Source of the DNA: a virus
Virus record (IMG/VR): IMGVR_UViG_3300044999_000017
Location: 1 to 50,490 of that record
Length of the DNA stretch: 50,490 nucleotides
Strand: one strand, 5' to 3'
Below the pieces are notes generated by a model that had not been told where the DNA came from, ran no database searches, and saw only the letters and a list, made by a program, of their open reading frames with translations. The translations under genes were made by a program, and so were the position numbers. Positions 1-50,490 of this stretch are shown in pieces; position 1 is the stretch's first letter; each line of letters starts with the position of its first letter.

Positions 1-27
1 CTTGTGATTGGGCGCGTCGGCAAATGC
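1..27. repeat. Terminal direct repeat marking a circular genome
   Basis: Bases 1-27 are identical to bases 50464-50490. A gene reads through this junction without a break (residues 105-131 of the cysteine peptidase), so this is a closed circle cut at an arbitrary point and the true length is 50,463 bp. It could be a circularly permuted headful genome or an excised prophage circle; the sequence alone does not decide. Confidence 0.93.
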
Positions 28-339
28 GGCATCAGTCGGTCTTGTGCCAAGGGCAAATTGCTGTTGCTGGAAATCGCTTATTCCAGTGGTCGCTGTGTCC
101 GGGCCATAACTCAAGGTATCCGGCCATAGCTTTTCAGCACAAACGCCCAAGGTCTGCGCGGAATTGTTGAAATTTTCAAACAACTGCGACAACTGAACCA
201 CTGGCTGGCCTGCCAAGATTCCACACATCTCCATCGCGTAGAGCCTTGAGCACTGAAAGCAAAGACCCCCGACCTGCTCGCGCGGAGGAAGCACCGCCAG
301 ATAGCGCGGCGTCGGATCGAAAGTTGCTGGCAGGCTCAT
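1..339 (-). CDS. Papain-like cysteine peptidase, N-terminal part (continues at 50463)
   Basis: This is codons 1-113 of a 359-aa protein that crosses the circle junction and ends at 49723. The start is the ATG at 339, which overlaps the stop of the preceding gene (ATGA). Residues 18-34 (PPREQ-VGG-LCFQCSRLY) resemble the papain-family active-site block: Gln22 would be the oxyanion glutamine and Cys30 the nucleophile. A downstream G-H165-E-L...GYD block fits the catalytic-histidine region. The C-terminal ~70 residues are a domain of the G-x-W/W-Y-x-W type seen on phage fibres. It may be a virion or wall-acting peptidase, or the missing lysin; the next gene is the i-spanin. The family call is from motif reading, and the usual catalytic Asn is not obvious. 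Confidence 0.62.
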   Translation of the reverse strand, partial: MSLPATFDPTPRYLAVLPPREQVGGLCFQCSRLYAMEMCGILAGQPVVQLSQLFENFNNSAQTLGVCAEKLWPDTLSYGPDTATTGISDFQQQQFALGTRPTDAAFADAPNHK

Positions 340-479
340 CGGTCAATCCTGAAATGCGGGCCACTATGCCCAGCGTCGAGCAGACACTGGCCATCTGGAC
401 AACGAAACGGATCGACCACCGGCAAGGACTGGAATCGCCCCTGCAGGTAGCCGATCCAATAAAGCAAGTGGCCGATCAT
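336..479 (-). CDS. Small Cys/His protein (47 aa)
   Basis: Starts at the ATG at 479, overlapping the stop of the 476-811 gene (ATGA), and its own stop overlaps the peptidase start. The C-terminal half carries C-PDGQ-C...AGHSGPH, a short Cys/His motif also found in the 81-aa protein at 1119-1364 (C...AGHDGSH). It may bind a metal; no function is recognised. Translational coupling on both sides supports that it is real. Confidence 0.6.
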   Translation of the reverse strand: MIGHLLYWIGYLQGRFQSLPVVDPFRCPDGQCLLDAGHSGPHFRIDR

Positions 480-811
480 TTCCCGCTCTTGCCTTTGTGC
501 TTCGACAGCGCGCCATCGAATACGCCCTTTACCCACTGATATTGATTGGCGTCGATGTTGGGCGTGCGCATGGTCGATCCTCCACCATCAGCGCCGTCGT
601 TGGTGATAACCATTTCATACTTCAGCGTACCGCTCACACCAGGCGCTCCCGGCGCTTTCATGCGCTGGCGAGACGAATCATTCATCTTCTTGGCGACGCC
701 GAGGACGATGTCCTGCAGATCGCAGAGAGCATTGCGGTCGATCCCGGTAAAGGTCTTGGTTCCCGGCGTCGGATCGCTGTCGTGCGAGTAGGTTATGGTT
801 GCATCGAACAT
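476..811 (-). CDS. Hypothetical late protein (111 aa)
   Basis: No signal peptide or membrane segment is visible. The middle is Gly/Pro-rich (residues about 50-85) and the C-terminus is basic (SKHKGKSGK). It lies in the late operon between the fibre genes and the peptidase/lysis genes. A possible virion or appendage-associated protein, inferred from position only. Confidence 0.6.
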   Translation of the reverse strand: MFDATITYSHDSDPTPGTKTFTGIDRNALCDLQDIVLGVAKKMNDSSRQRMKAPGAPGVSGTLKYEMVITNDGADGGGSTMRTPNIDANQYQWVKGVFDGALSKHKGKSGK

Positions 812-825
812 GATTTCTCCTTTGA

Positions 826-1035
826 TTACTTCTTGGGCGCTGCTGGAGCCTGAGCCGGTGCCGCAATCGCCGCCTGATAGACGACCATCGCCGCCAGGTC
901 ACACGCTATGCGCTGATCGGTTACAGGTGGAGGGTAAGCCGCCGCACAGGCTTGGATCGCGGCGAAATAGTCGGACTTCGGGCTGGCGTAGGCTGAGAGC
1001 GAGAACAGCGCGAGCAGTACGAGAACATATTTCAT
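826..1035 (-). CDS. Small exported protein with signal peptide (69 aa)
   Basis: The ATG at 1035 is preceded by AGGAAAG at good spacing. Residues 1-17 form a typical Sec signal peptide (MKYVLVLLALFSLSAYA), with cleavage expected after the final Ala. The mature part has two Cys (possible disulfide) and an Ala/Pro-rich tail. A small periplasmic phage protein encoded near the lysis genes; role unknown. Confidence 0.62.
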   Translation of the reverse strand: MKYVLVLLALFSLSAYASPKSDYFAAIQACAAAYPPPVTDQRIACDLAAMVVYQAAIAAPAQAPAAPKK

Positions 1036-1118
1036 TTCTTTCCTTTCGTGGTTTGAAAAAGCGCGAGACCGAAGCCCCGCGTGAAGCTCAGGGCAAGGAG
1101 GAGGATGCCCCGAGGTAT

Positions 1119-1364
1119 TCATTTCCCGATGACGTAAATGCGACCAGCCTTGCTGGTTGCAGACTTCGCATTCGGATTGTCCGAGTGCCGCGATACCTCC
1201 TCCATGAAAGCGTTGCGGTTCCACCATGTTCCGTGCTGGTCCAAGTGGCTCCCGTCATGTCCAGCCCGCAGCAGGCATTTCATGACGTGCAGCCCCCTTC
1301 CGGTGTGGTCCTTGACATCGAAGGTGGCGCGGCACTTGCGTTTTGGTATGAGACTGAAGCCCAT
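1119..1364 (-). CDS. Small Cys/His protein (81 aa)
   Basis: Contains K-C-R...H...KCLLRAGHDGSHLDQHG, a Cys/His cluster similar to that of the 47-aa protein at 336-479, so possibly a small metal-binding family present twice in this operon. The start ATG at 1364 follows directly on an operator-like inverted repeat (1367-1382), and the AAAGG of that repeat may also serve as its ribosome binding site. Function unknown. Confidence 0.6.
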   Translation of the reverse strand: MGFSLIPKRKCRATFDVKDHTGRGLHVMKCLLRAGHDGSHLDQHGTWWNRNAFMEEVSRHSDNPNAKSATSKAGRIYVIGK

Positions 1365-1366
1365 TC

Positions 1367-1382
1367 AATGCCTTTGTGCATA
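1367..1382. promoter_or_regulatory. Operator-like inverted repeat, site A
   Basis: AATGCC-TTTG-TGCATA, an imperfect copy of the 16-bp TATGCC-N4-GGCATA element. It fills the short gap between the fibre gene (stop at 1390) and the 1119-1364 gene, just before the start codon. On the leftward strand a TATACT hexamer lies at its upstream edge. Inferred repressor site. Confidence 0.55.
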
Positions 1383-1389
1383 GTATAGG

Positions 1390-2628
1390 TCATTCCGTGA
1401 CCATCGGCAGGGTGGTAGTTCCAACCAGCGTTCTATTACCCGAGGTGGTGATTGCCGCCCTGATCTCGTAGACGCAGCCAGAGACACCGTTCCTGATCGA
1501 CTGCCTGACTGTTAGTCCTGAGATATTGGCGGCGCCGTTCAAGATCGCGCTCGGCGTGGGATCAGCACCGTTCAAGAGGCTCACGGTAACGGTTGCCGAG
1601 GAGATGGTTTCAAGGCCGAGCTCCTGCGTGAAGTCAAGCGTGGCAATGATGACTTCGGATGGGTCTTTGGGTCCGATCGACATGGTATTTCCTAGAGGTA
1701 GCACTGCGATCCAGCGACGCGGAGCAATGATTTCGGTCCAGCGGCGCGGTGGAATGAGTTGGTAGAACTCCAGATCCAGCGAATAGGTTATTGGGCCACC
1801 GACTGACAGTGTCGGTATCTGCCCTGACTTGGTGATCTGCGCTCGGGCCGGCGTATAGCTGAACGCGCGTTTGAGTGTCGGGACTTGCCCGGTCAGCACC
1901 TTGCTTGCTAAACCCGGCGCACCTTTCCAACCGACGAAAAGGCTTGGTATCTGGCCGGTCTTGACGATGCTGGCGACACCGGGCGCGAAATTGAATGCAC
2001 GTACCAGTATTGGAACCTGCCCGGTCTTGAGCAAGTTTGTGGGGCTCGGATTGCCGCTGAATCCACCGCTTACGGTCAGGCTTGGAACCTGCCCGGTCTT
2101 GATCAGGCTCGCTAGGGTTGGCGTGTAATTGAACGCAACCTTGAGCGTCGGCACCTGGCCGGTCTTGAGGAGGCTTGATACTCCTGGTGCTCCTGTGAAC
2201 CCCTTTGAAAGATTTGGCACCTGCCCCGTCTTAACAAGGCTGGATACTGCAGGCGTGAAATAGAATGGTGTGCCAGGAGGAAGAACGGTCTGGCGCGTTC
2301 GCTGATTGCTGACCAGTCGACGCTTGGTAATGAGCGTGCTGACCGGCCGCAACGGAAAGCGAACAACGATAAAGCCGGAGATCCTCAGGATCGGGACTTG
2401 GCCTGTCTTGATGATGTGGGCCAGCCCCGGCGTATAGAGGCCGGGAACGGTGATGCCGCCATGCGGCCTAGCGAGATTGGCGTGCCCGAAGAGCCGCGGC
2501 TGCAGAGCCCGGCGGGCATTGCCCGCGCCTTTAACAACCAGCGGTCTTACCGGAGGTTTGCTTGTTGCGTACCCGTGCGGTCCACCGAGTTGTGCTCGGA
2601 CGAGGTGTCGTCGAGTTCCGGCAGCCAT
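1390..2628 (-). CDS. Fibre/appendage protein with eight KTGQVP-type repeats (412 aa)
   Basis: The central region holds eight degenerate repeats with core (I/L)-x-K-T-G-Q-(V/I)-P-x-L, mostly spaced 24-27 residues apart, between about residues 72 and 272. An APRRW-type motif follows, and then a C-terminal domain (about 315-412) of the phage-fibre Ig-like type (KDPSEVIIATLDFTQEL...TISSATVTVSL). The N-terminus is basic and may be a degenerate repeat. Probably a structural appendage made of stacked repeats, the last domain being the common phage beta-sandwich. It follows the 253-aa gene without a gap. Confidence 0.6.
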   Translation of the reverse strand: MAAGTRRHLVRAQLGGPHGYATSKPPVRPLVVKGAGNARRALQPRLFGHANLARPHGGITVPGLYTPGLAHIIKTGQVPILRISGFIVVRFPLRPVSTLITKRRLVSNQRTRQTVLPPGTPFYFTPAVSSLVKTGQVPNLSKGFTGAPGVSSLLKTGQVPTLKVAFNYTPTLASLIKTGQVPSLTVSGGFSGNPSPTNLLKTGQVPILVRAFNFAPGVASIVKTGQIPSLFVGWKGAPGLASKVLTGQVPTLKRAFSYTPARAQITKSGQIPTLSVGGPITYSLDLEFYQLIPPRRWTEIIAPRRWIAVLPLGNTMSIGPKDPSEVIIATLDFTQELGLETISSATVTVSLLNGADPTPSAILNGAANISGLTVRQSIRNGVSGCVYEIRAAITTSGNRTLVGTTTLPMVTE

Positions 2629-3390
2629 TTAGAGGTTCGCACGGTTGCGCGCTTGTAGCCCAATGATCTGAATTGCCTTGGCGTGTGGCGCTCCTCCAGC
2701 TTGCGGCGGCTGCAGCGCCACTAGCATCGTCGTGTAGTGATCCGTTGTCCCCGTCGTTGATCCTTGGCTGAACGTCGCATGCGCCGAGCCGGCGCTTGCC
2801 AATATCCGATACGACAGCCGGCTACAGTCAAATAGGTTCGGGCTTGTAATGCCGTTGATGGCACCAGAGAAGCTGGTTCCGTCTGCAGGAACATTGCTCC
2901 CGCTACCCTGCGTGTCGTGATCCTGACAGAAGGCGACCAGCATGCAATTAGCAACGGAAGTCGACGCGCTCCCTGCCGATGTTATTGCGTCAGTGCCGGC
3001 CCCGGGCGAGGTCTGGCTAGCCGCTTCGTGAGCATTGACGATGCTCGCAGTGGTATCGGCTCCACTCCACTCACTGAGCGTCAATCGCGGATAGACGCCG
3101 TTGGATCCTGTGTAACTGACGGTCACCGTTTGTGGCGCATTGGTGATGTTCCTGGCGACATAGCTACGAAGTTCGTTGGCATTGGCCGCTCCACCAAGAA
3201 TCGTATCGACCGGCGCGTAAGTGTTGCTCTTGTCGTCAGTGAGTCCGCTGATAGTGCCGGTCGCACCGTGCTTGAGGAAGACAACAACACTGTTCCCGCT
3301 CGCGACTGTGCCAGTAAACGTGACCGCCAGCGACGATTGCGAGGATCCATCGAAAAAGCCGAATTTCTGCTGGACAGGGGCGATAGCCAT
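2629..3390 (-). CDS. Putative tail/appendage protein (253 aa)
   Basis: Ser/Thr/Gly/Ala-rich beta-type sequence without membrane segments, similar in style to phage decoration or fibre-tip jelly-roll domains (LTLSEWSGADTTASI near residues 104-118). Directly abuts the genes on both sides (3391 and 2628), forming a fibre-gene block. A virion role is inferred from context. Confidence 0.55.
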   Translation of the reverse strand: MAIAPVQQKFGFFDGSSQSSLAVTFTGTVASGNSVVVFLKHGATGTISGLTDDKSNTYAPVDTILGGAANANELRSYVARNITNAPQTVTVSYTGSNGVYPRLTLSEWSGADTTASIVNAHEAASQTSPGAGTDAITSAGSASTSVANCMLVAFCQDHDTQGSGSNVPADGTSFSGAINGITSPNLFDCSRLSYRILASAGSAHATFSQGSTTGTTDHYTTMLVALQPPQAGGAPHAKAIQIIGLQARNRANL

Positions 3391-4605
3391 TTAGACCACC
3401 ATCGTTGCACGTACCGACTTCTGCGCTACCTGCATCGGCGGATATACAAAAGCGGCGCTCGCCGCACTCTCGGTCGTCGCGTTCATCGCCGTCGCCGTGT
3501 AGGAATGGGAAGTTCCCCGCCAATTCGCTGAATCGTCGTAGTAGCAATAAATCGGATTGGCGATCTGCACCCCGTCGCGGTAGAGCTTGGTCGATAGGTA
3601 AGCATTGGTACAGCCGCTCGGATCCCAGATCAGCCGATTATTGATCACCCGGATATTCTTTGGCGGGAGCAGAGTTGCACTCGTGCTTGAGCCGGCAATG
3701 AAGGGCAGGACCATGTTGCTTCTCGGTGCCCAATTTGGATCAAAGGCACCGTACTGTTGACTTGCGATCTGCTGGTCCTGCACTGCCCACGAGAGCCAGC
3801 CGCGAATCTTTGCATCGGCCATATTGCCCAGCGTTGCAAGACCGATACACCAGTTCGTTACCTGAGTGCTGGTGTAGGCACTGAAATCCGCTCCACCTTC
3901 GCCGAACAGTATTTCTTTCGTTGGATGCGTCGTCCGCGGATTGTTGGTGACATCGGTGGTCGTCGGTTGCGCGCTGATCTCATAAGTCTGCGGATAGACG
4001 TGGTAATCCAGGCAATCACAAGACGCGATGATGGTTGAAATCCATGCGTCATCTTTTAGCCCAAGCGTGCTGCTAAAAGTACAGGGGATAATGGACGGAA
4101 CGCTTGACTTGACCAGCGAGTAAATATTGTTGCAGCGAGCCGCCGTCATGTTGGCATTGGCTTCCTGAATAATATCGAGCTCGATGATGTTAGCTCGATA
4201 ATCAGGTGCGCCCGATACTCCGGTAACGCAGCCGACATTGCTGATGACGATGTTGGAAATCTGGGCATCAGTCATCGCCACAGTACCGTTATCAGTGCCT
4301 CCTGTATCGTAAGTCGCGCAGCCGGTAAGCAGGACCGATAGGCCGTTAGCGACGCAATAGGCGACAAGCTGCTGCGTGCGGGTGTTGTACGTCGCTTGGG
4401 TGATCAGTCCGTTCTGCACCATCGCTACATCACCGATGAGGCGAATGCAGTTTGCCCCCAAGCTCATCGCGTAGTCGATCTGCCGCCGAATCCAGCCAAC
4501 CCAGTCCCACTCAATCCAATACGCGGACTCAAGCGGCGACCCGGGCTTGCTGGTCAGGTTCCAACCACGAACCTTGCCGGCGAAATTGACTGCTACATCA
4601 GCCAT
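3391..4605 (-). CDS. Glycosidase-like appendage protein, TIM barrel plus FnIII-like domain (404 aa)
   Basis: Reads like a clan-A glycoside hydrolase (GH5-like): GWNL near residue 14, the strand motif LGANCIRLIGD (49-59), LDIIQEAN with candidate acid/base Glu148, LDYHVYP (199-205), and EILFGEGG with candidate nucleophile Glu236. Residues about 310-400 resemble a fibronectin-type III domain (LPPKNIRV...SHSYTATAMNA). Likely acts at the virion surface as a polysaccharide-binding or -degrading spike component. The WxxNEP-type motif is replaced by QEAN, so activity is uncertain. The stop overlaps nothing; the next gene starts one base on. Confidence 0.6.
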   Translation of the reverse strand: MADVAVNFAGKVRGWNLTSKPGSPLESAYWIEWDWVGWIRRQIDYAMSLGANCIRLIGDVAMVQNGLITQATYNTRTQQLVAYCVANGLSVLLTGCATYDTGGTDNGTVAMTDAQISNIVISNVGCVTGVSGAPDYRANIIELDIIQEANANMTAARCNNIYSLVKSSVPSIIPCTFSSTLGLKDDAWISTIIASCDCLDYHVYPQTYEISAQPTTTDVTNNPRTTHPTKEILFGEGGADFSAYTSTQVTNWCIGLATLGNMADAKIRGWLSWAVQDQQIASQQYGAFDPNWAPRSNMVLPFIAGSSTSATLLPPKNIRVINNRLIWDPSGCTNAYLSTKLYRDGVQIANPIYCYYDDSANWRGTSHSYTATAMNATTESAASAAFVYPPMQVAQKSVRATMVV

Positions 4606-5024
4606 CAGTGGGTTGCCTTTGTAGTCCTGCGGTACTCTTTGTTTTCAACCCGCTTTATCCAGTTGCAATTCGCGCACAAAAGTTGCATTACTAAGCGCGC
4701 TGTCTCTTGGTTTTTCTTTACATAGTTATATCGTTTCTGCAGTGACCATCCAACATCCTGTCGATACTTATGGCCGTCCCCGTTGATGTGGTCAATTTGC
4801 AGCACTCTTGGATCATCAATCCCGCAATGAACACATTTGCCGCCAAAGAAATCTAAAATCCATTGGCGAATGCGCTCGTTGTACGATTGGTGTGTTTGTT
4901 GTTTCCGCTCGGGATTGAGACGAGTCCATTTCTCATTCCCTGCTCGACTGATCTCTCTGGCTCGGTCTCGGTTATCAGCCCGCCAAGACCTCATGTAAGT
5001 TGCCTTTTTTTCCTTATTAATCAT
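4605..5024 (-). CDS. HNH endonuclease (139 aa)
   Basis: A Cys-x2-Cys (KCVHCG), then VLQIDHINGDGHKYR and C-A-N-C-N-W: the zinc-bound HNH nuclease pattern of phage free-standing homing endonucleases. The start is the ATG at 5024, shortly after the stop of the preceding virion gene. The gene is noticeably more AT-rich and lysine-rich than its neighbours, consistent with later insertion into the virion operon. A second, unrelated HNH gene lies at 22672-23214. Confidence 0.8.
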   Translation of the reverse strand: MINKEKKATYMRSWRADNRDRAREISRAGNEKWTRLNPERKQQTHQSYNERIRQWILDFFGGKCVHCGIDDPRVLQIDHINGDGHKYRQDVGWSLQKRYNYVKKNQETARLVMQLLCANCNWIKRVENKEYRRTTKATH

Positions 5025-5031
5025 TATGTTA

Positions 5032-5493
5032 TCACTCGTCCCATTCCAAATTCGCGTCAGCATTGATCGCTGCACCCGCTCCGCGGTTGGCACGAATGCT
5101 GTACCCCTTGGCGGTCGATGCGGCGCCCTGCACTGTCGGCTCACGGCCAAGCGGGTACTGAATGACTAGGCCAGAAGATGGCGGCACGTTGTACGTTTTG
5201 AGAATGGTGACTGTGCCCTCTGACGCCGGCAACTTCTTCGCCGTGAAGGCGGAACCTCCGGCTATTGTTCCGTCTTGTTGTAATGACGGAGTTACGGACG
5301 TACCGGCTGCCGAGGTCGCAGTAACCATGCAAAGCTGGACTAGTACTGGAGGATCAGTCGCCGAAACACCCGAGAATGTGATTGACATTTCGGTGATGAT
5401 CGCTTTCCGATTAACTGGCGGATTGACTTCGAGAATCGTTGCCATTGAGGCGGGAACTGCCGCCGCTTCTGCTGTTGCTGCAAAGAGTGCCAT
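5032..5493 (-). CDS. Putative virion protein (153 aa)
   Basis: Ala/Thr/Val-rich, without membrane segments, with several short beta-type stretches (VNRKAIITEMSITFSGVSA). The start has a good AAGGAGCTTTCAA leader. It sits between a similarly sized virion-like gene and the HNH gene. Possibly a small fibre or decoration protein; no family recognised. Confidence 0.55.
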   Translation of the reverse strand: MALFAATAEAAAVPASMATILEVNPPVNRKAIITEMSITFSGVSATDPPVLVQLCMVTATSAAGTSVTPSLQQDGTIAGGSAFTAKKLPASEGTVTILKTYNVPPSSGLVIQYPLGREPTVQGAASTAKGYSIRANRGAGAAINADANLEWDE

Positions 5494-5506
5494 TTGAAAG
5501 CTCCTT

Positions 5507-5980
5507 TTATGGGCTGTGGGTAATTGCGATCAAACCCGATCCGCCCGGTAGAATCGTGATCGTATTCGGTGCGGCGGTAAGCGGAACATCGGCCGGTGTC
5601 GCATCGCCAAGTACAAAACCAACTAACGGCTTGGCATGACCGTTGATGGTCGCGTTGACGTAAATAATCGCCCACCGCCATGCGGGAATGCCAGAGCTCG
5701 ACGCGGTCCAGCTCGGACTCGGACCCGTGAAATTGAAGGTCGTGGTCCCAACGCTGCGCGTAATCGTTACTCCGGTCAGCGTGACTCCGCCAAGCGTGTA
5801 CCCGTTGCCGGTAGTGAGTTCGTTGGTCAGATCGCCATAGAGCGATTGCGCCGCCGAGGTAATGGTCTGCGTTACCGTGACCAGCACCATGTTGAAGGTA
5901 TTGGCGGCTTTCAAAATATCTGTTCCGTCCGCTTCCCACAGGGTCACGGTATCGAACAGGGTGAAGGTTCCCATTGCCAT
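5507..5980 (-). CDS. Putative virion protein (157 aa)
   Basis: Begins MAMGTFTLFDT and is rich in Thr/Gly with beta-strand periodicity. The type is common in phages beside tail-fibre genes (LTTGNGYTLGGVTLTGVTITRS). Follows the ATP-grasp gene by a short gap with an AAGGAATAA ribosome binding site. Structural role inferred from position and composition. Confidence 0.55.
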   Translation of the reverse strand: MAMGTFTLFDTVTLWEADGTDILKAANTFNMVLVTVTQTITSAAQSLYGDLTNELTTGNGYTLGGVTLTGVTITRSVGTTTFNFTGPSPSWTASSSGIPAWRWAIIYVNATINGHAKPLVGFVLGDATPADVPLTAAPNTITILPGGSGLIAITHSP

Positions 5981-5991
5981 GATTTATTCCT

Positions 5992-7305
5992 TTAGTAAGC
6001 CCACTCTGTTGCAAAGCCCATCTTCTGCAGCGCTGGGATGTCCTGTTTCAAGCGCTTCCCGATGTCGGTGCGGTATTGCGGATTGTTCGGAATCTCGACG
6101 CTGTCGGCCGCGGCATAGGCTTGCCGTGCAGCTTCCGAGACGGTATCGCCAAGCCCTGTTGCGACTACCAGATATTCGCCAGCCGACACCATGCAGCGCT
6201 GATCGACCCCGTTGTCATCAGGAGCCATGCCTGACACCAGCTCGCACGGCGCAAGGTAAGGACGGTATTCGTTTTCATCATCGAGCCCCCAGACCGGAAT
6301 GCCATTGGACGCCTTGGGTTCTGGATTTTTGTTCGGCCATGGAGGAATGCTCATGACGATGCCCACCGCAATGTCTGGCATTGGTTCAAAGGTATCGTCA
6401 CCATCGACCAGATGAGCCAGCCACTCGCACGGATCGGGATGCAGGGTCTGCACGATATTGAATGACGGCCAGCCCAGGCGACAGGTGAACTCCATTGGCC
6501 GCGGGCTTCCGTCCTCGTCGATGATTACCGATACGTCTACTGAGCCGGTGTGTCCCATCTTGATCAGGTCACCCTCAAGCGGTAACAGGACTTCCTGAGC
6601 CAGTTGTGATTCGCTCATTTTCATGTAGCGGATCGCCGACCCAGTCTCGCCCGTATTGGGTCCAACATCGTCATTCATGAACGTCTTGTGTTCCCAGCAT
6701 TCCTCGACATACTTTAGGAACCCGTTTTTGCCGAGCCAGCCGTTGACAGAAAACTCAACGCCCTCGACCTTCTCCTGCATCATGAAAGTGCCATGCGTCT
6801 TTCCGTCAGATCCAACGCGGCGCAGCTTGAACACCATGTCCTTGACCGACTTCCCGACATAGGAAAGCGCCTTGTCCTTATCCCCATTGGGCTTGCTCAC
6901 AAAGGGCCGTTTCTCCGCAAGAACGTACTTTTCCGCCTTCTTGTAGTCGGAAAACATTTGGTAGGGGATGACGTCGATTCCGCACTTCTGCATGAGCTTC
7001 TGGCCCGCTCCGCGATCAAGCTCAAGTTGTGCTGACTCATACGAAGGAGAAAGCACGGGGTATCCTTTTTTGCGGTAGACATCGAGCTCCTTCAGCCACT
7101 TCACGTTGTCGGTAGTGATGATCAGGTCGGCCCAGTTCACATGCGCTTGCCACTTCTCTCCCGCGATCTTCTCGATCAGACCGTCTCCGATCTTTCGCGG
7201 CTGCTTGGTATCCTTGTCGATCGCCATGCAGGTCATGACTCTATGCCCTCGTGCATAGCAACGAAGCGCAAAATCCAGCGCGGAGCCGGTTTGATCGAGC
7301 ACCAA
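5992..7305 (-). CDS. PurD-like ATP-grasp ligase (437 aa)
   Basis: Resembles phosphoribosylamine-glycine ligase across its length: a Rossmann-like N-terminus ((N)ILVLDQTGSALDFALRC), an ATP-grasp middle (KAEKYVLAEKRPFVSKPNGDKDKAL; MMQEKVEGVEFSVNGW; VDVSVIIDEDGSPRPMEFTCRLG, the usual NARFGDPE-type metal site) and a PurD-type C-terminus (EYLVVATGLGDTVSEAARQAYAA...YRTDIGKR). The TTG at 7305 gives the shown start, but the alignment favours the ATA at 7314, which overlaps the upstream stop as ATAA and follows GAGGGG. A purine-pathway ligase inside a virion operon is odd; it may ligate another substrate. The fold is fairly sure, the reaction not. Confidence 0.72.
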   Translation of the reverse strand: MVLDQTGSALDFALRCYARGHRVMTCMAIDKDTKQPRKIGDGLIEKIAGEKWQAHVNWADLIITTDNVKWLKELDVYRKKGYPVLSPSYESAQLELDRGAGQKLMQKCGIDVIPYQMFSDYKKAEKYVLAEKRPFVSKPNGDKDKALSYVGKSVKDMVFKLRRVGSDGKTHGTFMMQEKVEGVEFSVNGWLGKNGFLKYVEECWEHKTFMNDDVGPNTGETGSAIRYMKMSESQLAQEVLLPLEGDLIKMGHTGSVDVSVIIDEDGSPRPMEFTCRLGWPSFNIVQTLHPDPCEWLAHLVDGDDTFEPMPDIAVGIVMSIPPWPNKNPEPKASNGIPVWGLDDENEYRPYLAPCELVSGMAPDDNGVDQRCMVSAGEYLVVATGLGDTVSEAARQAYAAADSVEIPNNPQYRTDIGKRLKQDIPALQKMGFATEWAY

Positions 7306-7310
7306 GATAT

Positions 7311-10184
7311 TTATGGTCGCCCCTCACTTGCCCTCCGGCGATTCTGCCTGCTCTCGGGATCTTCGCTTTCCTGTATCGCCTTCTCGGCACCGTAGATCAT
7401 GCCGCGGAACACGTAGGCTTTGACATAGCCTTTGTCGATCAGCCGATCGACAAGTGACTGTCCGCTGTTGGTGCGAATGTCACCGAACACTTTCCGTGCC
7501 GTGGTGAGCGATAGCGGCTGGGATGAAGGAGTTGCCGACAGCTCGAGGATCGCGGTTGCCGTCTCCGGGTCATAGAGCGCACGTCGTTTCGCCTGCTCGA
7601 CCGCGTTCTGCACCTTGGCATTCACAAACCGTGACATGCCGAGCAGCGCAGTGTAATTCGCTCCGGTACGTCCGGTTGAAACCGCACGCAGATCGTTGAC
7701 CCAGCTTTGCATACCAGCACCTGTAGCGCTCTTGACCGGCGAATCGGTGAGGATGGACCCCGCCTGCAGATATTTCGGATCGGTCGCTGCCTGGCGAATA
7801 GTGAAGCGAGAGATGGCTTCCAGCGTATCAAGATGACGCTTGCCTTCCCTCTCGCCAAAAGCACGCGAGAATAGTGTCTCCATGGGCGACGGCGTCTCGC
7901 TGGTGCGCTTCCCCGCCTGCACGATCTTGAGGATCGCTTCCGGGTCGTAATCGCCGTTCTTGAACGGATTGGCCTGCTGAAAAACCTCCTTGACCAGTTC
8001 CTTCGCCGCGCCGCCCTTGGTCGCTGCCAGTAATTGTTCCATCTTCAGCGGATCAGAGAGCGCTGCCTGGAACATGGCCTTGGCTTGAATTGGCCCGACT
8101 GCTTTGGTCACGTCGGAGCCCATGATGTCGCGGTAGCGCTGCAACTCCATCTTCTTCTCATTTTGCAACGTCAGCATCTTGGCCGCTTGGGCATCGATCT
8201 TATCGGCCACTTCCGGTAGCCGGTCTAGTCCGTTGGCGTACTTGGTCTTGAACTCGTTCAGATTCGCCTCGAACATGCGCTCGCTGAACGGACGGTCCAA
8301 AACTGTCTTGCGGAACCTGTCTTGCAAGGCCACATTGAGTAACTGTTTCGCTTGCGGATCCTTGCCAAAGGTTGTATCGAAGTCGCGCATCGCCGTCTCG
8401 CTCGACAGCACTTCATCCATGATCTTTTCCGACTTCAGCGCCTCGCGACCCTCGTAAACACCGCCGCGCTCCTTGCCCATGGCCTTGCCAAGCCCCTCTT
8501 GGAAGCGGGGGGCATGTTCCTTCGCCCAATAACGTCGCGCCTCGCCATAGGCCGCTAAAGTCTCCGGTGACATCTTTGTGCTGTTGATGGTCTCCTGTAC
8601 TTGAGCCTCGAGCTCCTTGGCGCGGTTGAAGGAGACATAGTTCTCGCTCGACTTGGCGTTGCTTGCCGCCTCTCCCAACGCTCGCGACAGGTCATTGGCT
8701 TCTTTCAGCGTCAGCGGCTTGCCGGCACTGTCCGCTTCCGCCTTGGCGCCCGCGCGCTCCGCGGCGAGCTCGTCGGGCAGGAGCAGAGACGCTTCGCCAC
8801 CCTGCTTGACCTCGGTGGCCTTGAGCAAGTCCTTGACCACCGGAGGCACCTTGCTCGGATCGACCTTGCTGTAGAAGTTCTGCAGGATTTCGGTTGCCTG
8901 CTCACGCACCGCACCAACCTTGATCTGCACGCCCTCTGTATCGGCCATCTGCTCGGCCTGCAGATACTTGCCGGAGGCGATCTGGTAGGACTCGCCGGCC
9001 ATCTTGTCGCGAAGAGCCCGGGCCTTGTCGCCGACCTCATGCTCCTCGCGGACGTTGAGCCGCGGGAACGCTTCCTTGACCTGTCCGGTCTCGGCGGTCA
9101 GGGCATCAACCTTCTTCTGAGTGAAGGCTTGGAACGCCTTCGCAGACGCTTCGATGCCCTTCTCGTCGGCGGGCAATTTGGCACCCTGCACCAGCCGGTC
9201 GTACGCACCCTTGATCGACAGCTTCATCCCGGTCACGCGCTCGGCCATGGTTGCCGCTTCTTTTGCCGAATCCGGCCGTGCTCTGGCAGTCGTTTCTGTC
9301 AGCGATGGGACCAAGGTACGTTCACCCAAGCCCCAGTCCTTCGTTTCCAGCCCGGTCACTTTCGCATCCTCGACGAACGCCTTAGCGTTGTCGGAAGCTC
9401 GGTAGTCCTGACGAATGAGACCGGCGACTTGCCGATTGGTGAATTCCTGAATCAGACCGTTCGTTTTGGCCCGCAAGGCTCCAAATTCGTCGGCAAAGAT
9501 CGGCCACAGGCTTCGTTCGTCGCCAGCCGCTTGCCGCGCTCGAGCCGATTGAAGCGCTGCCGGGATGGACTTCACTCCGGAGCCCACCTGCCCGACAACC
9601 TCGCCCATTGCCCGCACGCGCCCCACGTTAGCCTGCGCACCGACCCCACCACCAAGCACTGTCCCCGTTCCTTCTCCGGTGGCGCGATATTTCTCACCAC
9701 CGAAATAACTGAATAGACCGCCCATCATCGAACCCGCGATGTCGGCACCTTCGCCCATGCCCACCGCGGCAATGATGTTTCTGGCGAGACCACCGCCCAT
9801 GGGCATCGTGAGCATGCCGCCAGCACCTTCTGCTGCTCCACCCAGCACCTTGCCGACAAAGGTTTGCGGATTCTTGGCCCGCTCATTGATGGCCTTGGCA
9901 TCATCTTCAAAAACGGGGCGCATGATCCGGCCGGCGATTTCACCTGCCTTGCCCGTTTCTGGAATGAGCGGACCCACTGCGGCATGGATACCAGCCTTGA
10001 TAAGCTCGTCGCCGCCACGTACTCCCTTCTTGACTCGTGCCGACAGGTCTCCGCCAACGTCCGCTAGAGAATGCCCGCCGACAGCAGCCGGCGCAGGCTC
10101 CGCATCGGCGAGCGGAACCGACTTGGGTTCCCAGTCGCCAAGCTGCTCCTTGATGCGATCGGCAACGTCTTGTGAAACGGGCAT
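7311..10184 (-). CDS. Large DNA-ejection (internal virion) protein (957 aa)
   Basis: A very long, Ala/Lys/Glu-rich, mainly helical protein with a Gly/Met-rich, weakly hydrophobic segment near residues 110-165 (GGAAEGAGG...MMGGLFSYFGG), the composition of podovirus proteins that leave the capsid and form a conduit through the cell envelope. It is the last of a run of four such proteins after the tail-hub genes, as in P22 (gp7, gp20, gp16). No lytic transglycosylase motif was seen. Role inferred from order and composition. Confidence 0.65.
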   Translation of the reverse strand: MPVSQDVADRIKEQLGDWEPKSVPLADAEPAPAAVGGHSLADVGGDLSARVKKGVRGGDELIKAGIHAAVGPLIPETGKAGEIAGRIMRPVFEDDAKAINERAKNPQTFVGKVLGGAAEGAGGMLTMPMGGGLARNIIAAVGMGEGADIAGSMMGGLFSYFGGEKYRATGEGTGTVLGGGVGAQANVGRVRAMGEVVGQVGSGVKSIPAALQSARARQAAGDERSLWPIFADEFGALRAKTNGLIQEFTNRQVAGLIRQDYRASDNAKAFVEDAKVTGLETKDWGLGERTLVPSLTETTARARPDSAKEAATMAERVTGMKLSIKGAYDRLVQGAKLPADEKGIEASAKAFQAFTQKKVDALTAETGQVKEAFPRLNVREEHEVGDKARALRDKMAGESYQIASGKYLQAEQMADTEGVQIKVGAVREQATEILQNFYSKVDPSKVPPVVKDLLKATEVKQGGEASLLLPDELAAERAGAKAEADSAGKPLTLKEANDLSRALGEAASNAKSSENYVSFNRAKELEAQVQETINSTKMSPETLAAYGEARRYWAKEHAPRFQEGLGKAMGKERGGVYEGREALKSEKIMDEVLSSETAMRDFDTTFGKDPQAKQLLNVALQDRFRKTVLDRPFSERMFEANLNEFKTKYANGLDRLPEVADKIDAQAAKMLTLQNEKKMELQRYRDIMGSDVTKAVGPIQAKAMFQAALSDPLKMEQLLAATKGGAAKELVKEVFQQANPFKNGDYDPEAILKIVQAGKRTSETPSPMETLFSRAFGEREGKRHLDTLEAISRFTIRQAATDPKYLQAGSILTDSPVKSATGAGMQSWVNDLRAVSTGRTGANYTALLGMSRFVNAKVQNAVEQAKRRALYDPETATAILELSATPSSQPLSLTTARKVFGDIRTNSGQSLVDRLIDKGYVKAYVFRGMIYGAEKAIQESEDPESRQNRRRASEGRP

Positions 10185-10185
10185 G

Positions 10186-11619
10186 CTATTCCTCGTTGGA
10201 TGGAAGTTCGAACATGTCCTTCTTGTCCTTCCCGAACGTCAGGTACTCCTTGCCGTCAATCTTGATCTTCTTCGCCTTGCCTGTTTTCACGACCATGTCG
10301 ACATCGCCGTGCAAGGTTAACGTGGTCGGATCCTGGCCCATCTTGTCCTTGTAAACCGCCGCCCGGTGCAGCTCGACTTTGAGCAGGTCACTATGACGAT
10401 CGGCCGCCAACTGTTTCATTTCTCGCGTGGTCTGCAGCATCACGTCTTTGGCAAGAATCTTGTCGCCCTCACCAATGGTCGTCGCAAACTTCTCGACGCG
10501 CTGCAGCATGCCATTCATCTTGCCAAGTTCTGTTTCCTGAAACTTGCCCCCACTACGAGAGCGGAAGTTGTCTATTTCGAGCTTGAACTGATCGGCCAGG
10601 GTACGAGCCGTCGCGGTTGTTACGTCGGCATAACCGCGAGCGAGGTCAGTCAGTGACCGCTCGACGCGATCGGCAACCTCGAATGCCTTGTTGTAAGCTG
10701 GAATCTGGTATTCCTTGGCGTCCTTCTCGACCTGAGTCTGAGTGTCCTTGAACAGCGTGTAGTCGAACTTCTTGTCGCGCATGTTCATCATCGCCGCGGT
10801 ACGCTTCTCAGACTCAGCAAGACGACGATCGGCTCTGGCTGCATTCGTCTGTGCGATGGCTGCCTGTTGATCGAGCTGCTTGTCGCGCTGCGCTTCCCTG
10901 ACTATTCGATCATCATCCCGCTTCGCGTTCTCTCTCGCCGTTTCGATGTCCTTTTTTTGCCGCAGCGATTCCGACGCAGTAAGGCTCTGCTTCTCGACGG
11001 TCTCCAAGGCCCGCTTAGTACCCGGGCCCCAGATTATTTGTCCGGTGATCGGCTCCCGATTGAACGATGCGCCTTGCAGGGACTGTGGGTCGATGCGGCG
11101 CATCTGCGAGAGCACGTCGGGAAGATTCGAACCGTCTGGTTCAGCAGACCCAGCCGCGGACGACAATTCCTGCCGATTCTCCTTCCGTAACGTGATCGCC
11201 TTTCCGTACAGATCCTTGAACTTGGCCTCCTCCCCTTCCGAGCGCTTGATGAAGTTGTCATAGGTCTTCATGTCGCCGCCACCGGAAAGCACCTGATTCG
11301 CCGCTTCGCGGTAGGTCTTTGCCGTCTGCTGTGCTGCGCGCATGCCGTCGACCAGGGGGTTTCCCATATCGGTCGCGGAAATACTATCGAAGCCATCGGC
11401 AACGCCGGACTCCGAAACTTGCTTGGCCGTCTGGGTGCGGTTCATCTCGGCCAAAATCTTCCGGCTCTGATCCTCCGCCGCCATTTCCTTCTGCAAAGAC
11501 TGAGTCTGCGCCTGGTGAAGCTGGGTCAACTGTTGCGTCGCCTCGATGTTGGCGTTGCTCTGCCCAAGGTTGTTGATGCCTTGCAGCACGCTTAGGGTAT
11601 GGGTCAGGTAGTCAGGCAT
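10186..11619 (-). CDS. Putative ejection protein, coiled-coil (477 aa)
   Basis: Gln/Lys/Glu/Arg-rich with long predicted coiled coils (residues about 25-65 and 205-300, the latter RQKKDIETARENAKRDDDR...). Starts MPDYLTHTLSVLQGINNLGQSN. It lies between the 251-aa and 957-aa ejection-type genes with 1-2 bp spacing, the position of P22 gp20-like proteins. No enzyme motif seen. Confidence 0.58.
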   Translation of the reverse strand: MPDYLTHTLSVLQGINNLGQSNANIEATQQLTQLHQAQTQSLQKEMAAEDQSRKILAEMNRTQTAKQVSESGVADGFDSISATDMGNPLVDGMRAAQQTAKTYREAANQVLSGGGDMKTYDNFIKRSEGEEAKFKDLYGKAITLRKENRQELSSAAGSAEPDGSNLPDVLSQMRRIDPQSLQGASFNREPITGQIIWGPGTKRALETVEKQSLTASESLRQKKDIETARENAKRDDDRIVREAQRDKQLDQQAAIAQTNAARADRRLAESEKRTAAMMNMRDKKFDYTLFKDTQTQVEKDAKEYQIPAYNKAFEVADRVERSLTDLARGYADVTTATARTLADQFKLEIDNFRSRSGGKFQETELGKMNGMLQRVEKFATTIGEGDKILAKDVMLQTTREMKQLAADRHSDLLKVELHRAAVYKDKMGQDPTTLTLHGDVDMVVKTGKAKKIKIDGKEYLTFGKDKKDMFELPSNEE

Positions 11620-11621
11620 GG

Positions 11622-12377
11622 TCAGCCGCCGAAAAGAGAGCCAATGTCGGGAATCTGATCGGTGCCACCGAAGATGTCGTTGATGATGTTGACGTCACCC
11701 GACGACATATCGCCAGTCACGGCATTGGTGTCCGTAAGCGCACCGCCAAGACCACCGGAAGCGGTGCCGGGGTCAGTAAGGCCGTACCCGGTAATGTCTC
11801 CGCTGGTGACTCCGCTCCCACCGCCAAACATTTCCCCGATCTGTTTAGCAAGCCCAGCCGGAAGACCCGCCTTAACCAGCGCATCGATAATTCCGCCAAT
11901 CCCGGCAAGACCCGCGCTGATCCCTTTTTGTTGATTTTGTTGGCCCATCTGTGTCGCGAACGCAGCAGCACCGGGATTCCCAGTCGTGGCCCCGGTGAGC
12001 GGTAGAAGCTCGTTGTATTTCATCTTCTCGAAGTCGAGCGCCGACGATTGGCCGAAGCTGAACAGGGACGCGAGCTTGTTCCCTGAATTTCCCATGCCCG
12101 CAGCACCCGCATTGCGCGCGACTGCCTCACCGCCGACCGACTGCGCTGCCTTGAACGCCGGATCATTGAAAATCGCCGACGGGTCCGACATGAACTGCTG
12201 CATCTGCTGCTGATACTGCGGGCGCTGATCCATGAACGGATCGGCGATATGAGCCACTTGACTCGCATTGCTCGCATCCTTCCCGCCCAACGATTGGATA
12301 AGGCTGATGATCCCAGCAATGTCGGTCCCAATACCCTGTCCCGGAGTGAGATTGCTACCAGTCGTGGCGTCTGCCAT
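11622..12377 (-). CDS. Putative ejection/internal virion protein (251 aa)
   Basis: Gly/Ala/Ser-rich with a hydrophobic, flexible middle (QQKGISAGLAGIGGIIDALVKAGLPAGLAKQIG, in two adjoining pieces) and an acidic Gly-rich C-terminus. This resembles the small P22 gp7-type ejection proteins. Preceded immediately by the 191-aa gene. Confidence 0.52.
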   Translation of the reverse strand: MADATTGSNLTPGQGIGTDIAGIISLIQSLGGKDASNASQVAHIADPFMDQRPQYQQQMQQFMSDPSAIFNDPAFKAAQSVGGEAVARNAGAAGMGNSGNKLASLFSFGQSSALDFEKMKYNELLPLTGATTGNPGAAAFATQMGQQNQQKGISAGLAGIGGIIDALVKAGLPAGLAKQIGEMFGGGSGVTSGDITGYGLTDPGTASGGLGGALTDTNAVTGDMSSGDVNIINDIFGGTDQIPDIGSLFGG

Positions 12378-12378
12378 A

Positions 12379-12954
12379 TCACGGACCTTTCGAAGCCTGA
12401 CCCTTCATCAAATCGTTGAGCAAACCCATAATCGAATTACCCCAACCGCCAGCACCCATGCCCATGCCACCCGCTACCAGCATCGGAATCATGGGACCGA
12501 TAATGTCGAGCAGTGTGGACTTACTCCCGGTGATTTTACTCGTCACATTCGATTCCGGTGTGAGTTGCCCGTAAATACTGTCTTGCATTTTCGTCGGATC
12601 AATCAGCGAGTGCCACATCACATCGCCGCCGCCCATGTCGTACTGCTTCTTGCTCTGCGCATTGAAACCGCCGACCGGGATTCTTCCCGCGCGTTCACCC
12701 GCAGCCCCGGTTTGCGGCACCGCAGGAAGCTTCCCCTGATCATAGGAAATGTCGTAGAAATTGTTTTCCCCGGTCTGCTGGATCGAGGCATTGGGATCGT
12801 ACTGCTTCAACTGCGCCAAGCGCGCAAGCAAATCAGGATCGGTTGCCGACTGCGAACTGCTGCCGGCAAAGGTCTGCCCCTGATTGCCGCTGGCTCCCGG
12901 AGTCTTGATCATCTGCCACGGAAGATTGGCGAGCCAGGAAAGATCAATCGGCAT
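12379..12954 (-). CDS. Putative small ejection/tail protein with hydrophobic C-terminal segment (191 aa)
   Basis: The N-terminus is polar; residues about 145-175 form a Met/Gly-rich hydrophobic stretch (IIGPMIPMLVAGGMGMGAGG) that could insert into a membrane. It directly follows the gp10-like hub gene (shared A at 12954). Probably part of the ejection apparatus, by position. Confidence 0.5.
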   Translation of the reverse strand: MPIDLSWLANLPWQMIKTPGASGNQGQTFAGSSSQSATDPDLLARLAQLKQYDPNASIQQTGENNFYDISYDQGKLPAVPQTGAAGERAGRIPVGGFNAQSKKQYDMGGGDVMWHSLIDPTKMQDSIYGQLTPESNVTSKITGSKSTLLDIIGPMIPMLVAGGMGMGAGGWGNSIMGLLNDLMKGQASKGP

Positions 12955-15260
12955 CAGCTTTCGCCTTCGCTGTAAGTAATCTCAGCCGCTTCCCAGCGCG
13001 CGGGATTGCTGTCCTGTTGCGAAAACCGGAACGCACGTCTCCTGCTTGAGCCCAGTCGATACATCCGCGGTCGATCGCTGGAATTGACCATTTGCGTCGG
13101 CTGGCTGAAAGTCGCATAGTCATCGTCCGACCACGACACAGCAATGGTGGCCGGCGACTGATCGGCAACGAAGTCGAGACAGCCCCAGAATTTGCGCTGT
13201 AAGCTACCGCCATCGAGTTTGTCGGTCTGCACCATCACCGGAAAGGGCACTGCATCGTCGTCGAAATAATCCTTGCTCGCAAAAAAGGTGTTGCCGGCTC
13301 GGTTGCCCCAGCCAAGCCACACGTCGGCTCCGGAGAAGTAGGTCACCGCATGGCTCCAGTTGAAACCTCCGGGGGCGGTCCAGACGTGCCACTGCTGAGT
13401 GTCCATGTCGTAAACAAGAGCGATTCGAGTCGACAGGTTGAAGCACAGCACATAGAAAGTGTGGCCTGTCCCAGCCGCGGTCACAAACGATTGCGTGTCC
13501 ACCGCCAGGTTCTCGTTCACTACCCGATCAACCCAATCGGAACTGACTTTCTTCGGCACCATGCCGTCCATGATGTAGACGCCCCAGTTTCGCTCTGGGG
13601 TAGCGCCGACCCAGATCAGCGTGTTCTTGATGTTCTGGACCGTGCTCGCCTGCGCGCAGCCCATGCGCAGATTGGCATTGATGTACGGATTGATCGGGAT
13701 GCCCGGAGGAGGATTGCCGGCATCGTAGAAGAATTGAATGGTGAACTGCCCGAACACGGTAACGTAATTGAGGTACTTGCCGACCCAGATCGCAGGATCG
13801 TCTTCGTAGTCGGCAGTAGTGAACTGAAGCGACGGCCAGATCGTCGCGTCGTCGATCTTGCACGCAAGTATCGTTCCTCCCGGCGTGCAAACGTAGGCGA
13901 AGCTATTGAGCACCGCGATCCCCGGAACCGTGACCGCCGGATAATTCGGATCGACTACTTTGGTCACGGCTCCATTTGCCAACACCCAGAAATTCGACTG
14001 GTTCTTGAGCAGCAGGATAGTGCCGTTCTCGAAAGTGTTGAACTGGTACGGCTGATTGATCACAGCAGGCGAGAGCGTGTAGCTTGCCAACTGCATCGTA
14101 TTGATGTTGCCAAACCAGACATCGGCATCCTCGGAACCGAGTAACCCTCCGGCAAACACCCACAGCGTCGGAAAGCGATAAGGCGATACCGTGGTCGGCG
14201 TCTTGAATGCCTGCACGCACGGACTACCGCGGGCGCTGAAGCCCGGCATTGAAGTGACCAGACTGAACGTGATTCCATTGACCGAGGAGTACACGTCGGC
14301 CACTTGGGTTGCCCCCGCCGTGACCCCGCCGATGACCCAAATCTTGTTGTTGTAGACGGTAGCACCCATCCGATAGCGGGCGCTGGCAAATGCTGCTGCG
14401 GTGGTCTGAGTCCAATTGATACCATCGGGCGTTGACCACACATCGTTTTTCAACCCAGCATCAGTGCCGCCCATCAGGTAAATCTTGCCGTTGAACACGG
14501 CGTAAGCAAAGCCTGTCCTTGCCGACCATGCCGCCGCGGTTGAGATCTGGGTCCAATTCACCCCGTCTGGGGTCGACCAGACATCGTTTTTGTAACCCCC
14601 GGCCCCATCATCGCCACCGAACAGGATCATGTTGTTGCCAAGAACAACCAGACCGAAACTTTGTCGTGCGCTCCACGACGCATTCGCCGTTACCTGCGTC
14701 CAGTTGGTCCCGTCAGGCGAGGACAGCACGTCATTTAAAACAGTGCCCGCTGGCTGACGACCGGCCAGCATGTAGATGTTATCCTGAAACACTACGCAGC
14801 GATGATCGAGTCGGAGAACTCCTGCTCCGGCGGTTGCCAGCGACCAATTGATGCCATCCGCAGTCGACCAGATGTCGCCGTGCGGATTTCCAGCGGAGTC
14901 GATACCGGCACCGAGCACAAACATGCTGTCGTGGAAGATCACACTCTGCTGACTAGTGCGTTTTGCCCATGGAGGTCCAGCCAAAGTGAACGCAGTGCCA
15001 TTGGTACTCGAATTGACGAGGCTCGACAGGTACAAAACATCGCGAATCACCGCGTAGATCGCGCCGTTGCTGTAGATCGCGCCTTGAAAGTTGGCAAGAT
15101 CGCTAAAAGTCGTGCCGTGCAGGGTTCCCGGGCGCTTCATCACGTAGGATTTGTCGCCATGCTTGCTCAAATAGGCGTTTTGCACGAACGAATCCTTGGC
15201 CGTGATGCTGCCATCGCGACTTGCAAAGGCTTGCGCCAACGGATAGCGGATTTTCGCCAT
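12954..15260 (-). CDS. gp10-like tail-hub (packaged-DNA stabilisation) protein with Kelch-like insert (768 aa)
   Basis: The N-terminus (MAKIRYPLAQAFASRDGSITAKDSFVQNAY...) and the C-terminal 380 residues (ILACKIDDATIWPS..., FGQFTIQFFYDAG, NTLIWVGATPERNWGVYIMDG) are of the P22 gp10 type, the hub that seals the DNA-filled head. Between about residues 85 and 390 sit six Kelch-like blades with the recurrent core NDVWSTPDG(I/V)NWTQ and hydrophobic-GG signatures (IYLMGGTDAG). P22 gp10 is 472 aa, so the extra ~300 residues are this block. Two blades are near-identical at DNA level, suggesting recent duplication. The insert may present a receptor-binding propeller. Confidence 0.72.
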   Translation of the reverse strand: MAKIRYPLAQAFASRDGSITAKDSFVQNAYLSKHGDKSYVMKRPGTLHGTTFSDLANFQGAIYSNGAIYAVIRDVLYLSSLVNSSTNGTAFTLAGPPWAKRTSQQSVIFHDSMFVLGAGIDSAGNPHGDIWSTADGINWSLATAGAGVLRLDHRCVVFQDNIYMLAGRQPAGTVLNDVLSSPDGTNWTQVTANASWSARQSFGLVVLGNNMILFGGDDGAGGYKNDVWSTPDGVNWTQISTAAAWSARTGFAYAVFNGKIYLMGGTDAGLKNDVWSTPDGINWTQTTAAAFASARYRMGATVYNNKIWVIGGVTAGATQVADVYSSVNGITFSLVTSMPGFSARGSPCVQAFKTPTTVSPYRFPTLWVFAGGLLGSEDADVWFGNINTMQLASYTLSPAVINQPYQFNTFENGTILLLKNQSNFWVLANGAVTKVVDPNYPAVTVPGIAVLNSFAYVCTPGGTILACKIDDATIWPSLQFTTADYEDDPAIWVGKYLNYVTVFGQFTIQFFYDAGNPPPGIPINPYINANLRMGCAQASTVQNIKNTLIWVGATPERNWGVYIMDGMVPKKVSSDWVDRVVNENLAVDTQSFVTAAGTGHTFYVLCFNLSTRIALVYDMDTQQWHVWTAPGGFNWSHAVTYFSGADVWLGWGNRAGNTFFASKDYFDDDAVPFPVMVQTDKLDGGSLQRKFWGCLDFVADQSPATIAVSWSDDDYATFSQPTQMVNSSDRPRMYRLGSSRRRAFRFSQQDSNPARWEAAEITYSEGES

Positions 15261-16036
15261 CAGCGACCCATTCCCATCCGGTAATCAGGCTGGAACCACA
15301 TCGGCGCCTGCTCCTGCGCGCCCCAGTTGGCAATCTCTTCAAGTGCCTGCGCCGCTTCCTGCTTGACGCGCATCAGCCTTTGCTCGGGAATCTCGTACTT
15401 GTCTCCGACCGCAGCAGCTAATCCCTTGGTCAGCGCTTCGTAGCACTCCAACGGCAGGTCGAAGGTGTCGCCCGGATTCACAATGTCCTGAATCGGCCGA
15501 TGCACTTCGAGATAGACCGTGCGCGTGGCGTCGATCGGCGTGACATAGAGCTTGAGCACCCCCATGGCGTTCGCTGGGTTGTAGGCAGCATTCGGCGTCG
15601 CCGTCATCTGCGGATCGTAATAGAACGAATTGGCGTATCCGGCGACGGTCTTACTCCCCAACTGCTGATACTCCATGCGCGAGAGCAGGGTGAGCTGCAC
15701 GTCGAAGTTCTGTCCGGCAGTGGTGAAGCGAATGAACGTGCCTTCCAGAGCTCGAAGCGGCCGATAGGAAATAACGTCGGCCCCGGCCGGGCCAATGGTG
15801 TAGCTCGCCTTGTTCGCCTGACAGGGAATGACCAGCGTATCGCGGCACCACAGCCACAGCCCCTTGATGCCCCATTTCTTGAGCAGGAAATTGAGCTTCA
15901 GCGTACACGTCACAAAATCATCGGCGCTCGGTGTGCCGTTGGCTCCGAGCAGGCGCAAGTCCGAAAGCGCGTCGGCGATGATCTGATCGCGAGTAACGGT
16001 AACGCTATTGATGAAACCGCTGGTTTGCGAGCTCAT
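15260..16036 (-). CDS. gp4-like head-tail adaptor protein (258 aa)
   Basis: Begins with TRDQIIADALSDLRLLGANGTPSADD..., followed by LNFLLKKWGIKGLWLW: the helical N-terminal pattern of P22 gp4-like head-completion (tail accessory) proteins that bind the portal and receive the hub protein. The C-terminal half has the usual FDLPLECYEALTKGLAAAVGDKY and a Trp/Gln-rich end. It is followed by the gp10-like gene, the same order as in related podoviruses. Confidence 0.7.
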   Translation of the reverse strand: MSSQTSGFINSVTVTRDQIIADALSDLRLLGANGTPSADDFVTCTLKLNFLLKKWGIKGLWLWCRDTLVIPCQANKASYTIGPAGADVISYRPLRALEGTFIRFTTAGQNFDVQLTLLSRMEYQQLGSKTVAGYANSFYYDPQMTATPNAAYNPANAMGVLKLYVTPIDATRTVYLEVHRPIQDIVNPGDTFDLPLECYEALTKGLAAAVGDKYEIPEQRLMRVKQEAAQALEEIANWGAQEQAPMWFQPDYRMGMGR

Positions 16037-16042
16037 GATTTC

Positions 16043-16867
16043 CTAGCTTGACCAAAAAACGACGCAGTATCCGTCACGTCCAGCCGCGCCGGTATTGACC
16101 GAGTTCGGCCTCTGCCCACCAGAGCCACCGCCACCTGTGCCGTAAGCCGTCGCAGCCGGCAGACTGCCGTTAGCATGGCTTGCTCCGCCAATCCCACCCG
16201 ATCCCCAAGGTGACGATCCACCACCACCGCCACCGCCATCAAACGTGGGGGTTCCGCCAGTACCGCCGACGCCTCCTGGTGTCGCTTCAGCTATCCCACC
16301 CGGCGCTGCGGTAAAGTTCACCTCGCCTGCCGAGCCGCTGCTGCCGCCCTGATAAGTGCTCGTCTCAAGCCCCGCCATATAACCACCGGGAGCGCCCACA
16401 ACATTGCCTTGTATAGATCCTCCAATGATGTCGTAACAACCACCGCCATCACCGCCCATGTCTGCGCCACCGGCAGCCGTGAGCGGCTGAAGCTCCGGGT
16501 GATACACAACATGCGGATTGCCCTGTCCGGCGGCCACCCCGCCCCATCCCCCGTCAGCACTTGCAGCACTGCCAAACATGCTCGTCCCGCCGTGCACTCC
16601 TCTCAGATTTCCCAAAACCGCGCCAGCACCACCAGCACCAATAGTTATCGGGACCGTACCGCCTGAAGGCACGGCTATCAAACGACTTCGGCAAAATTCC
16701 GCAGCACCGCCGCCGCCGCCGCCATTGCTAAGAAATGGTGAGTTGGGCGGCCAATCCGAAGCGCCACCGCCACCGCCGCCAATCATGGTCAGCCACACCG
16801 CAGTAACACCGACCGGAACATTGAATGTCCCGTTGGCGGTGAATTCCTGTGAATGCAGCGTTGCCAT
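16043..16867 (-). CDS. Glycine-rich adhesin-like protein 2 (274 aa)
   Basis: Paralogue of the upstream 342-aa protein. The N-terminal block QEFTANGTFNVPVGVTAVWLTMIGGGGGG (here read as two adjoining pieces) is the common phage glycine-rich domain. The rest is poly-Gly with short aromatic and hydrophobic interruptions and ends in RDGYCVVFWSS. Start ATG at 16867 in a TAATG overlap with the upstream stop. Glycine-rich sheets like these form receptor-binding tips in phages such as S16 (gp38). Possible host-recognition protein. Confidence 0.62.
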   Translation of the reverse strand: MATLHSQEFTANGTFNVPVGVTAVWLTMIGGGGGGASDWPPNSPFLSNGGGGGGAAEFCRSRLIAVPSGGTVPITIGAGGAGAVLGNLRGVHGGTSMFGSAASADGGWGGVAAGQGNPHVVYHPELQPLTAAGGADMGGDGGGCYDIIGGSIQGNVVGAPGGYMAGLETSTYQGGSSGSAGEVNFTAAPGGIAEATPGGVGGTGGTPTFDGGGGGGGSSPWGSGGIGGASHANGSLPAATAYGTGGGGSGGQRPNSVNTGAAGRDGYCVVFWSS

Positions 16868-17895
16868 TAGCTGATCCAACACACCAGAACGTAGCCAGCA
16901 GTCCCATTGCCACCGGCCGTCGTGTTCCCGGTCTTGCCACCAGCTCCCCCGCCGCCTGCCCCATAGCTTGTCGTTGCCGCGCTCACTCCGGCTACTCCAC
17001 CATTGCCGCCCGCACCACCAAGCCCCCAAATCGTCGCCGCACCACCACCGCCGCCGCCTTGAGTAGAAGCCACCGCTCCGCCTGCACCACCAAGCGGAAA
17101 GCCGCCGGAGCCGCCGCCAGCAAAACCGGAGGTGGTCGTATTGCTGCTGCCCCCACCACCACTGCTGCCGCCAAAGTAGCAAGGCGATTCGGCGGATCCC
17201 AAAGCACCTAAACCAGTGCTGCTAAGAGCGCCCCTGGCCCCGCCACCGGCACCAGAGCTATTGCTTGTCGATATCGCACCTAGACCGCCCTTGGCAACCC
17301 AAGGTGTTCCGAACGAAGTGTCGCTGCCGTTGCCACCATCCGTTGAGCCAATTCCCGCGGCTGCACCCACACCGCCAACCCCAATCGTGATCGTGACCGG
17401 GCCTGTGATCGGCACCAGCATGTTTTCGACCAACTCACCGGCACCACCTCCACCGGCACCTACTGCGCCCGACCGCGTCGCACCACCACCACCACCTCCG
17501 ACCATCGTGACCCACGCCGCAGTAACACCAGCCGGCGGGGTCCATGTTCCGTTTGCGGTGAACGCCTGACCCTTGAGCAGCCCACCACCGCCGGGACCAC
17601 CCGTAGACGAAATCGTGACCGGACCCTTGGCGCCGCCATCGACAATCGTGATGCCAGTACCCGCAGTTAGAAGGCGATCCTGCGTGAGTCCGGCGTTTGA
17701 CGCGGGGAATACAACATAGTCAGCCTGAATGAACGCATTGCCATTCGGAGGCGGGGTGTCGTTGTCCTTGGCGACAAAAGCGAAGGCATCGGTAAGTCTC
17801 GCCGCCCACTCGTAGCCGCTCACCGAATCGAACTTGTCGAACGAATTCGGCGGGCGTACCTGCCCCAGCAGGGCAAGTGGATCAGGCGCGGCCAT
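16867..17895 (-). CDS. Glycine-rich adhesin-like protein 1 with N-terminal anchor (342 aa)
   Basis: Residues 1-110 form a non-repetitive anchor (PNSFDKFDSVSGYEWAARL..., ending near TISSTGGPGGGG). Residues 110-342 form a glycine-rich domain starting GQAFTANGTWTPPAGVTAAW and ending GYVLVCWIS. The repeated Gly-rich loops suggest polyglycine-helix packing, as in phage adhesins. It forms a tandem pair with the next gene, which lacks the anchor; the two may assemble together. Confidence 0.62.
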   Translation of the reverse strand: MAAPDPLALLGQVRPPNSFDKFDSVSGYEWAARLTDAFAFVAKDNDTPPPNGNAFIQADYVVFPASNAGLTQDRLLTAGTGITIVDGGAKGPVTISSTGGPGGGGLLKGQAFTANGTWTPPAGVTAAWVTMVGGGGGGATRSGAVGAGGGGAGELVENMLVPITGPVTITIGVGGVGAAAGIGSTDGGNGSDTSFGTPWVAKGGLGAISTSNSSGAGGGARGALSSTGLGALGSAESPCYFGGSSGGGGSSNTTTSGFAGGGSGGFPLGGAGGAVASTQGGGGGGAATIWGLGGAGGNGGVAGVSAATTSYGAGGGGAGGKTGNTTAGGNGTAGYVLVCWIS

Positions 17896-17898
17896 GGC

Positions 17899-18267
17899 TC
17901 ACGTCTTTGCCTGCAGGTTGCGATACGCGCCGAGCGCTGCAAGCGCCGCTGCGAAGCCGGTACAAACGGAACCTATTGCGATCCCAAGCGGTTGCGGATC
18001 GAATTTGTGCAGGGGGTCGAAGTACATCGCCCACACGTAAAACGCAATCATTACCGGGATTGCGCCGAGCACGCTGACGCCGAGCCATGCGACCAAGACC
18101 AGCCCAGCGTCTTTCGTCCGGTTGTCGGCCTCCGTCGTCATCTGTTGCCAGACGCCGGCCGCTTGTTCCGGCGGTTGCGGCTCCGGCGGCGTATAGGGCA
18201 GCGCAGTGCCACTGGCGACTTCTACCTTCGCCGGCTGGGCGGCCGCTTTGGCTTTGGGTTTAGTCAT
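17899..18267 (-). CDS. Membrane protein with two TM segments (122 aa)
   Basis: Start ATG at 18267 overlaps the DUF5675 stop (ATGA). The N-terminal ~45 residues are Lys/Ala/Pro-rich and probably cytoplasmic. Two hydrophobic segments follow (about 57-83, VLVAWLGVSVLGAIPVMIAF; and about 96-115, IAIGSVCTGFAAALAALGA). A holin or membrane-accessory candidate in a possible lysis cluster; the type is not recognised. Confidence 0.55.
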   Translation of the reverse strand: MTKPKAKAAAQPAKVEVASGTALPYTPPEPQPPEQAAGVWQQMTTEADNRTKDAGLVLVAWLGVSVLGAIPVMIAFYVWAMYFDPLHKFDPQPLGIAIGSVCTGFAAALAALGAYRNLQAKT

Positions 18268-18659
18268 TGCACCGTGATCCACACAGGTTCGCCGCGACCG
18301 AGAGCGCCCTCGATCTTGGGATAGAGCGCATCGAACGCAGCCTTCGAGCTTCCGATGAAATCATCGCCAGAGGTCTGCCCGACGAGAATGCACCCCTCAG
18401 TGTCGGCGGACGTATTACCGGGATGAATACGCACGCCATCGAAACCTGGAACGTCGACCAGCAGCGGTAACGGTCGTCCAAAATGCGGCGACATGGTGAT
18501 GACAACCTTGTAGCGCCCGAACGGTATCGCAGTCTCACCCTTGATCTTCACGGCGCGAATCGTCGGCTCCAGAGCGAAGCATTCAAAGATCGAGTTAACG
18601 AATAGTTCCCCGGCGGTCGAAACGCCGTCACGATCTGAGCGGTATAGGTCGAGTTCCAT
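18264..18659 (-). CDS. DUF5675 family protein (131 aa)
   Basis: Begins MELDLYRSDRDGVSTAGELF and has the conserved RIHPGNTSADTEGCILVG block (about 84-101), typical of DUF5675 proteins. The His...Gly-Cys-Ile arrangement recalls the L,D-transpeptidase (YkuD) active site. The start overlaps the upstream stop (TGATG). It is surrounded by four small membrane-protein genes, so it could act on peptidoglycan during lysis or in the virion; that role is inference. No canonical lysozyme is visible elsewhere. Confidence 0.7.
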   Translation of the reverse strand: MELDLYRSDRDGVSTAGELFVNSIFECFALEPTIRAVKIKGETAIPFGRYKVVITMSPHFGRPLPLLVDVPGFDGVRIHPGNTSADTEGCILVGQTSGDDFIGSSKAAFDALYPKIEGALGRGEPVWITVQ

Positions 18660-18979
18660 CACTTCACCTGCACGCGAGTCCTGAGTTCATTGATCTGCGC
18701 TTCAACCAAAGCAAGCCGCCGCGTCATTTCGTCGTCCTTGTTTTGTAGCAGCAGAAACTTCTGTTCCATGAATTCGCGCTCGTGCCGCGCATCGTCTTTG
18801 GTATAGGCCGCGATCTTGTTGGATGCGTTGTCATCTATAACGGCCGTCAACTTTCCGTTCTGGCTCGCCAGAAACCAAGTAAAGGTGATCGTCTGCAAAA
18901 TGATGAAGCCGACCACCGAGACCGGGATATCCTTCGACAGCCTCCACCTGCCGTTATCGTGAGCACCTATTTCGTTCAT
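18659..18979 (-). CDS. Small membrane protein with coiled-coil tail (106 aa)
   Basis: One N-terminal TM segment (about 18-38, IPVSVVGFIILQTITFTWFLA) followed by a charged coiled coil (about 60-106). The topology is like phage holin-accessory or spanin-like proteins. Start ATG at 18979 in ATGA overlap with the DUF3309 gene stop. Confidence 0.6.
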   Translation of the reverse strand: MNEIGAHDNGRWRLSKDIPVSVVGFIILQTITFTWFLASQNGKLTAVIDDNASNKIAAYTKDDARHEREFMEQKFLLLQNKDDEMTRRLALVEAQINELRTRVQVK

Positions 18980-19134
18980 AGCCTTCCGAGCAGCAAGAGG
19001 ATGATCAGCACGATAATGAGAACGCCGACAACCCCCGGCGGCCCGTAGCCCCAATCTTGCGAGTGCGGCCAAGTCGGCAGCACACCAATGAGAATCAGGA
19101 TGAGAACAATCAACAGTACGGTTCCGAGGCTCAT
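18976..19134 (-). CDS. DUF3309 small membrane protein (52 aa)
   Basis: MSLGTVLLIVLILILIGVLP-TWPHSQDWGYGP-x-GVVGVLIIVLIILLLLGRL is a clear match to the DUF3309 pattern: two hydrophobic helices joined by a TWPHS-x-x-WGYGP loop. The family is common in proteobacterial chromosomes with no known function. The ATG at 19134 overlaps the upstream stop. Probably acquired from a host. Confidence 0.8.
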   Translation of the reverse strand: MSLGTVLLIVLILILIGVLPTWPHSQDWGYGPPGVVGVLIIVLIILLLLGRL

Positions 19135-19271
19135 ATTTTCCCCACCAGTAAGACGCCTGAAAGTACGAACGCCCAGCCGAGGGTCCAGAAGCTGACGCCC
19201 GGCGGGCTCCAGAACGCGGAAATCGCGATCAAGATGATGCCGATAAGGATTAACGCCAAATTGAGGCTCAC
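19131..19271 (-). CDS. Small membrane protein, GTG start (46 aa)
   Basis: A GTG at 19271 is preceded by TAGGAGAAACAC. Two hydrophobic stretches (residues 4-18 and 27-43) flank FWSPPGVSFWTLGW. The stop overlaps the DUF3309 start (ATGA), so the two tiny membrane proteins are coupled. Function unknown. Confidence 0.6.
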   Translation of the reverse strand: MSLNLALILIGIILIAISAFWSPPGVSFWTLGWAFVLSGVLLVGKI

Positions 19272-19280
19272 GTGTTTCTC

Positions 19281-19610
19281 CTATGGCAATCCAATGTCCA
19301 TCAACGCCTGCGCATTCACCCGCCCTTCTACAATCGAACCCGCCGCCCAACTCTGCCCGGCCGTACCATCAGCACCGCGGACAACCGTGAACGCGTTCCC
19401 CACCATCGCCGTCACTTTCACAATCTCCCGCTGTGCTGGCGGTATCGTCTGACTCGCATAGCTCGGTTGATCGATCAAGGTGGCATAGAACCAATCGCTA
19501 CCACCAATAGCGGGAGCGCCGGTCGACGAGACAACCGCGATCGAAGTCTGCGACGCCGTGATCTGCGCCGCCAAGGTGGTCGAGAAGTAGTTGGAAAATT
19601 TGACGGCCAT
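19281..19610 (-). CDS. Putative tail/fibre-associated protein (109 aa)
   Basis: Contains AAQITASQTSIAVVSSTGAP...REIVKVTAM-GNAFTVVRGADGT: the short beta domain often found at the start of phage fibres or as a separate small virion protein. It ends with NAQALMDIGLP. Separated by 3 bp from the upstream gene. Confidence 0.62.
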   Translation of the reverse strand: MAVKFSNYFSTTLAAQITASQTSIAVVSSTGAPAIGGSDWFYATLIDQPSYASQTIPPAQREIVKVTAMVGNAFTVVRGADGTAGQSWAAGSIVEGRVNAQALMDIGLP

Positions 19611-19612
19611 GG

Positions 19613-19897
19613 CTATCCCAGCGTCAGTCCGTCAACAATCATGGCGTCGACCACGCGCGTACCCGGCTGATGCATGGTGCCGACAAAGATCCACGGCGGA
19701 TTGGAAGTCGAGGCAGGAACCGCGGAACGATCCGGCATGCCGCGAATGAAATCCTGCGGCTGACGATTTTCAAAACAACGACGGCATACCCAGAAGCCGT
19801 CCCAGCGCTTGCGGAGTTCAGAGAAGTAAAACTTCTCCGCACATTCCTGGCACCGGCCAGCCCACGTCCCAAGCCTGAAATGGTCGGCATGACCCAT
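19613..19897 (-). CDS. Zinc-ribbon phage protein (94 aa)
   Basis: Two CxxC pairs (RCQECAEKF at ~15-23 and WVCRRCFENRQPQDF at ~36-50) make a compact zinc ribbon seen in many podovirus virion clusters next to capsid genes. No nuclease residues. Role unknown, probably structural or assembly-related. Confidence 0.68.
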   Translation of the reverse strand: MGHADHFRLGTWAGRCQECAEKFYFSELRKRWDGFWVCRRCFENRQPQDFIRGMPDRSAVPASTSNPPWIFVGTMHQPGTRVVDAMIVDGLTLG

Positions 19898-19907
19898 GGC
19901 TCATGGC

Positions 19908-20228
19908 CTAGGCGGAAGCAAAACCATCACCGCTGCCTTGCAGAACGGTAAAGGTTACGCTTCCGGAACCAGCGGTCACCTGAAATCGCAAAGCTCGCAC
20001 CGGAGACTGAGAGATGGCGGAAATCTGGTTGGTCGTGGCCGCAGTCAATGCAGCAACCACCGGAAACCAAGTCAACACCGCCACAGTATTAGGATCGTCC
20101 AATGTCTGAGTTACCGAGTACGTCGCCGTGCCGCTGACCACCGCCTGAATGGTGAGATTGGGAGTGAAGTAATCGACCGGGAAAATAACCGTCTGGCCGT
20201 TCGTCAATAACTGCGGGCTCGCGCGCAT
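19908..20228 (-). CDS. Putative small virion protein (106 aa)
   Basis: Ser/Thr/Val-rich beta-type protein starting MRASPQLLTNGQTVIFPVDY. It sits in the row of small genes downstream of the capsid gene, where head-tail joining or decoration proteins are usual. No family recognised. Confidence 0.52.
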   Translation of the reverse strand: MRASPQLLTNGQTVIFPVDYFTPNLTIQAVVSGTATYSVTQTLDDPNTVAVLTWFPVVAALTAATTNQISAISQSPVRALRFQVTAGSGSVTFTVLQGSGDGFASA

Positions 20229-20237
20229 GAAGGGTCC

Positions 20238-20639
20238 TTAGCTGAATTGCTTGACGAGCTCGAGTTGGACGGAGAATGCTTTGCGACCAGAAACGTACCC
20301 ATCCGTCGCGAACATGAGATTCCCGGTCGCGTTTGGATGAGGGTTCTGCCGACCACCCATCTTTTCATAGTTGGCACGTCCCTTCCCGGTCATCTTGAAG
20401 CCGTGCATATGGTCCTCATCGCCTTCCCACAGTAATTCGACGGACAGGCCCGGATCGACGAAATATTCGACATCCTCGATACGTAACTTGGTAATCTTGT
20501 AGCCCTGCTCGGCAAACAACTTGGCTATGTCGACGACCACCGTGGGCTCTAAGTTCGACTCGTCGAGAACGCACCCAATGTCCACGATCGCATTGCGAGC
20601 GCCATCGTGAATGACCTTCATGTTCAGATCTGGCTTCAT
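20238..20639 (-). CDS. Putative virion protein (133 aa)
   Basis: Starts MKPDLNMKVIHDGARNAIVDIGCVLDE and contains VELLWEGDEDHMHGFKMTGKG: the pattern of a conserved phage protein next to capsid genes in podoviruses. Its ATG shares one base with the stop of the upstream lectin-like gene. Confidence 0.55.
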   Translation of the reverse strand: MKPDLNMKVIHDGARNAIVDIGCVLDESNLEPTVVVDIAKLFAEQGYKITKLRIEDVEYFVDPGLSVELLWEGDEDHMHGFKMTGKGRANYEKMGGRQNPHPNATGNLMFATDGYVSGRKAFSVQLELVKQFS

Positions 20640-21421
20640 CAGAAGCGAACAATTTCGTTGGCCGTGAGGAAGTAATCGACGGTATTGGTTCTTGCCACCG
20701 CCGTGCTGTTCTTGATGCCGAATCCAGCCGTCAATCCCGTTGCCGCCAAGGGCAGATTGGTCAACGGATTAGCATTGGAGCCATCAGCACTGGCCGAAAT
20801 AATCCGCTGATTGCCGCCAGCCCAGTACGGCTGTCCCTGCGAGGTCGGAATAGTCAGACCAATGGTTGCGTACGCATACAGAGTCGGCGTCGCTGAGCCG
20901 TCGTAATACCAGCCCAAGGTGTAGGCCGTGGCCGCAGCCACGGTGCCGACGAGAAGCGTGGTCTTGGTGCCGCCCTTGTTGAGAATCAGATTCAGCACCG
21001 CAGCGCCGGACGGCTTCTCGAAATAGATGCCATCGGTCGGAGCCATGGTGGCAAACGTGTTCGCCCATCCGGCCTGAAACAACGACAGCGTCGCGCTATC
21101 CAGGTTGACGTTGATCGCAAACCACGCTCGCGCACCCGTAATCAGGTTAAACGACTTGACCGAAAGTTCATTGGCCTGAATGTCTGTCGCACCCGCAGAA
21201 GTGGTCTGCAAAAGGAAGCCGCCATTGCCAGCAGCAAGCGCTGACGTTCCGGTCGCGGTGGTTACGATCCACTGCGACGCGAGGTAGGTATCGAAATCGC
21301 TGTAAAACTCGTGAACAGCGGGAGGCGTCGGCCGCGGGTAGCTGCCGAACAAATAATTGAGTGGCGATGTTGAGACCCCGGCCGTATACCGCACTGGGGG
21401 AGAACTTGTCGGAAAGCCCAT
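20639..21421 (-). CDS. Concanavalin-A-like (lectin-fold) virion protein (260 aa)
   Basis: After a short lead, residues ~38-260 read as an all-beta lectin-like domain (FYSDFDTYLASQWIVTT, GARAWFAINVNLDS, DGIYFEKPSGAAVLNLILN, YTLGWYYDG). Such domains form capsid decorations or carbohydrate-binding parts. Located directly downstream of the capsid gene and the two tiny genes. Confidence 0.6.
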   Translation of the reverse strand: MGFPTSSPPVRYTAGVSTSPLNYLFGSYPRPTPPAVHEFYSDFDTYLASQWIVTTATGTSALAAGNGGFLLQTTSAGATDIQANELSVKSFNLITGARAWFAINVNLDSATLSLFQAGWANTFATMAPTDGIYFEKPSGAAVLNLILNKGGTKTTLLVGTVAAATAYTLGWYYDGSATPTLYAYATIGLTIPTSQGQPYWAGGNQRIISASADGSNANPLTNLPLAATGLTAGFGIKNSTAVARTNTVDYFLTANEIVRF

Positions 21422-21483
21422 GCTTGCTCCTTTGAGCGCCAGTTAAGGCGCGGCGTGAGCCGCGCTCTCGGGAGACAAGAAAC

Positions 21484-21588
21484 TTACGACTGCTTCTTGC
21501 CGTAGTCCTTGGGAAGCACCGGCTTTTCTACCGGCTTGGCCGGATACTTGGGCGGTGCTTCACCAAAATCTCTGCGTTGCTTGTTCAT
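21484..21588 (-). CDS. Very small Pro/Lys-rich protein (34 aa)
   Basis: The ATG at 21588 overlaps the stop of the 41-aa gene (ATGA). The sequence MNKQRRDFGEAPPKYPAKPV... ends in KDYGKKQS. Charged and disordered. Translational coupling and position in a tight operon support it; function unknown. Confidence 0.45.
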   Translation of the reverse strand: MNKQRRDFGEAPPKYPAKPVEKPVLPKDYGKKQS

Positions 21589-21710
21589 AGCGCGACGTGC
21601 TTCACTTTCTTTTTCTTCACGCCCGCACCCTTGCTAAATGCCTTGCCGGAAGCGCCCTTCGCCTTCATGGTTGCGCTGCCCGACTTCTTGCGCATCGTCT
21701 TTCTTTTCAC
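21585..21710 (-). CDS. Very small Lys-rich protein, GTG start (41 aa)
   Basis: A GTG at 21710 has the strong leader AAGGAGACTTCA. The product is basic (about one third Lys/Arg) with Ser/Gly/Ala, like head-associated or DNA-condensing peptides. It lies right after the major capsid gene. An internal ATG at 21695 is an alternative start but lacks a ribosome binding site. Confidence 0.5.
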   Translation of the reverse strand: MKRKTMRKKSGSATMKAKGASGKAFSKGAGVKKKKVKHVAL

Positions 21711-21725
21711 TGAAGTCTCCTTTCG

Positions 21726-22652
21726 TTATGGTCCCGGATTGACCCACAGACCGCGCGGATCCGCCCACCCTCCGGTGTAACGCTCCATCGCACCCTGCTT
21801 GTAATTGAAAGTGTCGAAGTCGTTGTCGGAGAAGGTGCGAATCTTCTCGCGCTCCTGATAGATCATGCCGTGACCATCGCCACCAACATCGGTGCGGAAG
21901 AACCACGTATGCGGTGCGGTGAGATACACGCTCTCGATGACGCCCTCTGGAATCGCGCCGACCGCCTTGGTGGCGTTGATGTCGTTGTTCGCGGACCCAG
22001 GCTGATAGACGCTCTTGGTGATCCGAAGCGCGTTGTAGAACTCCTGCCGCGGAACCACCAATGACCGAACTCGGGCGTCGATGAACAAGCCCTTGTCGTC
22101 CTGAAACCCACGGACTGCAATCAGCCCGTCCTCGACGCTCGCTTCGGACAAATCAGCAGCGACGGTCGGGGTGTTAGCGAAAGTGCCGCCGGAGACATTC
22201 GGGTGCGCTGTCGATGCCAAGGCAACGCCATCGCCGCCAACATAGGTTGCGTTGGCAGCTCGGTTATAGATCAGGTGCAGGTTGATCTCCTTCGCCTGCA
22301 GCATCGAGAAGGCAAGAGACCCAGTACGGCTCATGGTGATTTTCTTGTACTGGTTGTCCTTGATTTCCTCGTAGGTGACGATGAAACCCAATGCATAGGT
22401 CGCGTTGACCAGACGAGTAGGAAACCCGCCCTGCTGAGAATCGTAGGAGAGTCCGGTCCCTTGGGGTTTCAGTTGTCCCGGCCCGAACCCGGTGACGCCC
22501 GCATAGACCTCGTAGTTCTTGTCGCTCTTGACGGTGTCGAACAACGATGGATAGGTCTTCGCGTGTTTGTTGTAACCCACGCCGAAAAATTCCATGATGC
22601 CCGGCCAGTTTGAGAGCGGGATACTTCCTGTGTTGATTACGCCGCCAGCCAT
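21726..22652 (-). CDS. Major capsid protein (308 aa)
   Basis: Length, position after the scaffold/decoration genes and sequence fit a Mu gpT/HK97-fold-type major head protein: PSLFDTVKSDKNYEVYAGVTGFG, ALGFIVTYEEIKDNQYKKI, EINLHLIYNRAANATYVGGDGVALASTAHP, DARVRSLVVPRQEFYNALRI. It has a good AAGGATTCG-type leader. Only the small HNH gene separates it from the upstream decoration-type gene. Confidence 0.82.
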   Translation of the reverse strand: MAGGVINTGSIPLSNWPGIMEFFGVGYNKHAKTYPSLFDTVKSDKNYEVYAGVTGFGPGQLKPQGTGLSYDSQQGGFPTRLVNATYALGFIVTYEEIKDNQYKKITMSRTGSLAFSMLQAKEINLHLIYNRAANATYVGGDGVALASTAHPNVSGGTFANTPTVAADLSEASVEDGLIAVRGFQDDKGLFIDARVRSLVVPRQEFYNALRITKSVYQPGSANNDINATKAVGAIPEGVIESVYLTAPHTWFFRTDVGGDGHGMIYQEREKIRTFSDNDFDTFNYKQGAMERYTGGWADPRGLWVNPGP

Positions 22653-22671
22653 GATCGAATCCTTTCAGTTA

Positions 22672-23214
22672 TCAAGCGGCCATGTCAGGCCAAATAGAGT
22701 TTTGCTTGCGACAGTTGTCGACCGCAGGAATAACTCGAAGATTATGTTCAACGTGCAAACCACAAACCCTACTTGATCGCAGAGGAACTAGATGATCGAC
22801 ATGGTGCTTGATGCCGGTGGCTTCCGACACTAACTTTGCCAGCATGTACATATCTTTGATGTACACGTGGTTCGCCCACACTGGCGTGGCGTGAATTTTT
22901 CCCAAATGACGCCGAAGATTTCCAGCGTTGATGGCTGCTGCGTGTTTCTTTTTTTGCAGTGCGACCTGCTTCCTTACCTTCTCAGGATTCTTAAGACGAT
23001 GCATCGACGAATACATCCTGAGTCTTTCAACAGGTTGTTTCACTCTCCATTTCTTGTACGACTCACTCTGTTTTCCCGGATGTTTCTTTCTCCATCTGGC
23101 CGCGAACATTGCAAAACATGCACGGCACGAATATTGAAGACCATCCACAGATGCCACGCGAGCACCGAAATCCGACAACGATTTCTCAACCTTGCATGAA
23201 CTGCAAAGTTTCAT
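22672..23214 (-). CDS. HNH homing endonuclease (180 aa)
   Basis: An N-terminal zinc-binding part (MKLCSSCKVEKSLSDFG...YSCRACF), a Lys/Arg-rich middle, and a C-terminal HVDHLVPLRSSRVCGLHVEHNLRVIPAVDNCRKQN, the DH-I-PL-x-GLH-x-x-NL-x2-I-P-x2-N signature of group-I-type free-standing HNH nucleases. AT-rich against its neighbours. The ATG overlaps the upstream stop (ATGA). It sits directly before the capsid gene, a typical conserved-gene-adjacent insertion place. Confidence 0.82.
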   Translation of the reverse strand: MKLCSSCKVEKSLSDFGARVASVDGLQYSCRACFAMFAARWRKKHPGKQSESYKKWRVKQPVERLRMYSSMHRLKNPEKVRKQVALQKKKHAAAINAGNLRRHLGKIHATPVWANHVYIKDMYMLAKLVSEATGIKHHVDHLVPLRSSRVCGLHVEHNLRVIPAVDNCRKQNSIWPDMAA

Positions 23215-23837
23215 ACGCCTGCCGTGTTTCCTTGGAACTCATGCTGATTAATCTTCGCGTTCCAAAGCGCGAAGGCGCCGAAGGCCGGTGCATTGCCCTG
23301 ATTCACAACTTGGGCGATGCCAAGAGCCTTCATGTTCAGCCCTGCCGTGGTCGCAAGAGACGAGGACAACATCACCGTGCCGGAATGCGATTGCAGCGTT
23401 GCACCGGCCGCGATGGTGAGCGAGAAATTCTTGTTCGCGTTTGTCGCGACGAGACTCGCACCAGTGATTCCGTCATCCTGAATGATGTACAGAATGCTCG
23501 GATCATCAGCGACGAGGATGTAGTACGCCTGCGCCTTGGTCGCCGGAATGCCGATGTTGCCATCGGTCACCGCAGCGCCGGCCAAACTGACCGCGCCGGG
23601 CGCGGGAAAGTAGGCACCCATCATCACGCCGCGCAGAGTTTCCGTGCCGACGGTCGCCTTGATCATGCCGGGGACGCCGTTGGTATCGCCCTGTGCGGTC
23701 GACAACACCGCATCGCCTACATAGTAGGCGTTGGCATCGGCCGATCGAATGTAATAGACCGTCCCTTGTTCATTGAACATATTCGCGTCGACTGTGCGAA
23801 CGGGAGCGAGCCCAAATGGTTTTGCTACAGCAGCCAT
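23211..23837 (-). CDS. Capsid decoration-type protein (208 aa)
   Basis: Begins MAAVAKPFGLAPVRTVDANMFNEQGTVYYI, the widespread podovirus head-region family, with alternating small-residue beta stretches and no membrane segment. It lies between the scaffold-side 182-aa gene and the capsid gene. Probably head decoration or stabilising protein; role inferred. Confidence 0.62.
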   Translation of the reverse strand: MAAVAKPFGLAPVRTVDANMFNEQGTVYYIRSADANAYYVGDAVLSTAQGDTNGVPGMIKATVGTETLRGVMMGAYFPAPGAVSLAGAAVTDGNIGIPATKAQAYYILVADDPSILYIIQDDGITGASLVATNANKNFSLTIAAGATLQSHSGTVMLSSSLATTAGLNMKALGIAQVVNQGNAPAFGAFALWNAKINQHEFQGNTAGV

Positions 23838-23846
23838 TGAAGTCTC

Positions 23847-24395
23847 CTAACGATAGTTCTTGGTGTCCAGTTCGATCGGCGGCAAGTTAGAGCCGGGGAC
23901 TTGTCCTGGGGCGTATTGACGATCGTCTCGCTTATCGCTGACACGACCTTGACGCAGCGCTTGCTCCTGGCGTTGATGAACCTTTTCGTGCTCGGCCTGG
24001 TGTTTTTCGTGCAACCAGAGCGGCTTTTTCATCAGATACGCATACAGGGGCTTGTCTCCTGCTTGACCCACTATTTTTCGGACATTCGTTCCTAGATCAT
24101 CACTGCCTGACACCTTGCTATCGTTGAGTAGAACTTCATCGTTGGTGACAAACTCGTAACCACTTCGCTTGGCCTGACTGATGCGAACACCAGAGCCTTG
24201 CGTGTCGTTGAACCAGTAGAGACGAAATCCAGGGAGCGGATCGGTCGCTGATCCGTTCTTGCCGAAGACCTCGAGCTCCTTGGTTTCACCGGAAAATAGG
24301 TTCGGCGGAATCTCGACTTCGTCTGGAGGCGCGGCCGGCGTATCAACCACCTTTGCCGCGTCAGACCCTTTTTCTGGCTTTATGCCTGGGTGCAT
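23847..24395 (-). CDS. Conserved head-region protein (182 aa)
   Basis: Acidic/Pro N-terminus, central FRLYWFNDTQGSGVRISQAKRSGYEFV, and a charged C-terminus rich in His/Gln/Arg (KHQAEHEKVHQRQEQALRQGR, two pieces). This is the pattern of a head-assembly protein seen beside scaffolds. The start codon (24395) lies inside operator-like site B (24381-24396). Confidence 0.58.
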   Translation of the reverse strand: MHPGIKPEKGSDAAKVVDTPAAPPDEVEIPPNLFSGETKELEVFGKNGSATDPLPGFRLYWFNDTQGSGVRISQAKRSGYEFVTNDEVLLNDSKVSGSDDLGTNVRKIVGQAGDKPLYAYLMKKPLWLHEKHQAEHEKVHQRQEQALRQGRVSDKRDDRQYAPGQVPGSNLPPIELDTKNYR

Positions 24396-24396
24396 A
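24381..24396. promoter_or_regulatory. Operator-like inverted repeat, site B
   Basis: TATGCC-TGGG-TGCATA, one mismatch from perfect dyad symmetry. It covers the start codon of the 182-aa gene. The flank on the leftward strand (AGC before, TAAAGC overlapping) copies the arrangement at site C but lacks a good -35. Binding here could block translation-initiation-region transcription; inferred. Confidence 0.55.
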
Positions 24397-24397
24397 G

Positions 24398-25300
24398 CTA
24401 TTTCCGAAAATGTTGAGGCTCGGAGTTGGCGAGCATCCGCGCCTTGGATTTCTTGAGTTCCGCTTCGCTCAAGCCCTGTCCATCAAGCATCTCTTCCCAG
24501 TCTCTGCGGAATTCCGGCTTCAAGTCCGACCACATCCTGCCGTTGGGCCGTGAACTCGAATGCTCGCCACCAGTCTCACCGATAGCGCTGGTCTGCTTGA
24601 TCTTCTCCGGATACCTGCGACGCACTTCCTCAGCAGCATCGGACATGGCTTCCTCCATCGAATCGGCGGTCTTGCTGTCGACGATCAGCTTTAGCTCTTG
24701 AGTAAACTTGCGGGCCAGAAACTTATCGTCCTTGATCCACGCATTGCTGTTGACGAACTCGGTGAAGCTGCGCTGAATCTCGGGATCGACCGTCGGTTGG
24801 GCCGGCTTTGGCGCGGCCTTCTCGGCGATCTTCAAATCGAACATCTTTTCGGTCAGCTCGTCGACGCGGTCCCAGTCGTTAGCCTCACGAGCGCTGCGCA
24901 GCTCCAACTTCATCGTCTCGCGGGCAAGTCTGGTTTCCGCCGCAGCACGCTCCTGCTTTTCGGTATCACGCTCGCGCCGAAGCTCGGCTAACTCGCGTTG
25001 GAGTTTGGAGGTTTCCTCCTTGATAGCCGGGATGTACTTGCGCTTGAAGTCAAGGAACTCCTCAGCCGGCTTCCACGGCTTGCTGCTGTGCCATTCCTCT
25101 TTCGGCACCCAGCCTTCCTTGCGCGCGTCGGCTTCCAGAAGCGACTGCTCGCTGTTCGGAGCCTCGTCGTGACCTTCGTCGAGTAACGGCGGGCCAACAT
25201 CCTCGTCGTCGAACTGCTCGCGCTCGGTGCCGGGAATCGGTTCGGAGCCAGCCCCGAACTCATTCCGGGGCGTCGATTGGTTAGTGCTCACATTCGCCAT
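24398..25300 (-). CDS. Scaffolding protein (300 aa)
   Basis: Highly charged, helical protein with a Glu/Lys/Arg-rich coiled coil (about 100-155, EETSKLQRELAELRRERDTEK), Pro/Asp-rich N-terminus and basic C-terminal part (ELKKSKARMLANSEPQHFRK), between portal and capsid genes: typical for a podovirus scaffold. The ATG at 25300 is only about 3-10 bases downstream of the predicted transcription start of the site-C promoter, so a transcript from there would be nearly leaderless. Confidence 0.72.
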   Translation of the reverse strand: MANVSTNQSTPRNEFGAGSEPIPGTEREQFDDEDVGPPLLDEGHDEAPNSEQSLLEADARKEGWVPKEEWHSSKPWKPAEEFLDFKRKYIPAIKEETSKLQRELAELRRERDTEKQERAAAETRLARETMKLELRSAREANDWDRVDELTEKMFDLKIAEKAAPKPAQPTVDPEIQRSFTEFVNSNAWIKDDKFLARKFTQELKLIVDSKTADSMEEAMSDAAEEVRRRYPEKIKQTSAIGETGGEHSSSRPNGRMWSDLKPEFRRDWEEMLDGQGLSEAELKKSKARMLANSEPQHFRK

Positions 25301-25309
25301 ATGCCGCCC

Positions 25310-25338
25310 TGTTTATGCCTTTAGGCATAGCTTGTCAA
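25310..25338 (-). promoter_or_regulatory. Promoter overlapped by operator site C
   Basis: On the leftward strand TTGACA (25338-25333), 17-bp spacer, TAAACA (25315-25310): a good sigma70-type promoter in front of the scaffold gene. The spacer contains TATGCC-TTTA-GGCATA (25314-25329), a perfect 6-bp-arm inverted repeat. The TGA of the GroES-like gene is inside the -35. Repression by the phage repressor in the lysogen is inferred from identical elements at the early promoters. Confidence 0.68.
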
Positions 25339-25724
25339 GTAGTGACATCGTTGACCCCGAAAACCTCGGCGGTCGAATCAGCGCCGCGGAGGACAAAGTC
25401 CGGGAGCTTAGTCGCCTTACCGAGCACACTCTTGGCCTGCATGATCCAGTAGTTGTCGCCGTTGATCGGGAAGTGGGAGCCGGAGTAGCGGGGGAACAAC
25501 ACCGCATCGCCAGGCTTAACGCCGCGCATCTCCTTCGCCGTCCACGCCTCTTCGCCGGCATCGACGATATAGCCGATCTGCTGCGCGACCTGTTCCTTGT
25601 CCTGAGTAGCCTGCGGAATGATGATCCCGCCCGCGGTCTTCTCCTCGACCTTGAGCAGCACCACCAAAACCCGATCACCCGTTACCGTCAGCCCCGACTT
25701 GTTCTCCACCCTGCTTTTCTCCAA
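25335..25724 (-). CDS. GroES-like co-chaperonin (129 aa)
   Basis: Matches the Cpn10 fold pattern: TVTGDRVLVVLLKVEEKTAGGIIIPQATQDKEQVAQQIGYIVDAGEEAW..., with the typical EKTAGGI mobile loop at about residues 32-39 and PGDAVLFPRYSG corresponding to the usual GD.V.F..Y.G. About 30 residues longer at the ends than host GroES. It probably replaces GroES on host GroEL to fold the capsid protein, as T4 gp31 does; the position between portal and scaffold supports this. Confidence 0.85.
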   Translation of the reverse strand: MEKSRVENKSGLTVTGDRVLVVLLKVEEKTAGGIIIPQATQDKEQVAQQIGYIVDAGEEAWTAKEMRGVKPGDAVLFPRYSGSHFPINGDNYWIMQAKSVLGKATKLPDFVLRGADSTAEVFGVNDVTT

Positions 25725-25941
25725 TTGATTCGATCATGTCAGCAATGCGCGCCAGCGTTTGCGCAGTAGCCAGCGCGGCGGCGTTTATTGTTACCCATTC
25801 ATGGGTCGTAGGAACCTCATAGCGCCGGTTGAGCCATTCCTCCTGGTGTTCCAGCACCATTTCCTTTAGCAGCGCCACCAGCCTTTTGGTCTCCGCCTGA
25901 TTTTTCCACGCCATCCACTCCGGCCCCACCATCGTTTCCAT
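25675..25941 (-). CDS. Hypothetical protein overlapping the portal end (88 aa)
   Basis: The ATG at 25941 has an AGAAGGATGGAAACG leader. The first 125 bp overlap the low-complexity Gly/Lys tail of the portal gene in another frame, and the last 50 bp overlap the GroES-like start. The product is amphipathic-helical (RLVALLKEMVLEHQEEW; TAQTLARIADMIESI). A shorter start at 25860 is possible. Function unknown. Confidence 0.5.
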   Translation of the reverse strand: METMVGPEWMAWKNQAETKRLVALLKEMVLEHQEEWLNRRYEVPTTHEWVTINAAALATAQTLARIADMIESIGEKQGGEQVGADGNG

Positions 25942-27985
25942 CCTTCTGCCCCTTCTGAACTATTTCCAACCCCTTCAACAAGCCGTCCAAGTGGTTTTTC
26001 TTGGCGGCAATCTTCATTTCGATCAGTGCTATTTCGTGCCCAGTGGCAACACCTTTGGCATCGGCCATCAGCTTCTCCGCTTGGGCATAGAGCTTCATGA
26101 TGTCGGCCGTGTTGTGCGCGACCTCCATCTGCATTTCCAGCTTCGTAGTCTGCTGCTCGGTCTGGAAGCGTATTCTTTCCAGCTCGAACTCCTTGTCCTT
26201 CCGCTGTTGCTCCATCATCTTCGGATTGGGCATCGGTGGAAAGTCTTTGGCCGGGACCATCTTCTTCGGATCCTGCGGGTCCGGCTGCTGCGGTGGCGGC
26301 AGGATTTCCTCGATGTTGGGAATCCGCATCGCGCGGTAGAGTCTCAGGGTCGCCTGATAACGGTTGTGTCCGGGGACTTGTAAAGAGTTGGCAAAGACCA
26401 GCTTCGCCTGCTCGATCGACTGCACGTCGGAAACGATGTGCGGATCGGCGGCGGGACGAATATCGGTCGATGGGCCGAGGTAATCGTCCGGTCGGACAAT
26501 GGCACCCTTGCCGCTGGTCAAGTCCTCGAACTGAGCGTCCTTGTCGAGAAACAGCGAATTCAGATCGTAGCGGATCCGGTATTCCTCGCGCATGCAGCGC
26601 CAGTCGCGCTTGTAGATGCCGCGATAGACTCTGGCCCCATTCTCGTTCAAAGTCCTGGTCGTCTCGGCTGGCGTGTTCTGGCCTGGATTCTCACCCATCT
26701 GAATGTCGGTAGCGCTGACAATCCGTTCTGCATATTGAGTCAGGAAGCCGATCATCTGGAACAGTACTGCACTCGGCTCTCGAACGGGCAGCGGGATGAT
26801 GCTCTTGCGAAGATCGTCTCCAGGAGCGTCGACCGGATACCACATGTTGGGCTGAAAGCTGATCGGCCCTCCCTTGCCCTTGAAACCACGGCCCAGGAAA
26901 CCACCGCCAAGAGTCGCCATCGTGCCGGCATCGAAAATCTGGTTGATCGCCGTGTCAACACTCTCGTTGAGAGGACCAAGAATGGAACCCAGCCCTATGT
27001 CGTAAAAGCCGCCATCGGGAGAAGGAATGAAACCGTACTTGGTAAAGACACTTACCGGCTTGATCTTGTAGACCTTGTCGCCCTTTTGCCAACGCTCGCC
27101 GGCAAGGTTTCTAATCCCGCTCGGTAGAAAACGTGGAGCAATGCGACGTACCGCGCCGGAAGCAATATCGAAGGTGACGATGTACGGCTCTTCGTAGCCA
27201 TCGCCGTCGAGATCCCACCAGCAGTATTGCTCGGCGGTGAAATAGGGAGTGATGCGTTCCTCGACTTCCGGCTCAGTCGTTCCCTGTCGTTCATTCATCG
27301 CCTCGCTGATCTCGTCGGCCTCGGCTCTTGCCGGCTCGGCCTTGACCTCGACAAACCTTCCATCGAGCTCGCGCTGCTTAATGTTGTTGCTGTTGAGATA
27401 GAAAGTGTGGGTGTAACGCGGAGAGTCCGCGAGATGCTTGGTCCAGTAGTTGACCACGAAATTCTTCGGCAGCACCAGCATGGAGATTATCTTGCCCGGC
27501 CCTGGCTCGTAGACCGTCTTGATGAAAGCCGATCCAGCAATCGCCTGCACCAGAAACAATTTGTCGTGCTCCTCCTCCCACGCCTCATCCTGCTCGAGAC
27601 ACTGCCAACTCATGTGGGTCGACACCCGCTTGGCGCGCAACGACTTCATGCCGTCAGGGTCATCACCAAAGACCCGGCACTTGACCAGATCATTACCGTC
27701 AACCAGCGACGGATAAGCCTTGGCGTGATACTGCAAAGCAGCAACGGTGATCAGCGGGAACTTGACTGATGCCGCTCCCGGCCAGGGAGTCGTCTTCTCC
27801 TCGTAAACCTGAAGCGCGAGCCGGTTCGACTGCGCCTGCCGATCCTCCCACTCGCGGCGCGAGGTCAGGTCGTCGTGATAGCCATCCAACGCTGCGGAAC
27901 CGATCTCCTTTACATCGTCCTCATCCATGACCTTGATGAGATTGGCGGCGCCAACGATCTTGTCGAGCGAGAGTTTGCGGTTCAT
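25817..27985 (-). CDS. Portal protein (722 aa)
   Basis: P22-type large portal: the length (P22 gp1 is 725 aa), position after terminase, and motifs such as KTTPWPGAASVKFPLITVAALQYHAKAYPSLV, FFYDIGLGSILGPLNESVDTAINQIFDAGTMATLGG-type wing/stem region, SATDIQMGENPGQNTPAETTRTLNENGARV (each given in part here), and a coiled-coil, Glu/Lys-rich barrel near 590-650. The C-terminal 45 residues are Gly/Lys low-complexity and overlap the next gene. Confidence 0.85.
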   Translation of the reverse strand: MNRKLSLDKIVGAANLIKVMDEDDVKEIGSAALDGYHDDLTSRREWEDRQAQSNRLALQVYEEKTTPWPGAASVKFPLITVAALQYHAKAYPSLVDGNDLVKCRVFGDDPDGMKSLRAKRVSTHMSWQCLEQDEAWEEEHDKLFLVQAIAGSAFIKTVYEPGPGKIISMLVLPKNFVVNYWTKHLADSPRYTHTFYLNSNNIKQRELDGRFVEVKAEPARAEADEISEAMNERQGTTEPEVEERITPYFTAEQYCWWDLDGDGYEEPYIVTFDIASGAVRRIAPRFLPSGIRNLAGERWQKGDKVYKIKPVSVFTKYGFIPSPDGGFYDIGLGSILGPLNESVDTAINQIFDAGTMATLGGGFLGRGFKGKGGPISFQPNMWYPVDAPGDDLRKSIIPLPVREPSAVLFQMIGFLTQYAERIVSATDIQMGENPGQNTPAETTRTLNENGARVYRGIYKRDWRCMREEYRIRYDLNSLFLDKDAQFEDLTSGKGAIVRPDDYLGPSTDIRPAADPHIVSDVQSIEQAKLVFANSLQVPGHNRYQATLRLYRAMRIPNIEEILPPPQQPDPQDPKKMVPAKDFPPMPNPKMMEQQRKDKEFELERIRFQTEQQTTKLEMQMEVAHNTADIMKLYAQAEKLMADAKGVATGHEIALIEMKIAAKKNHLDGLLKGLEIVQKGQKDGNDGGAGVDGVEKSGGDQKAGGAAKGNGAGTPGGMAQPAL

Positions 27986-27986
27986 G

Positions 27987-28088
27987 TCACCACCAATGCA
28001 TCACGCGCGTACCGAAAACGAATATGGAAAAAGACAGTGCGCCCACAGACACAACGAGCGAGGCTATAGCTAGTTTCAGATCGCTCAT
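27987..28088 (-). CDS. Very small single-TM protein (33 aa)
   Basis: The ATG at 28088 follows the terminase stop directly (TAGATG). The peptide has one hydrophobic helix (about 5-26, LAIASLVVSVGALSFSIFVFG) and ends VMHWW. It sits between terminase and portal genes. Only composition and tight spacing support it. Confidence 0.42.
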   Translation of the reverse strand: MSDLKLAIASLVVSVGALSFSIFVFGTRVMHWW

Positions 28089-29573
28089 CTAGTACCCCGT
28101 GATCAGTGAACGACCCTGACCAATGGTCTCGGTCGCATCCTTCTTCGCCTGCATCCAGGCTTCGAGCTCTTCGTCTTCCTCGCTGATCGGCGTCACCATC
28201 CGCTTCAAGCCCTGGCCAAGCCAGGCAATCGCGTCCACACAGTCATCGTTGCGACCGCGGGTTCCCTCTTGCGCAAACTCAAGAAGCTCCTGCTTCGCCT
28301 CCGGGAACCACGACGCTTTAGTATCCCAGCGCACACCACGCGCGCGCATGCGCGCTTGAATAGGCATCGCACGAATCGCTTTGTCCTTGGTCGGGATCAG
28401 ACCCGGACAAATGTTCAAGTACCCTTCCTCGCGCATGCGGATCTCTAGCGCGGCGTTCAGCGCCTTCAGAATCGCACCGTCCTCGATGAAATACTCCGCC
28501 GGCTCCCACGCCTCATTGATCGAATACATCTCGTCAATGATCTGGTTGCCATCCCAGCGCCCGCGGCGACGATCGACAATATGCAGGATTCCATGCTCGT
28601 CGAGCCCCCCCACAACTTGGACGGTGAAGTCGCGGTGCTCCTTGGTCGAAATAGCAAGGTCGCCGCCAACGTAGTAAGTCTTTGGGGTGTCGTACTCCTC
28701 ATCGCGCATCGGATGGAAGTCCTCCGGACGGAAGAACCCCGTCTCGGTGTCCATCGCGATGTTGCGGTACTCCATGTTGAAACCGGCGAGGTTATTAAGC
28801 GCTACGAAGCCGCGCTTCTTCTCCTCCAACCGCTGCTTGCTCCACATCTGCGGCCACAGAATCGAAGGTTCCGAAACCTCCTCGTCGCACGCTTCGTACA
28901 GCCGGCTCATCCATTCCTTGCTACCCAGCAGCCGCGACAACAGAGAGTCGTTGTGCAGGATGGTTCCGATCACCCGGATCTGCGTCTTGCGCCCGCCCAT
29001 CGGCATCAGGGAATTGGTGAACCACTTCAGCATTTTCTCCCGCCGCTCGATGCTCAAAACCTGCTCGTCGTCCTCCATGTCGTCGCAAATGATGAGCGAC
29101 GGTCGGATGGTTCCCCAAGCCCGCCCACGCAAACCTGCCTGCTCCGCGCCCACCGCCAACATCCGAAGTCGATAGCCGTCGGCCATCTCGGCAATGAAAT
29201 CGTCCTCGGTATCGCGAATAAATTTACTGAGCTTGAATATCTCCGTCAGCTTGCGGTTGTTCTGCAGCTCGTCCTTAGCGTGGGTAATCTTCTCGATCGC
29301 CAGGTCGCGGGTCCGACAAACCTTTAACTGAAATGGATGCCTCTTGTAAAGAGCCGCGGCGAGCCCGTAAGCATGATTGATCGAAGTGGTCTTGCTGTGC
29401 TCGCGCGGCGCCGCAAGAGCAATGCGCGGATGCTCCGAGGTCACCATCCGCCACCAATCCCGATGCATGTCGGTTATCGGCTGCGAATCGTTGTAGCGCT
29501 CGATCAGAAATGAATCGACAAAGCCTTCAACCGAATAACGGTTAAGCGGCGTCTCTTCCAAGTTCACCCTCAA
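28089..29573 (-). CDS. terL: Large terminase subunit (494 aa)
   Basis: ATPase/nuclease of the packaging motor. Walker-A-like APREHSKTT (55-63, Lys61), Walker B IICDDMEDD (161-169), and the nuclease domain with GGDLAIS (Asp305), IIDEMY and RNDDCVDAIAWL near 440-452. The start overlaps the small terminase gene by 32 bp. The type resembles headful-packaging terminases, which fits a circular, permuted genome. Confidence 0.9.
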   Translation of the reverse strand: MRVNLEETPLNRYSVEGFVDSFLIERYNDSQPITDMHRDWWRMVTSEHPRIALAAPREHSKTTSINHAYGLAAALYKRHPFQLKVCRTRDLAIEKITHAKDELQNNRKLTEIFKLSKFIRDTEDDFIAEMADGYRLRMLAVGAEQAGLRGRAWGTIRPSLIICDDMEDDEQVLSIERREKMLKWFTNSLMPMGGRKTQIRVIGTILHNDSLLSRLLGSKEWMSRLYEACDEEVSEPSILWPQMWSKQRLEEKKRGFVALNNLAGFNMEYRNIAMDTETGFFRPEDFHPMRDEEYDTPKTYYVGGDLAISTKEHRDFTVQVVGGLDEHGILHIVDRRRGRWDGNQIIDEMYSINEAWEPAEYFIEDGAILKALNAALEIRMREEGYLNICPGLIPTKDKAIRAMPIQARMRARGVRWDTKASWFPEAKQELLEFAQEGTRGRNDDCVDAIAWLGQGLKRMVTPISEEDEELEAWMQAKKDATETIGQGRSLITGY

Positions 29574-30084
29574 TCGTCTTCATGTTTTCCGGTTTCCGCC
29601 TCGCCAACTGCGCCAGAGCAGCCCAAATCTCCTGATTACTCGGCGCATCAGGATCAGACCCAATCTGCCCCTTCAGCCGATCGCCCAGCATCAGGTGACG
29701 GTGAATCGACTTGTCCATGATGTTGTTCAACTGCCACGCGGGGATCGGCCTGCGCGTCTCTTTCCCGTCTTCGTCATAAACCACGTCACCCAACAAAACC
29801 CGATCCAGCAACGCCCGCCCACTGGCAGCAATCACCCGCCCCAAAGTCGAATACGTCGCTATCTGCGAGTCCGCATCCAGCCGCCCAACAATCTCCCGCC
29901 AACCCTTCTTCCTGGTCCAGCCTCCCATCATCTGTACCGAAATACCCAGCTTCTCAGCAATTGCGTCGCTGTCGCCGGCAGCTATCCACATGCCAACCGC
30001 TTCGAGCAGCGCCTCATCACTGCACGTCCGCGGAATATCGGCCGGGCGCGTGAACGGCTGCTCGGTGGTCGCGAGATCGTTCAT
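29542..30084 (-). CDS. terS: Small terminase subunit (180 aa)
   Basis: An HTH-like N-terminal part (CSDEALLEAVGMWIAAGDSDAIAEKLGISVQMMGGWTRKKGWREI, in pieces) is the DNA-recognition domain. The middle RALLDRVLLGDVVYDEDGK and the C-terminal AALAQLARRKPENMKTIEGE fit TerS oligomerisation/TerL binding. It is the first gene of the late operon and overlaps terL. Operator site D and a sigma70-like promoter lie just upstream. Confidence 0.78.
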   Translation of the reverse strand: MNDLATTEQPFTRPADIPRTCSDEALLEAVGMWIAAGDSDAIAEKLGISVQMMGGWTRKKGWREIVGRLDADSQIATYSTLGRVIAASGRALLDRVLLGDVVYDEDGKETRRPIPAWQLNNIMDKSIHRHLMLGDRLKGQIGSDPDAPSNQEIWAALAQLARRKPENMKTIEGELGRDAA

Positions 30085-30089
30085 CGGTC

Positions 30090-30105
30090 AATGCCCATGT
30101 GCATA
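30090..30105. promoter_or_regulatory. Operator-like inverted repeat, site D
   Basis: AATGCC-CATG-TGCATA, five bases upstream of the terS start codon. On the leftward strand TTGACA (30140-30135), 17 bp, CACAGT (30117-30112) would place the transcription start at the edge of this site. A candidate repressor site at the late promoter. Confidence 0.55.
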
Positions 30106-30111
30106 GCGCGG

Positions 30112-30140
30112 ACTGTGAGCGTCCACTAACCGTTTGTCAA
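30112..30140 (-). promoter_or_regulatory. Candidate late promoter ahead of terS
   Basis: TTGACA, 17-bp spacer, CACAGT on the leftward strand. The -35 is perfect, the -10 weak (3-4 of 6), so activation may be required. It lies between the 40-aa membrane-protein gene and terS. Confidence 0.4.
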
Positions 30141-30143
30141 TTC

Positions 30144-30266
30144 CTATGCCAGCAGCGGCCTAACGACGACAGCGAAGATCACCCCCAGGACGATCGCCAA
30201 CAACACCCAGTCGAACATCGGCACCCGCTTGATCGCCTCAATCAACTCATCCATCTCACGCTCCAT
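30144..30266 (-). CDS. Small single-TM protein (40 aa)
   Basis: MEREMDELIEAIKRVPMFDW is followed by a clear hydrophobic helix (residues 20-39, VLLAIVLGVIFAVVVRPLL) and a TAG stop at 30144. The leader (GTGGGCAC) is weak. It would be the first gene of the leftward late unit. A real but unassigned membrane peptide is plausible. Confidence 0.42.
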   Translation of the reverse strand: MEREMDELIEAIKRVPMFDWVLLAIVLGVIFAVVVRPLLA

Positions 30267-30710
30267 GTTAGTGCCCACTTACAGAACGACCGAAAAGTAT
30301 GGGCGGGATTGCAGATAGCAATACCCAATTTCTCACACGAACAGATTTTCCCCTCCCCACCCCTGCCCGAGCTGCGCCTGGTATGTCCCTCTGTCGTGGA
30401 CATAGCCTGGCTCTAGTTGACATAACACTTTACACATTATGCGCAACTCATGATCATAAGCTATGTATATCAATAGCTTGTGAGTGCGCTCATAACCGCG
30501 TCCATGCTGTAGAGCCTGTTGTCCACCCCGTTCTGCAGGAGCATGACAAGGCTTACCGCTCACCAACGGTCGCCAGGTCGAGATCGTCGTGGACAATTTC
30601 AACCTCCGTTCAGCAATGATCTACTGTCGGGCAAAGTCTACATGCTCTTGCTCAGTCTGCTCAATGCTCACGCGCACAGGTTACATAGTACCTGTGTGCG
30701 CGAGAGCAAG

Positions 30711-30765
30711 ACTTGTGCGCCATTGTGCGGTACTTGTGCGTACTTGTGCAGGGTTTACTTGTGCA
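30711..30765 (+). repeat. Iteron-like direct repeats ACTTGTGC(G/A)
   Basis: Four copies start at 30711, 30732, 30742 and 30757, with a diverged fifth (ATTGTGCGG) at 30722; start-to-start distances are 21, 10 and 15 bp. Just upstream lies a palindrome with CACAGGT/ACCTGTG arms ending in TGTGCGC. Clustered short repeats like this occur at initiator-bound origins or operators; function inferred. Confidence 0.5.
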
Positions 30766-30830
30766 GATGTTTAGTGGCGTATTTGGGCGTCAGAATGTGA
30801 CGCTCTATGTAGCGTGAGTGACTGCTGACT

Positions 30831-30846
30831 TATGCCTATGTGCCTG
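30831..30846. promoter_or_regulatory. Operator-like half repeat, site E
   Basis: TATGCC-TATG-TGCCTG: left arm exact, right arm diverged. It lies 58 bp before site F in the control region of the rightward early unit. Weak member of the operator family. Confidence 0.35.
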
Positions 30847-30889
30847 ATATCTGCTATATAGCGTTAGTGGCATTGATTGTGCTTTGAAC

Positions 30890-30905
30890 TATGCATACAG
30901 GCATT
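30890..30905. promoter_or_regulatory. Operator-like inverted repeat, site F
   Basis: TATGCA-TACA-GGCATT, in the orientation CTATGC...GGCATTGA shared with sites A and D. It lies 44 bp upstream of the first rightward early gene, with TTGAAC immediately before it. Likely controls that unit. Confidence 0.5.
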
Positions 30906-30949
30906 GAGTCTGTATCGGCCGCCAAGCCGATCACTAAAGGGGTACTCCA

Positions 30950-31183
30950 ATGGAACTCGACGGATTCAGCGCTTCGCTGTTGGACAAACAGCCGCAGTTT
31001 ACCCACGTTTGCAGCGCATGGGACGTGGTGACGTTCTTCGGTCAATGGCTGGACCAGCAAAGGTTTGAACTGACGCCCGAAGAGATTACATCGCTCGTCG
31101 AAATCGTTTGCGCTGATCCTGAGTATTGGGGCAATTCGACGATGATGCGCTTGTACGACAACGTGCACGGAATGCACAACTAA
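30950..31183 (+). CDS. Hypothetical early protein (77 aa)
   Basis: First gene of the rightward early unit, with an AAAGGGGTACTCCA leader. The product is acidic, without TM segments, with Trp/Phe-rich middle (SAWDVVTFFGQWLDQQRFELTPEEIT). No family recognised. The position suggests a host-takeover or regulatory role, by inference. Confidence 0.6.
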   Translation: MELDGFSASLLDKQPQFTHVCSAWDVVTFFGQWLDQQRFELTPEEITSLVEIVCADPEYWGNSTMMRLYDNVHGMHN

Positions 31184-31228
31184 CGGTGTTCGGTTTGCCG
31201 CGCCAACGGCACAACGAAAGGGAAGATC

Positions 31229-31543
31229 ATGGACAGGATCACCATTAAGCATCTGCGCTCGATGTGCGACACCCTTAACCGCCGCACGGGTTCGCCGATG
31301 ACGCCTTACGTCAAGGATGAGAACGGGCATAACGTGGGCCAGATCGGTTGCTACATCATCGACTGCGCATACGGAGGGTATCAGCTTGCGCGGATCATGA
31401 ACGAAGGGGGAGGGCAGACTGCGCCGCTCGGGCTGGGGTTCGGTACTGCGCGCGAGCTGTACGACAAGATGCGCGCCTACAACGCTGGTATGGACGATGC
31501 CATTGAAGATTTTAGGTATCCGCGCTCAAAGGTTGGATCATGA
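31229..31543 (+). CDS. Hypothetical early protein (104 aa)
   Basis: Start with GAAAGGGAAGATC leader. DRITIKHLRSMCDTLNRRTGSPMTPYV followed by GCYIIDCAYGGYQLARIMNEGGGQ: a pattern of small phage/plasmid proteins of unknown function. ATGA-type overlap with the next gene. Confidence 0.62.
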   Translation: MDRITIKHLRSMCDTLNRRTGSPMTPYVKDENGHNVGQIGCYIIDCAYGGYQLARIMNEGGGQTAPLGLGFGTARELYDKMRAYNAGMDDAIEDFRYPRSKVGS

Positions 31544-31923
31544 ACCAATCGCGCGCTACCTACTGGCTCTTATCCGCATCGAACAAGGCCCGGCGGGCGA
31601 GTGCTCAAGTACGGGCCATGGTCGCCAAGGCTGTCGAGCGCTTCTTTGAGTTCTGCGAAGAGCTGCGTCTGGTCGCCATTGAGATAGGCTGGGCTGAATA
31701 TGGCGGCAGTATTATTCGCGATCCCGACACTGGTGAGGTATGCGGCCGTACGCCTTGGGTGCCCCGTTCTGAGTTATGGCCTGGTCGGCCCGATAAGGCG
31801 CTGACCGAGAAGCAGGCCCATGCTGCGCTGCGCAAGGCTCAGGATGGTGACAAGCTATCGCCGATCGAGGGTCGCTTTGTGCGTCACGTCTGCCTGACCA
31901 TGTGCGATCGGATGGCAGCATGA
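31540..31923 (+). CDS. Hypothetical early protein (127 aa)
   Basis: Basic N-terminus (NKARRASAQVRAMVAKAVERFFEF), then RDPDTGEVCGRTPWVPRSELWPGRPDKAL. No recognised domain. Overlaps both neighbours by four bases (translational coupling). Confidence 0.58.
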   Translation: MNQSRATYWLLSASNKARRASAQVRAMVAKAVERFFEFCEELRLVAIEIGWAEYGGSIIRDPDTGEVCGRTPWVPRSELWPGRPDKALTEKQAHAALRKAQDGDKLSPIEGRFVRHVCLTMCDRMAA

Positions 31924-32156
31924 ACCACACGACGGGTGCCCAACGCATCAACGCACGGCGCGACAAGATTTACGCGCAAAGGGACAAGCTCGCCGCCGCA
32001 CAAGCAAAGCGTCTATCCGACGCAGCGCCGGAATATCTGCGGACGGCGCACGCCCTGCTTAATGCCCTGTACGCCGAGTACCCGGAAAAGTTGCCATTCT
32101 ATTGCCGCGACGCCGCGCAAGAGCTGCTTGACGTTCTCGACAAGGTGAACGCATGA
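31920..32156 (+). CDS. Hypothetical helical early protein (78 aa)
   Basis: ATG at 31920 in ATGA overlap. Ala/Arg/Lys-rich helices (RINARRDKIYAQRDKLAAAQAK; EYLRTAHALLNALYAEYPEKL). Unknown function; coupled to the preceding gene. Confidence 0.58.
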   Translation: MNHTTGAQRINARRDKIYAQRDKLAAAQAKRLSDAAPEYLRTAHALLNALYAEYPEKLPFYCRDAAQELLDVLDKVNA

Positions 32157-32219
32157 GCCGCAGTCCGGGCAAGGCACAATAGGCGAAGCCCGCAAGGCGC
32201 CAACCTCGCGAGCTTCTGA

Positions 32220-32253
32220 CCGCAAGCGACGGAAAGGGTAAGCACGCTTGCGG
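32220..32253. terminator. Strong stem-loop after early gene block
   Basis: CCGCAAGCG, 16-base loop, CGCTTGCGG: a perfect 9-bp stem in the gap between the 78-aa gene and the next membrane-protein gene. No U-tract follows, so it may be an mRNA-stability or attenuation structure instead of an intrinsic terminator. Confidence 0.4.
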
Positions 32254-32291
32254 CTGTTGATAGTGTACCGTTTAGATCGAAAGGGATGAAT

Positions 32292-32489
32292 ATGGAATCA
32301 ATGCTTATCGTTACCGGCTGGGGGCTCGCGCTGGTATTTTGTGTGCTGTTTCTGGCGATGCGGTTTCAGCGTGACAACGCCATCGCCGCAGCGCATCGTG
32401 GGTGCGATTTGGCGAAAACAGCTACCGATGACCACGCCGACTTTGTGTGCTATGTCGAGACCGAACTCATGCCGCGGCTCCGCTCATGA
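32292..32489 (+). CDS. Small membrane protein (65 aa)
   Basis: The ATG at 32292 is six bases after AAGGG; the ATG at 32286 is too close. One N-terminal TM helix (MLIVTGWGLALVFCVLFLAM) followed by a soluble tail. Overlaps the next gene by ATGA. Function unknown. Confidence 0.55.
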   Translation: MESMLIVTGWGLALVFCVLFLAMRFQRDNAIAAAHRGCDLAKTATDDHADFVCYVETELMPRLRS

Positions 32490-32692
32490 TCCGCCAATCG
32501 GAGAAGGTAACGCAAGCCCTGGCGCTGGTCGCTGGTGGAATGACGCCCTACGCTGCAGCAAGGCAGATGGGTATAGCCTTGAGTACTATTTATCGGGCAC
32601 AGAGGCGTCAGCTAGGTAAATATATGGGACTTATATACATGACTCCCTACCGTTCGTCGGATAGTTTGCATATAGCTCCGTTAGGTACTTGA
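32486..32692 (+). CDS. Small HTH protein, C-terminus altered by IS insertion (68 aa)
   Basis: Residues 1-45 (RQSEKVTQALALVAGGMTPYAAARQMGIALSTIYRAQRRQLGK, in two parts) form a resolvase-type helix-turn-helix. From about residue 46 the reading frame runs into the left inverted repeat of the IS1595-like element (32626), so the last ~22 residues are IS-encoded. Similar small phage HTH proteins end near this point, so the protein may still work. Confidence 0.6.
   Translation: MIRQSEKVTQALALVAGGMTPYAAARQMGIALSTIYRAQRRQLGKYMGLIYMTPYRSSDSLHIAPLGT
32626..32647 (+). repeat. Left terminal inverted repeat of the IS1595-like element
   Basis: 22 bp, perfectly complementary to 34354-34375. Outside these 22 bp the matches become scattered. 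Confidence 0.88.
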
Positions 32693-32717
32693 CTCCCTCG
32701 ATGAATTGGCCTATTCT
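32689..32717 (+). promoter_or_regulatory. Promoter of the IS operon
   Basis: TTGACT, 17-bp spacer, TATTCT, ending 6 bases before the first IS gene's ATG (32724). So the first product would be made from an almost leaderless mRNA. Its position inside the left end is usual for IS promoters. Confidence 0.55.
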
Positions 32718-32723
32718 CCAAGC

Positions 32724-32933
32724 ATGAGCCAAGCAACCAAACCAGCCGTTCAAATGCAAGGAAAATGCATCTGCGAACGGCATGATGGCGGCTGGCTTGT
32801 GATGACACCCGATGGCGCCGTGCGCTGGGTGGCCGCAAAAGCGACCGCCGAGCGTCACTGCAAATCGTGGTTCTGGATTCACAATGACACCACCAAAATC
32901 GGGTGGGGAACAATCGAATGGAGAAAGTCATGA
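32724..32933 (+). CDS. IS passenger protein 1 (69 aa)
   Basis: Contains GKCICERHDGGWLVMTPDGAVRW and a Trp-rich C-terminus (SWFWIHNDTTKIGWGTIEW). No known domain; not part of the usual IS1595 core. Overlaps the next gene by ATGA. Confidence 0.5.
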   Translation: MSQATKPAVQMQGKCICERHDGGWLVMTPDGAVRWVAAKATAERHCKSWFWIHNDTTKIGWGTIEWRKS

Positions 32934-33199
32934 ACCTCCCAAAATGCGAACGCGACCCGACGCTGCGCCACTTGGCAGGAACGGATGCAACGCTGGAATC
33001 GAACATCGTGCGCCGCCTCGGTTACAAGACCGAATTCCGCTATACCGTGTGGCAACAGGGCAGGAACATGGGAACCATCCACAAGGACGGTCGGCACTAC
33101 TGGATAAAGCCCCGGGGCTACAACACAACCGACCACAATCCGCTGATCGAGCGGACGCTTTTGAACGCAGCGCGTACCTTGCTGGAATTGGCGTCATGA
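32930..33199 (+). CDS. IS passenger protein 2 (89 aa)
   Basis: Polar protein (RHLAGTDATLESNIVRRLGYKTEFRYTVWQQGRNMGTIHKDG in parts) with no recognised domain. Coupled by ATGA overlap to the transposase gene, so co-expressed with it; possibly an accessory of transposition or a cargo gene. Confidence 0.5.
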   Translation: MNLPKCERDPTLRHLAGTDATLESNIVRRLGYKTEFRYTVWQQGRNMGTIHKDGRHYWIKPRGYNTTDHNPLIERTLLNAARTLLELAS

Positions 33200-34116
33200 A
33201 CGATCACCTAACCATCAGCACGTTCCAACTGTTCCAGATGTTTCCCGACGCGGAGTCGGCGCGGACGTACCTGGAATCGCGCCGCTGGCCGCAAGGGCCG
33301 CGCTGCCCGGTATGCGGCCTGACGGACCGGATCACCGTGCGCAAGGACGGTTACTACCGCTGCGGTCAGTGCAAAGAGGATTTCACGGTCCGTACCGGGA
33401 CGATCTTCGAGCGCAGCCATGTCCCGCTGCACAAGTGGCTGTATGCCATGTACCTGCTCGTCACGGCGCGCAAGGGCATCAGCAGCCTGCAACTGTCGAA
33501 GGAAATCGGGATCACGCAAAAGTCCGCATGGTTCGTTCTCAGCCGCGTCCGCGAGGCGTTGGGCTCTGATCTGAAAGTGCTGCAAGGCATCGTCGAAGTG
33601 GACGAAACCTATATCGGCGGGAAGGAATCGGCCAAGCACGAAGGCAAGAAACTGAAAATGGGGCGCGGTGCCGTGGGAAAAGCCGCCGTCCTCGGCATGC
33701 GTGAGCGCGGCGGACGAACCGTCGCCATGCCGGTCGAGGACGTAGACACAGTCAACCTGCACCGCGCGATCCACGCGCATATCGAAGTCGGAAGCATGAT
33801 CCACAGCGACGAGCACGCAGCCTATCGCGGCCTTGGCGGGTTGTTCTTTGGCCGCGAGACAGTCAACCACAGCGCTGGCGAATACAGCCGCAACGGCGTC
33901 CATGTCAACGGTATCGAGAGTGTTTGGGCGGTCATGAAGCGTGGCGTCCACGGCGTCTACCATCAAGTCAGCCCGAAGCACCTTGGCCGCTACGTCAACG
34001 AGTTCGCGTTCCGGCTGAACGAAGGCAACGTCAAGATTCGGACGCTGGCGCGGCTCGACGCCATGATCGCACTCGCTGGCAATCGCCGGATCACGTACAA
34101 GGAGTTGACGGCATGA
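33196..34116 (+). CDS. IS1595-family (ISXO2-type) transposase (306 aa)
   Basis: N-terminal zinc ribbon (CPVCG at 36-40; YRCGQC at 55-60), then the ISXO2-like catalytic domain: VEVDETYIGGK with first Asp, MIHSDEHAAYRGL with second Asp, and VNGIESVWAVMKRGVHGVYH with the third acidic residue, followed by LGRYVNEFAFRLN. Full length for the family (about 300 aa), no frameshift, so probably active. The ATG overlaps the passenger stop. Confidence 0.9.
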   Translation: MNDHLTISTFQLFQMFPDAESARTYLESRRWPQGPRCPVCGLTDRITVRKDGYYRCGQCKEDFTVRTGTIFERSHVPLHKWLYAMYLLVTARKGISSLQLSKEIGITQKSAWFVLSRVREALGSDLKVLQGIVEVDETYIGGKESAKHEGKKLKMGRGAVGKAAVLGMRERGGRTVAMPVEDVDTVNLHRAIHAHIEVGSMIHSDEHAAYRGLGGLFFGRETVNHSAGEYSRNGVHVNGIESVWAVMKRGVHGVYHQVSPKHLGRYVNEFAFRLNEGNVKIRTLARLDAMIALAGNRRITYKELTA

Positions 34117-34346
34117 GCTACCCGCTGACGAAGGTTTGCTTCGACCGTTGGCGGCACATGGAGTGGAAAGCCGTACTCGACGAAATGGCCGTGTTGTTCC
34201 ATCTTGCCGTCCAGATCGACAAGGTAAAAGGCTTGCTCGACGCTGCCGTGGACAAGGTACTGGCGCACAAACCGAAGCCAAAATCGAAGCCCGCGCGCAA
34301 GCGCGCCCGTCGCGCGAAGAAGATCGCGCAGGCCGCTGATGTTTAA
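34113..34346 (+). CDS. Small basic protein downstream of the transposase (77 aa)
   Basis: ATGA overlap with the transposase stop. Helical N-terminal part (RWRHMEWKAVLDEMAVLFHLAVQIDKVKGLLDA in parts) and a Lys/Arg/Ala/Pro tail (KPKPKSKPARKRARRAKK) likely to bind DNA. Inside the inverted repeats, thus a part of the element. Confidence 0.55.
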   Translation: MSYPLTKVCFDRWRHMEWKAVLDEMAVLFHLAVQIDKVKGLLDAAVDKVLAHKPKPKSKPARKRARRAKKIAQAADV

Positions 34347-34353
34347 GGGGCGC

Positions 34354-34375
34354 GGGAGTCATGTATATAAGTCCC
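34354..34375 (-). repeat. Right terminal inverted repeat of the IS1595-like element
   Basis: Perfect partner of 32626-32647. It ends one base before the TAG stop of the leftward helicase gene (34376-34378). Confidence 0.88.
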
Positions 34376-35545
34376 CTACATAACCACCAGCCCGAAACGT
34401 GGTGTTCGATTGGAATACAGGCCAACCTGCTGACGGATGATCGTCTTTTCGGTCATCAATTGATGTGTGGCATTAGCAAGCTCGCGTCTACTCAAGCCTT
34501 CGTTGAAATTGTACTGAATGATGAGTTTTGGGAGATAGTAGGGAGATGGTGCGGAGTCGCTGCCAAACACTCCCATGGCCGCAAGCTGTCCAATTGCGGT
34601 TGTCACTACTGCGCGGGCGTTGCCCTTGTTGATTGAATCTATCAGACCGCCTTCGGTTGGCTGTACGATGATGGTGTAAGTGCCGTCATCCCATACCATT
34701 TCGCACACATCGCGGCTGCTGTAGTTGACCTTGCGTTTGTAGAGCCAGCGCTTGTCGGTCGGACTGCTTTCATCATCGGTTTCCTCAAGTTGATTGGGTG
34801 GTTTATCGCCGAAATAGAGGCGAGCTCGGACCGCGTTTTCCCACGCAGTAGATCCAGAGTATTCGCTGCCCTTCGGTTTTGAGACATGTCCAATGAGCAG
34901 CATCGCCGCGTGTGTTGGCAGGCCGGCCCATGATAGCGCTGAGATGAATTCACGCACATGATGGCGGTCGTTCTCGTTGCCGCCGAACAGGCACGACAGG
35001 TTATCCAGCATGGCAACATCGGCGCGGTAGTCTCCGATCTGCTCACGTAATTCCTTGAGCATCGAGGTTCGAATCGGCTTGCCCATCATGATGTCAACCA
35101 GGCAGCACTCAACATCGCGTAGCGGCTGGATGATCAGGCGCTTGTCGAGGTCTGTGCGTCTTATGCCGGAATGTTCGCAAATCTTGATTTGTCGTCGAAT
35201 AAGCTCGTTTTCGTCATCTTCGGCGGCCCAGATCAATACTGTTCTGGGAGTTTGAATGGAGGCAATGAAATGGTCTTTGGCGACTAGCGCGGTAGCCATT
35301 TGCTGGATCAGTACGCTCTTGCCAATGCCGCCCAGACCGGAGAGCAGGGTCACGTAGTCCATTCCCAGCCAATGGTCGATGGCCCATTCTCGTTCTGGTG
35401 GCGGTCCGCGCTCCTCGGAAGCGGGCCAGTCGATCGGCGTTCGCTGGTAGGCTATCGGCTCCTCGCGCGGCACCACGTCGAGCTTGGTCACGGATGCTAA
35501 AGCCTTCCGCTCCTCCTCCGATTCATCCCGATCGGCCAAGATCAT
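34376..35545 (-). CDS. RepA-like AAA ATPase / replicative helicase (389 aa)
   Basis: Walker A GLGGIGKS (70-77), Walker B-type ADVAMLDNLSCLF, and LLIGHVSKPKGSEYSGSTAWENAVRARLYF, the layout of RecA-fold hexameric helicases of the plasmid RSF1010 RepA / phage AAA_25 type. Likely unwinds DNA at the phage origin. The N-terminal ~50 residues are a linker. It ends at TAG right at the IS boundary, so the last residues may have been trimmed by the insertion; the sequence still looks complete. Confidence 0.75.
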   Translation of the reverse strand: MILADRDESEEERKALASVTKLDVVPREEPIAYQRTPIDWPASEERGPPPEREWAIDHWLGMDYVTLLSGLGGIGKSVLIQQMATALVAKDHFIASIQTPRTVLIWAAEDDENELIRRQIKICEHSGIRRTDLDKRLIIQPLRDVECCLVDIMMGKPIRTSMLKELREQIGDYRADVAMLDNLSCLFGGNENDRHHVREFISALSWAGLPTHAAMLLIGHVSKPKGSEYSGSTAWENAVRARLYFGDKPPNQLEETDDESSPTDKRWLYKRKVNYSSRDVCEMVWDDGTYTIIVQPTEGGLIDSINKGNARAVVTTAIGQLAAMGVFGSDSAPSPYYLPKLIIQYNFNEGLSRRELANATHQLMTEKTIIRQQVGLYSNRTPRFGLVVM

Positions 35546-35748
35546 TCCATCGGTTCTCGCAGACTGGTCAAAGCCCGCTCACGCGCCTCTGGCGTCAATT
35601 GCTGCAGCGCAAAATGGGCGGCGAATATGAGCGCTGAGTAAATCTCCTGGCGAAATCCAAGCCGGTCGTACTTATCAACCAGTACCATCAAATCATTAGT
35701 GATGGTGTCAGCTAGCGCCAAATTGATTGGCTTGTTGTCAGGATGCAT
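35542..35748 (-). CDS. Hypothetical protein (68 aa)
   Basis: Starts MHPDNKPINLALADTITNDLMVLVDKYDRLG. Overlaps the helicase start by ATGA and the upstream gene by 11 bp. Short helical protein; possibly a helicase accessory by position only. Confidence 0.55.
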   Translation of the reverse strand: MHPDNKPINLALADTITNDLMVLVDKYDRLGFRQEIYSALIFAAHFALQQLTPEARERALTSLREPME

Positions 35749-36067
35749 CGCCAGGCCAATAAACCGTTACATGATCGGAAACGCCCACCAATCGCGCCAG
35801 GGGGAGCTCGAGGAGCTTTCGCGCCACTTCATGCATCCGATCCTGATTGCCGCCCAGCAACAGGCAATCCAAGCCGGCGGCGATGGAAAGATCAAGGTTT
35901 GCCAGGTCGCGATCGGGCGGGACCACGATTCGCCACTCAAACAGGTGGCGGCCGGCTTTCCAATCTATTGCGATGCACAATGAATTGGTGGGCGACTTTC
36001 CCTGCCGGCGCCTTTCGAGCAGTGCGCGCGCGTACGCGGGCAGTCGCAGCCCGCCGGTGGCGCTCAC
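35738..36067 (-). CDS. Hypothetical protein (109 aa)
   Basis: Basic N-terminus (LPAYARALLERRRQGK) then an alpha/beta-like core (LCIAIDWKAGRHLFEWRIVVPPDRDLANLDLSIAAGLDCLLLGG in parts). The pattern of small replication-module proteins; no certain family. ATGA overlap with the gene upstream. Confidence 0.58.
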   Translation of the reverse strand: MSATGGLRLPAYARALLERRRQGKSPTNSLCIAIDWKAGRHLFEWRIVVPPDRDLANLDLSIAAGLDCLLLGGNQDRMHEVARKLLELPLARLVGVSDHVTVYWPGDAS

Positions 36068-36255
36068 TCGGTCTCGACAGTTAGTTCGGCGTCGATGCCA
36101 TATTTGCGCAGAGCGTCGACATCAACTTCGGCCTGTCGCAAGTTGGTTCCGTAGTGCTTGAACAGCTTCTTCTTGTCGTGGGCGGTGTTCCAGCAAAAGA
36201 CGGTATGATAGGCGATTGCGGATTCCGATTCGGTATCCGCGTGGATTTGAGGCAT
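36064..36255 (-). CDS. Hypothetical protein (63 aa)
   Basis: Small acidic protein starting MPQIHADTESESAIAYHTVFCWNT. Preceded by an AGGAGTTTCCC leader. Coupled to the 109-aa gene. Unknown function. Confidence 0.55.
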   Translation of the reverse strand: MPQIHADTESESAIAYHTVFCWNTAHDKKKLFKHYGTNLRQAEVDVDALRKYGIDAELTVETE

Positions 36256-36342
36256 GGGAAACTCCTAGATAGGTGGGCAGCGCCGCGGAAGGAGGAGTAA
36301 CGCCCGGCGCCCGTCGCTGGGGATCAGCCGCGACGTTGCCCG

Positions 36343-36528
36343 TTATTTGTCTGTTTTCATGTTCAACATAATGAATTCATAACCAGCTTGCATGCGGTTG
36401 ATGCGCCGGTCGGCTTCGTCCTGCTTCAGCTTTCCTTCCTTGACTAATTGCGGGAACGTGTCGCGGCGCATGGAGAGCTCGCGGCCTATCTCCTGCAGAA
36501 TCTCAGTGCGGGTTGCCAGCGGGGTCAT
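36343..36528 (-). CDS. Hypothetical helical protein (61 aa)
   Basis: MTPLATRTEILQEIGRELSMRRDTFPQLVKEGKLKQDEADRRINRM..., a common short phage protein located with replication and nuclease genes. ATGA overlap with the nuclease gene. May assist replication; unproven. Confidence 0.6.
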   Translation of the reverse strand: MTPLATRTEILQEIGRELSMRRDTFPQLVKEGKLKQDEADRRINRMQAGYEFIMLNMKTDK

Positions 36529-36830
36529 GGGCGTCGCAATCTGCCGCGGTAATACGCGACCAGATCGAGCGCAGCGCTCACGCTATCGACGGTATGCACC
36601 TTCCCATGCCATGCGCCGTGCCAAGTCTTCTGCGGGCCGGTAAGGGTGCGTCGCGACATGGCTTTGCTGCCGTCCTTGATCTCGAATAGCAGGTTGAAGC
36701 CACCGACGCCTACCAGCAGATCGGGAATCCCATGACCACACGCGGCAAGGCTCTGCACGCTGCAGCCGACTTGGCGTAGTACGTCGGCAATTTCGCCGTG
36801 GTTATCGTCAATCCGTGCTGCTAACCGCAT
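36525..36830 (-). CDS. VRR-NUC-like nuclease (101 aa)
   Basis: The start is the ATG at 36830 (longer readings upstream pass through a hairpin). GHGIPDLLVGVGGFNLLFEIKDG (in parts) gives Asp37, Glu50 and Lys52 of the PD-(D/E)xK fold, and SRRTLTGPQKTWH follows as in virus-type VRR-NUC nucleases. It may resolve branched replication or recombination DNA. Confidence 0.75.
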   Translation of the reverse strand: MRLAARIDDNHGEIADVLRQVGCSVQSLAACGHGIPDLLVGVGGFNLLFEIKDGSKAMSRRTLTGPQKTWHGAWHGKVHTVDSVSAALDLVAYYRGRLRRP

Positions 36831-36840
36831 GGCTAAAGTC

Positions 36841-36879
36841 CAAAAGAGTTCCCGGCGGAACTGTCTAGCCCGCCGGGAA
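36841..36879 (-). terminator. Leftward intrinsic terminator-like hairpin
   Basis: On the leftward strand TTCCCGGCGG, 11-base loop, CCGCCGGGAA (36879-36849; perfect 10-bp GC-rich stem) followed by CTCTTTTG. It lies between the 170-aa gene and the nuclease gene, so it probably attenuates leftward transcription into the replication genes and could be an antitermination point. Confidence 0.6.
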
Positions 36880-36915
36880 ATCGAATCCGCTGCGCAGTCA
36901 GCAGCGGCGATGCTC

Positions 36916-37428
36916 TTACGCCGTGACGCCAGGTCCGACGACCTCGATCGAACCTGCAACGGCCAAGCCGGGCGCGACACCGAGCGAGCCCTGCAACAGG
37001 TAGTTGCCGGGCGTGCCGAGCTTCGTCTGATCACCGAACGCCGCGGTGATGTTGATGGCGCCCACCTTGCCGGTCAGGGTCAGCGTCGCCCCTTGCGGAT
37101 TGGCTGGATCCGGCGCCACCAGCGTTGCCAGGGTTGTGTCGTCGATCGCGAAAACCGGGATGCTGGTCTCGGTGGTCGTGTTGCCCTTGTCATCGACGAA
37201 CTTGTCGACGCTGAGTTGAAACGGGCCGCCGTCTACTGTGGTGTTGCTCATAAAATTTCCTTTAAAAGAGATTTCAAATCCCGGGAACTTGATTCGCCAC
37301 CCCCGGGTTTCCGACTCGATTCCAAGCAGCGAATCAAGTTTGCCTTCGACGCTTACGAACCCGGCAGCCAGAGCTTCCAGAATCCGCTTGCGTTCTTTCT
37401 TGAAACTAATGCATTTGCTGATGTTCAT
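36916..37428 (-). CDS. Two-part protein with an internal start (170 aa)
   Basis: The ATG at 37428 overlaps the stop of the CII-like gene (ATGA) and has GAGGACTCCGA. Residues 60-170 (MSNTTVDGGPFQLSVDKF...) form a beta-sandwich-like Gly/Thr/Val-rich domain that also has its own ATG at 37251 with AAAGGAAATTTT, so a separate 111-aa protein may be made from the same frame. The first 59 residues are basic. Function not recognised; the second part resembles small Ig-like phage proteins. Confidence 0.55.
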   Translation of the reverse strand: MNISKCISFKKERKRILEALAAGFVSVEGKLDSLLGIESETRGWRIKFPGFEISFKGNFMSNTTVDGGPFQLSVDKFVDDKGNTTTETSIPVFAIDDTTLATLVAPDPANPQGATLTLTGKVGAINITAAFGDQTKLGTPGNYLLQGSLGVAPGLAVAGSIEVVGPGVTA

Positions 37429-37736
37429 TCGGAGTCCTCGAATAACAATGAGTGGGTCGCGGCAAAACGACGAAACAAGATGTCTTGCGCGTGGGCCGTC
37501 TCGCGATCGACACAAACCTTTTCCTTGCCCACTATTTTCTTGTCCAAGATGTCCAACAACTTTGGGATGTCGTCGAGCCTCACGCCCTGCTCGCCATTGA
37601 GAACCTTGGTCGTCCACGATTCGCCCTTGTCCATAGCGGAATCAATGTATTCACGCTTTAGTTTCCCGATGGCTTCCCGAAGTCCTCTTGAGTTAGGGAG
37701 TGCCGTGGGAGGGGGGATCTGCGACAGTTCGGCCAT
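37425..37736 (-). CDS. CII-like transcription regulator (103 aa)
   Basis: Residues ~18-65 (LREAIGKLKREYIDSAMDKGESWTTKVLNGEQGVRLDDIPKLLDIL in parts) follow the pattern of lambda CII-type HTH regulators, in which a helix pair recognises direct repeats and a C-terminal helix oligomerises. It is the second gene of the leftward unit, next to the Cro-like gene as cII sits beside cro. Probably sets lysogeny against lysis. The family call is moderate. Confidence 0.55.
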   Translation of the reverse strand: MAELSQIPPPTALPNSRGLREAIGKLKREYIDSAMDKGESWTTKVLNGEQGVRLDDIPKLLDILDKKIVGKEKVCVDRETAHAQDILFRRFAATHSLLFEDSE

Positions 37737-37739
37737 GAC

Positions 37740-37946
37740 CTACGCCCGCGCCCGTTTCTTGTCATCGGCAGATAGCCAGTCGGCTATGGCCTGGACGGTT
37801 GATGCCCTTGGGTCGCGGTCCTCGTGAACGAGACGCCAAATCGTGGAGTACCTGACTCCCGATTCCGAAGCGATGGTGAGCCAGCCGGGATTCTCGCGAC
37901 GCTTGTTGAGCCCGCTGCGAACATTAGCGATAAGATCGTTTGCCAT
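37740..37946 (-). CDS. Cro-like HTH regulator (68 aa)
   Basis: One helix-turn-helix (WLTIASESGVRYSTIWRLVHE, residues about 22-42) and a short C-terminal part rich in Asp/Lys. First gene of the leftward early unit, divergent from the repressor gene with 87 bp between. Probably counteracts the repressor at the operator in that gap. Confidence 0.72.
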   Translation of the reverse strand: MANDLIANVRSGLNKRRENPGWLTIASESGVRYSTIWRLVHEDRDPRASTVQAIADWLSADDKKRARA

Positions 37947-37955
37947 GGTCGACAG

Positions 37956-37983
37956 CGTATGCCTTTTGGCATAGTGCCGTCAA
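37956..37983 (-). promoter_or_regulatory. Leftward early promoter with operator site G
   Basis: On the leftward strand TTGACG (37983-37978), 16 bp, CATACG (37961-37956). The spacer holds TATGCC-TTTT-GGCATA (37958-37973), a perfect 6-bp-arm inverted repeat. The arrangement is that of sites C and H. Likely the promoter of the Cro-like/CII-like/replication operon, repressed in the lysogen. Confidence 0.65.
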
Positions 37984-38033
37984 GCGCTACCGCATGCCCA
38001 AGTACATTGGCTTTACCAGTAGCGTCGGCGGGC

Positions 38034-38534
38034 ATGGACCCAAAGGATCTTAAGCAAGTGCTGAAGGCCAACATCATTGCGTTATGCGAGCACCTTGGCG
38101 AAAATAATGGTGTGTGGCGTATGCACAAGGGCAAGTGGCGCGTAAATCAAGCTGGCCTGAGCGAGCGCATCTCGAAACAGGGAAAACGTGGCGAGAACTT
38201 GAATCAGAGCGAAATTTCACGGTTACTGACCGGCGACCGATTCGCTACACTAAATACTCTTGAAGCATTGGCGGCCGGACTGAGCGTTCCAGGCGCGGAG
38301 ATCGAGGCATGGATGATGCTCGTATGGAACCTAGACCCATTGGACAGGCCCATCTTGACTAACCGCGCAGCCTTGGCGCGGACCTTTGGGGTAGAGCTCG
38401 GCGGCGGGTATGGCAAGCAGAAAACAAAAGCAGATAGCCAGCTTTTTAGCGACCCTGTTCATCGAGACAGCGCGGGCGTTCGCACCGCGACCAAAGCCAG
38501 AGTCGTCAAAGCCAAGCGCAAGCGCGCCCGTTAG
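38034..38534 (+). CDS. Phage repressor, HTH family (166 aa)
   Basis: An XRE-type HTH at residues ~52-90 (NLNQSEISRLLTGDRFATLNTLEALAAGLSV in parts) and a very basic C-terminus (KARVVKAKRKRAR). No LexA/S24 self-cleavage domain is seen, so induction may not be through RecA-driven autocleavage. Divergent from the Cro-like gene and followed by the operator-controlled promoter at 38652. The best candidate for binding the TATGCC-N4-GGCATA sites. Confidence 0.7.
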   Translation: MDPKDLKQVLKANIIALCEHLGENNGVWRMHKGKWRVNQAGLSERISKQGKRGENLNQSEISRLLTGDRFATLNTLEALAAGLSVPGAEIEAWMMLVWNLDPLDRPILTNRAALARTFGVELGGGYGKQKTKADSQLFSDPVHRDSAGVRTATKARVVKAKRKRAR

Positions 38535-38651
38535 TACGAAGCGCCGCAAACCGGCGCAACCTGACGCCCGCCGACAGCGGCGCAAATTGTAGTCCTCACC
38601 TTCTGTAGCCCCCGTTTGCAACAAATAGTTGCTGGTTTATGCACAAACCCA

Positions 38652-38680
38652 TTGACAGGCTGTATGCCAACTGGCATAGT
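38652..38680 (+). promoter_or_regulatory. Rightward early promoter with operator site H
   Basis: TTGACA (38652-38657), 17 bp, CATAGT (38675-38680). The spacer holds TATGCC-AACT-GGCATA (38663-38678), a perfect 6-bp-arm repeat reaching into the -10. It stands before the long rightward operon of small genes, exonuclease and integrase. Strongest promoter-operator match in the window. Confidence 0.7.
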
Positions 38681-38716
38681 CCTTATGCGCTTAGGGCGCG
38701 GATACCGGAGCGGCAA

Positions 38717-38809
38717 ATGAATCTCGTAATCGTAATCGCGCTGACGCTGTTCGATTCCATTGTTTGGATACGGGTGGGATTGGATCTGTTGCGGTCGGCG
38801 GCGACGTGA
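38717..38809 (+). CDS. Very small TM peptide (30 aa)
   Basis: CCGGAGCGGCAA-ATG start, one hydrophobic helix (LVIVIALTLFDSIVWI). The stop overlaps the GTG of the next gene (GTGA). First gene after the site-H promoter. Only coupling and leader support it. Confidence 0.42.
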   Translation: MNLVIVIALTLFDSIVWIRVGLDLLRSAAT

Positions 38810-39195
38810 GCACAGCAACGAAGCGCCAGCCATCGCCAGAAATTGTTGCGCGGATGCGTGAGTACCGAGCCAATAAATGGCGTTGGCACGACGGGACTTG
38901 TCGCTTCTGCGGATACCTTGCTGGCGCTCGCCGCTGCTTGAAATATGGGACGCGGCACTACGCGTGCGCCGAGTGTGTCAACGGCATTCTGCTGCGTGCC
39001 GACCTCGCCGCGGCTGAGAAATTCGGCAAAGAAAAGATAACGATCAACCCGTATCCAGATTCAGCGCTTGCTCAGAAAATGGCACCGCAAGTGAGAGTGC
39101 TACCGGGCGAACGACCAGTCACGCGCGACTGCTATGGCGCACACACGATAAGTTGGGCTGGCGGCGCGACGCCGAAAAGGAAACCGGCGCCATGA
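38806..39195 (+). CDS. Zinc-finger protein, GTG start (129 aa)
   Basis: CRFCGYLAGARRCLKYGTRHYACAEC: four Cys in two CxxC-type pairs suggest a zinc finger (about 38-62). The rest is basic. GTG at 38806 in GTGA overlap. Possibly DNA- or protein-binding regulator; unknown. Confidence 0.58.
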   Translation: MSTATKRQPSPEIVARMREYRANKWRWHDGTCRFCGYLAGARRCLKYGTRHYACAECVNGILLRADLAAAEKFGKEKITINPYPDSALAQKMAPQVRVLPGERPVTRDCYGAHTISWAGGATPKRKPAP

Positions 39196-39488
39196 ACTCG
39201 CCACTAGGCGACATGCTATTCGAGCAAGGCGCGAAGCTAAATCGGGTAGCGGAGAAAGCGTACGAACGCGATCTCGATCCGCCCGATGGTCTCGGTGATC
39301 TCACAGATGCGGAAGTGAATGCCGTGCAGCGGATCGTGGAAATGCGCGCCGAGGACGAGATGCTTGAGGCCCGCGACAATTTCCGCGACTGGGTCAGTAG
39401 CAACAAACGAGTTTTGCAGGACTGGCAGCAATACCGCGTGGCGATGCTGTCGGAAGATGAACAACGCGAAATATTGGAGACGCTATGA
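39192..39488 (+). CDS. Hypothetical acidic protein (98 aa)
   Basis: Starts at ATG 39192 (ATGA overlap). Helical, Glu/Asp/Arg-rich (DLTDAEVNAVQRIVEMRAEDEMLEARDNFRDW in parts). No recognised family. Confidence 0.57.
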   Translation: MNSPLGDMLFEQGAKLNRVAEKAYERDLDPPDGLGDLTDAEVNAVQRIVEMRAEDEMLEARDNFRDWVSSNKRVLQDWQQYRVAMLSEDEQREILETL

Positions 39489-39805
39489 CGCCAGCAGAAG
39501 TCTTGGAGAAGGCCGCAGATGTGATCGACGAGCGCGGGCATTGCAAGGGCAAATTAATAGACAGCAGCGGTCGCGTCTGCATTACCGGAGCCATCTGTTT
39601 TGCAATAAACGGTTATGCCGGAGGCCGTCCTGTTGGGGGCATAACACAATATCTTCATGCTGTCATTGGACGCGATGTAATTTCGTGGAACGACGCTCCC
39701 GAGCGCACCGCCGCAGAAGTAACCAGCACCATGCGTGCCGTCGCTGCCGTCTTGCGAGCGCAGGAAGCCCAAGAGCCGGTGCGCGAGACGGAGACAGCGC
39801 TGTGA
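39485..39805 (+). CDS. DUF6197-like protein 1 (106 aa)
   Basis: AADVIDERGHCKGKLIDSSGRVCITGAICFAINGY...ISWNDAPERTAAEVTSTMRAVAAVL follows the DUF6197-like pattern (ERGWC...GRVC..GAI...WND.P.RT..EV). A diverged relative lies at 39999-40271. Unknown function, frequent in phages and actinobacteria. Coupled to both neighbours. Confidence 0.65.
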   Translation: MTPAEVLEKAADVIDERGHCKGKLIDSSGRVCITGAICFAINGYAGGRPVGGITQYLHAVIGRDVISWNDAPERTAAEVTSTMRAVAAVLRAQEAQEPVRETETAL

Positions 39806-40002
39806 GGCTCGCCATTCTCTGCGCGCTGCTCCTCGTCGCCGGCTGTGATGACGATAATCCAACGATGAAAAGCCGGCTTGGGGATGGACAAGCGATGGTC
39901 GTTATGGACGAACAAGGGAATCGATACGTCGTAACGCATGCCGACAGCAAGATATACCACGTTGTTCCGATCGATTCGTCGTTCAGGGAGCGCGCCAAAT
40001 GA
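39802..40002 (+). CDS. Small lipoprotein, GTG start (66 aa)
   Basis: GTG at 39802 (GTGA overlap). RLAILCALLLVAGCDDDN is a short signal peptide with lipobox LVAGC, so probably a lipid-anchored periplasmic/outer membrane protein. The rest may be a small beta domain (MVVMDEQGNRYVVTHADSKIYHVVPI). In an early operon it could be a surface-exclusion or envelope-modifying protein; inference. Confidence 0.62.
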   Translation: MRLAILCALLLVAGCDDDNPTMKSRLGDGQAMVVMDEQGNRYVVTHADSKIYHVVPIDSSFRERAK

Positions 40003-40271
40003 GCGCTGTGAGCCTTCGCCAGATCTATCTCGATGCAGCTGAGTACGTGCGCAAGCATGGTCTGTCCGACGGCCAGGGTCGCGATGGCGGCCCACGTTGT
40101 TTCGCCGGTGCCATTAATAGCGCGATGCGCGGTCAGCCAATGCCTGCAGACGTTCCCGAATTGGCTGCCGTTATTAGTCGCAGCGCATTTATTCACCCTG
40201 TCCGCGACGGCTGGACTACGCGTGACGCCATTGCCGCCTTCGAGATTGCCGCTGATCTAGCGACGCCATGA
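39999..40271 (+). CDS. DUF6197-like protein 2 (90 aa)
   Basis: DAAEYVRKHGLSDGQGRDGGPRCFAGAINSAM...RDGWTTRDAIAAFEIAADL is a diverged match to the same pattern as the 106-aa protein. Possibly an old duplication. ATGA overlap on both sides. Confidence 0.58.
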   Translation: MSAVSLRQIYLDAAEYVRKHGLSDGQGRDGGPRCFAGAINSAMRGQPMPADVPELAAVISRSAFIHPVRDGWTTRDAIAAFEIAADLATP

Positions 40272-40453
40272 CCGCCAAGCTGACCCCTGCCGAAATCGCT
40301 CGCTGCATCCAAATCTACATGGGCGCGAAGCTCGGCGTGATGCCGGACACGCTCACGGTATGCCTGCACTGGCGCGGGCGCTATGCAACGGTGGAAACCG
40401 GCAAGGGTCATCCCGCAATGTCTGACGAAGATAAGCGAGCCATAGGCCAATGA
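40268..40453 (+). CDS. Hypothetical protein (61 aa)
   Basis: MTAKLTPAEIARCIQIYMGAKLGVMPDTLTVCLHWRGRYATVET: small soluble protein, coupled by ATGA. No family recognised. Confidence 0.52.
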   Translation: MTAKLTPAEIARCIQIYMGAKLGVMPDTLTVCLHWRGRYATVETGKGHPAMSDEDKRAIGQ

Positions 40454-40602
40454 AACCAGCCATACCAATCACGGACCCGCGATTTGTCTATACGCATTCG
40501 ACGCATACGGACTTGCGGAAAAGCTTTGCGCGCATTCGCAAAGAGGCGGAGAAAGCCAAGCCGCAGACGCATGTGGTCATTGATTTGAAAAGGAAGCCGT
40601 GA
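40450..40602 (+). CDS. Hypothetical basic protein (50 aa)
   Basis: ATG at 40450 in ATGA overlap. MKPAIPITDPRFVYTHSTHT then a Lys/Arg-rich helix (RKSFARIRKEAEKAKPQ) and a beta-like end. Unknown function. Confidence 0.5.
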   Translation: MKPAIPITDPRFVYTHSTHTDLRKSFARIRKEAEKAKPQTHVVIDLKRKP

Positions 40603-40805
40603 TGAACGCTGAAGTGAAACTGAAAAAGTTTGTGGTCATCCCGCGCGATGCGCTTGAGTGCTTGACCAATCGACACGGCACGCTTGACGAGGCTACTGGC
40701 GATGCGGAGGCGCGCTGTGCGGAAACCGGCATGACGACATTCGTAATCGAGTTGAAGGCTGTCGCTGCGCGAGCGGATAGGCCGGTAAAGGTACGGAAAC
40801 TGTGA
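40602..40805 (+). CDS. Hypothetical protein (67 aa)
   Basis: ATG at 40602 (TGATG overlap). MNAEVKLKKFVVIPRDALECLTNRHGTLDEATG...TTFVIELKAVAARAD. Small alpha/beta protein of unknown role. Confidence 0.52.
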   Translation: MNAEVKLKKFVVIPRDALECLTNRHGTLDEATGDAEARCAETGMTTFVIELKAVAARADRPVKVRKL

Positions 40806-41134
40806 GTGCTGAGTACCGCGCATTGATGGCGCTCTCTCAACCGACGACGCAAAAACCGGGCGATATGTGGTTATGCCGAAGGCTTGGCATTGTGCGTGTA
40901 ATGACCGCTCACAAGCGCGGGCAGGCGAAGCGCTCGCGGTTGACCTACTTCAGTCTTTATCACTTCGGGGAGCCGGGCTTGTATTTGCATCCGCAAGATT
41001 GGCGAGACAACGACGCCAATGGTTCCGTATTCGACCCCGATGGGCCACGCGAGGAAACATGGCAGTACATCGGCAATATTCTTGCGATGCTCCCATACGA
41101 ATTGCTGGCCGGCGTGTCGTGGAAATGGTCATGA
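40802..41134 (+). CDS. Hypothetical protein, GTG start (110 aa)
   Basis: GTG at 40802 (GTGA overlap). Beta-rich: GDMWLCRRLGIVRVMTAHKRGQAKRSRLTYFSLYHFGEPGLYLHPQDW in parts. No family recognised. Confidence 0.55.
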   Translation: MSAEYRALMALSQPTTQKPGDMWLCRRLGIVRVMTAHKRGQAKRSRLTYFSLYHFGEPGLYLHPQDWRDNDANGSVFDPDGPREETWQYIGNILAMLPYELLAGVSWKWS

Positions 41135-41262
41135 CCATGCGCGACATTTGGCGCTTTCTACACCTTCGCTGGAGGTTTGCGCGTTGCAAGACACCGGAAC
41201 AGCGCAGCCATGTACGCAGGAGTCATGCGCAGATTTACAGGACGCGAAAGAGCAAAACGTGA
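41131..41262 (+). CDS. Small basic protein (43 aa)
   Basis: ATG at 41131 (ATGA overlap); MTMRDIWRFLHLRWRFARCKTPEQRSHVRRSHAQIYRTRKSKT (in parts). Arg/His/Trp-rich, probably nucleic-acid binding. Coupled by GTGA to the next gene. Confidence 0.48.
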   Translation: MTMRDIWRFLHLRWRFARCKTPEQRSHVRRSHAQIYRTRKSKT

Positions 41263-41732
41263 ACGACGCAGCACAGCAGCCGCACGACCACGACCACGAA
41301 CAGTGGCTCCAATACTTACACGAACAGGACACGCACATGAAACTCAATGACATGATCGAATCGACCTACCTCAAGCAAGAGGACGTGGACGGCGAAAAGC
41401 TAGTCACTGTCGCCAGCATGAAAAAGGTGAACATCGCGCGGGACGACGAGGATGCGCGGTACAAATGGACAATCAAGTTCGAGGAGTTCGCAAAGCCGAT
41501 GGCGATGAATGTTACGAACTTGAAGCGCATGTTCCGGTTCCTGGGTGACGACAGCGACAACTGGATCGGCGGCAAGGTCATCGTGTACGCGGACCCGGAC
41601 GTGGAATACAAGGGCGAGACTGTTGGCGGATTGCGGATCAAGGCCGCGCCGCGCGCAAAGAAGCCGCTGACCGAGGACGAAGCGAACCGCAAGCTGCGCG
41701 AAATGGAAGATGACTCAAGCGTGCCATTCTGA
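41259..41732 (+). CDS. Recombination-module protein next to exonuclease (157 aa)
   Basis: GTG at 41259 in GTGA overlap; an alternative ATG at 41337 would drop a His/Asp/Gln-rich head. The core KWTIKFEEFAKPMAMNVTNLKRMFRFLGDD...WIGGKVIVYADPDVEYKGETVGGLRI looks like a small OB-like or beta-barrel fold. It partners the YqaJ exonuclease gene, so it may be an ssDNA-binding or annealing accessory; inference from location. Confidence 0.55.
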   Translation: MNDAAQQPHDHDHEQWLQYLHEQDTHMKLNDMIESTYLKQEDVDGEKLVTVASMKKVNIARDDEDARYKWTIKFEEFAKPMAMNVTNLKRMFRFLGDDSDNWIGGKVIVYADPDVEYKGETVGGLRIKAAPRAKKPLTEDEANRKLREMEDDSSVPF

Positions 41733-42349
41733 TGATGACCGGCGACGAAAAGGCGTTCTGGCTCAACTCCAGATGCGGCAAGCTCACAGCTTCGCGCATG
41801 GCCGACGCTATGGACTTCCTGCGCGACGGCAAGACACCATCGGCACGGCGCGTGAAGCTGATGCAAGAGCTACTTGCGGAGCGGCTGACCGGTGACTCTA
41901 TGCCGCACGTCGTCACTGATGCGATGGAACACGGGCTGGAATACGAGGACGAGGCTGTCGATATGTTCGTGGAGCTGACCGGCCGCGATGTGAAGATGAG
42001 CCGCTATTACGATCATCCGACCATCGAGAACTTTGGCGCCACGCCTGACCGAGAAGTGAACGATGGGCTGATGGAGGTCAAGTGTCCGAGCACGCCCAAG
42101 TTCATATGCTGGCGCTTGGCCGGCGTGGTGCCGGAGGAGCACAAGCCGCAGATGCTCGCCCAGCTCGCGTGCACCGGCAAGAAATGGTGTGGCTTCCTGG
42201 CCTACGACCCGCGCATTCGTGAAGTCAGCAAGCGGCTGTTCATGGCGAAGTTCGAGCCGAGCGCGGAGCAGATCGCGGCAGTCGAGAATGCGGCGCGGAC
42301 ATTCCTTGCCGAACTCGACGAGATGTTCTCACAGTTCGTCACAGCATGA
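41732..42349 (+). CDS. YqaJ/lambda-exonuclease-type recombinase nuclease (205 aa)
   Basis: PD-(D/E)xK nuclease: SRCGKLTASRMADAM at the start, AMEHGLEYEDEA (Glu66/Glu70 region), NFGATPDREVNDGLMEVKC with Asp106, Glu115, Lys117. Such enzymes resect dsDNA 5' to 3' for phage recombination with an annealing protein. Start ATG at 41732 (TGATG overlap). Confidence 0.85.
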   Translation: MMTGDEKAFWLNSRCGKLTASRMADAMDFLRDGKTPSARRVKLMQELLAERLTGDSMPHVVTDAMEHGLEYEDEAVDMFVELTGRDVKMSRYYDHPTIENFGATPDREVNDGLMEVKCPSTPKFICWRLAGVVPEEHKPQMLAQLACTGKKWCGFLAYDPRIREVSKRLFMAKFEPSAEQIAAVENAARTFLAELDEMFSQFVTA

Positions 42350-42516
42350 TCTCAATCTGGTGGGCATTCGCAGCCTTTCTAGCCGGCGGCATGTGCGGGG
42401 TTATCGGCATGGCGCTACTGCAATTTGCGGGCGCGTTGCCACGACCGAGAATCGACCTGCGGCAGAGCCATCCGCAAAGTCTGAGTCCGTGGCTTGATAG
42501 ACCATCTGGCGCATGA
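42346..42516 (+). CDS. Small membrane protein (56 aa)
   Basis: ATG at 42346 (ATGA). One TM helix (ISIWWAFAAFLAGGMCGVIGMALLQ in parts), then a Pro/Arg/Gln-rich tail. Typical small membrane peptide of early operons. Confidence 0.5.
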   Translation: MISIWWAFAAFLAGGMCGVIGMALLQFAGALPRPRIDLRQSHPQSLSPWLDRPSGA

Positions 42517-42704
42517 GGGATGGAGTGAAACTTAAATTATCGGCATCAAAGAAAGTGGTCCGCACCGGATGCCTCGATGCGTGGTGGTACGAAAACAAAC
42601 GGTCGATAGACGTGTACGTCGAAGCCTACGGCACGCGGCAGATCACGCATTGCCGCATACCACGTGCGGCGCTAGTCGATTACATTCGCCGGAGTCGGCC
42701 GTGA
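42513..42704 (+). CDS. Hypothetical protein (63 aa)
   Basis: ATGA-coupled. RDGVKLKLSASKKVVRTGCLDAWWYENKRSIDVYVEAYG: beta-rich small protein with basic C-terminus. Unknown. Confidence 0.5.
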   Translation: MRDGVKLKLSASKKVVRTGCLDAWWYENKRSIDVYVEAYGTRQITHCRIPRAALVDYIRRSRP

Positions 42705-43684
42705 GCGACCAGCCCGACGCACTGGGACTGAGCGCTGCAATCGAATGGTTCAATGCTGAAGATCCGGCGAGTGGAAAGCTTTGCTATGAACTGTTGGGCC
42801 TGTCCACAAACGACCGGAAACGCTTTGCGCTTGTTCTCGCCGCCGCCCGCCTGGCAATTGGTACAGCACCGGAACACGAATTGATTGCGGAGTTGGACGC
42901 TCGGCTTGCCCACCTGCGGCGGTATTACCCGGTCGATGATGATGATGAAGCGTTACTCACCCGCTGCCGCACTGCATTCTCAGCCGATACAGGGCGATTC
43001 GATATGCTCGCGCACCTTCAACGGCAGCGTGAATGGAGCGAGCGCACATTCGGGCCGGGGGCGAGGACAAAGGGAGTGGTCGATCATATCCACAAGGAGT
43101 TGGCCGAAATCGAGGCGGCACCGGGCGACGTGTCGGAATGGATCGACGTTGTGATACTGGCGCTTGACGGCGCGTGGCGAGCCGGGTTCCAGCCGCAGCA
43201 AATCGTTGATGCCATCGCCGCCAAGCAAACGAAAAACGAGGGGCGGACGTGGCCCGACTGGCGCACGGCTCCGCTTGACCAAGCGATTGAGCATCATCGC
43301 GCCGCACCAGCCGATACAGCGCGAGAGCCGGTTGCGTGGCTTGATCGTAAAAGCGGCTTGGCGACTGCCGATCCGACGACGAAGGATCGCTACCCGGATG
43401 GCGATTATCAGCCTTTGTACGCCGCCCCAGCCGATACAGCGGTACGGGATGCGCCCCCAAGAGAGCCGACAAACGGAATGCTTAACGCTGGACTAAGCGC
43501 ATGGGAGCGCAGTTATCCGGGTTTCAGCATTGATCGTCTCGGTGATATTTGGACCGCCATGTTCGACGCTTATCTTGCCCCTCCATCAGCGCCGCCTCGG
43601 GAGAGCGTGGAGCCGCCAATATGTACAGAGTGTGATGCGATAGTCGGCCATAGTGCGGCCTGTTCTAAAAGTGGCGAGCCATGA
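42701..43684 (+). CDS. DUF550/MazG-like nucleotide pyrophosphohydrolase (327 aa)
   Basis: GTG at 42701 (GTGA overlap). Residues ~100-195 (FDMLAHLQRQREWSERTFGPG...GVVDHIHKELAEIEAAPGDVSEWIDVVILALDGAWRAGF in parts) match the DUF550 domain named for dATP/dGTP diphosphohydrolases, with the MazG-type E-x3-E...D metal sites. C-terminal repeated segments rich in Pro/Ala (APADTA three times) are linkers. It may clean nucleotide pools or deplete (p)ppGpp-like signals. Confidence 0.72.
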   Translation: MSDQPDALGLSAAIEWFNAEDPASGKLCYELLGLSTNDRKRFALVLAAARLAIGTAPEHELIAELDARLAHLRRYYPVDDDDEALLTRCRTAFSADTGRFDMLAHLQRQREWSERTFGPGARTKGVVDHIHKELAEIEAAPGDVSEWIDVVILALDGAWRAGFQPQQIVDAIAAKQTKNEGRTWPDWRTAPLDQAIEHHRAAPADTAREPVAWLDRKSGLATADPTTKDRYPDGDYQPLYAAPADTAVRDAPPREPTNGMLNAGLSAWERSYPGFSIDRLGDIWTAMFDAYLAPPSAPPRESVEPPICTECDAIVGHSAACSKSGEP

Positions 43685-43800
43685 CCGACAATAACTGCCG
43701 CGTGGGCAAGCCTTGTGGCGGATGTCTGATGCTGGTCGGAGTAACCATGCGTTGCGTTCAAATCCTTACGGCGCTGCCGCGCTCTGAAAGTGAGATATGA
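43681..43800 (+). CDS. Small Cys-rich protein (39 aa)
   Basis: ATGA-coupled on both sides. MTDNNCRVGKPCGGCLMLVGVTMRC... has four Cys that could bind a metal. Unknown. Confidence 0.42.
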   Translation: MTDNNCRVGKPCGGCLMLVGVTMRCVQILTALPRSESEI

Positions 43801-44192
43801 AATACACGATGACAACGCCGTGCGATGCCTGCCCGTTCTTGAAGGGGAGCGGATTCACTTGGCGCAGTTTGAATGCTCACGCATCCGGTGAGTTCGGTTG
43901 CCACAAGGCATGCAAACTTAGCGACGATGACGAAGGAACCTACGTTCCGTTAGACAAGACGCCGCACTGCGCGGGCGCGTTGATCTTCCTTGAAAAGCAG
44001 GACCGGCCGCATCAGATGATGCGGATTTGCGAACGGATTGGAATGTATGACCGGGCAAAACTTAACATGGCCGCGCCGGTTGCGGCATCGCCAAAGGATT
44101 GCCGCCGAGAATCGAAGCGCGACCGCGAAATGAGAGCCGAGCCTTTAGAGACTCAACAGATCAATAGAGCGCTGGCAACGCGAGCGAAATAA
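43797..44192 (+). CDS. DUF6283-like Cys protein (131 aa)
   Basis: TPCDACPFLKGSG...GEFGCHKAC...HCAGALIFL: Cys/His pattern of DUF6283-type phage proteins (CxxCPFR and a distant C..H). Possibly an iron-sulfur or zinc protein. Basic C-terminus. Coupled to the preceding gene. Confidence 0.58.
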   Translation: MKYTMTTPCDACPFLKGSGFTWRSLNAHASGEFGCHKACKLSDDDEGTYVPLDKTPHCAGALIFLEKQDRPHQMMRICERIGMYDRAKLNMAAPVAASPKDCRRESKRDREMRAEPLETQQINRALATRAK

Positions 44193-44238
44193 GCATGAAT
44201 CTCATATCGGGGTGCTTGATGGCGAAGAAGCGAGCGGG

Positions 44239-44685
44239 GTGAGGCTAGCGCTCATTCCGATGGATCGTGACGGCGCGAACGAGTACGTGCGCTCGCACCA
44301 TCGGCATAGCAAGCCGGTGCAGGGCTACAAGTTTGCGGTTGCGGCGTGCAACGGGGAGTTGTGCGGCGTCGGTATTGCTGGGCGTCCTGTCGCGCGAGCC
44401 TTGGACGATGGCAGCACAATCGAAATTCTCCGCGTATGCACCGACGGAACGCGCAACGCATGCAGCCTGCTCTACGGCGCGCTCTGCCGAGCTGCGGCGA
44501 ACCTTGGTTATCGGCTCGCAGTGACCTACACGCGAGAGTCGGAGAGCGGATCGAGTCTACGCGCCGCCGGATTCTCGCCGGTAGCCAACGTCAAGGATAG
44601 GCAATGGGACACCCCGTCGAGGCCGCGCGAGGATCGAGAACTCATTGGCGACAAGATCCGATGGCAGCGGAAACTATCCCCATGA
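44239..44685 (+). CDS. XF1762-family GNAT-like protein (148 aa)
   Basis: LALIPMDRDGANEYVRSHHRHSKPVQGYKFAVAACNGE..VGIAGRPVARALDDGSTIEILRVCTDGTRNACSLLYGALCRAAANLGYRLAVTYTRESESG (in parts) is a clear XF1762-type sequence, an acetyltransferase-like fold common in phages. GTG at 44239 (GTGA with a 15-aa leader ORF); an upstream GTG at 44212 is possible. The substrate is unknown; protein or tRNA modification against host defence is speculation. Confidence 0.75.
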   Translation: MRLALIPMDRDGANEYVRSHHRHSKPVQGYKFAVAACNGELCGVGIAGRPVARALDDGSTIEILRVCTDGTRNACSLLYGALCRAAANLGYRLAVTYTRESESGSSLRAAGFSPVANVKDRQWDTPSRPREDRELIGDKIRWQRKLSP

Positions 44686-44791
44686 CCCCGCCCCGGATCG
44701 ATGCCGAACAGAGGATAAGAGCGATGAGCGCACCAAGGGAGATTTGACCTGTAGCTTCGATGAACACGCTGCCGCACCCTTAGAGGAACCC

Positions 44792-45145
44792 ATGAATCAA
44801 ACGCGGAAATGTCCAGTTTGCGGGAAGTGGTATGAGGTTTTGCATTACACGACTGCCGATCAGAGTATTTGCGCGCGATGTCTAGCGCGGCGCAACGATG
44901 CGGTCAGCGCTCCATACACGCCTGAGCAGACGCGGCGAAGCGATGACGAATTCGGAAGCGGGATGCCACCTATCGACTTTACGCCATCGTCGCCCCCGGA
45001 GCCGTTTAGCGGCGGTGGCGGCGAATTTGGCGGTGGCGGCGCGTCTGGATCATGGGACAGCGGATCGTCTGATAGCTCGTCATCTAGTAGCAGCGACAGC
45101 GGATCATCGAGCAGCGATTCCGGCTCGTCCTCAAGCTCTGAATGA
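44792..45145 (+). CDS. Zinc-ribbon protein with Ser-rich tail (117 aa)
   Basis: ATG at 44792 with TTAGAGGAACCC. An N-terminal ribbon (CPVCGKWY...CARCLARR, residues 6-33) is followed by Gly-rich and Ser/Asp-rich low complexity (more than 25 Ser in the last 45). The tail codons alternate AGC/TCG/TCA, showing no simple triplet repeat. Function unknown; host genes of similar shape carry Ser-rich linkers. Confidence 0.55.
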   Translation: MNQTRKCPVCGKWYEVLHYTTADQSICARCLARRNDAVSAPYTPEQTRRSDDEFGSGMPPIDFTPSSPPEPFSGGGGEFGGGGASGSWDSGSSDSSSSSSSDSGSSSSDSGSSSSSE

Positions 45146-45247
45146 CGGTAACTAGCGAGCATGCCGTTTGAGACTCAACGGTAAATATGGCACCTGTAAC
45201 TCCGACTGGATGACCATGCATTTTTTCGATGCCGAAGGGGGGATGGG

Positions 45248-45445
45248 GTGTTCCTGACCGCCGAAGAATTACGAGAGCTGACCGGACGGGCGCATCCGTC
45301 GCGCCAGATTGCGTACCTCAAAGCCCATCGTATTCGGCATTACGTCAACGCTGCGGGGCGTCCTGTGGTCGCTGCCGCGTGGCTCGGTCTAGGCGGGCAG
45401 ACGGAAGCCCCCGTGCACCCTAACTTTGACGGCGTGAAGGCGTAA
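45248..45445 (+). CDS. DUF4224 protein, probable excisionase partner (65 aa)
   Basis: FLTAEELRELTGRAHPSRQIAYLKAHRIRHYVNAAGRPVV is the DUF4224 pattern, nearly always found just upstream of phage integrases, and thought to be an Xis-like directionality factor. GTG at 45248 after GGGGGGATGGG. One base separates it from int. Confidence 0.78.
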   Translation: MFLTAEELRELTGRAHPSRQIAYLKAHRIRHYVNAAGRPVVAAAWLGLGGQTEAPVHPNFDGVKA

Positions 45446-45446
45446 C

Positions 45447-46427
45447 ATGCGCACGATGGGGCGCCGACGCCAGCACGACCACCACTTGCCGCCCCTGATG
45501 CTCGAGCGCGCGGGCCGCTATTACTACGGCCGGAATCACGAGGCGCTAGGACCGGACTTCCCCGCGGCGCTCAGGAAGTACGCCGAACTCCACGGCGCGA
45601 CATTCGAAGCACAAACCTTCGCCGAGGTCGCCGCTGAATACCTCAGATCCGGCACCAAGCACCTTGCCCCTAAAACAGTGAGGGAATATGAAAGGCAAAT
45701 GCCGATCCTCGTGCGGGTGTTTGGCACATGCAAACTTGCCGGAATCCGGCCAGTACACGTCCGTCAATACCTTACCAAGCGGGAGAATAGTGTTTCAGCT
45801 ACACGCGAGAAGGCACTGTTATCTGGTGTCTTTTCCTTCGCAAGAAACGTTGGACTCTTTGACGGCCCAAACCCGTGCGGGGGCATCAAAGGGAAAAAAG
45901 CACATCGTCGGCGTTACGTCACTGATGGGGAGTTCAACGCGACGCTGGGGTGTTGTGATTCCACCACTAGAGACTTCCTCGAGCTCTGCTACCTGACCGG
46001 CCAACGGCCCAGCGACGTGCTCAAGATGCGCCGCACGGACATTCAGGACGGGGCGCTATGGGTCACTCAAGCAAAGACAGGGGCCAAGGTCAGGATAACG
46101 ATTGTCGGCCCGCTGGAGGCCGTTTTAGCCCGGTCCTATCCCGTTGGAAGTTTGTACCTCGTTCGCGACGAGCGGGGCCAGCGCATGAATCTCCAGGCAA
46201 TCCGCAAACGCTTCTGGAAAGCTCGCAAGGCAGCCGGGCAGGATTGGCGCATTCAGGACTTGCGGCCGAAAGCAGCAAGCGACATGGCGACGTCACAGAA
46301 GGCACAAGCTCTGCTCGGGCACTCCGCGGCGAGCACCACGGACGGCTATATCCGGCAACGCATCGGACAGCTTGTGGAACCTGTTTTGCGGGAAACGGCT
46401 GCAATTGCGGGAAAGCAGAAAAAGTGA
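45447..46427 (+). CDS. int: Tyrosine-type site-specific integrase (326 aa)
   Basis: Catalytic residues can be seen: Arg187 (LTGQRPSDVL), Lys210, the Q270-D-L-R273 box, His292 (LLGHSAASTTDGYI) and Tyr301. The N-terminal part holds an arm-type DNA-binding domain and a SAM-like domain (YLRSGTKHLAPKTVREYE). Followed at 14 bp by attP, with recognition-like TTGCGGGA repeats around, so it inserts the phage in tRNA-Ser. His in box II is Gln, as in some active integrases. Confidence 0.88.
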   Translation: MRTMGRRRQHDHHLPPLMLERAGRYYYGRNHEALGPDFPAALRKYAELHGATFEAQTFAEVAAEYLRSGTKHLAPKTVREYERQMPILVRVFGTCKLAGIRPVHVRQYLTKRENSVSATREKALLSGVFSFARNVGLFDGPNPCGGIKGKKAHRRRYVTDGEFNATLGCCDSTTRDFLELCYLTGQRPSDVLKMRRTDIQDGALWVTQAKTGAKVRITIVGPLEAVLARSYPVGSLYLVRDERGQRMNLQAIRKRFWKARKAAGQDWRIQDLRPKAASDMATSQKAQALLGHSAASTTDGYIRQRIGQLVEPVLRETAAIAGKQKK

Positions 46428-46601
46428 AATGGCCGGAGAATGGCGGAGAGAGTGGGATTCGAACCCACGATACGTTGCCGTATACCTGATTTCGAGTCAG
46501 CCATCACTGCTTTGATTCTTAAATAGAATACGCCAAATCGCTCCCGCAAAAGATTTGAGATAATGCAACTTGCTCCACGGGAAACCGTCGGAATTGCGGG
46601 A
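46386..46601. promoter_or_regulatory. Arm-type integrase site candidates around attP
   Basis: TTGCGGGA occurs at 46386-46393 (+), 46405-46412 (+), 46542-46549 (-) and 46594-46601 (+), two copies on each side of the tRNA-derived core. The first two are inside the int 3' end. The arrangement resembles P and P' arm-binding sites of lambda-type integrases. Confidence 0.6.
46441..46500 (-). other. attP core: 3' part of tRNA-Ser(CGA)
   Basis: On the leftward strand the sequence reads anticodon loop CTCGAAA in a CTGA/TCAG stem, variable arm TACGGCAACGTA, T-arm GTGGG-TTCGAAT-CCCAC, acceptor TCTCTCC-G-CCA. No 5' half is present, so it is not a tRNA gene but the copy that restores the host tRNA-Ser(CGA) after integration. 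It lies 14 bp after the int stop. Confidence 0.88.
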
Positions 46602-46613
46602 GGGAGGGATGCC

Positions 46614-46820
46614 ATGAACCCAACACCAGCACGGAAAGCGAGCGAGTCGATGGCCAGCGTAATCTATGACGAAGGTTTCGCCGCCGGGTTCCGCGCCGGG
46701 ATCGAGCGAGCGGCGAAGGCATGCGAGAACCTTAATGCAGTCGGAGAGGAGCTTGGCCGCTGGGATTATATTGCTGCTGTCCGAGCACTACTCTATGAGC
46801 CTCAGGAGCCGCCGAAATGA
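46614..46820 (+). CDS. Hypothetical protein (68 aa)
   Basis: ATG at 46614 after GGGAGGGATGCC. SVIYDEGFAAGFRAGIERAAKACENL: a small helical phage protein pattern with DEGFxxGFxAG. Overlaps the next by ATGA. After integration, this and the following two genes would lie at the other prophage end. Confidence 0.55.
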   Translation: MNPTPARKASESMASVIYDEGFAAGFRAGIERAAKACENLNAVGEELGRWDYIAAVRALLYEPQEPPK

Positions 46821-47032
46821 CTACTTCGCAGCTAGTGACAGTCGAGTTAAGGTACGAATCGGGAACTATGCCAATCCTGCGCCACGCGCATAATTTCCTC
46901 TATGCGATCGGGCTGACTTTCAGCGTTAAGGACGGAGTCGCGCGCATCTTCGTGCCGGGCTATGACTTCATCATTGTGCCGGACGGTGAAACTGTCGGCC
47001 TAACCATCGCCCGAGGGGACCCGCCAAAATAG
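46817..47032 (+). CDS. Hypothetical protein (71 aa)
   Basis: ATGA-coupled. Beta-rich: LVTVELRYESGTMPILRHAHNFLYAIGLTFSVKDGVARIFVPGYDFIIVPDG (in parts). Unknown. Confidence 0.52.
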   Translation: MTTSQLVTVELRYESGTMPILRHAHNFLYAIGLTFSVKDGVARIFVPGYDFIIVPDGETVGLTIARGDPPK

Positions 47033-47109
47033 CGCGGAGACCGTAGCCCCCGCGCAAGAGCGCCAGCAGGAGGAGCTGGCGCTGTGCTTAACTTTTGGAG
47101 ATTAGACCT

Positions 47110-47385
47110 GTGGCTTCGACTGAAGCGCTACCGCGACCCGAAATCGAAGCCATGACGCCAACAGAAGATTCTGAGTCGGTACTGTTGCAGCATAAACGAG
47201 CGGCAAAGCTGATGCTCGGCGGCCTTGCGACGGAGTATCCGAAAGCCATCGTTAGTGACAGGCTGACACTCTGGGCTGCCGCAGCACACGCCATCATCGA
47301 TTGGATGGCCCTCGCAAAACCATACGATGAAGCACCGACAGTAACTGAGTCCGAGCCTGTTAGAGACTATCCGCGACCGCCTTAG
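47110..47385 (+). CDS. Hypothetical protein, GTG start (91 aa)
   Basis: GTG at 47110 with TTTTGGAGATTAGACCT. The core RAAKLMLGGLATEYPKAIVSDRLTLWAAAAHAIIDWMAL is helical. Its start resembles a remnant at 44740-44785. Last gene of the rightward unit; ends 3 bp before the convergent late unit. Confidence 0.52.
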   Translation: MASTEALPRPEIEAMTPTEDSESVLLQHKRAAKLMLGGLATEYPKAIVSDRLTLWAAAAHAIIDWMALAKPYDEAPTVTESEPVRDYPRPP

Positions 47386-47388
47386 CCG

Positions 47389-48024
47389 TTACAGTCCGTC
47401 AAAGACAGTTTTGGTCTCTGCAAGCTGTCCCGCGTTGAACGGTTGAACAAATACCGCCCCTTGGGCTTGCAGATTGGCAATGGCCGTCTCGGGCGCGATT
47501 CCGGAAACAACAACCTGAGCCACCCCTGCGTTCCACGTCTGATCGGCGAGGTAGTTGGCAGCGTAGTAGCGTCCGAACGCAGCTTGATCGCCAGCGAGCC
47601 GCATGGCAGCAGCTTGGGCCGCGGTCCGCTTTTCCTGCGAGATTCCGCCCAGATCGCCGATCACGATCAGGCGGCCGATGCCGGTGTACGGCCAGGGTGT
47701 GATGTCTGACGCGGTCGGCGCGACGGCTGGAGCGCTGTCGATGTAGTAGCCCTGCCCCTTGCTGCCGATAGCGAGCCAGAGAGTACCGGGGCGGCCGTCC
47801 TGATTCGCGCTGCGCGGAGGCCATCCTCCGGGCGGCGGCTGATACAGAATCCCGGCGATGATCTGATCCTGCTCGCTGGTATAGCCGGGCGGGGCCGGGG
47901 GCGCAGGAGGAGGAGGTGCAGGCTTCGGCCCGGGCGGAGGTGGGGGCGGCTGACCCTGCGTTGAGGCTGCAATAGCGTCATACAGCTCGGTCAGCGTGGC
48001 TTCGGATAGGGCAATAGTTCTCAT
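47389..48024 (-). CDS. Proline-rich late protein (211 aa)
   Basis: Last gene of the leftward late unit. N-terminal helix, then a Pro-rich stretch (residues ~25-47, PPPPPPGPKPAPPPPAPPAPP in parts) and an alpha/beta C-terminal domain (IGRLIVIGDLGGISQEKRTAAQAAAMRLAGD...). No family recognised. ATGA overlap with the upstream membrane-protein gene. Confidence 0.58.
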   Translation of the reverse strand: MRTIALSEATLTELYDAIAASTQGQPPPPPPGPKPAPPPPAPPAPPGYTSEQDQIIAGILYQPPPGGWPPRSANQDGRPGTLWLAIGSKGQGYYIDSAPAVAPTASDITPWPYTGIGRLIVIGDLGGISQEKRTAAQAAAMRLAGDQAAFGRYYAANYLADQTWNAGVAQVVVSGIAPETAIANLQAQGAVFVQPFNAGQLAETKTVFDGL

Positions 48025-48269
48025 GGTTTCATCCAGGATGGGCGGGCGAGTTTAGTTACAGGCTGCACGGCGACGACATGATCTGCCGCGACGACATTGG
48101 TTGTGGGCACGATCACCGCTCCCGCCGGCGCATGACCGTGCTCGAACATATGCGCGAGCTTCGCCTTCAGACCGTGAGCAATGGCGAATTGCCAAACATT
48201 GACCCCCAGCGATACGCAGAGAGCGATTAGCAGATAGTTCAAATCCAGCGAGACTAGCCATGCGCTCAT
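48021..48269 (-). CDS. Holin-like membrane protein (82 aa)
   Basis: ATG at 48269 (ATGA). One TM helix (about 9-31, LNYLLIALCVSLGVNVWQFAIA) then a soluble Ala/Val/His part. Sits in the cluster with spanins; a holin or pinholin candidate, by position. Confidence 0.55.
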   Translation of the reverse strand: MSAWLVSLDLNYLLIALCVSLGVNVWQFAIAHGLKAKLAHMFEHGHAPAGAVIVPTTNVVAADHVVAVQPVTKLARPSWMKP

Positions 48270-48406
48270 GGTTTCTTGCTCCAAAGTGTTTTGATCCACG
48301 CCACGATAGGCGCAGTCCAGCCGGGATTCTTGCCGGTGATCCAGCCAAGCAGGAAGCCGATTGCGCCGCCGATCAGGAGCAGGCAAATGGCACCGAGGAA
48401 GGTCAT
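48266..48406 (-). CDS. Small holin-like membrane protein (46 aa)
   Basis: ATG at 48406 (ATGA overlap), stop overlapping the next gene. Hydrophobic N-terminus (FLGAICLLLIGGAIGFLLGW) followed by TGKNPGWTAPIVAWIKTLWSKK. Compact lysis-cluster membrane protein. Confidence 0.55.
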   Translation of the reverse strand: MTFLGAICLLLIGGAIGFLLGWITGKNPGWTAPIVAWIKTLWSKKP

Positions 48407-48588
48407 GCGGGCTCCGTCCGTCCGTAAGCGATGGCCCGAAGCGCGGCTATCTCTTGGCTCCAGTTTTCGCCGGTGTATGGCCGGCCGTGGATCTGCACCA
48501 TCAAAAACGCATTGTTCAGCGCTGGCTCAAGGCGGTCATACTTTTCGACGAAATCGCGTATCGCTTTGACAAGCTGCGAATTGGTCAC
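48403..48588 (-). CDS. Hypothetical protein in lysis cluster (61 aa)
   Basis: MTNSQLVKAIRDFVEKYDRLEPALNNAFLMVQIHGRPYTGENWSQEI: soluble, helical. ATGA overlap on both sides. Unknown. Confidence 0.55.
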   Translation of the reverse strand: MTNSQLVKAIRDFVEKYDRLEPALNNAFLMVQIHGRPYTGENWSQEIAALRAIAYGRTEPA

Positions 48589-48938
48589 GGCTTCGGCTCC
48601 TCTGCGGCACAGCCCAAAAGGGCAGCGTTGGCCTTGATCTTGTAATCATCGAGCGCGAGCAGATCGGCCTTCGTCTGGTAGTAGCGCTGCAACGGCGTAC
48701 CGTTCGGATCAATCGTATTCGGTGGCAGCGGCGGCATTTCCTTGCACTTGTCGGCCGGGTTTGCGCCTACGCACCCCCCGATGGGTTTCACGCATCGCAC
48801 CGGAACAGGATCGTGCACTGGCGGCAGCGATGTAACGGAGCTGACCAGTTTCGGCTCGGGCTTCAAGGCGGTTGTGCCGCAGGCGGTGAGCAGGGCTATA
48901 ATGATGACGCAGGTGTGGACCGTCTTTAGCGGCGGCAA
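48585..48938 (-). CDS. Outer-membrane spanin-like lipoprotein, TTG start (117 aa)
   Basis: A TTG at 48938 with GCAGGAACGG gives a short signal peptide with lipobox LLTAC (Cys at ~22). The mature part is Pro-rich, with paired Cys (VRCVKPIGGCVGANPADKC). It is downstream of the i-spanin as expected for Rz1. The open frame also runs from an ATG at 49085, but that would bury the signal peptide 50 residues inside. Confidence 0.62.
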   Translation of the reverse strand: MPPLKTVHTCVIIIALLTACGTTALKPEPKLVSSVTSLPPVHDPVPVRCVKPIGGCVGANPADKCKEMPPLPPNTIDPNGTPLQRYYQTKADLLALDDYKIKANAALLGCAAEEPKP

Positions 48939-49081
48939 ACCGTTCCTGCTTTGAGCGGCAGCGCGGAAAGCTAGACGTGCGTTGGAAGTGGCTAACGCAT
49001 CCCCACCATAGGTTGCGAGTCGGCCGACGGATGCCACAGACGATGGGAATTTGCCCACAGCCGGAGTAGCGCCCGGCCCGC

Positions 49082-49255
49082 TCATTCGAGGTCTCGCAGG
49101 ACAATGCGCCCGCAACGAATACACCTGCGCCATTGCCTCATACGGCCTTTGGTTAAGTCCCACTTGCTCCACTTATGCGTAATCCAGCACTGGTCTGCGA
49201 CCTCTCGCGGAGGCGGCGGCATAGAATGCGACACAAGCTTTAATATCTTGCCCAT
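49082..49255 (-). CDS. Small Trp/Cys-rich protein between spanins (57 aa)
   Basis: ATG at 49255 after GGAAAGTAGACA, 4 bases past the i-spanin stop. Contains QCWITHKWSKWDLTKGRMRQWRRCIRCGRIVLRDLE (in parts): one CxxC and several Trp/Arg. TGA at 49082 overlaps an ATG (49085). Possible small zinc-binding protein. Confidence 0.52.
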   Translation of the reverse strand: MGKILKLVSHSMPPPPREVADQCWITHKWSKWDLTKGRMRQWRRCIRCGRIVLRDLE

Positions 49256-49258
49256 TGT

Positions 49259-49726
49259 CTACTTTCCAACCCTCACCGCATCGACCGGAAACAATATCGC
49301 CCGCTGCGCTGCAAACTGTTTGCTGTCGGCGTCGATCTCGGCCAAGGTCTGCTCGCAGGTCATGACCGTTGCAGGTCTTCCAGCCTTCGCCCGCGCATCC
49401 TTCTGCGCTGCGGAGAGTTGCACCAGCGTCGATTGAGCAGCATTCAGGTTGTTCTGCGCGACGGTCGCAGCACGTTCGGCTAATCCCTTCCACGCCAGCA
49501 CGTTCGAGCTCTGTTCGTCGCGCTCCTTCTTGATAGGTTCTATGCTGGCTTGTAGAGACACATTGTCAGCCAAGCACGTTGCCGTATTAGCTTGCGCTGC
49601 GCTAATTGCAGCCTCATCTTTAGCTTTTTGCGCTACTGCTATACCGTGATCGTGTACCGCAACGAATCCCGCTAGGCTCGCAAGGAGCACTAGAATGGCG
49701 ATGCCGCCGATCATCCAGCTTGTCAT
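49259..49726 (-). CDS. Inner-membrane spanin-like protein, Rz type (155 aa)
   Basis: N-terminal TM anchor (about 4-24, WMIGGIAILVLLASLAGFVAV), then a long periplasmic coiled coil rich in Ala/Gln/Lys/Glu (30-125). The topology and size are of an Rz i-spanin. ATGA overlap with the peptidase gene upstream. The o-spanin partner is encoded downstream at 48585-48938. Confidence 0.68.
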   Translation of the reverse strand: MTSWMIGGIAILVLLASLAGFVAVHDHGIAVAQKAKDEAAISAAQANTATCLADNVSLQASIEPIKKERDEQSSNVLAWKGLAERAATVAQNNLNAAQSTLVQLSAAQKDARAKAGRPATVMTCEQTLAEIDADSKQFAAQRAILFPVDAVRVGK

Positions 49727-50490
49727 GGCGCTGTCGTCGCGCTCCAGCCGCTGCCGGTCCAGAGATACCAGTTGCCGCTGCTGTTCTTGACCTTGATCTG
49801 CCCCGCCTTGAGACTGATGACGACGCCCTGACCTAAGGCGGCGGACACGCCATTACGCATGATCCAGTAGCCATACATCGAAGCGCCGGCCAGCGACCAC
49901 ACCGCCCCGCTCGGATCGGTGAGCGTTGAGCCATCCCGCGGAACCTGTATCTCCGGCACTGGCGCGCTCGCTACGTCGGGCACAAGCTGATTCCACAACG
50001 CCTTGCCTGCGTCGATCTGCGCTTGCGTGACGCTGCCGAGGGTCAGTCCATTCCCCGCGGCTTTGATATTGTCGATCAGCATTTGAGTGTTTCCTGTTGG
50101 CGTTGGAATAGACGGCGGCGGCACGACAGGCCCGAAACCATACGCCGGATAGATCGTCGGATACGAGGTCGGGCCGGTGAAACTGACGCTGCGTACAACC
50201 CTATACGGCGTTAACTCAGCATAGCTATAATGAAACGGAATCGGGCTCGCGCTGCGAGAGTCAGGTCCTAACCAGCCAGTGCTGTCGTATCCCCACACAC
50301 AAAGCTCGTGCCCTGGTGGCGGGGCGTAGTTCATCGAGCACATGACCGGATGCCCTGCCGCAATCTCGGTCTTCATTTGCAGAATCAAGTCACTTGGCTG
50401 GAAAACCATACTCCCGTTTTGCGGGACCCAGATGCCGCCCTGTATGTCTCCGTATTCGAGGATCTTGTGATTGGGCGCGTCGGCAAATGC
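49723..50490 (-). CDS. Papain-like cysteine peptidase, C-terminal part (continues from position 1)
   Basis: This is codons 114-359 (50463 to 49723) of the 359-aa protein that starts at 339; bases 50464-50490 duplicate 1-27. It holds EIAAGHPVMCSMNYAPPPGHELCVWGYD, with candidate catalytic His165 and the papain/C39-type G-H-x-L...GYD pattern, a Pro-rich linker, and a C-terminal ~70-residue domain (DPSGAVWSL...YWIMRNG...GNWYLWTGSGW) common on phage fibre and wall-acting proteins. The stop overlaps the i-spanin start (ATGA). Confidence 0.62.
   Translation of the reverse strand, partial: AFADAPNHKILEYGDIQGGIWVPQNGSMVFQPSDLILQMKTEIAAGHPVMCSMNYAPPPGHELCVWGYDSTGWLGPDSRSASPIPFHYSYAELTPYRVVRSVSFTGPTSYPTIYPAYGFGPVVPPPSIPTPTGNTQMLIDNIKAAGNGLTLGSVTQAQIDAGKALWNQLVPDVASAPVPEIQVPRDGSTLTDPSGAVWSLAGASMYGYWIMRNGVSAALGQGVVISLKAGQIKVKNSSGNWYLWTGSGWSATTAP
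50464..50490. repeat. Second copy of the 27-bp terminal repeat
   Basis: Exact copy of bases 1-27 (see that entry). It should be counted only once in the circular molecule. Confidence 0.93.

Follow-up and report, generated by a model that had tools for sequence, protein, structure and literature searches.

Papain-Type Peptidases of Phages

Xylellain-type C1A peptidases have already been described in Caudoviricetes, among both Myoviridae and Siphoviridae (PMC10380794). They are encoded in 10 INPHARED phage records and in at least 416 IMG/VR contigs, the latter found with just two search patterns, so this kind of enzyme is not rare in environmental viruses. The first-pass annotation of the genome studied here had called such proteases uncommon in phages, a view that these counts and the published record overturn. 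Most of the recovered phage peptidases keep the Q..C, His and NSW elements, and simple patterns are sufficient to find them. Outside phages, a useful reference is xylellain from Xylella fastidiosa (PDB 3OIS), a short bacterial C1A peptidase.

Individual phages provide hints about function. In Thermoanaerobacterium phage THSA-485A, the gene for a C1A papain (Tsac_2838) directly follows a GH25 lysozyme gene. The annotated “endolysin” of Alicyclobacillus phage MMB025 combines a C1 domain with Ig-like, Rv2525c-like (glycoside-hydrolase-like) and PG_binding_1 domains, and its gene lies near annotated tail-fibre genes. The C1 peptidase of phage XacN1 was listed as a potential lytic enzyme and was not among the enzymes reported to be packed in the virion (PMC5852040). 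The idea that phage C1 genes generally sit in lysis cassettes found no support. Around 47 further viral C1 genes, no general pattern was seen; among the listed families, the 102 neighbours included a single amidase and a single holin.

The peptidase described here is, judged from its sequence, a strongly diverged new form of these enzymes, which are already known in phages. It escapes the simple patterns and displays approximately 23–33% identity to phage C1 examples in the alignment used throughout (A2). With xylellain it has in common the LP..D start, GVC.E..WP and GH....GYD, and it differs in that the mature start is not preceded by a pro-region, two loops are trimmed, DSR replaces NSW and a tail of 134 residues is added. 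The host of THSA-485A is of the Gram-positive type and its C1A gene has a GH25 neighbour, whereas the neighbours in the present phage are spanin-like. The likeness to MMB025 lies in a C1 domain with a C-terminal extension, but the MMB025 extension holds recognised wall-degrading and wall-binding domains, and the tail of the present protein has none of these.

The Peptidase Gene and Its Genome

The window, that is, the whole stretch of 50,490 nucleotides that was analysed, comes from a soil phage. It carries a 27-bp terminal direct repeat, and it therefore closes as a circle of 50,463 bp. The peptidase gene lies on the minus strand and crosses the junction of this circle, running from 339 to 1 and on to 49723, with 359 codons in the joined frame (Table 1). 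The span of 1–339 given initially thus covers the first 113 codons only, and His165 and the C-terminal domain are encoded at 49723–50490. Both motifs noticed at that stage, PPREQ...CFQCSRLY and GHEL..GYD, are present within the single open frame. The frame is considered real because its 1,080 nt are free of stops, its GC content by codon position (0.56/0.51/0.68) is like that of the other genes of the phage, and it has ATGA overlaps at both ends, at the start with a 47-aa ORF and at the stop with the i-spanin-like gene. The 47-aa ORF (336–479) and another small ORF (1119–1364), both on the minus strand, have a common Cys and AGH.G.H pattern and possibly form a small metal-binding family.

Table 1. 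Positions of the peptidase gene, its presumed active-site codons and the lysis-related candidate genes in the window.
Feature	Position	Strand	Remarks
Peptidase residues 1–113 (N-terminal part)	1..339	-	Frame joined over the repeat; alignment A2
Cys27 codon of the peptidase	261-259	-	Alignment A2
Peptidase residues 105–359 and stop	49723..50490	-	Last 27 bp duplicate the window start
His165 codon of the peptidase	50310-50308	-	Alignment A2
Asp181 codon of the peptidase	50262-50260	-	Alignment A2
Peptidase linker and C-terminal domain, residues 226–359	49726..50127	-	Probably a beta-rich tail module
47-aa ORF	336..479	-	ATGA overlap with the preceding gene (476-811) and with the peptidase start
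i-Spanin-like protein, 155 aa	49259..49726	-	N-terminal membrane helix, then charged and coiled-coil-like; ATGA overlap of its start with the stop of the peptidase
Probable o-spanin lipoprotein	48585..48938	-	Lipobox LLTAC|G, start codon uncertain; sequence reading and hydropathy
Small protein, one membrane helix, possible lysis accessory	48021..48386	-	Hydropathy
DUF5675 protein, candidate endolysin	18264..18662	-	PF18925, E = 7.9e-31

Other genes give a picture of the phage as a whole. A tyrosine integrase (45447–46427, plus strand; PF00589, 3e-16) indicates that it is probably temperate. An IS1595-type transposase at 32.9–34.1 kb (plus strand; PF12762, 5e-45) is 85% identical, across its best segment, to a transposase from a betaproteobacterial MAG (L131); the element either entered the phage recently or hints at the host. 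Between about 39 and 45 kb (plus strand), in genes that were not pinned down exactly, there are matches to a PHROG for Mom-like DNA modification (1.4e-28) in one protein and to dATP/dGTP pyrophosphohydrolase (PF04447, 9e-27) in another; these sequence matches make DNA base modification possible. The structural operon on the minus strand includes a GARS/PurD-like ATP-grasp protein (5992–7305; PF01071, E 1.4e-11; PF02843, 6e-8), with 58–63% identity in two related phages, and a GroES-like co-chaperonin (25335–25724; PF00166, 5e-18), assigned to its gene by position, reading and relatives, the latter being found in 37 loci. The fibre gene at 1390–2628 (minus strand) encodes about ten “TGQVP”-like repeats followed by a terminal Gp77 fibre-adaptor domain (PF23148), and its relatives occur in 44 loci.

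The peptidase gene itself is accessory, as no C1 peptidase was found by protein or PF00112 search in 30 IMG/VR records with a related terminase, several of which are fragments. The PF00112 search gave matches in its control genomes, and relatives of the portal and major capsid proteins are present across the terminase-related loci. The nearest relatives, G002 and G003, have the structural genes in common with the present phage, the ATP-grasp gene included, but not the peptidase end of the operon.

Homology to Family C1 and Predicted Fold

Residues 1–210 can be assigned with security, at the level of sequence, to a divergent papain-type cysteine peptidase (family C1, xylellain-like). Standard domain libraries hardly recognise the protein. 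The only Pfam match is the papain-like Peptidase_C39_2 (PF13529, E 0.005), which is confined to the His region and, at 17.8–18.6 bits, falls below the curated cut-off of 24 bits. Peptidase_C1 (PF00112, cut-off 20.7 bits) gives no match at E<=10, and neither do the PHROG and NCBIfam libraries give one. Across the whole PDB sequence set, the best match is xylellain, in the right register (E 0.024). For this reason, a comparison set of real C1 peptidases from alphaproteobacterial genomes, together with 80 from viral contigs, was gathered, and the phage protein was tested against it alongside controls. Built from 12 bacterial C1 peptidases, an HMM gave the phage protein 14.3 bits, while the top score in 1000 shuffles was 6.9, and the addition of the 80 viral sequences raised this to 18.5 bits against 6.6 for the best shuffle; both models were built without the phage peptidase itself. 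A full-length viral C1 profile scored the protein at 54.6, whereas the highest of 1000 shuffles reached 15.5; there is a small leak here, since the columns of this profile were taken from an alignment with the phage peptidase as one row. When the profile was applied to 750 real proteins, the best non-C1 protein scored 11.5 and everything above 12 came from C1-containing loci; known C1 enzymes score 14–234. It is these scores, set against shuffles and real-protein decoys, that make the homology secure.

The predicted fold agrees. From the single sequence, AlphaFold2 gave no usable model (pLDDT 34); guided by an alignment of 53 viral C1 sequences, it reached a pLDDT of 73 and a pTM of 0.71. Foldseek placed xylellain first for this alignment-guided model (E 2.8e-5), as did VIA-align 2 (Z 14.4, 180 residues, 3.8 A). 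The listed PDB fold matches are papain-family entries, among them 2b1m, a papain-fold protein that has no catalytic cysteine. A papain-type fold of the N-terminal domain is thus very probable, and the model is not independent support for it, because its input alignment consisted of C1 sequences. The first-pass annotation had proposed the papain-like reading from motifs and suggested structure prediction with Foldseek as a check; profile scores, the xylellain match and the fold comparison now place that reading on firmer ground than a motif match. Neither a fold lacking a Cys–His pair nor a closer non-catalytic fibre family, the outcomes named there as contrary, was found.

Close relatives of the peptidase were absent from INPHARED, PLSDB plasmids, IMG/VR (searched with protein pieces) and GTDB contigs, as well as from 397 genomes belonging to the same order as a Hyphomicrobiales MAG. 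The best genome match turned out to be spurious on checking, and the neighbouring genes used as bait (476–811 and the i-spanin gene) gave no matches.

Active Site

The strongest conserved block in the peptidase is GVCAEKLWP, with 26 units against 3 for the next best placement. The catalytic His block of the family (GH-A/V----GY) finds its best placement in the whole protein at His165 (12.2; next best 3.5). The nucleophile had been given as Cys30, and here Cys27 is favoured instead. In alignment A2, it is Cys27 that occupies the invariant Cys column, and not Cys30; with Cys27 as the nucleophile, the helix aligns without gaps and the residue at Cys+10 is Glu37, as in the family. The Cys-helix block scores are -5.7 for Cys27 and -12.4 for Cys30, both of them poor in this strongly diverged region, and the modelled central helix spans residues 28–42. 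The Cys region was not covered by a local HMM alignment, and the N-terminus was misplaced via the LPP motif when semi-global alignment was run freely; the choice of Cys27 therefore depends on A2, the block scores and the modelled structure. Cys27 and His165 are likely to be the catalytic pair. Gln22, the candidate oxyanion-hole residue, stands 5 residues ahead of Cys27, compared with 6 in the family, and MAFFT places it one column off.

The NSW motif is absent from the peptidase; DSRS, with Asp181, is found in its place, in a region with a pLDDT below 50. Asp181 follows His165 by 16 residues, the same distance as from His to Asn175 in papain. Elsewhere in clan CA, Asp is common as the third catalytic residue. 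Two stretches of the family that form surface loops, the YNER..RDGIK part and the YESFES..VPMP loop, have no counterpart in the protein, and there is an insertion after WPD. The protein has no signal peptide and no pro-region. Catalytic activity is plausible, with reservations because the NSW motif and the two surface loops are missing.

The C-Terminal Module

The tail of 134 residues (226–359) has no Pfam, PHROG or NCBIfam match and probably consists of a linker and a beta-rich module. Searches turned up a single relative, in one related phage contig, where a 241-aa protein (L045:15720-16445) with a signal-like start, encoded just after structural genes, resembles the module in its C-terminal part. 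The match (L045:16254-16430) is weak, with E values of 0.002–0.003 when the local set was searched and of 5e-6 when scan candidates were. In 190 genomes, the domain gave matches at chance level only. With this single relative, the label “fibre-type”, originally given to the C-terminus, is weak and cannot be regarded as established.

Spanin-Like Neighbours and a Candidate Endolysin

The ATGA overlap at the peptidase stop bears out the coupling to the i-spanin-like gene that had been noted from the start, and it suggests that the peptidase is probably translated together with the spanin-like pair. Neither the i-spanin-like protein nor the o-spanin candidate has a family match in domain or PHROG searches, so their names are taken purely from anatomy.

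The first-pass annotation had recognised no lysozyme, amidase or transglycosylase. This is still the case by Pfam among approximately 60 scanned window proteins, but a candidate endolysin is present in the form of the DUF5675 protein. Its gene is flanked by genes for membrane proteins (17899–18282 and 18659–19072), and in two Vibrio phages, TM-helix genes are likewise listed next to DUF5675. By eye, the protein has an “IHPGN..GCI” His/Cys motif reminiscent of L,D-transpeptidases, and there is a weak Tlde1 match. DUF5675 may be an unrecognised endolysin family. No consistent partnership between DUF5675 and C1 genes was seen in the relatives and in C1-bearing phages.

Possible Roles of the Peptidase

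The first-pass annotation had offered three roles for the peptidase, as a virion protease, a lysin or a cleaver of envelope proteins. The role that is tentatively favoured here, at slightly less than an even chance, is that of a holin-dependent envelope protease that acts at the lysis stage. This preference stems from the spanin overlap, the missing signal peptide and the two wall-enzyme associations in THSA-485A and MMB025. The divergent C1 peptidase would be made late in infection and, having no signal peptide or propeptide, would accumulate in folded form in the cytoplasm. Once the holin opened the inner membrane, it could reach the envelope, where Cys27 and His165, probably with Asp181, may cleave either protein of the envelope or the peptide moiety of peptidoglycan. 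Meanwhile, the co-translated spanins would disrupt the outer membrane. Taken together with the lytic-enzyme listing of the XacN1 peptidase (PMC5852040), the ATGA overlap and the two associations speak for the envelope role. Against it stand the neighbours of viral C1 genes, which have no general association with lysis, and the candidate endolysin elsewhere in the genome. The sequence also speaks against it, with NSW absent, a poorly conserved Cys helix and a C-terminal module that resembles no known wall-binding domain.

The main rival, clearly less likely, is a protease carried by the virion, at or close to the tail fibres, which would clip a host surface protein (pili, S-layer or matrix) as the phage adsorbs or enters; binding would be the task of the C-terminal module. 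The position of the gene downstream of fibre-type genes, among them the one with the Gp77 fibre-adaptor domain, is in line with this, as are the recurrence of the module in the L045 protein encoded just after structural genes and the tail-fibre surroundings of the MMB025 gene. However, the peptidase gene overlaps the spanin gene and not a fibre gene, the similarity of the module amounts to one weak pair, and the XacN1 enzyme is not one of those reported as packed in the virion (PMC5852040).

Two further readings are unlikely to about the same degree. The protein could have kept the papain fold but not the peptidase activity, and its task in the envelope or the virion would then be binding or structural. 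The change from NSW to DSR, the negative scores of the Cys-helix block, the two lost loops and the precedent of 2b1m are compatible with an inactive enzyme, but Cys27 and His165 are retained, and Asp181 lies at the papain spacing and is of a residue type used elsewhere in the clan. Alternatively, the peptidase might be a true part of the lysis machine that is co-translated with the i-spanin and cuts the protein linkers between the outer membrane and the wall, thereby allowing membrane fusion by the spanins.

It is slightly less probable still that the peptidase is the main endolysin, a papain-fold peptidoglycan endopeptidase in place of a lysozyme. The lack of recognised wall enzymes among the scanned proteins, the annotation of the MMB025 protein and the apparent lysozyme in the comparable region of the related phage G003 (by eye) would suit such a role. 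It is doubtful because the DUF5675 gene, sitting among membrane proteins, encodes a better candidate; in addition, Pfam finds no wall-binding domain in the peptidase. C1 enzymes of known substrate cut proteins, unlike NlpC/P60 and CHAP enzymes, which also counts against an endolysin. Finally, a protease for prohead or internal virion protein maturation, for which a late gene and a protease fold would fit, is very improbable, since the gene is accessory and is missing from the 30 records of terminase-related phages.

Implications

Papain-type peptidases of phages reach well past the Pfam and PHROG models and include forms that have neither the NSW motif nor two of the family loops. Such enzymes can no longer be viewed as rare in phages. 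If the linker-cutting reading is true, the disruption of the outer membrane would be partly proteolytic. If the present peptidase is active at the envelope, proteolysis would join the known tools of phage lysis, and the enzyme would offer a compact cysteine protease for study.
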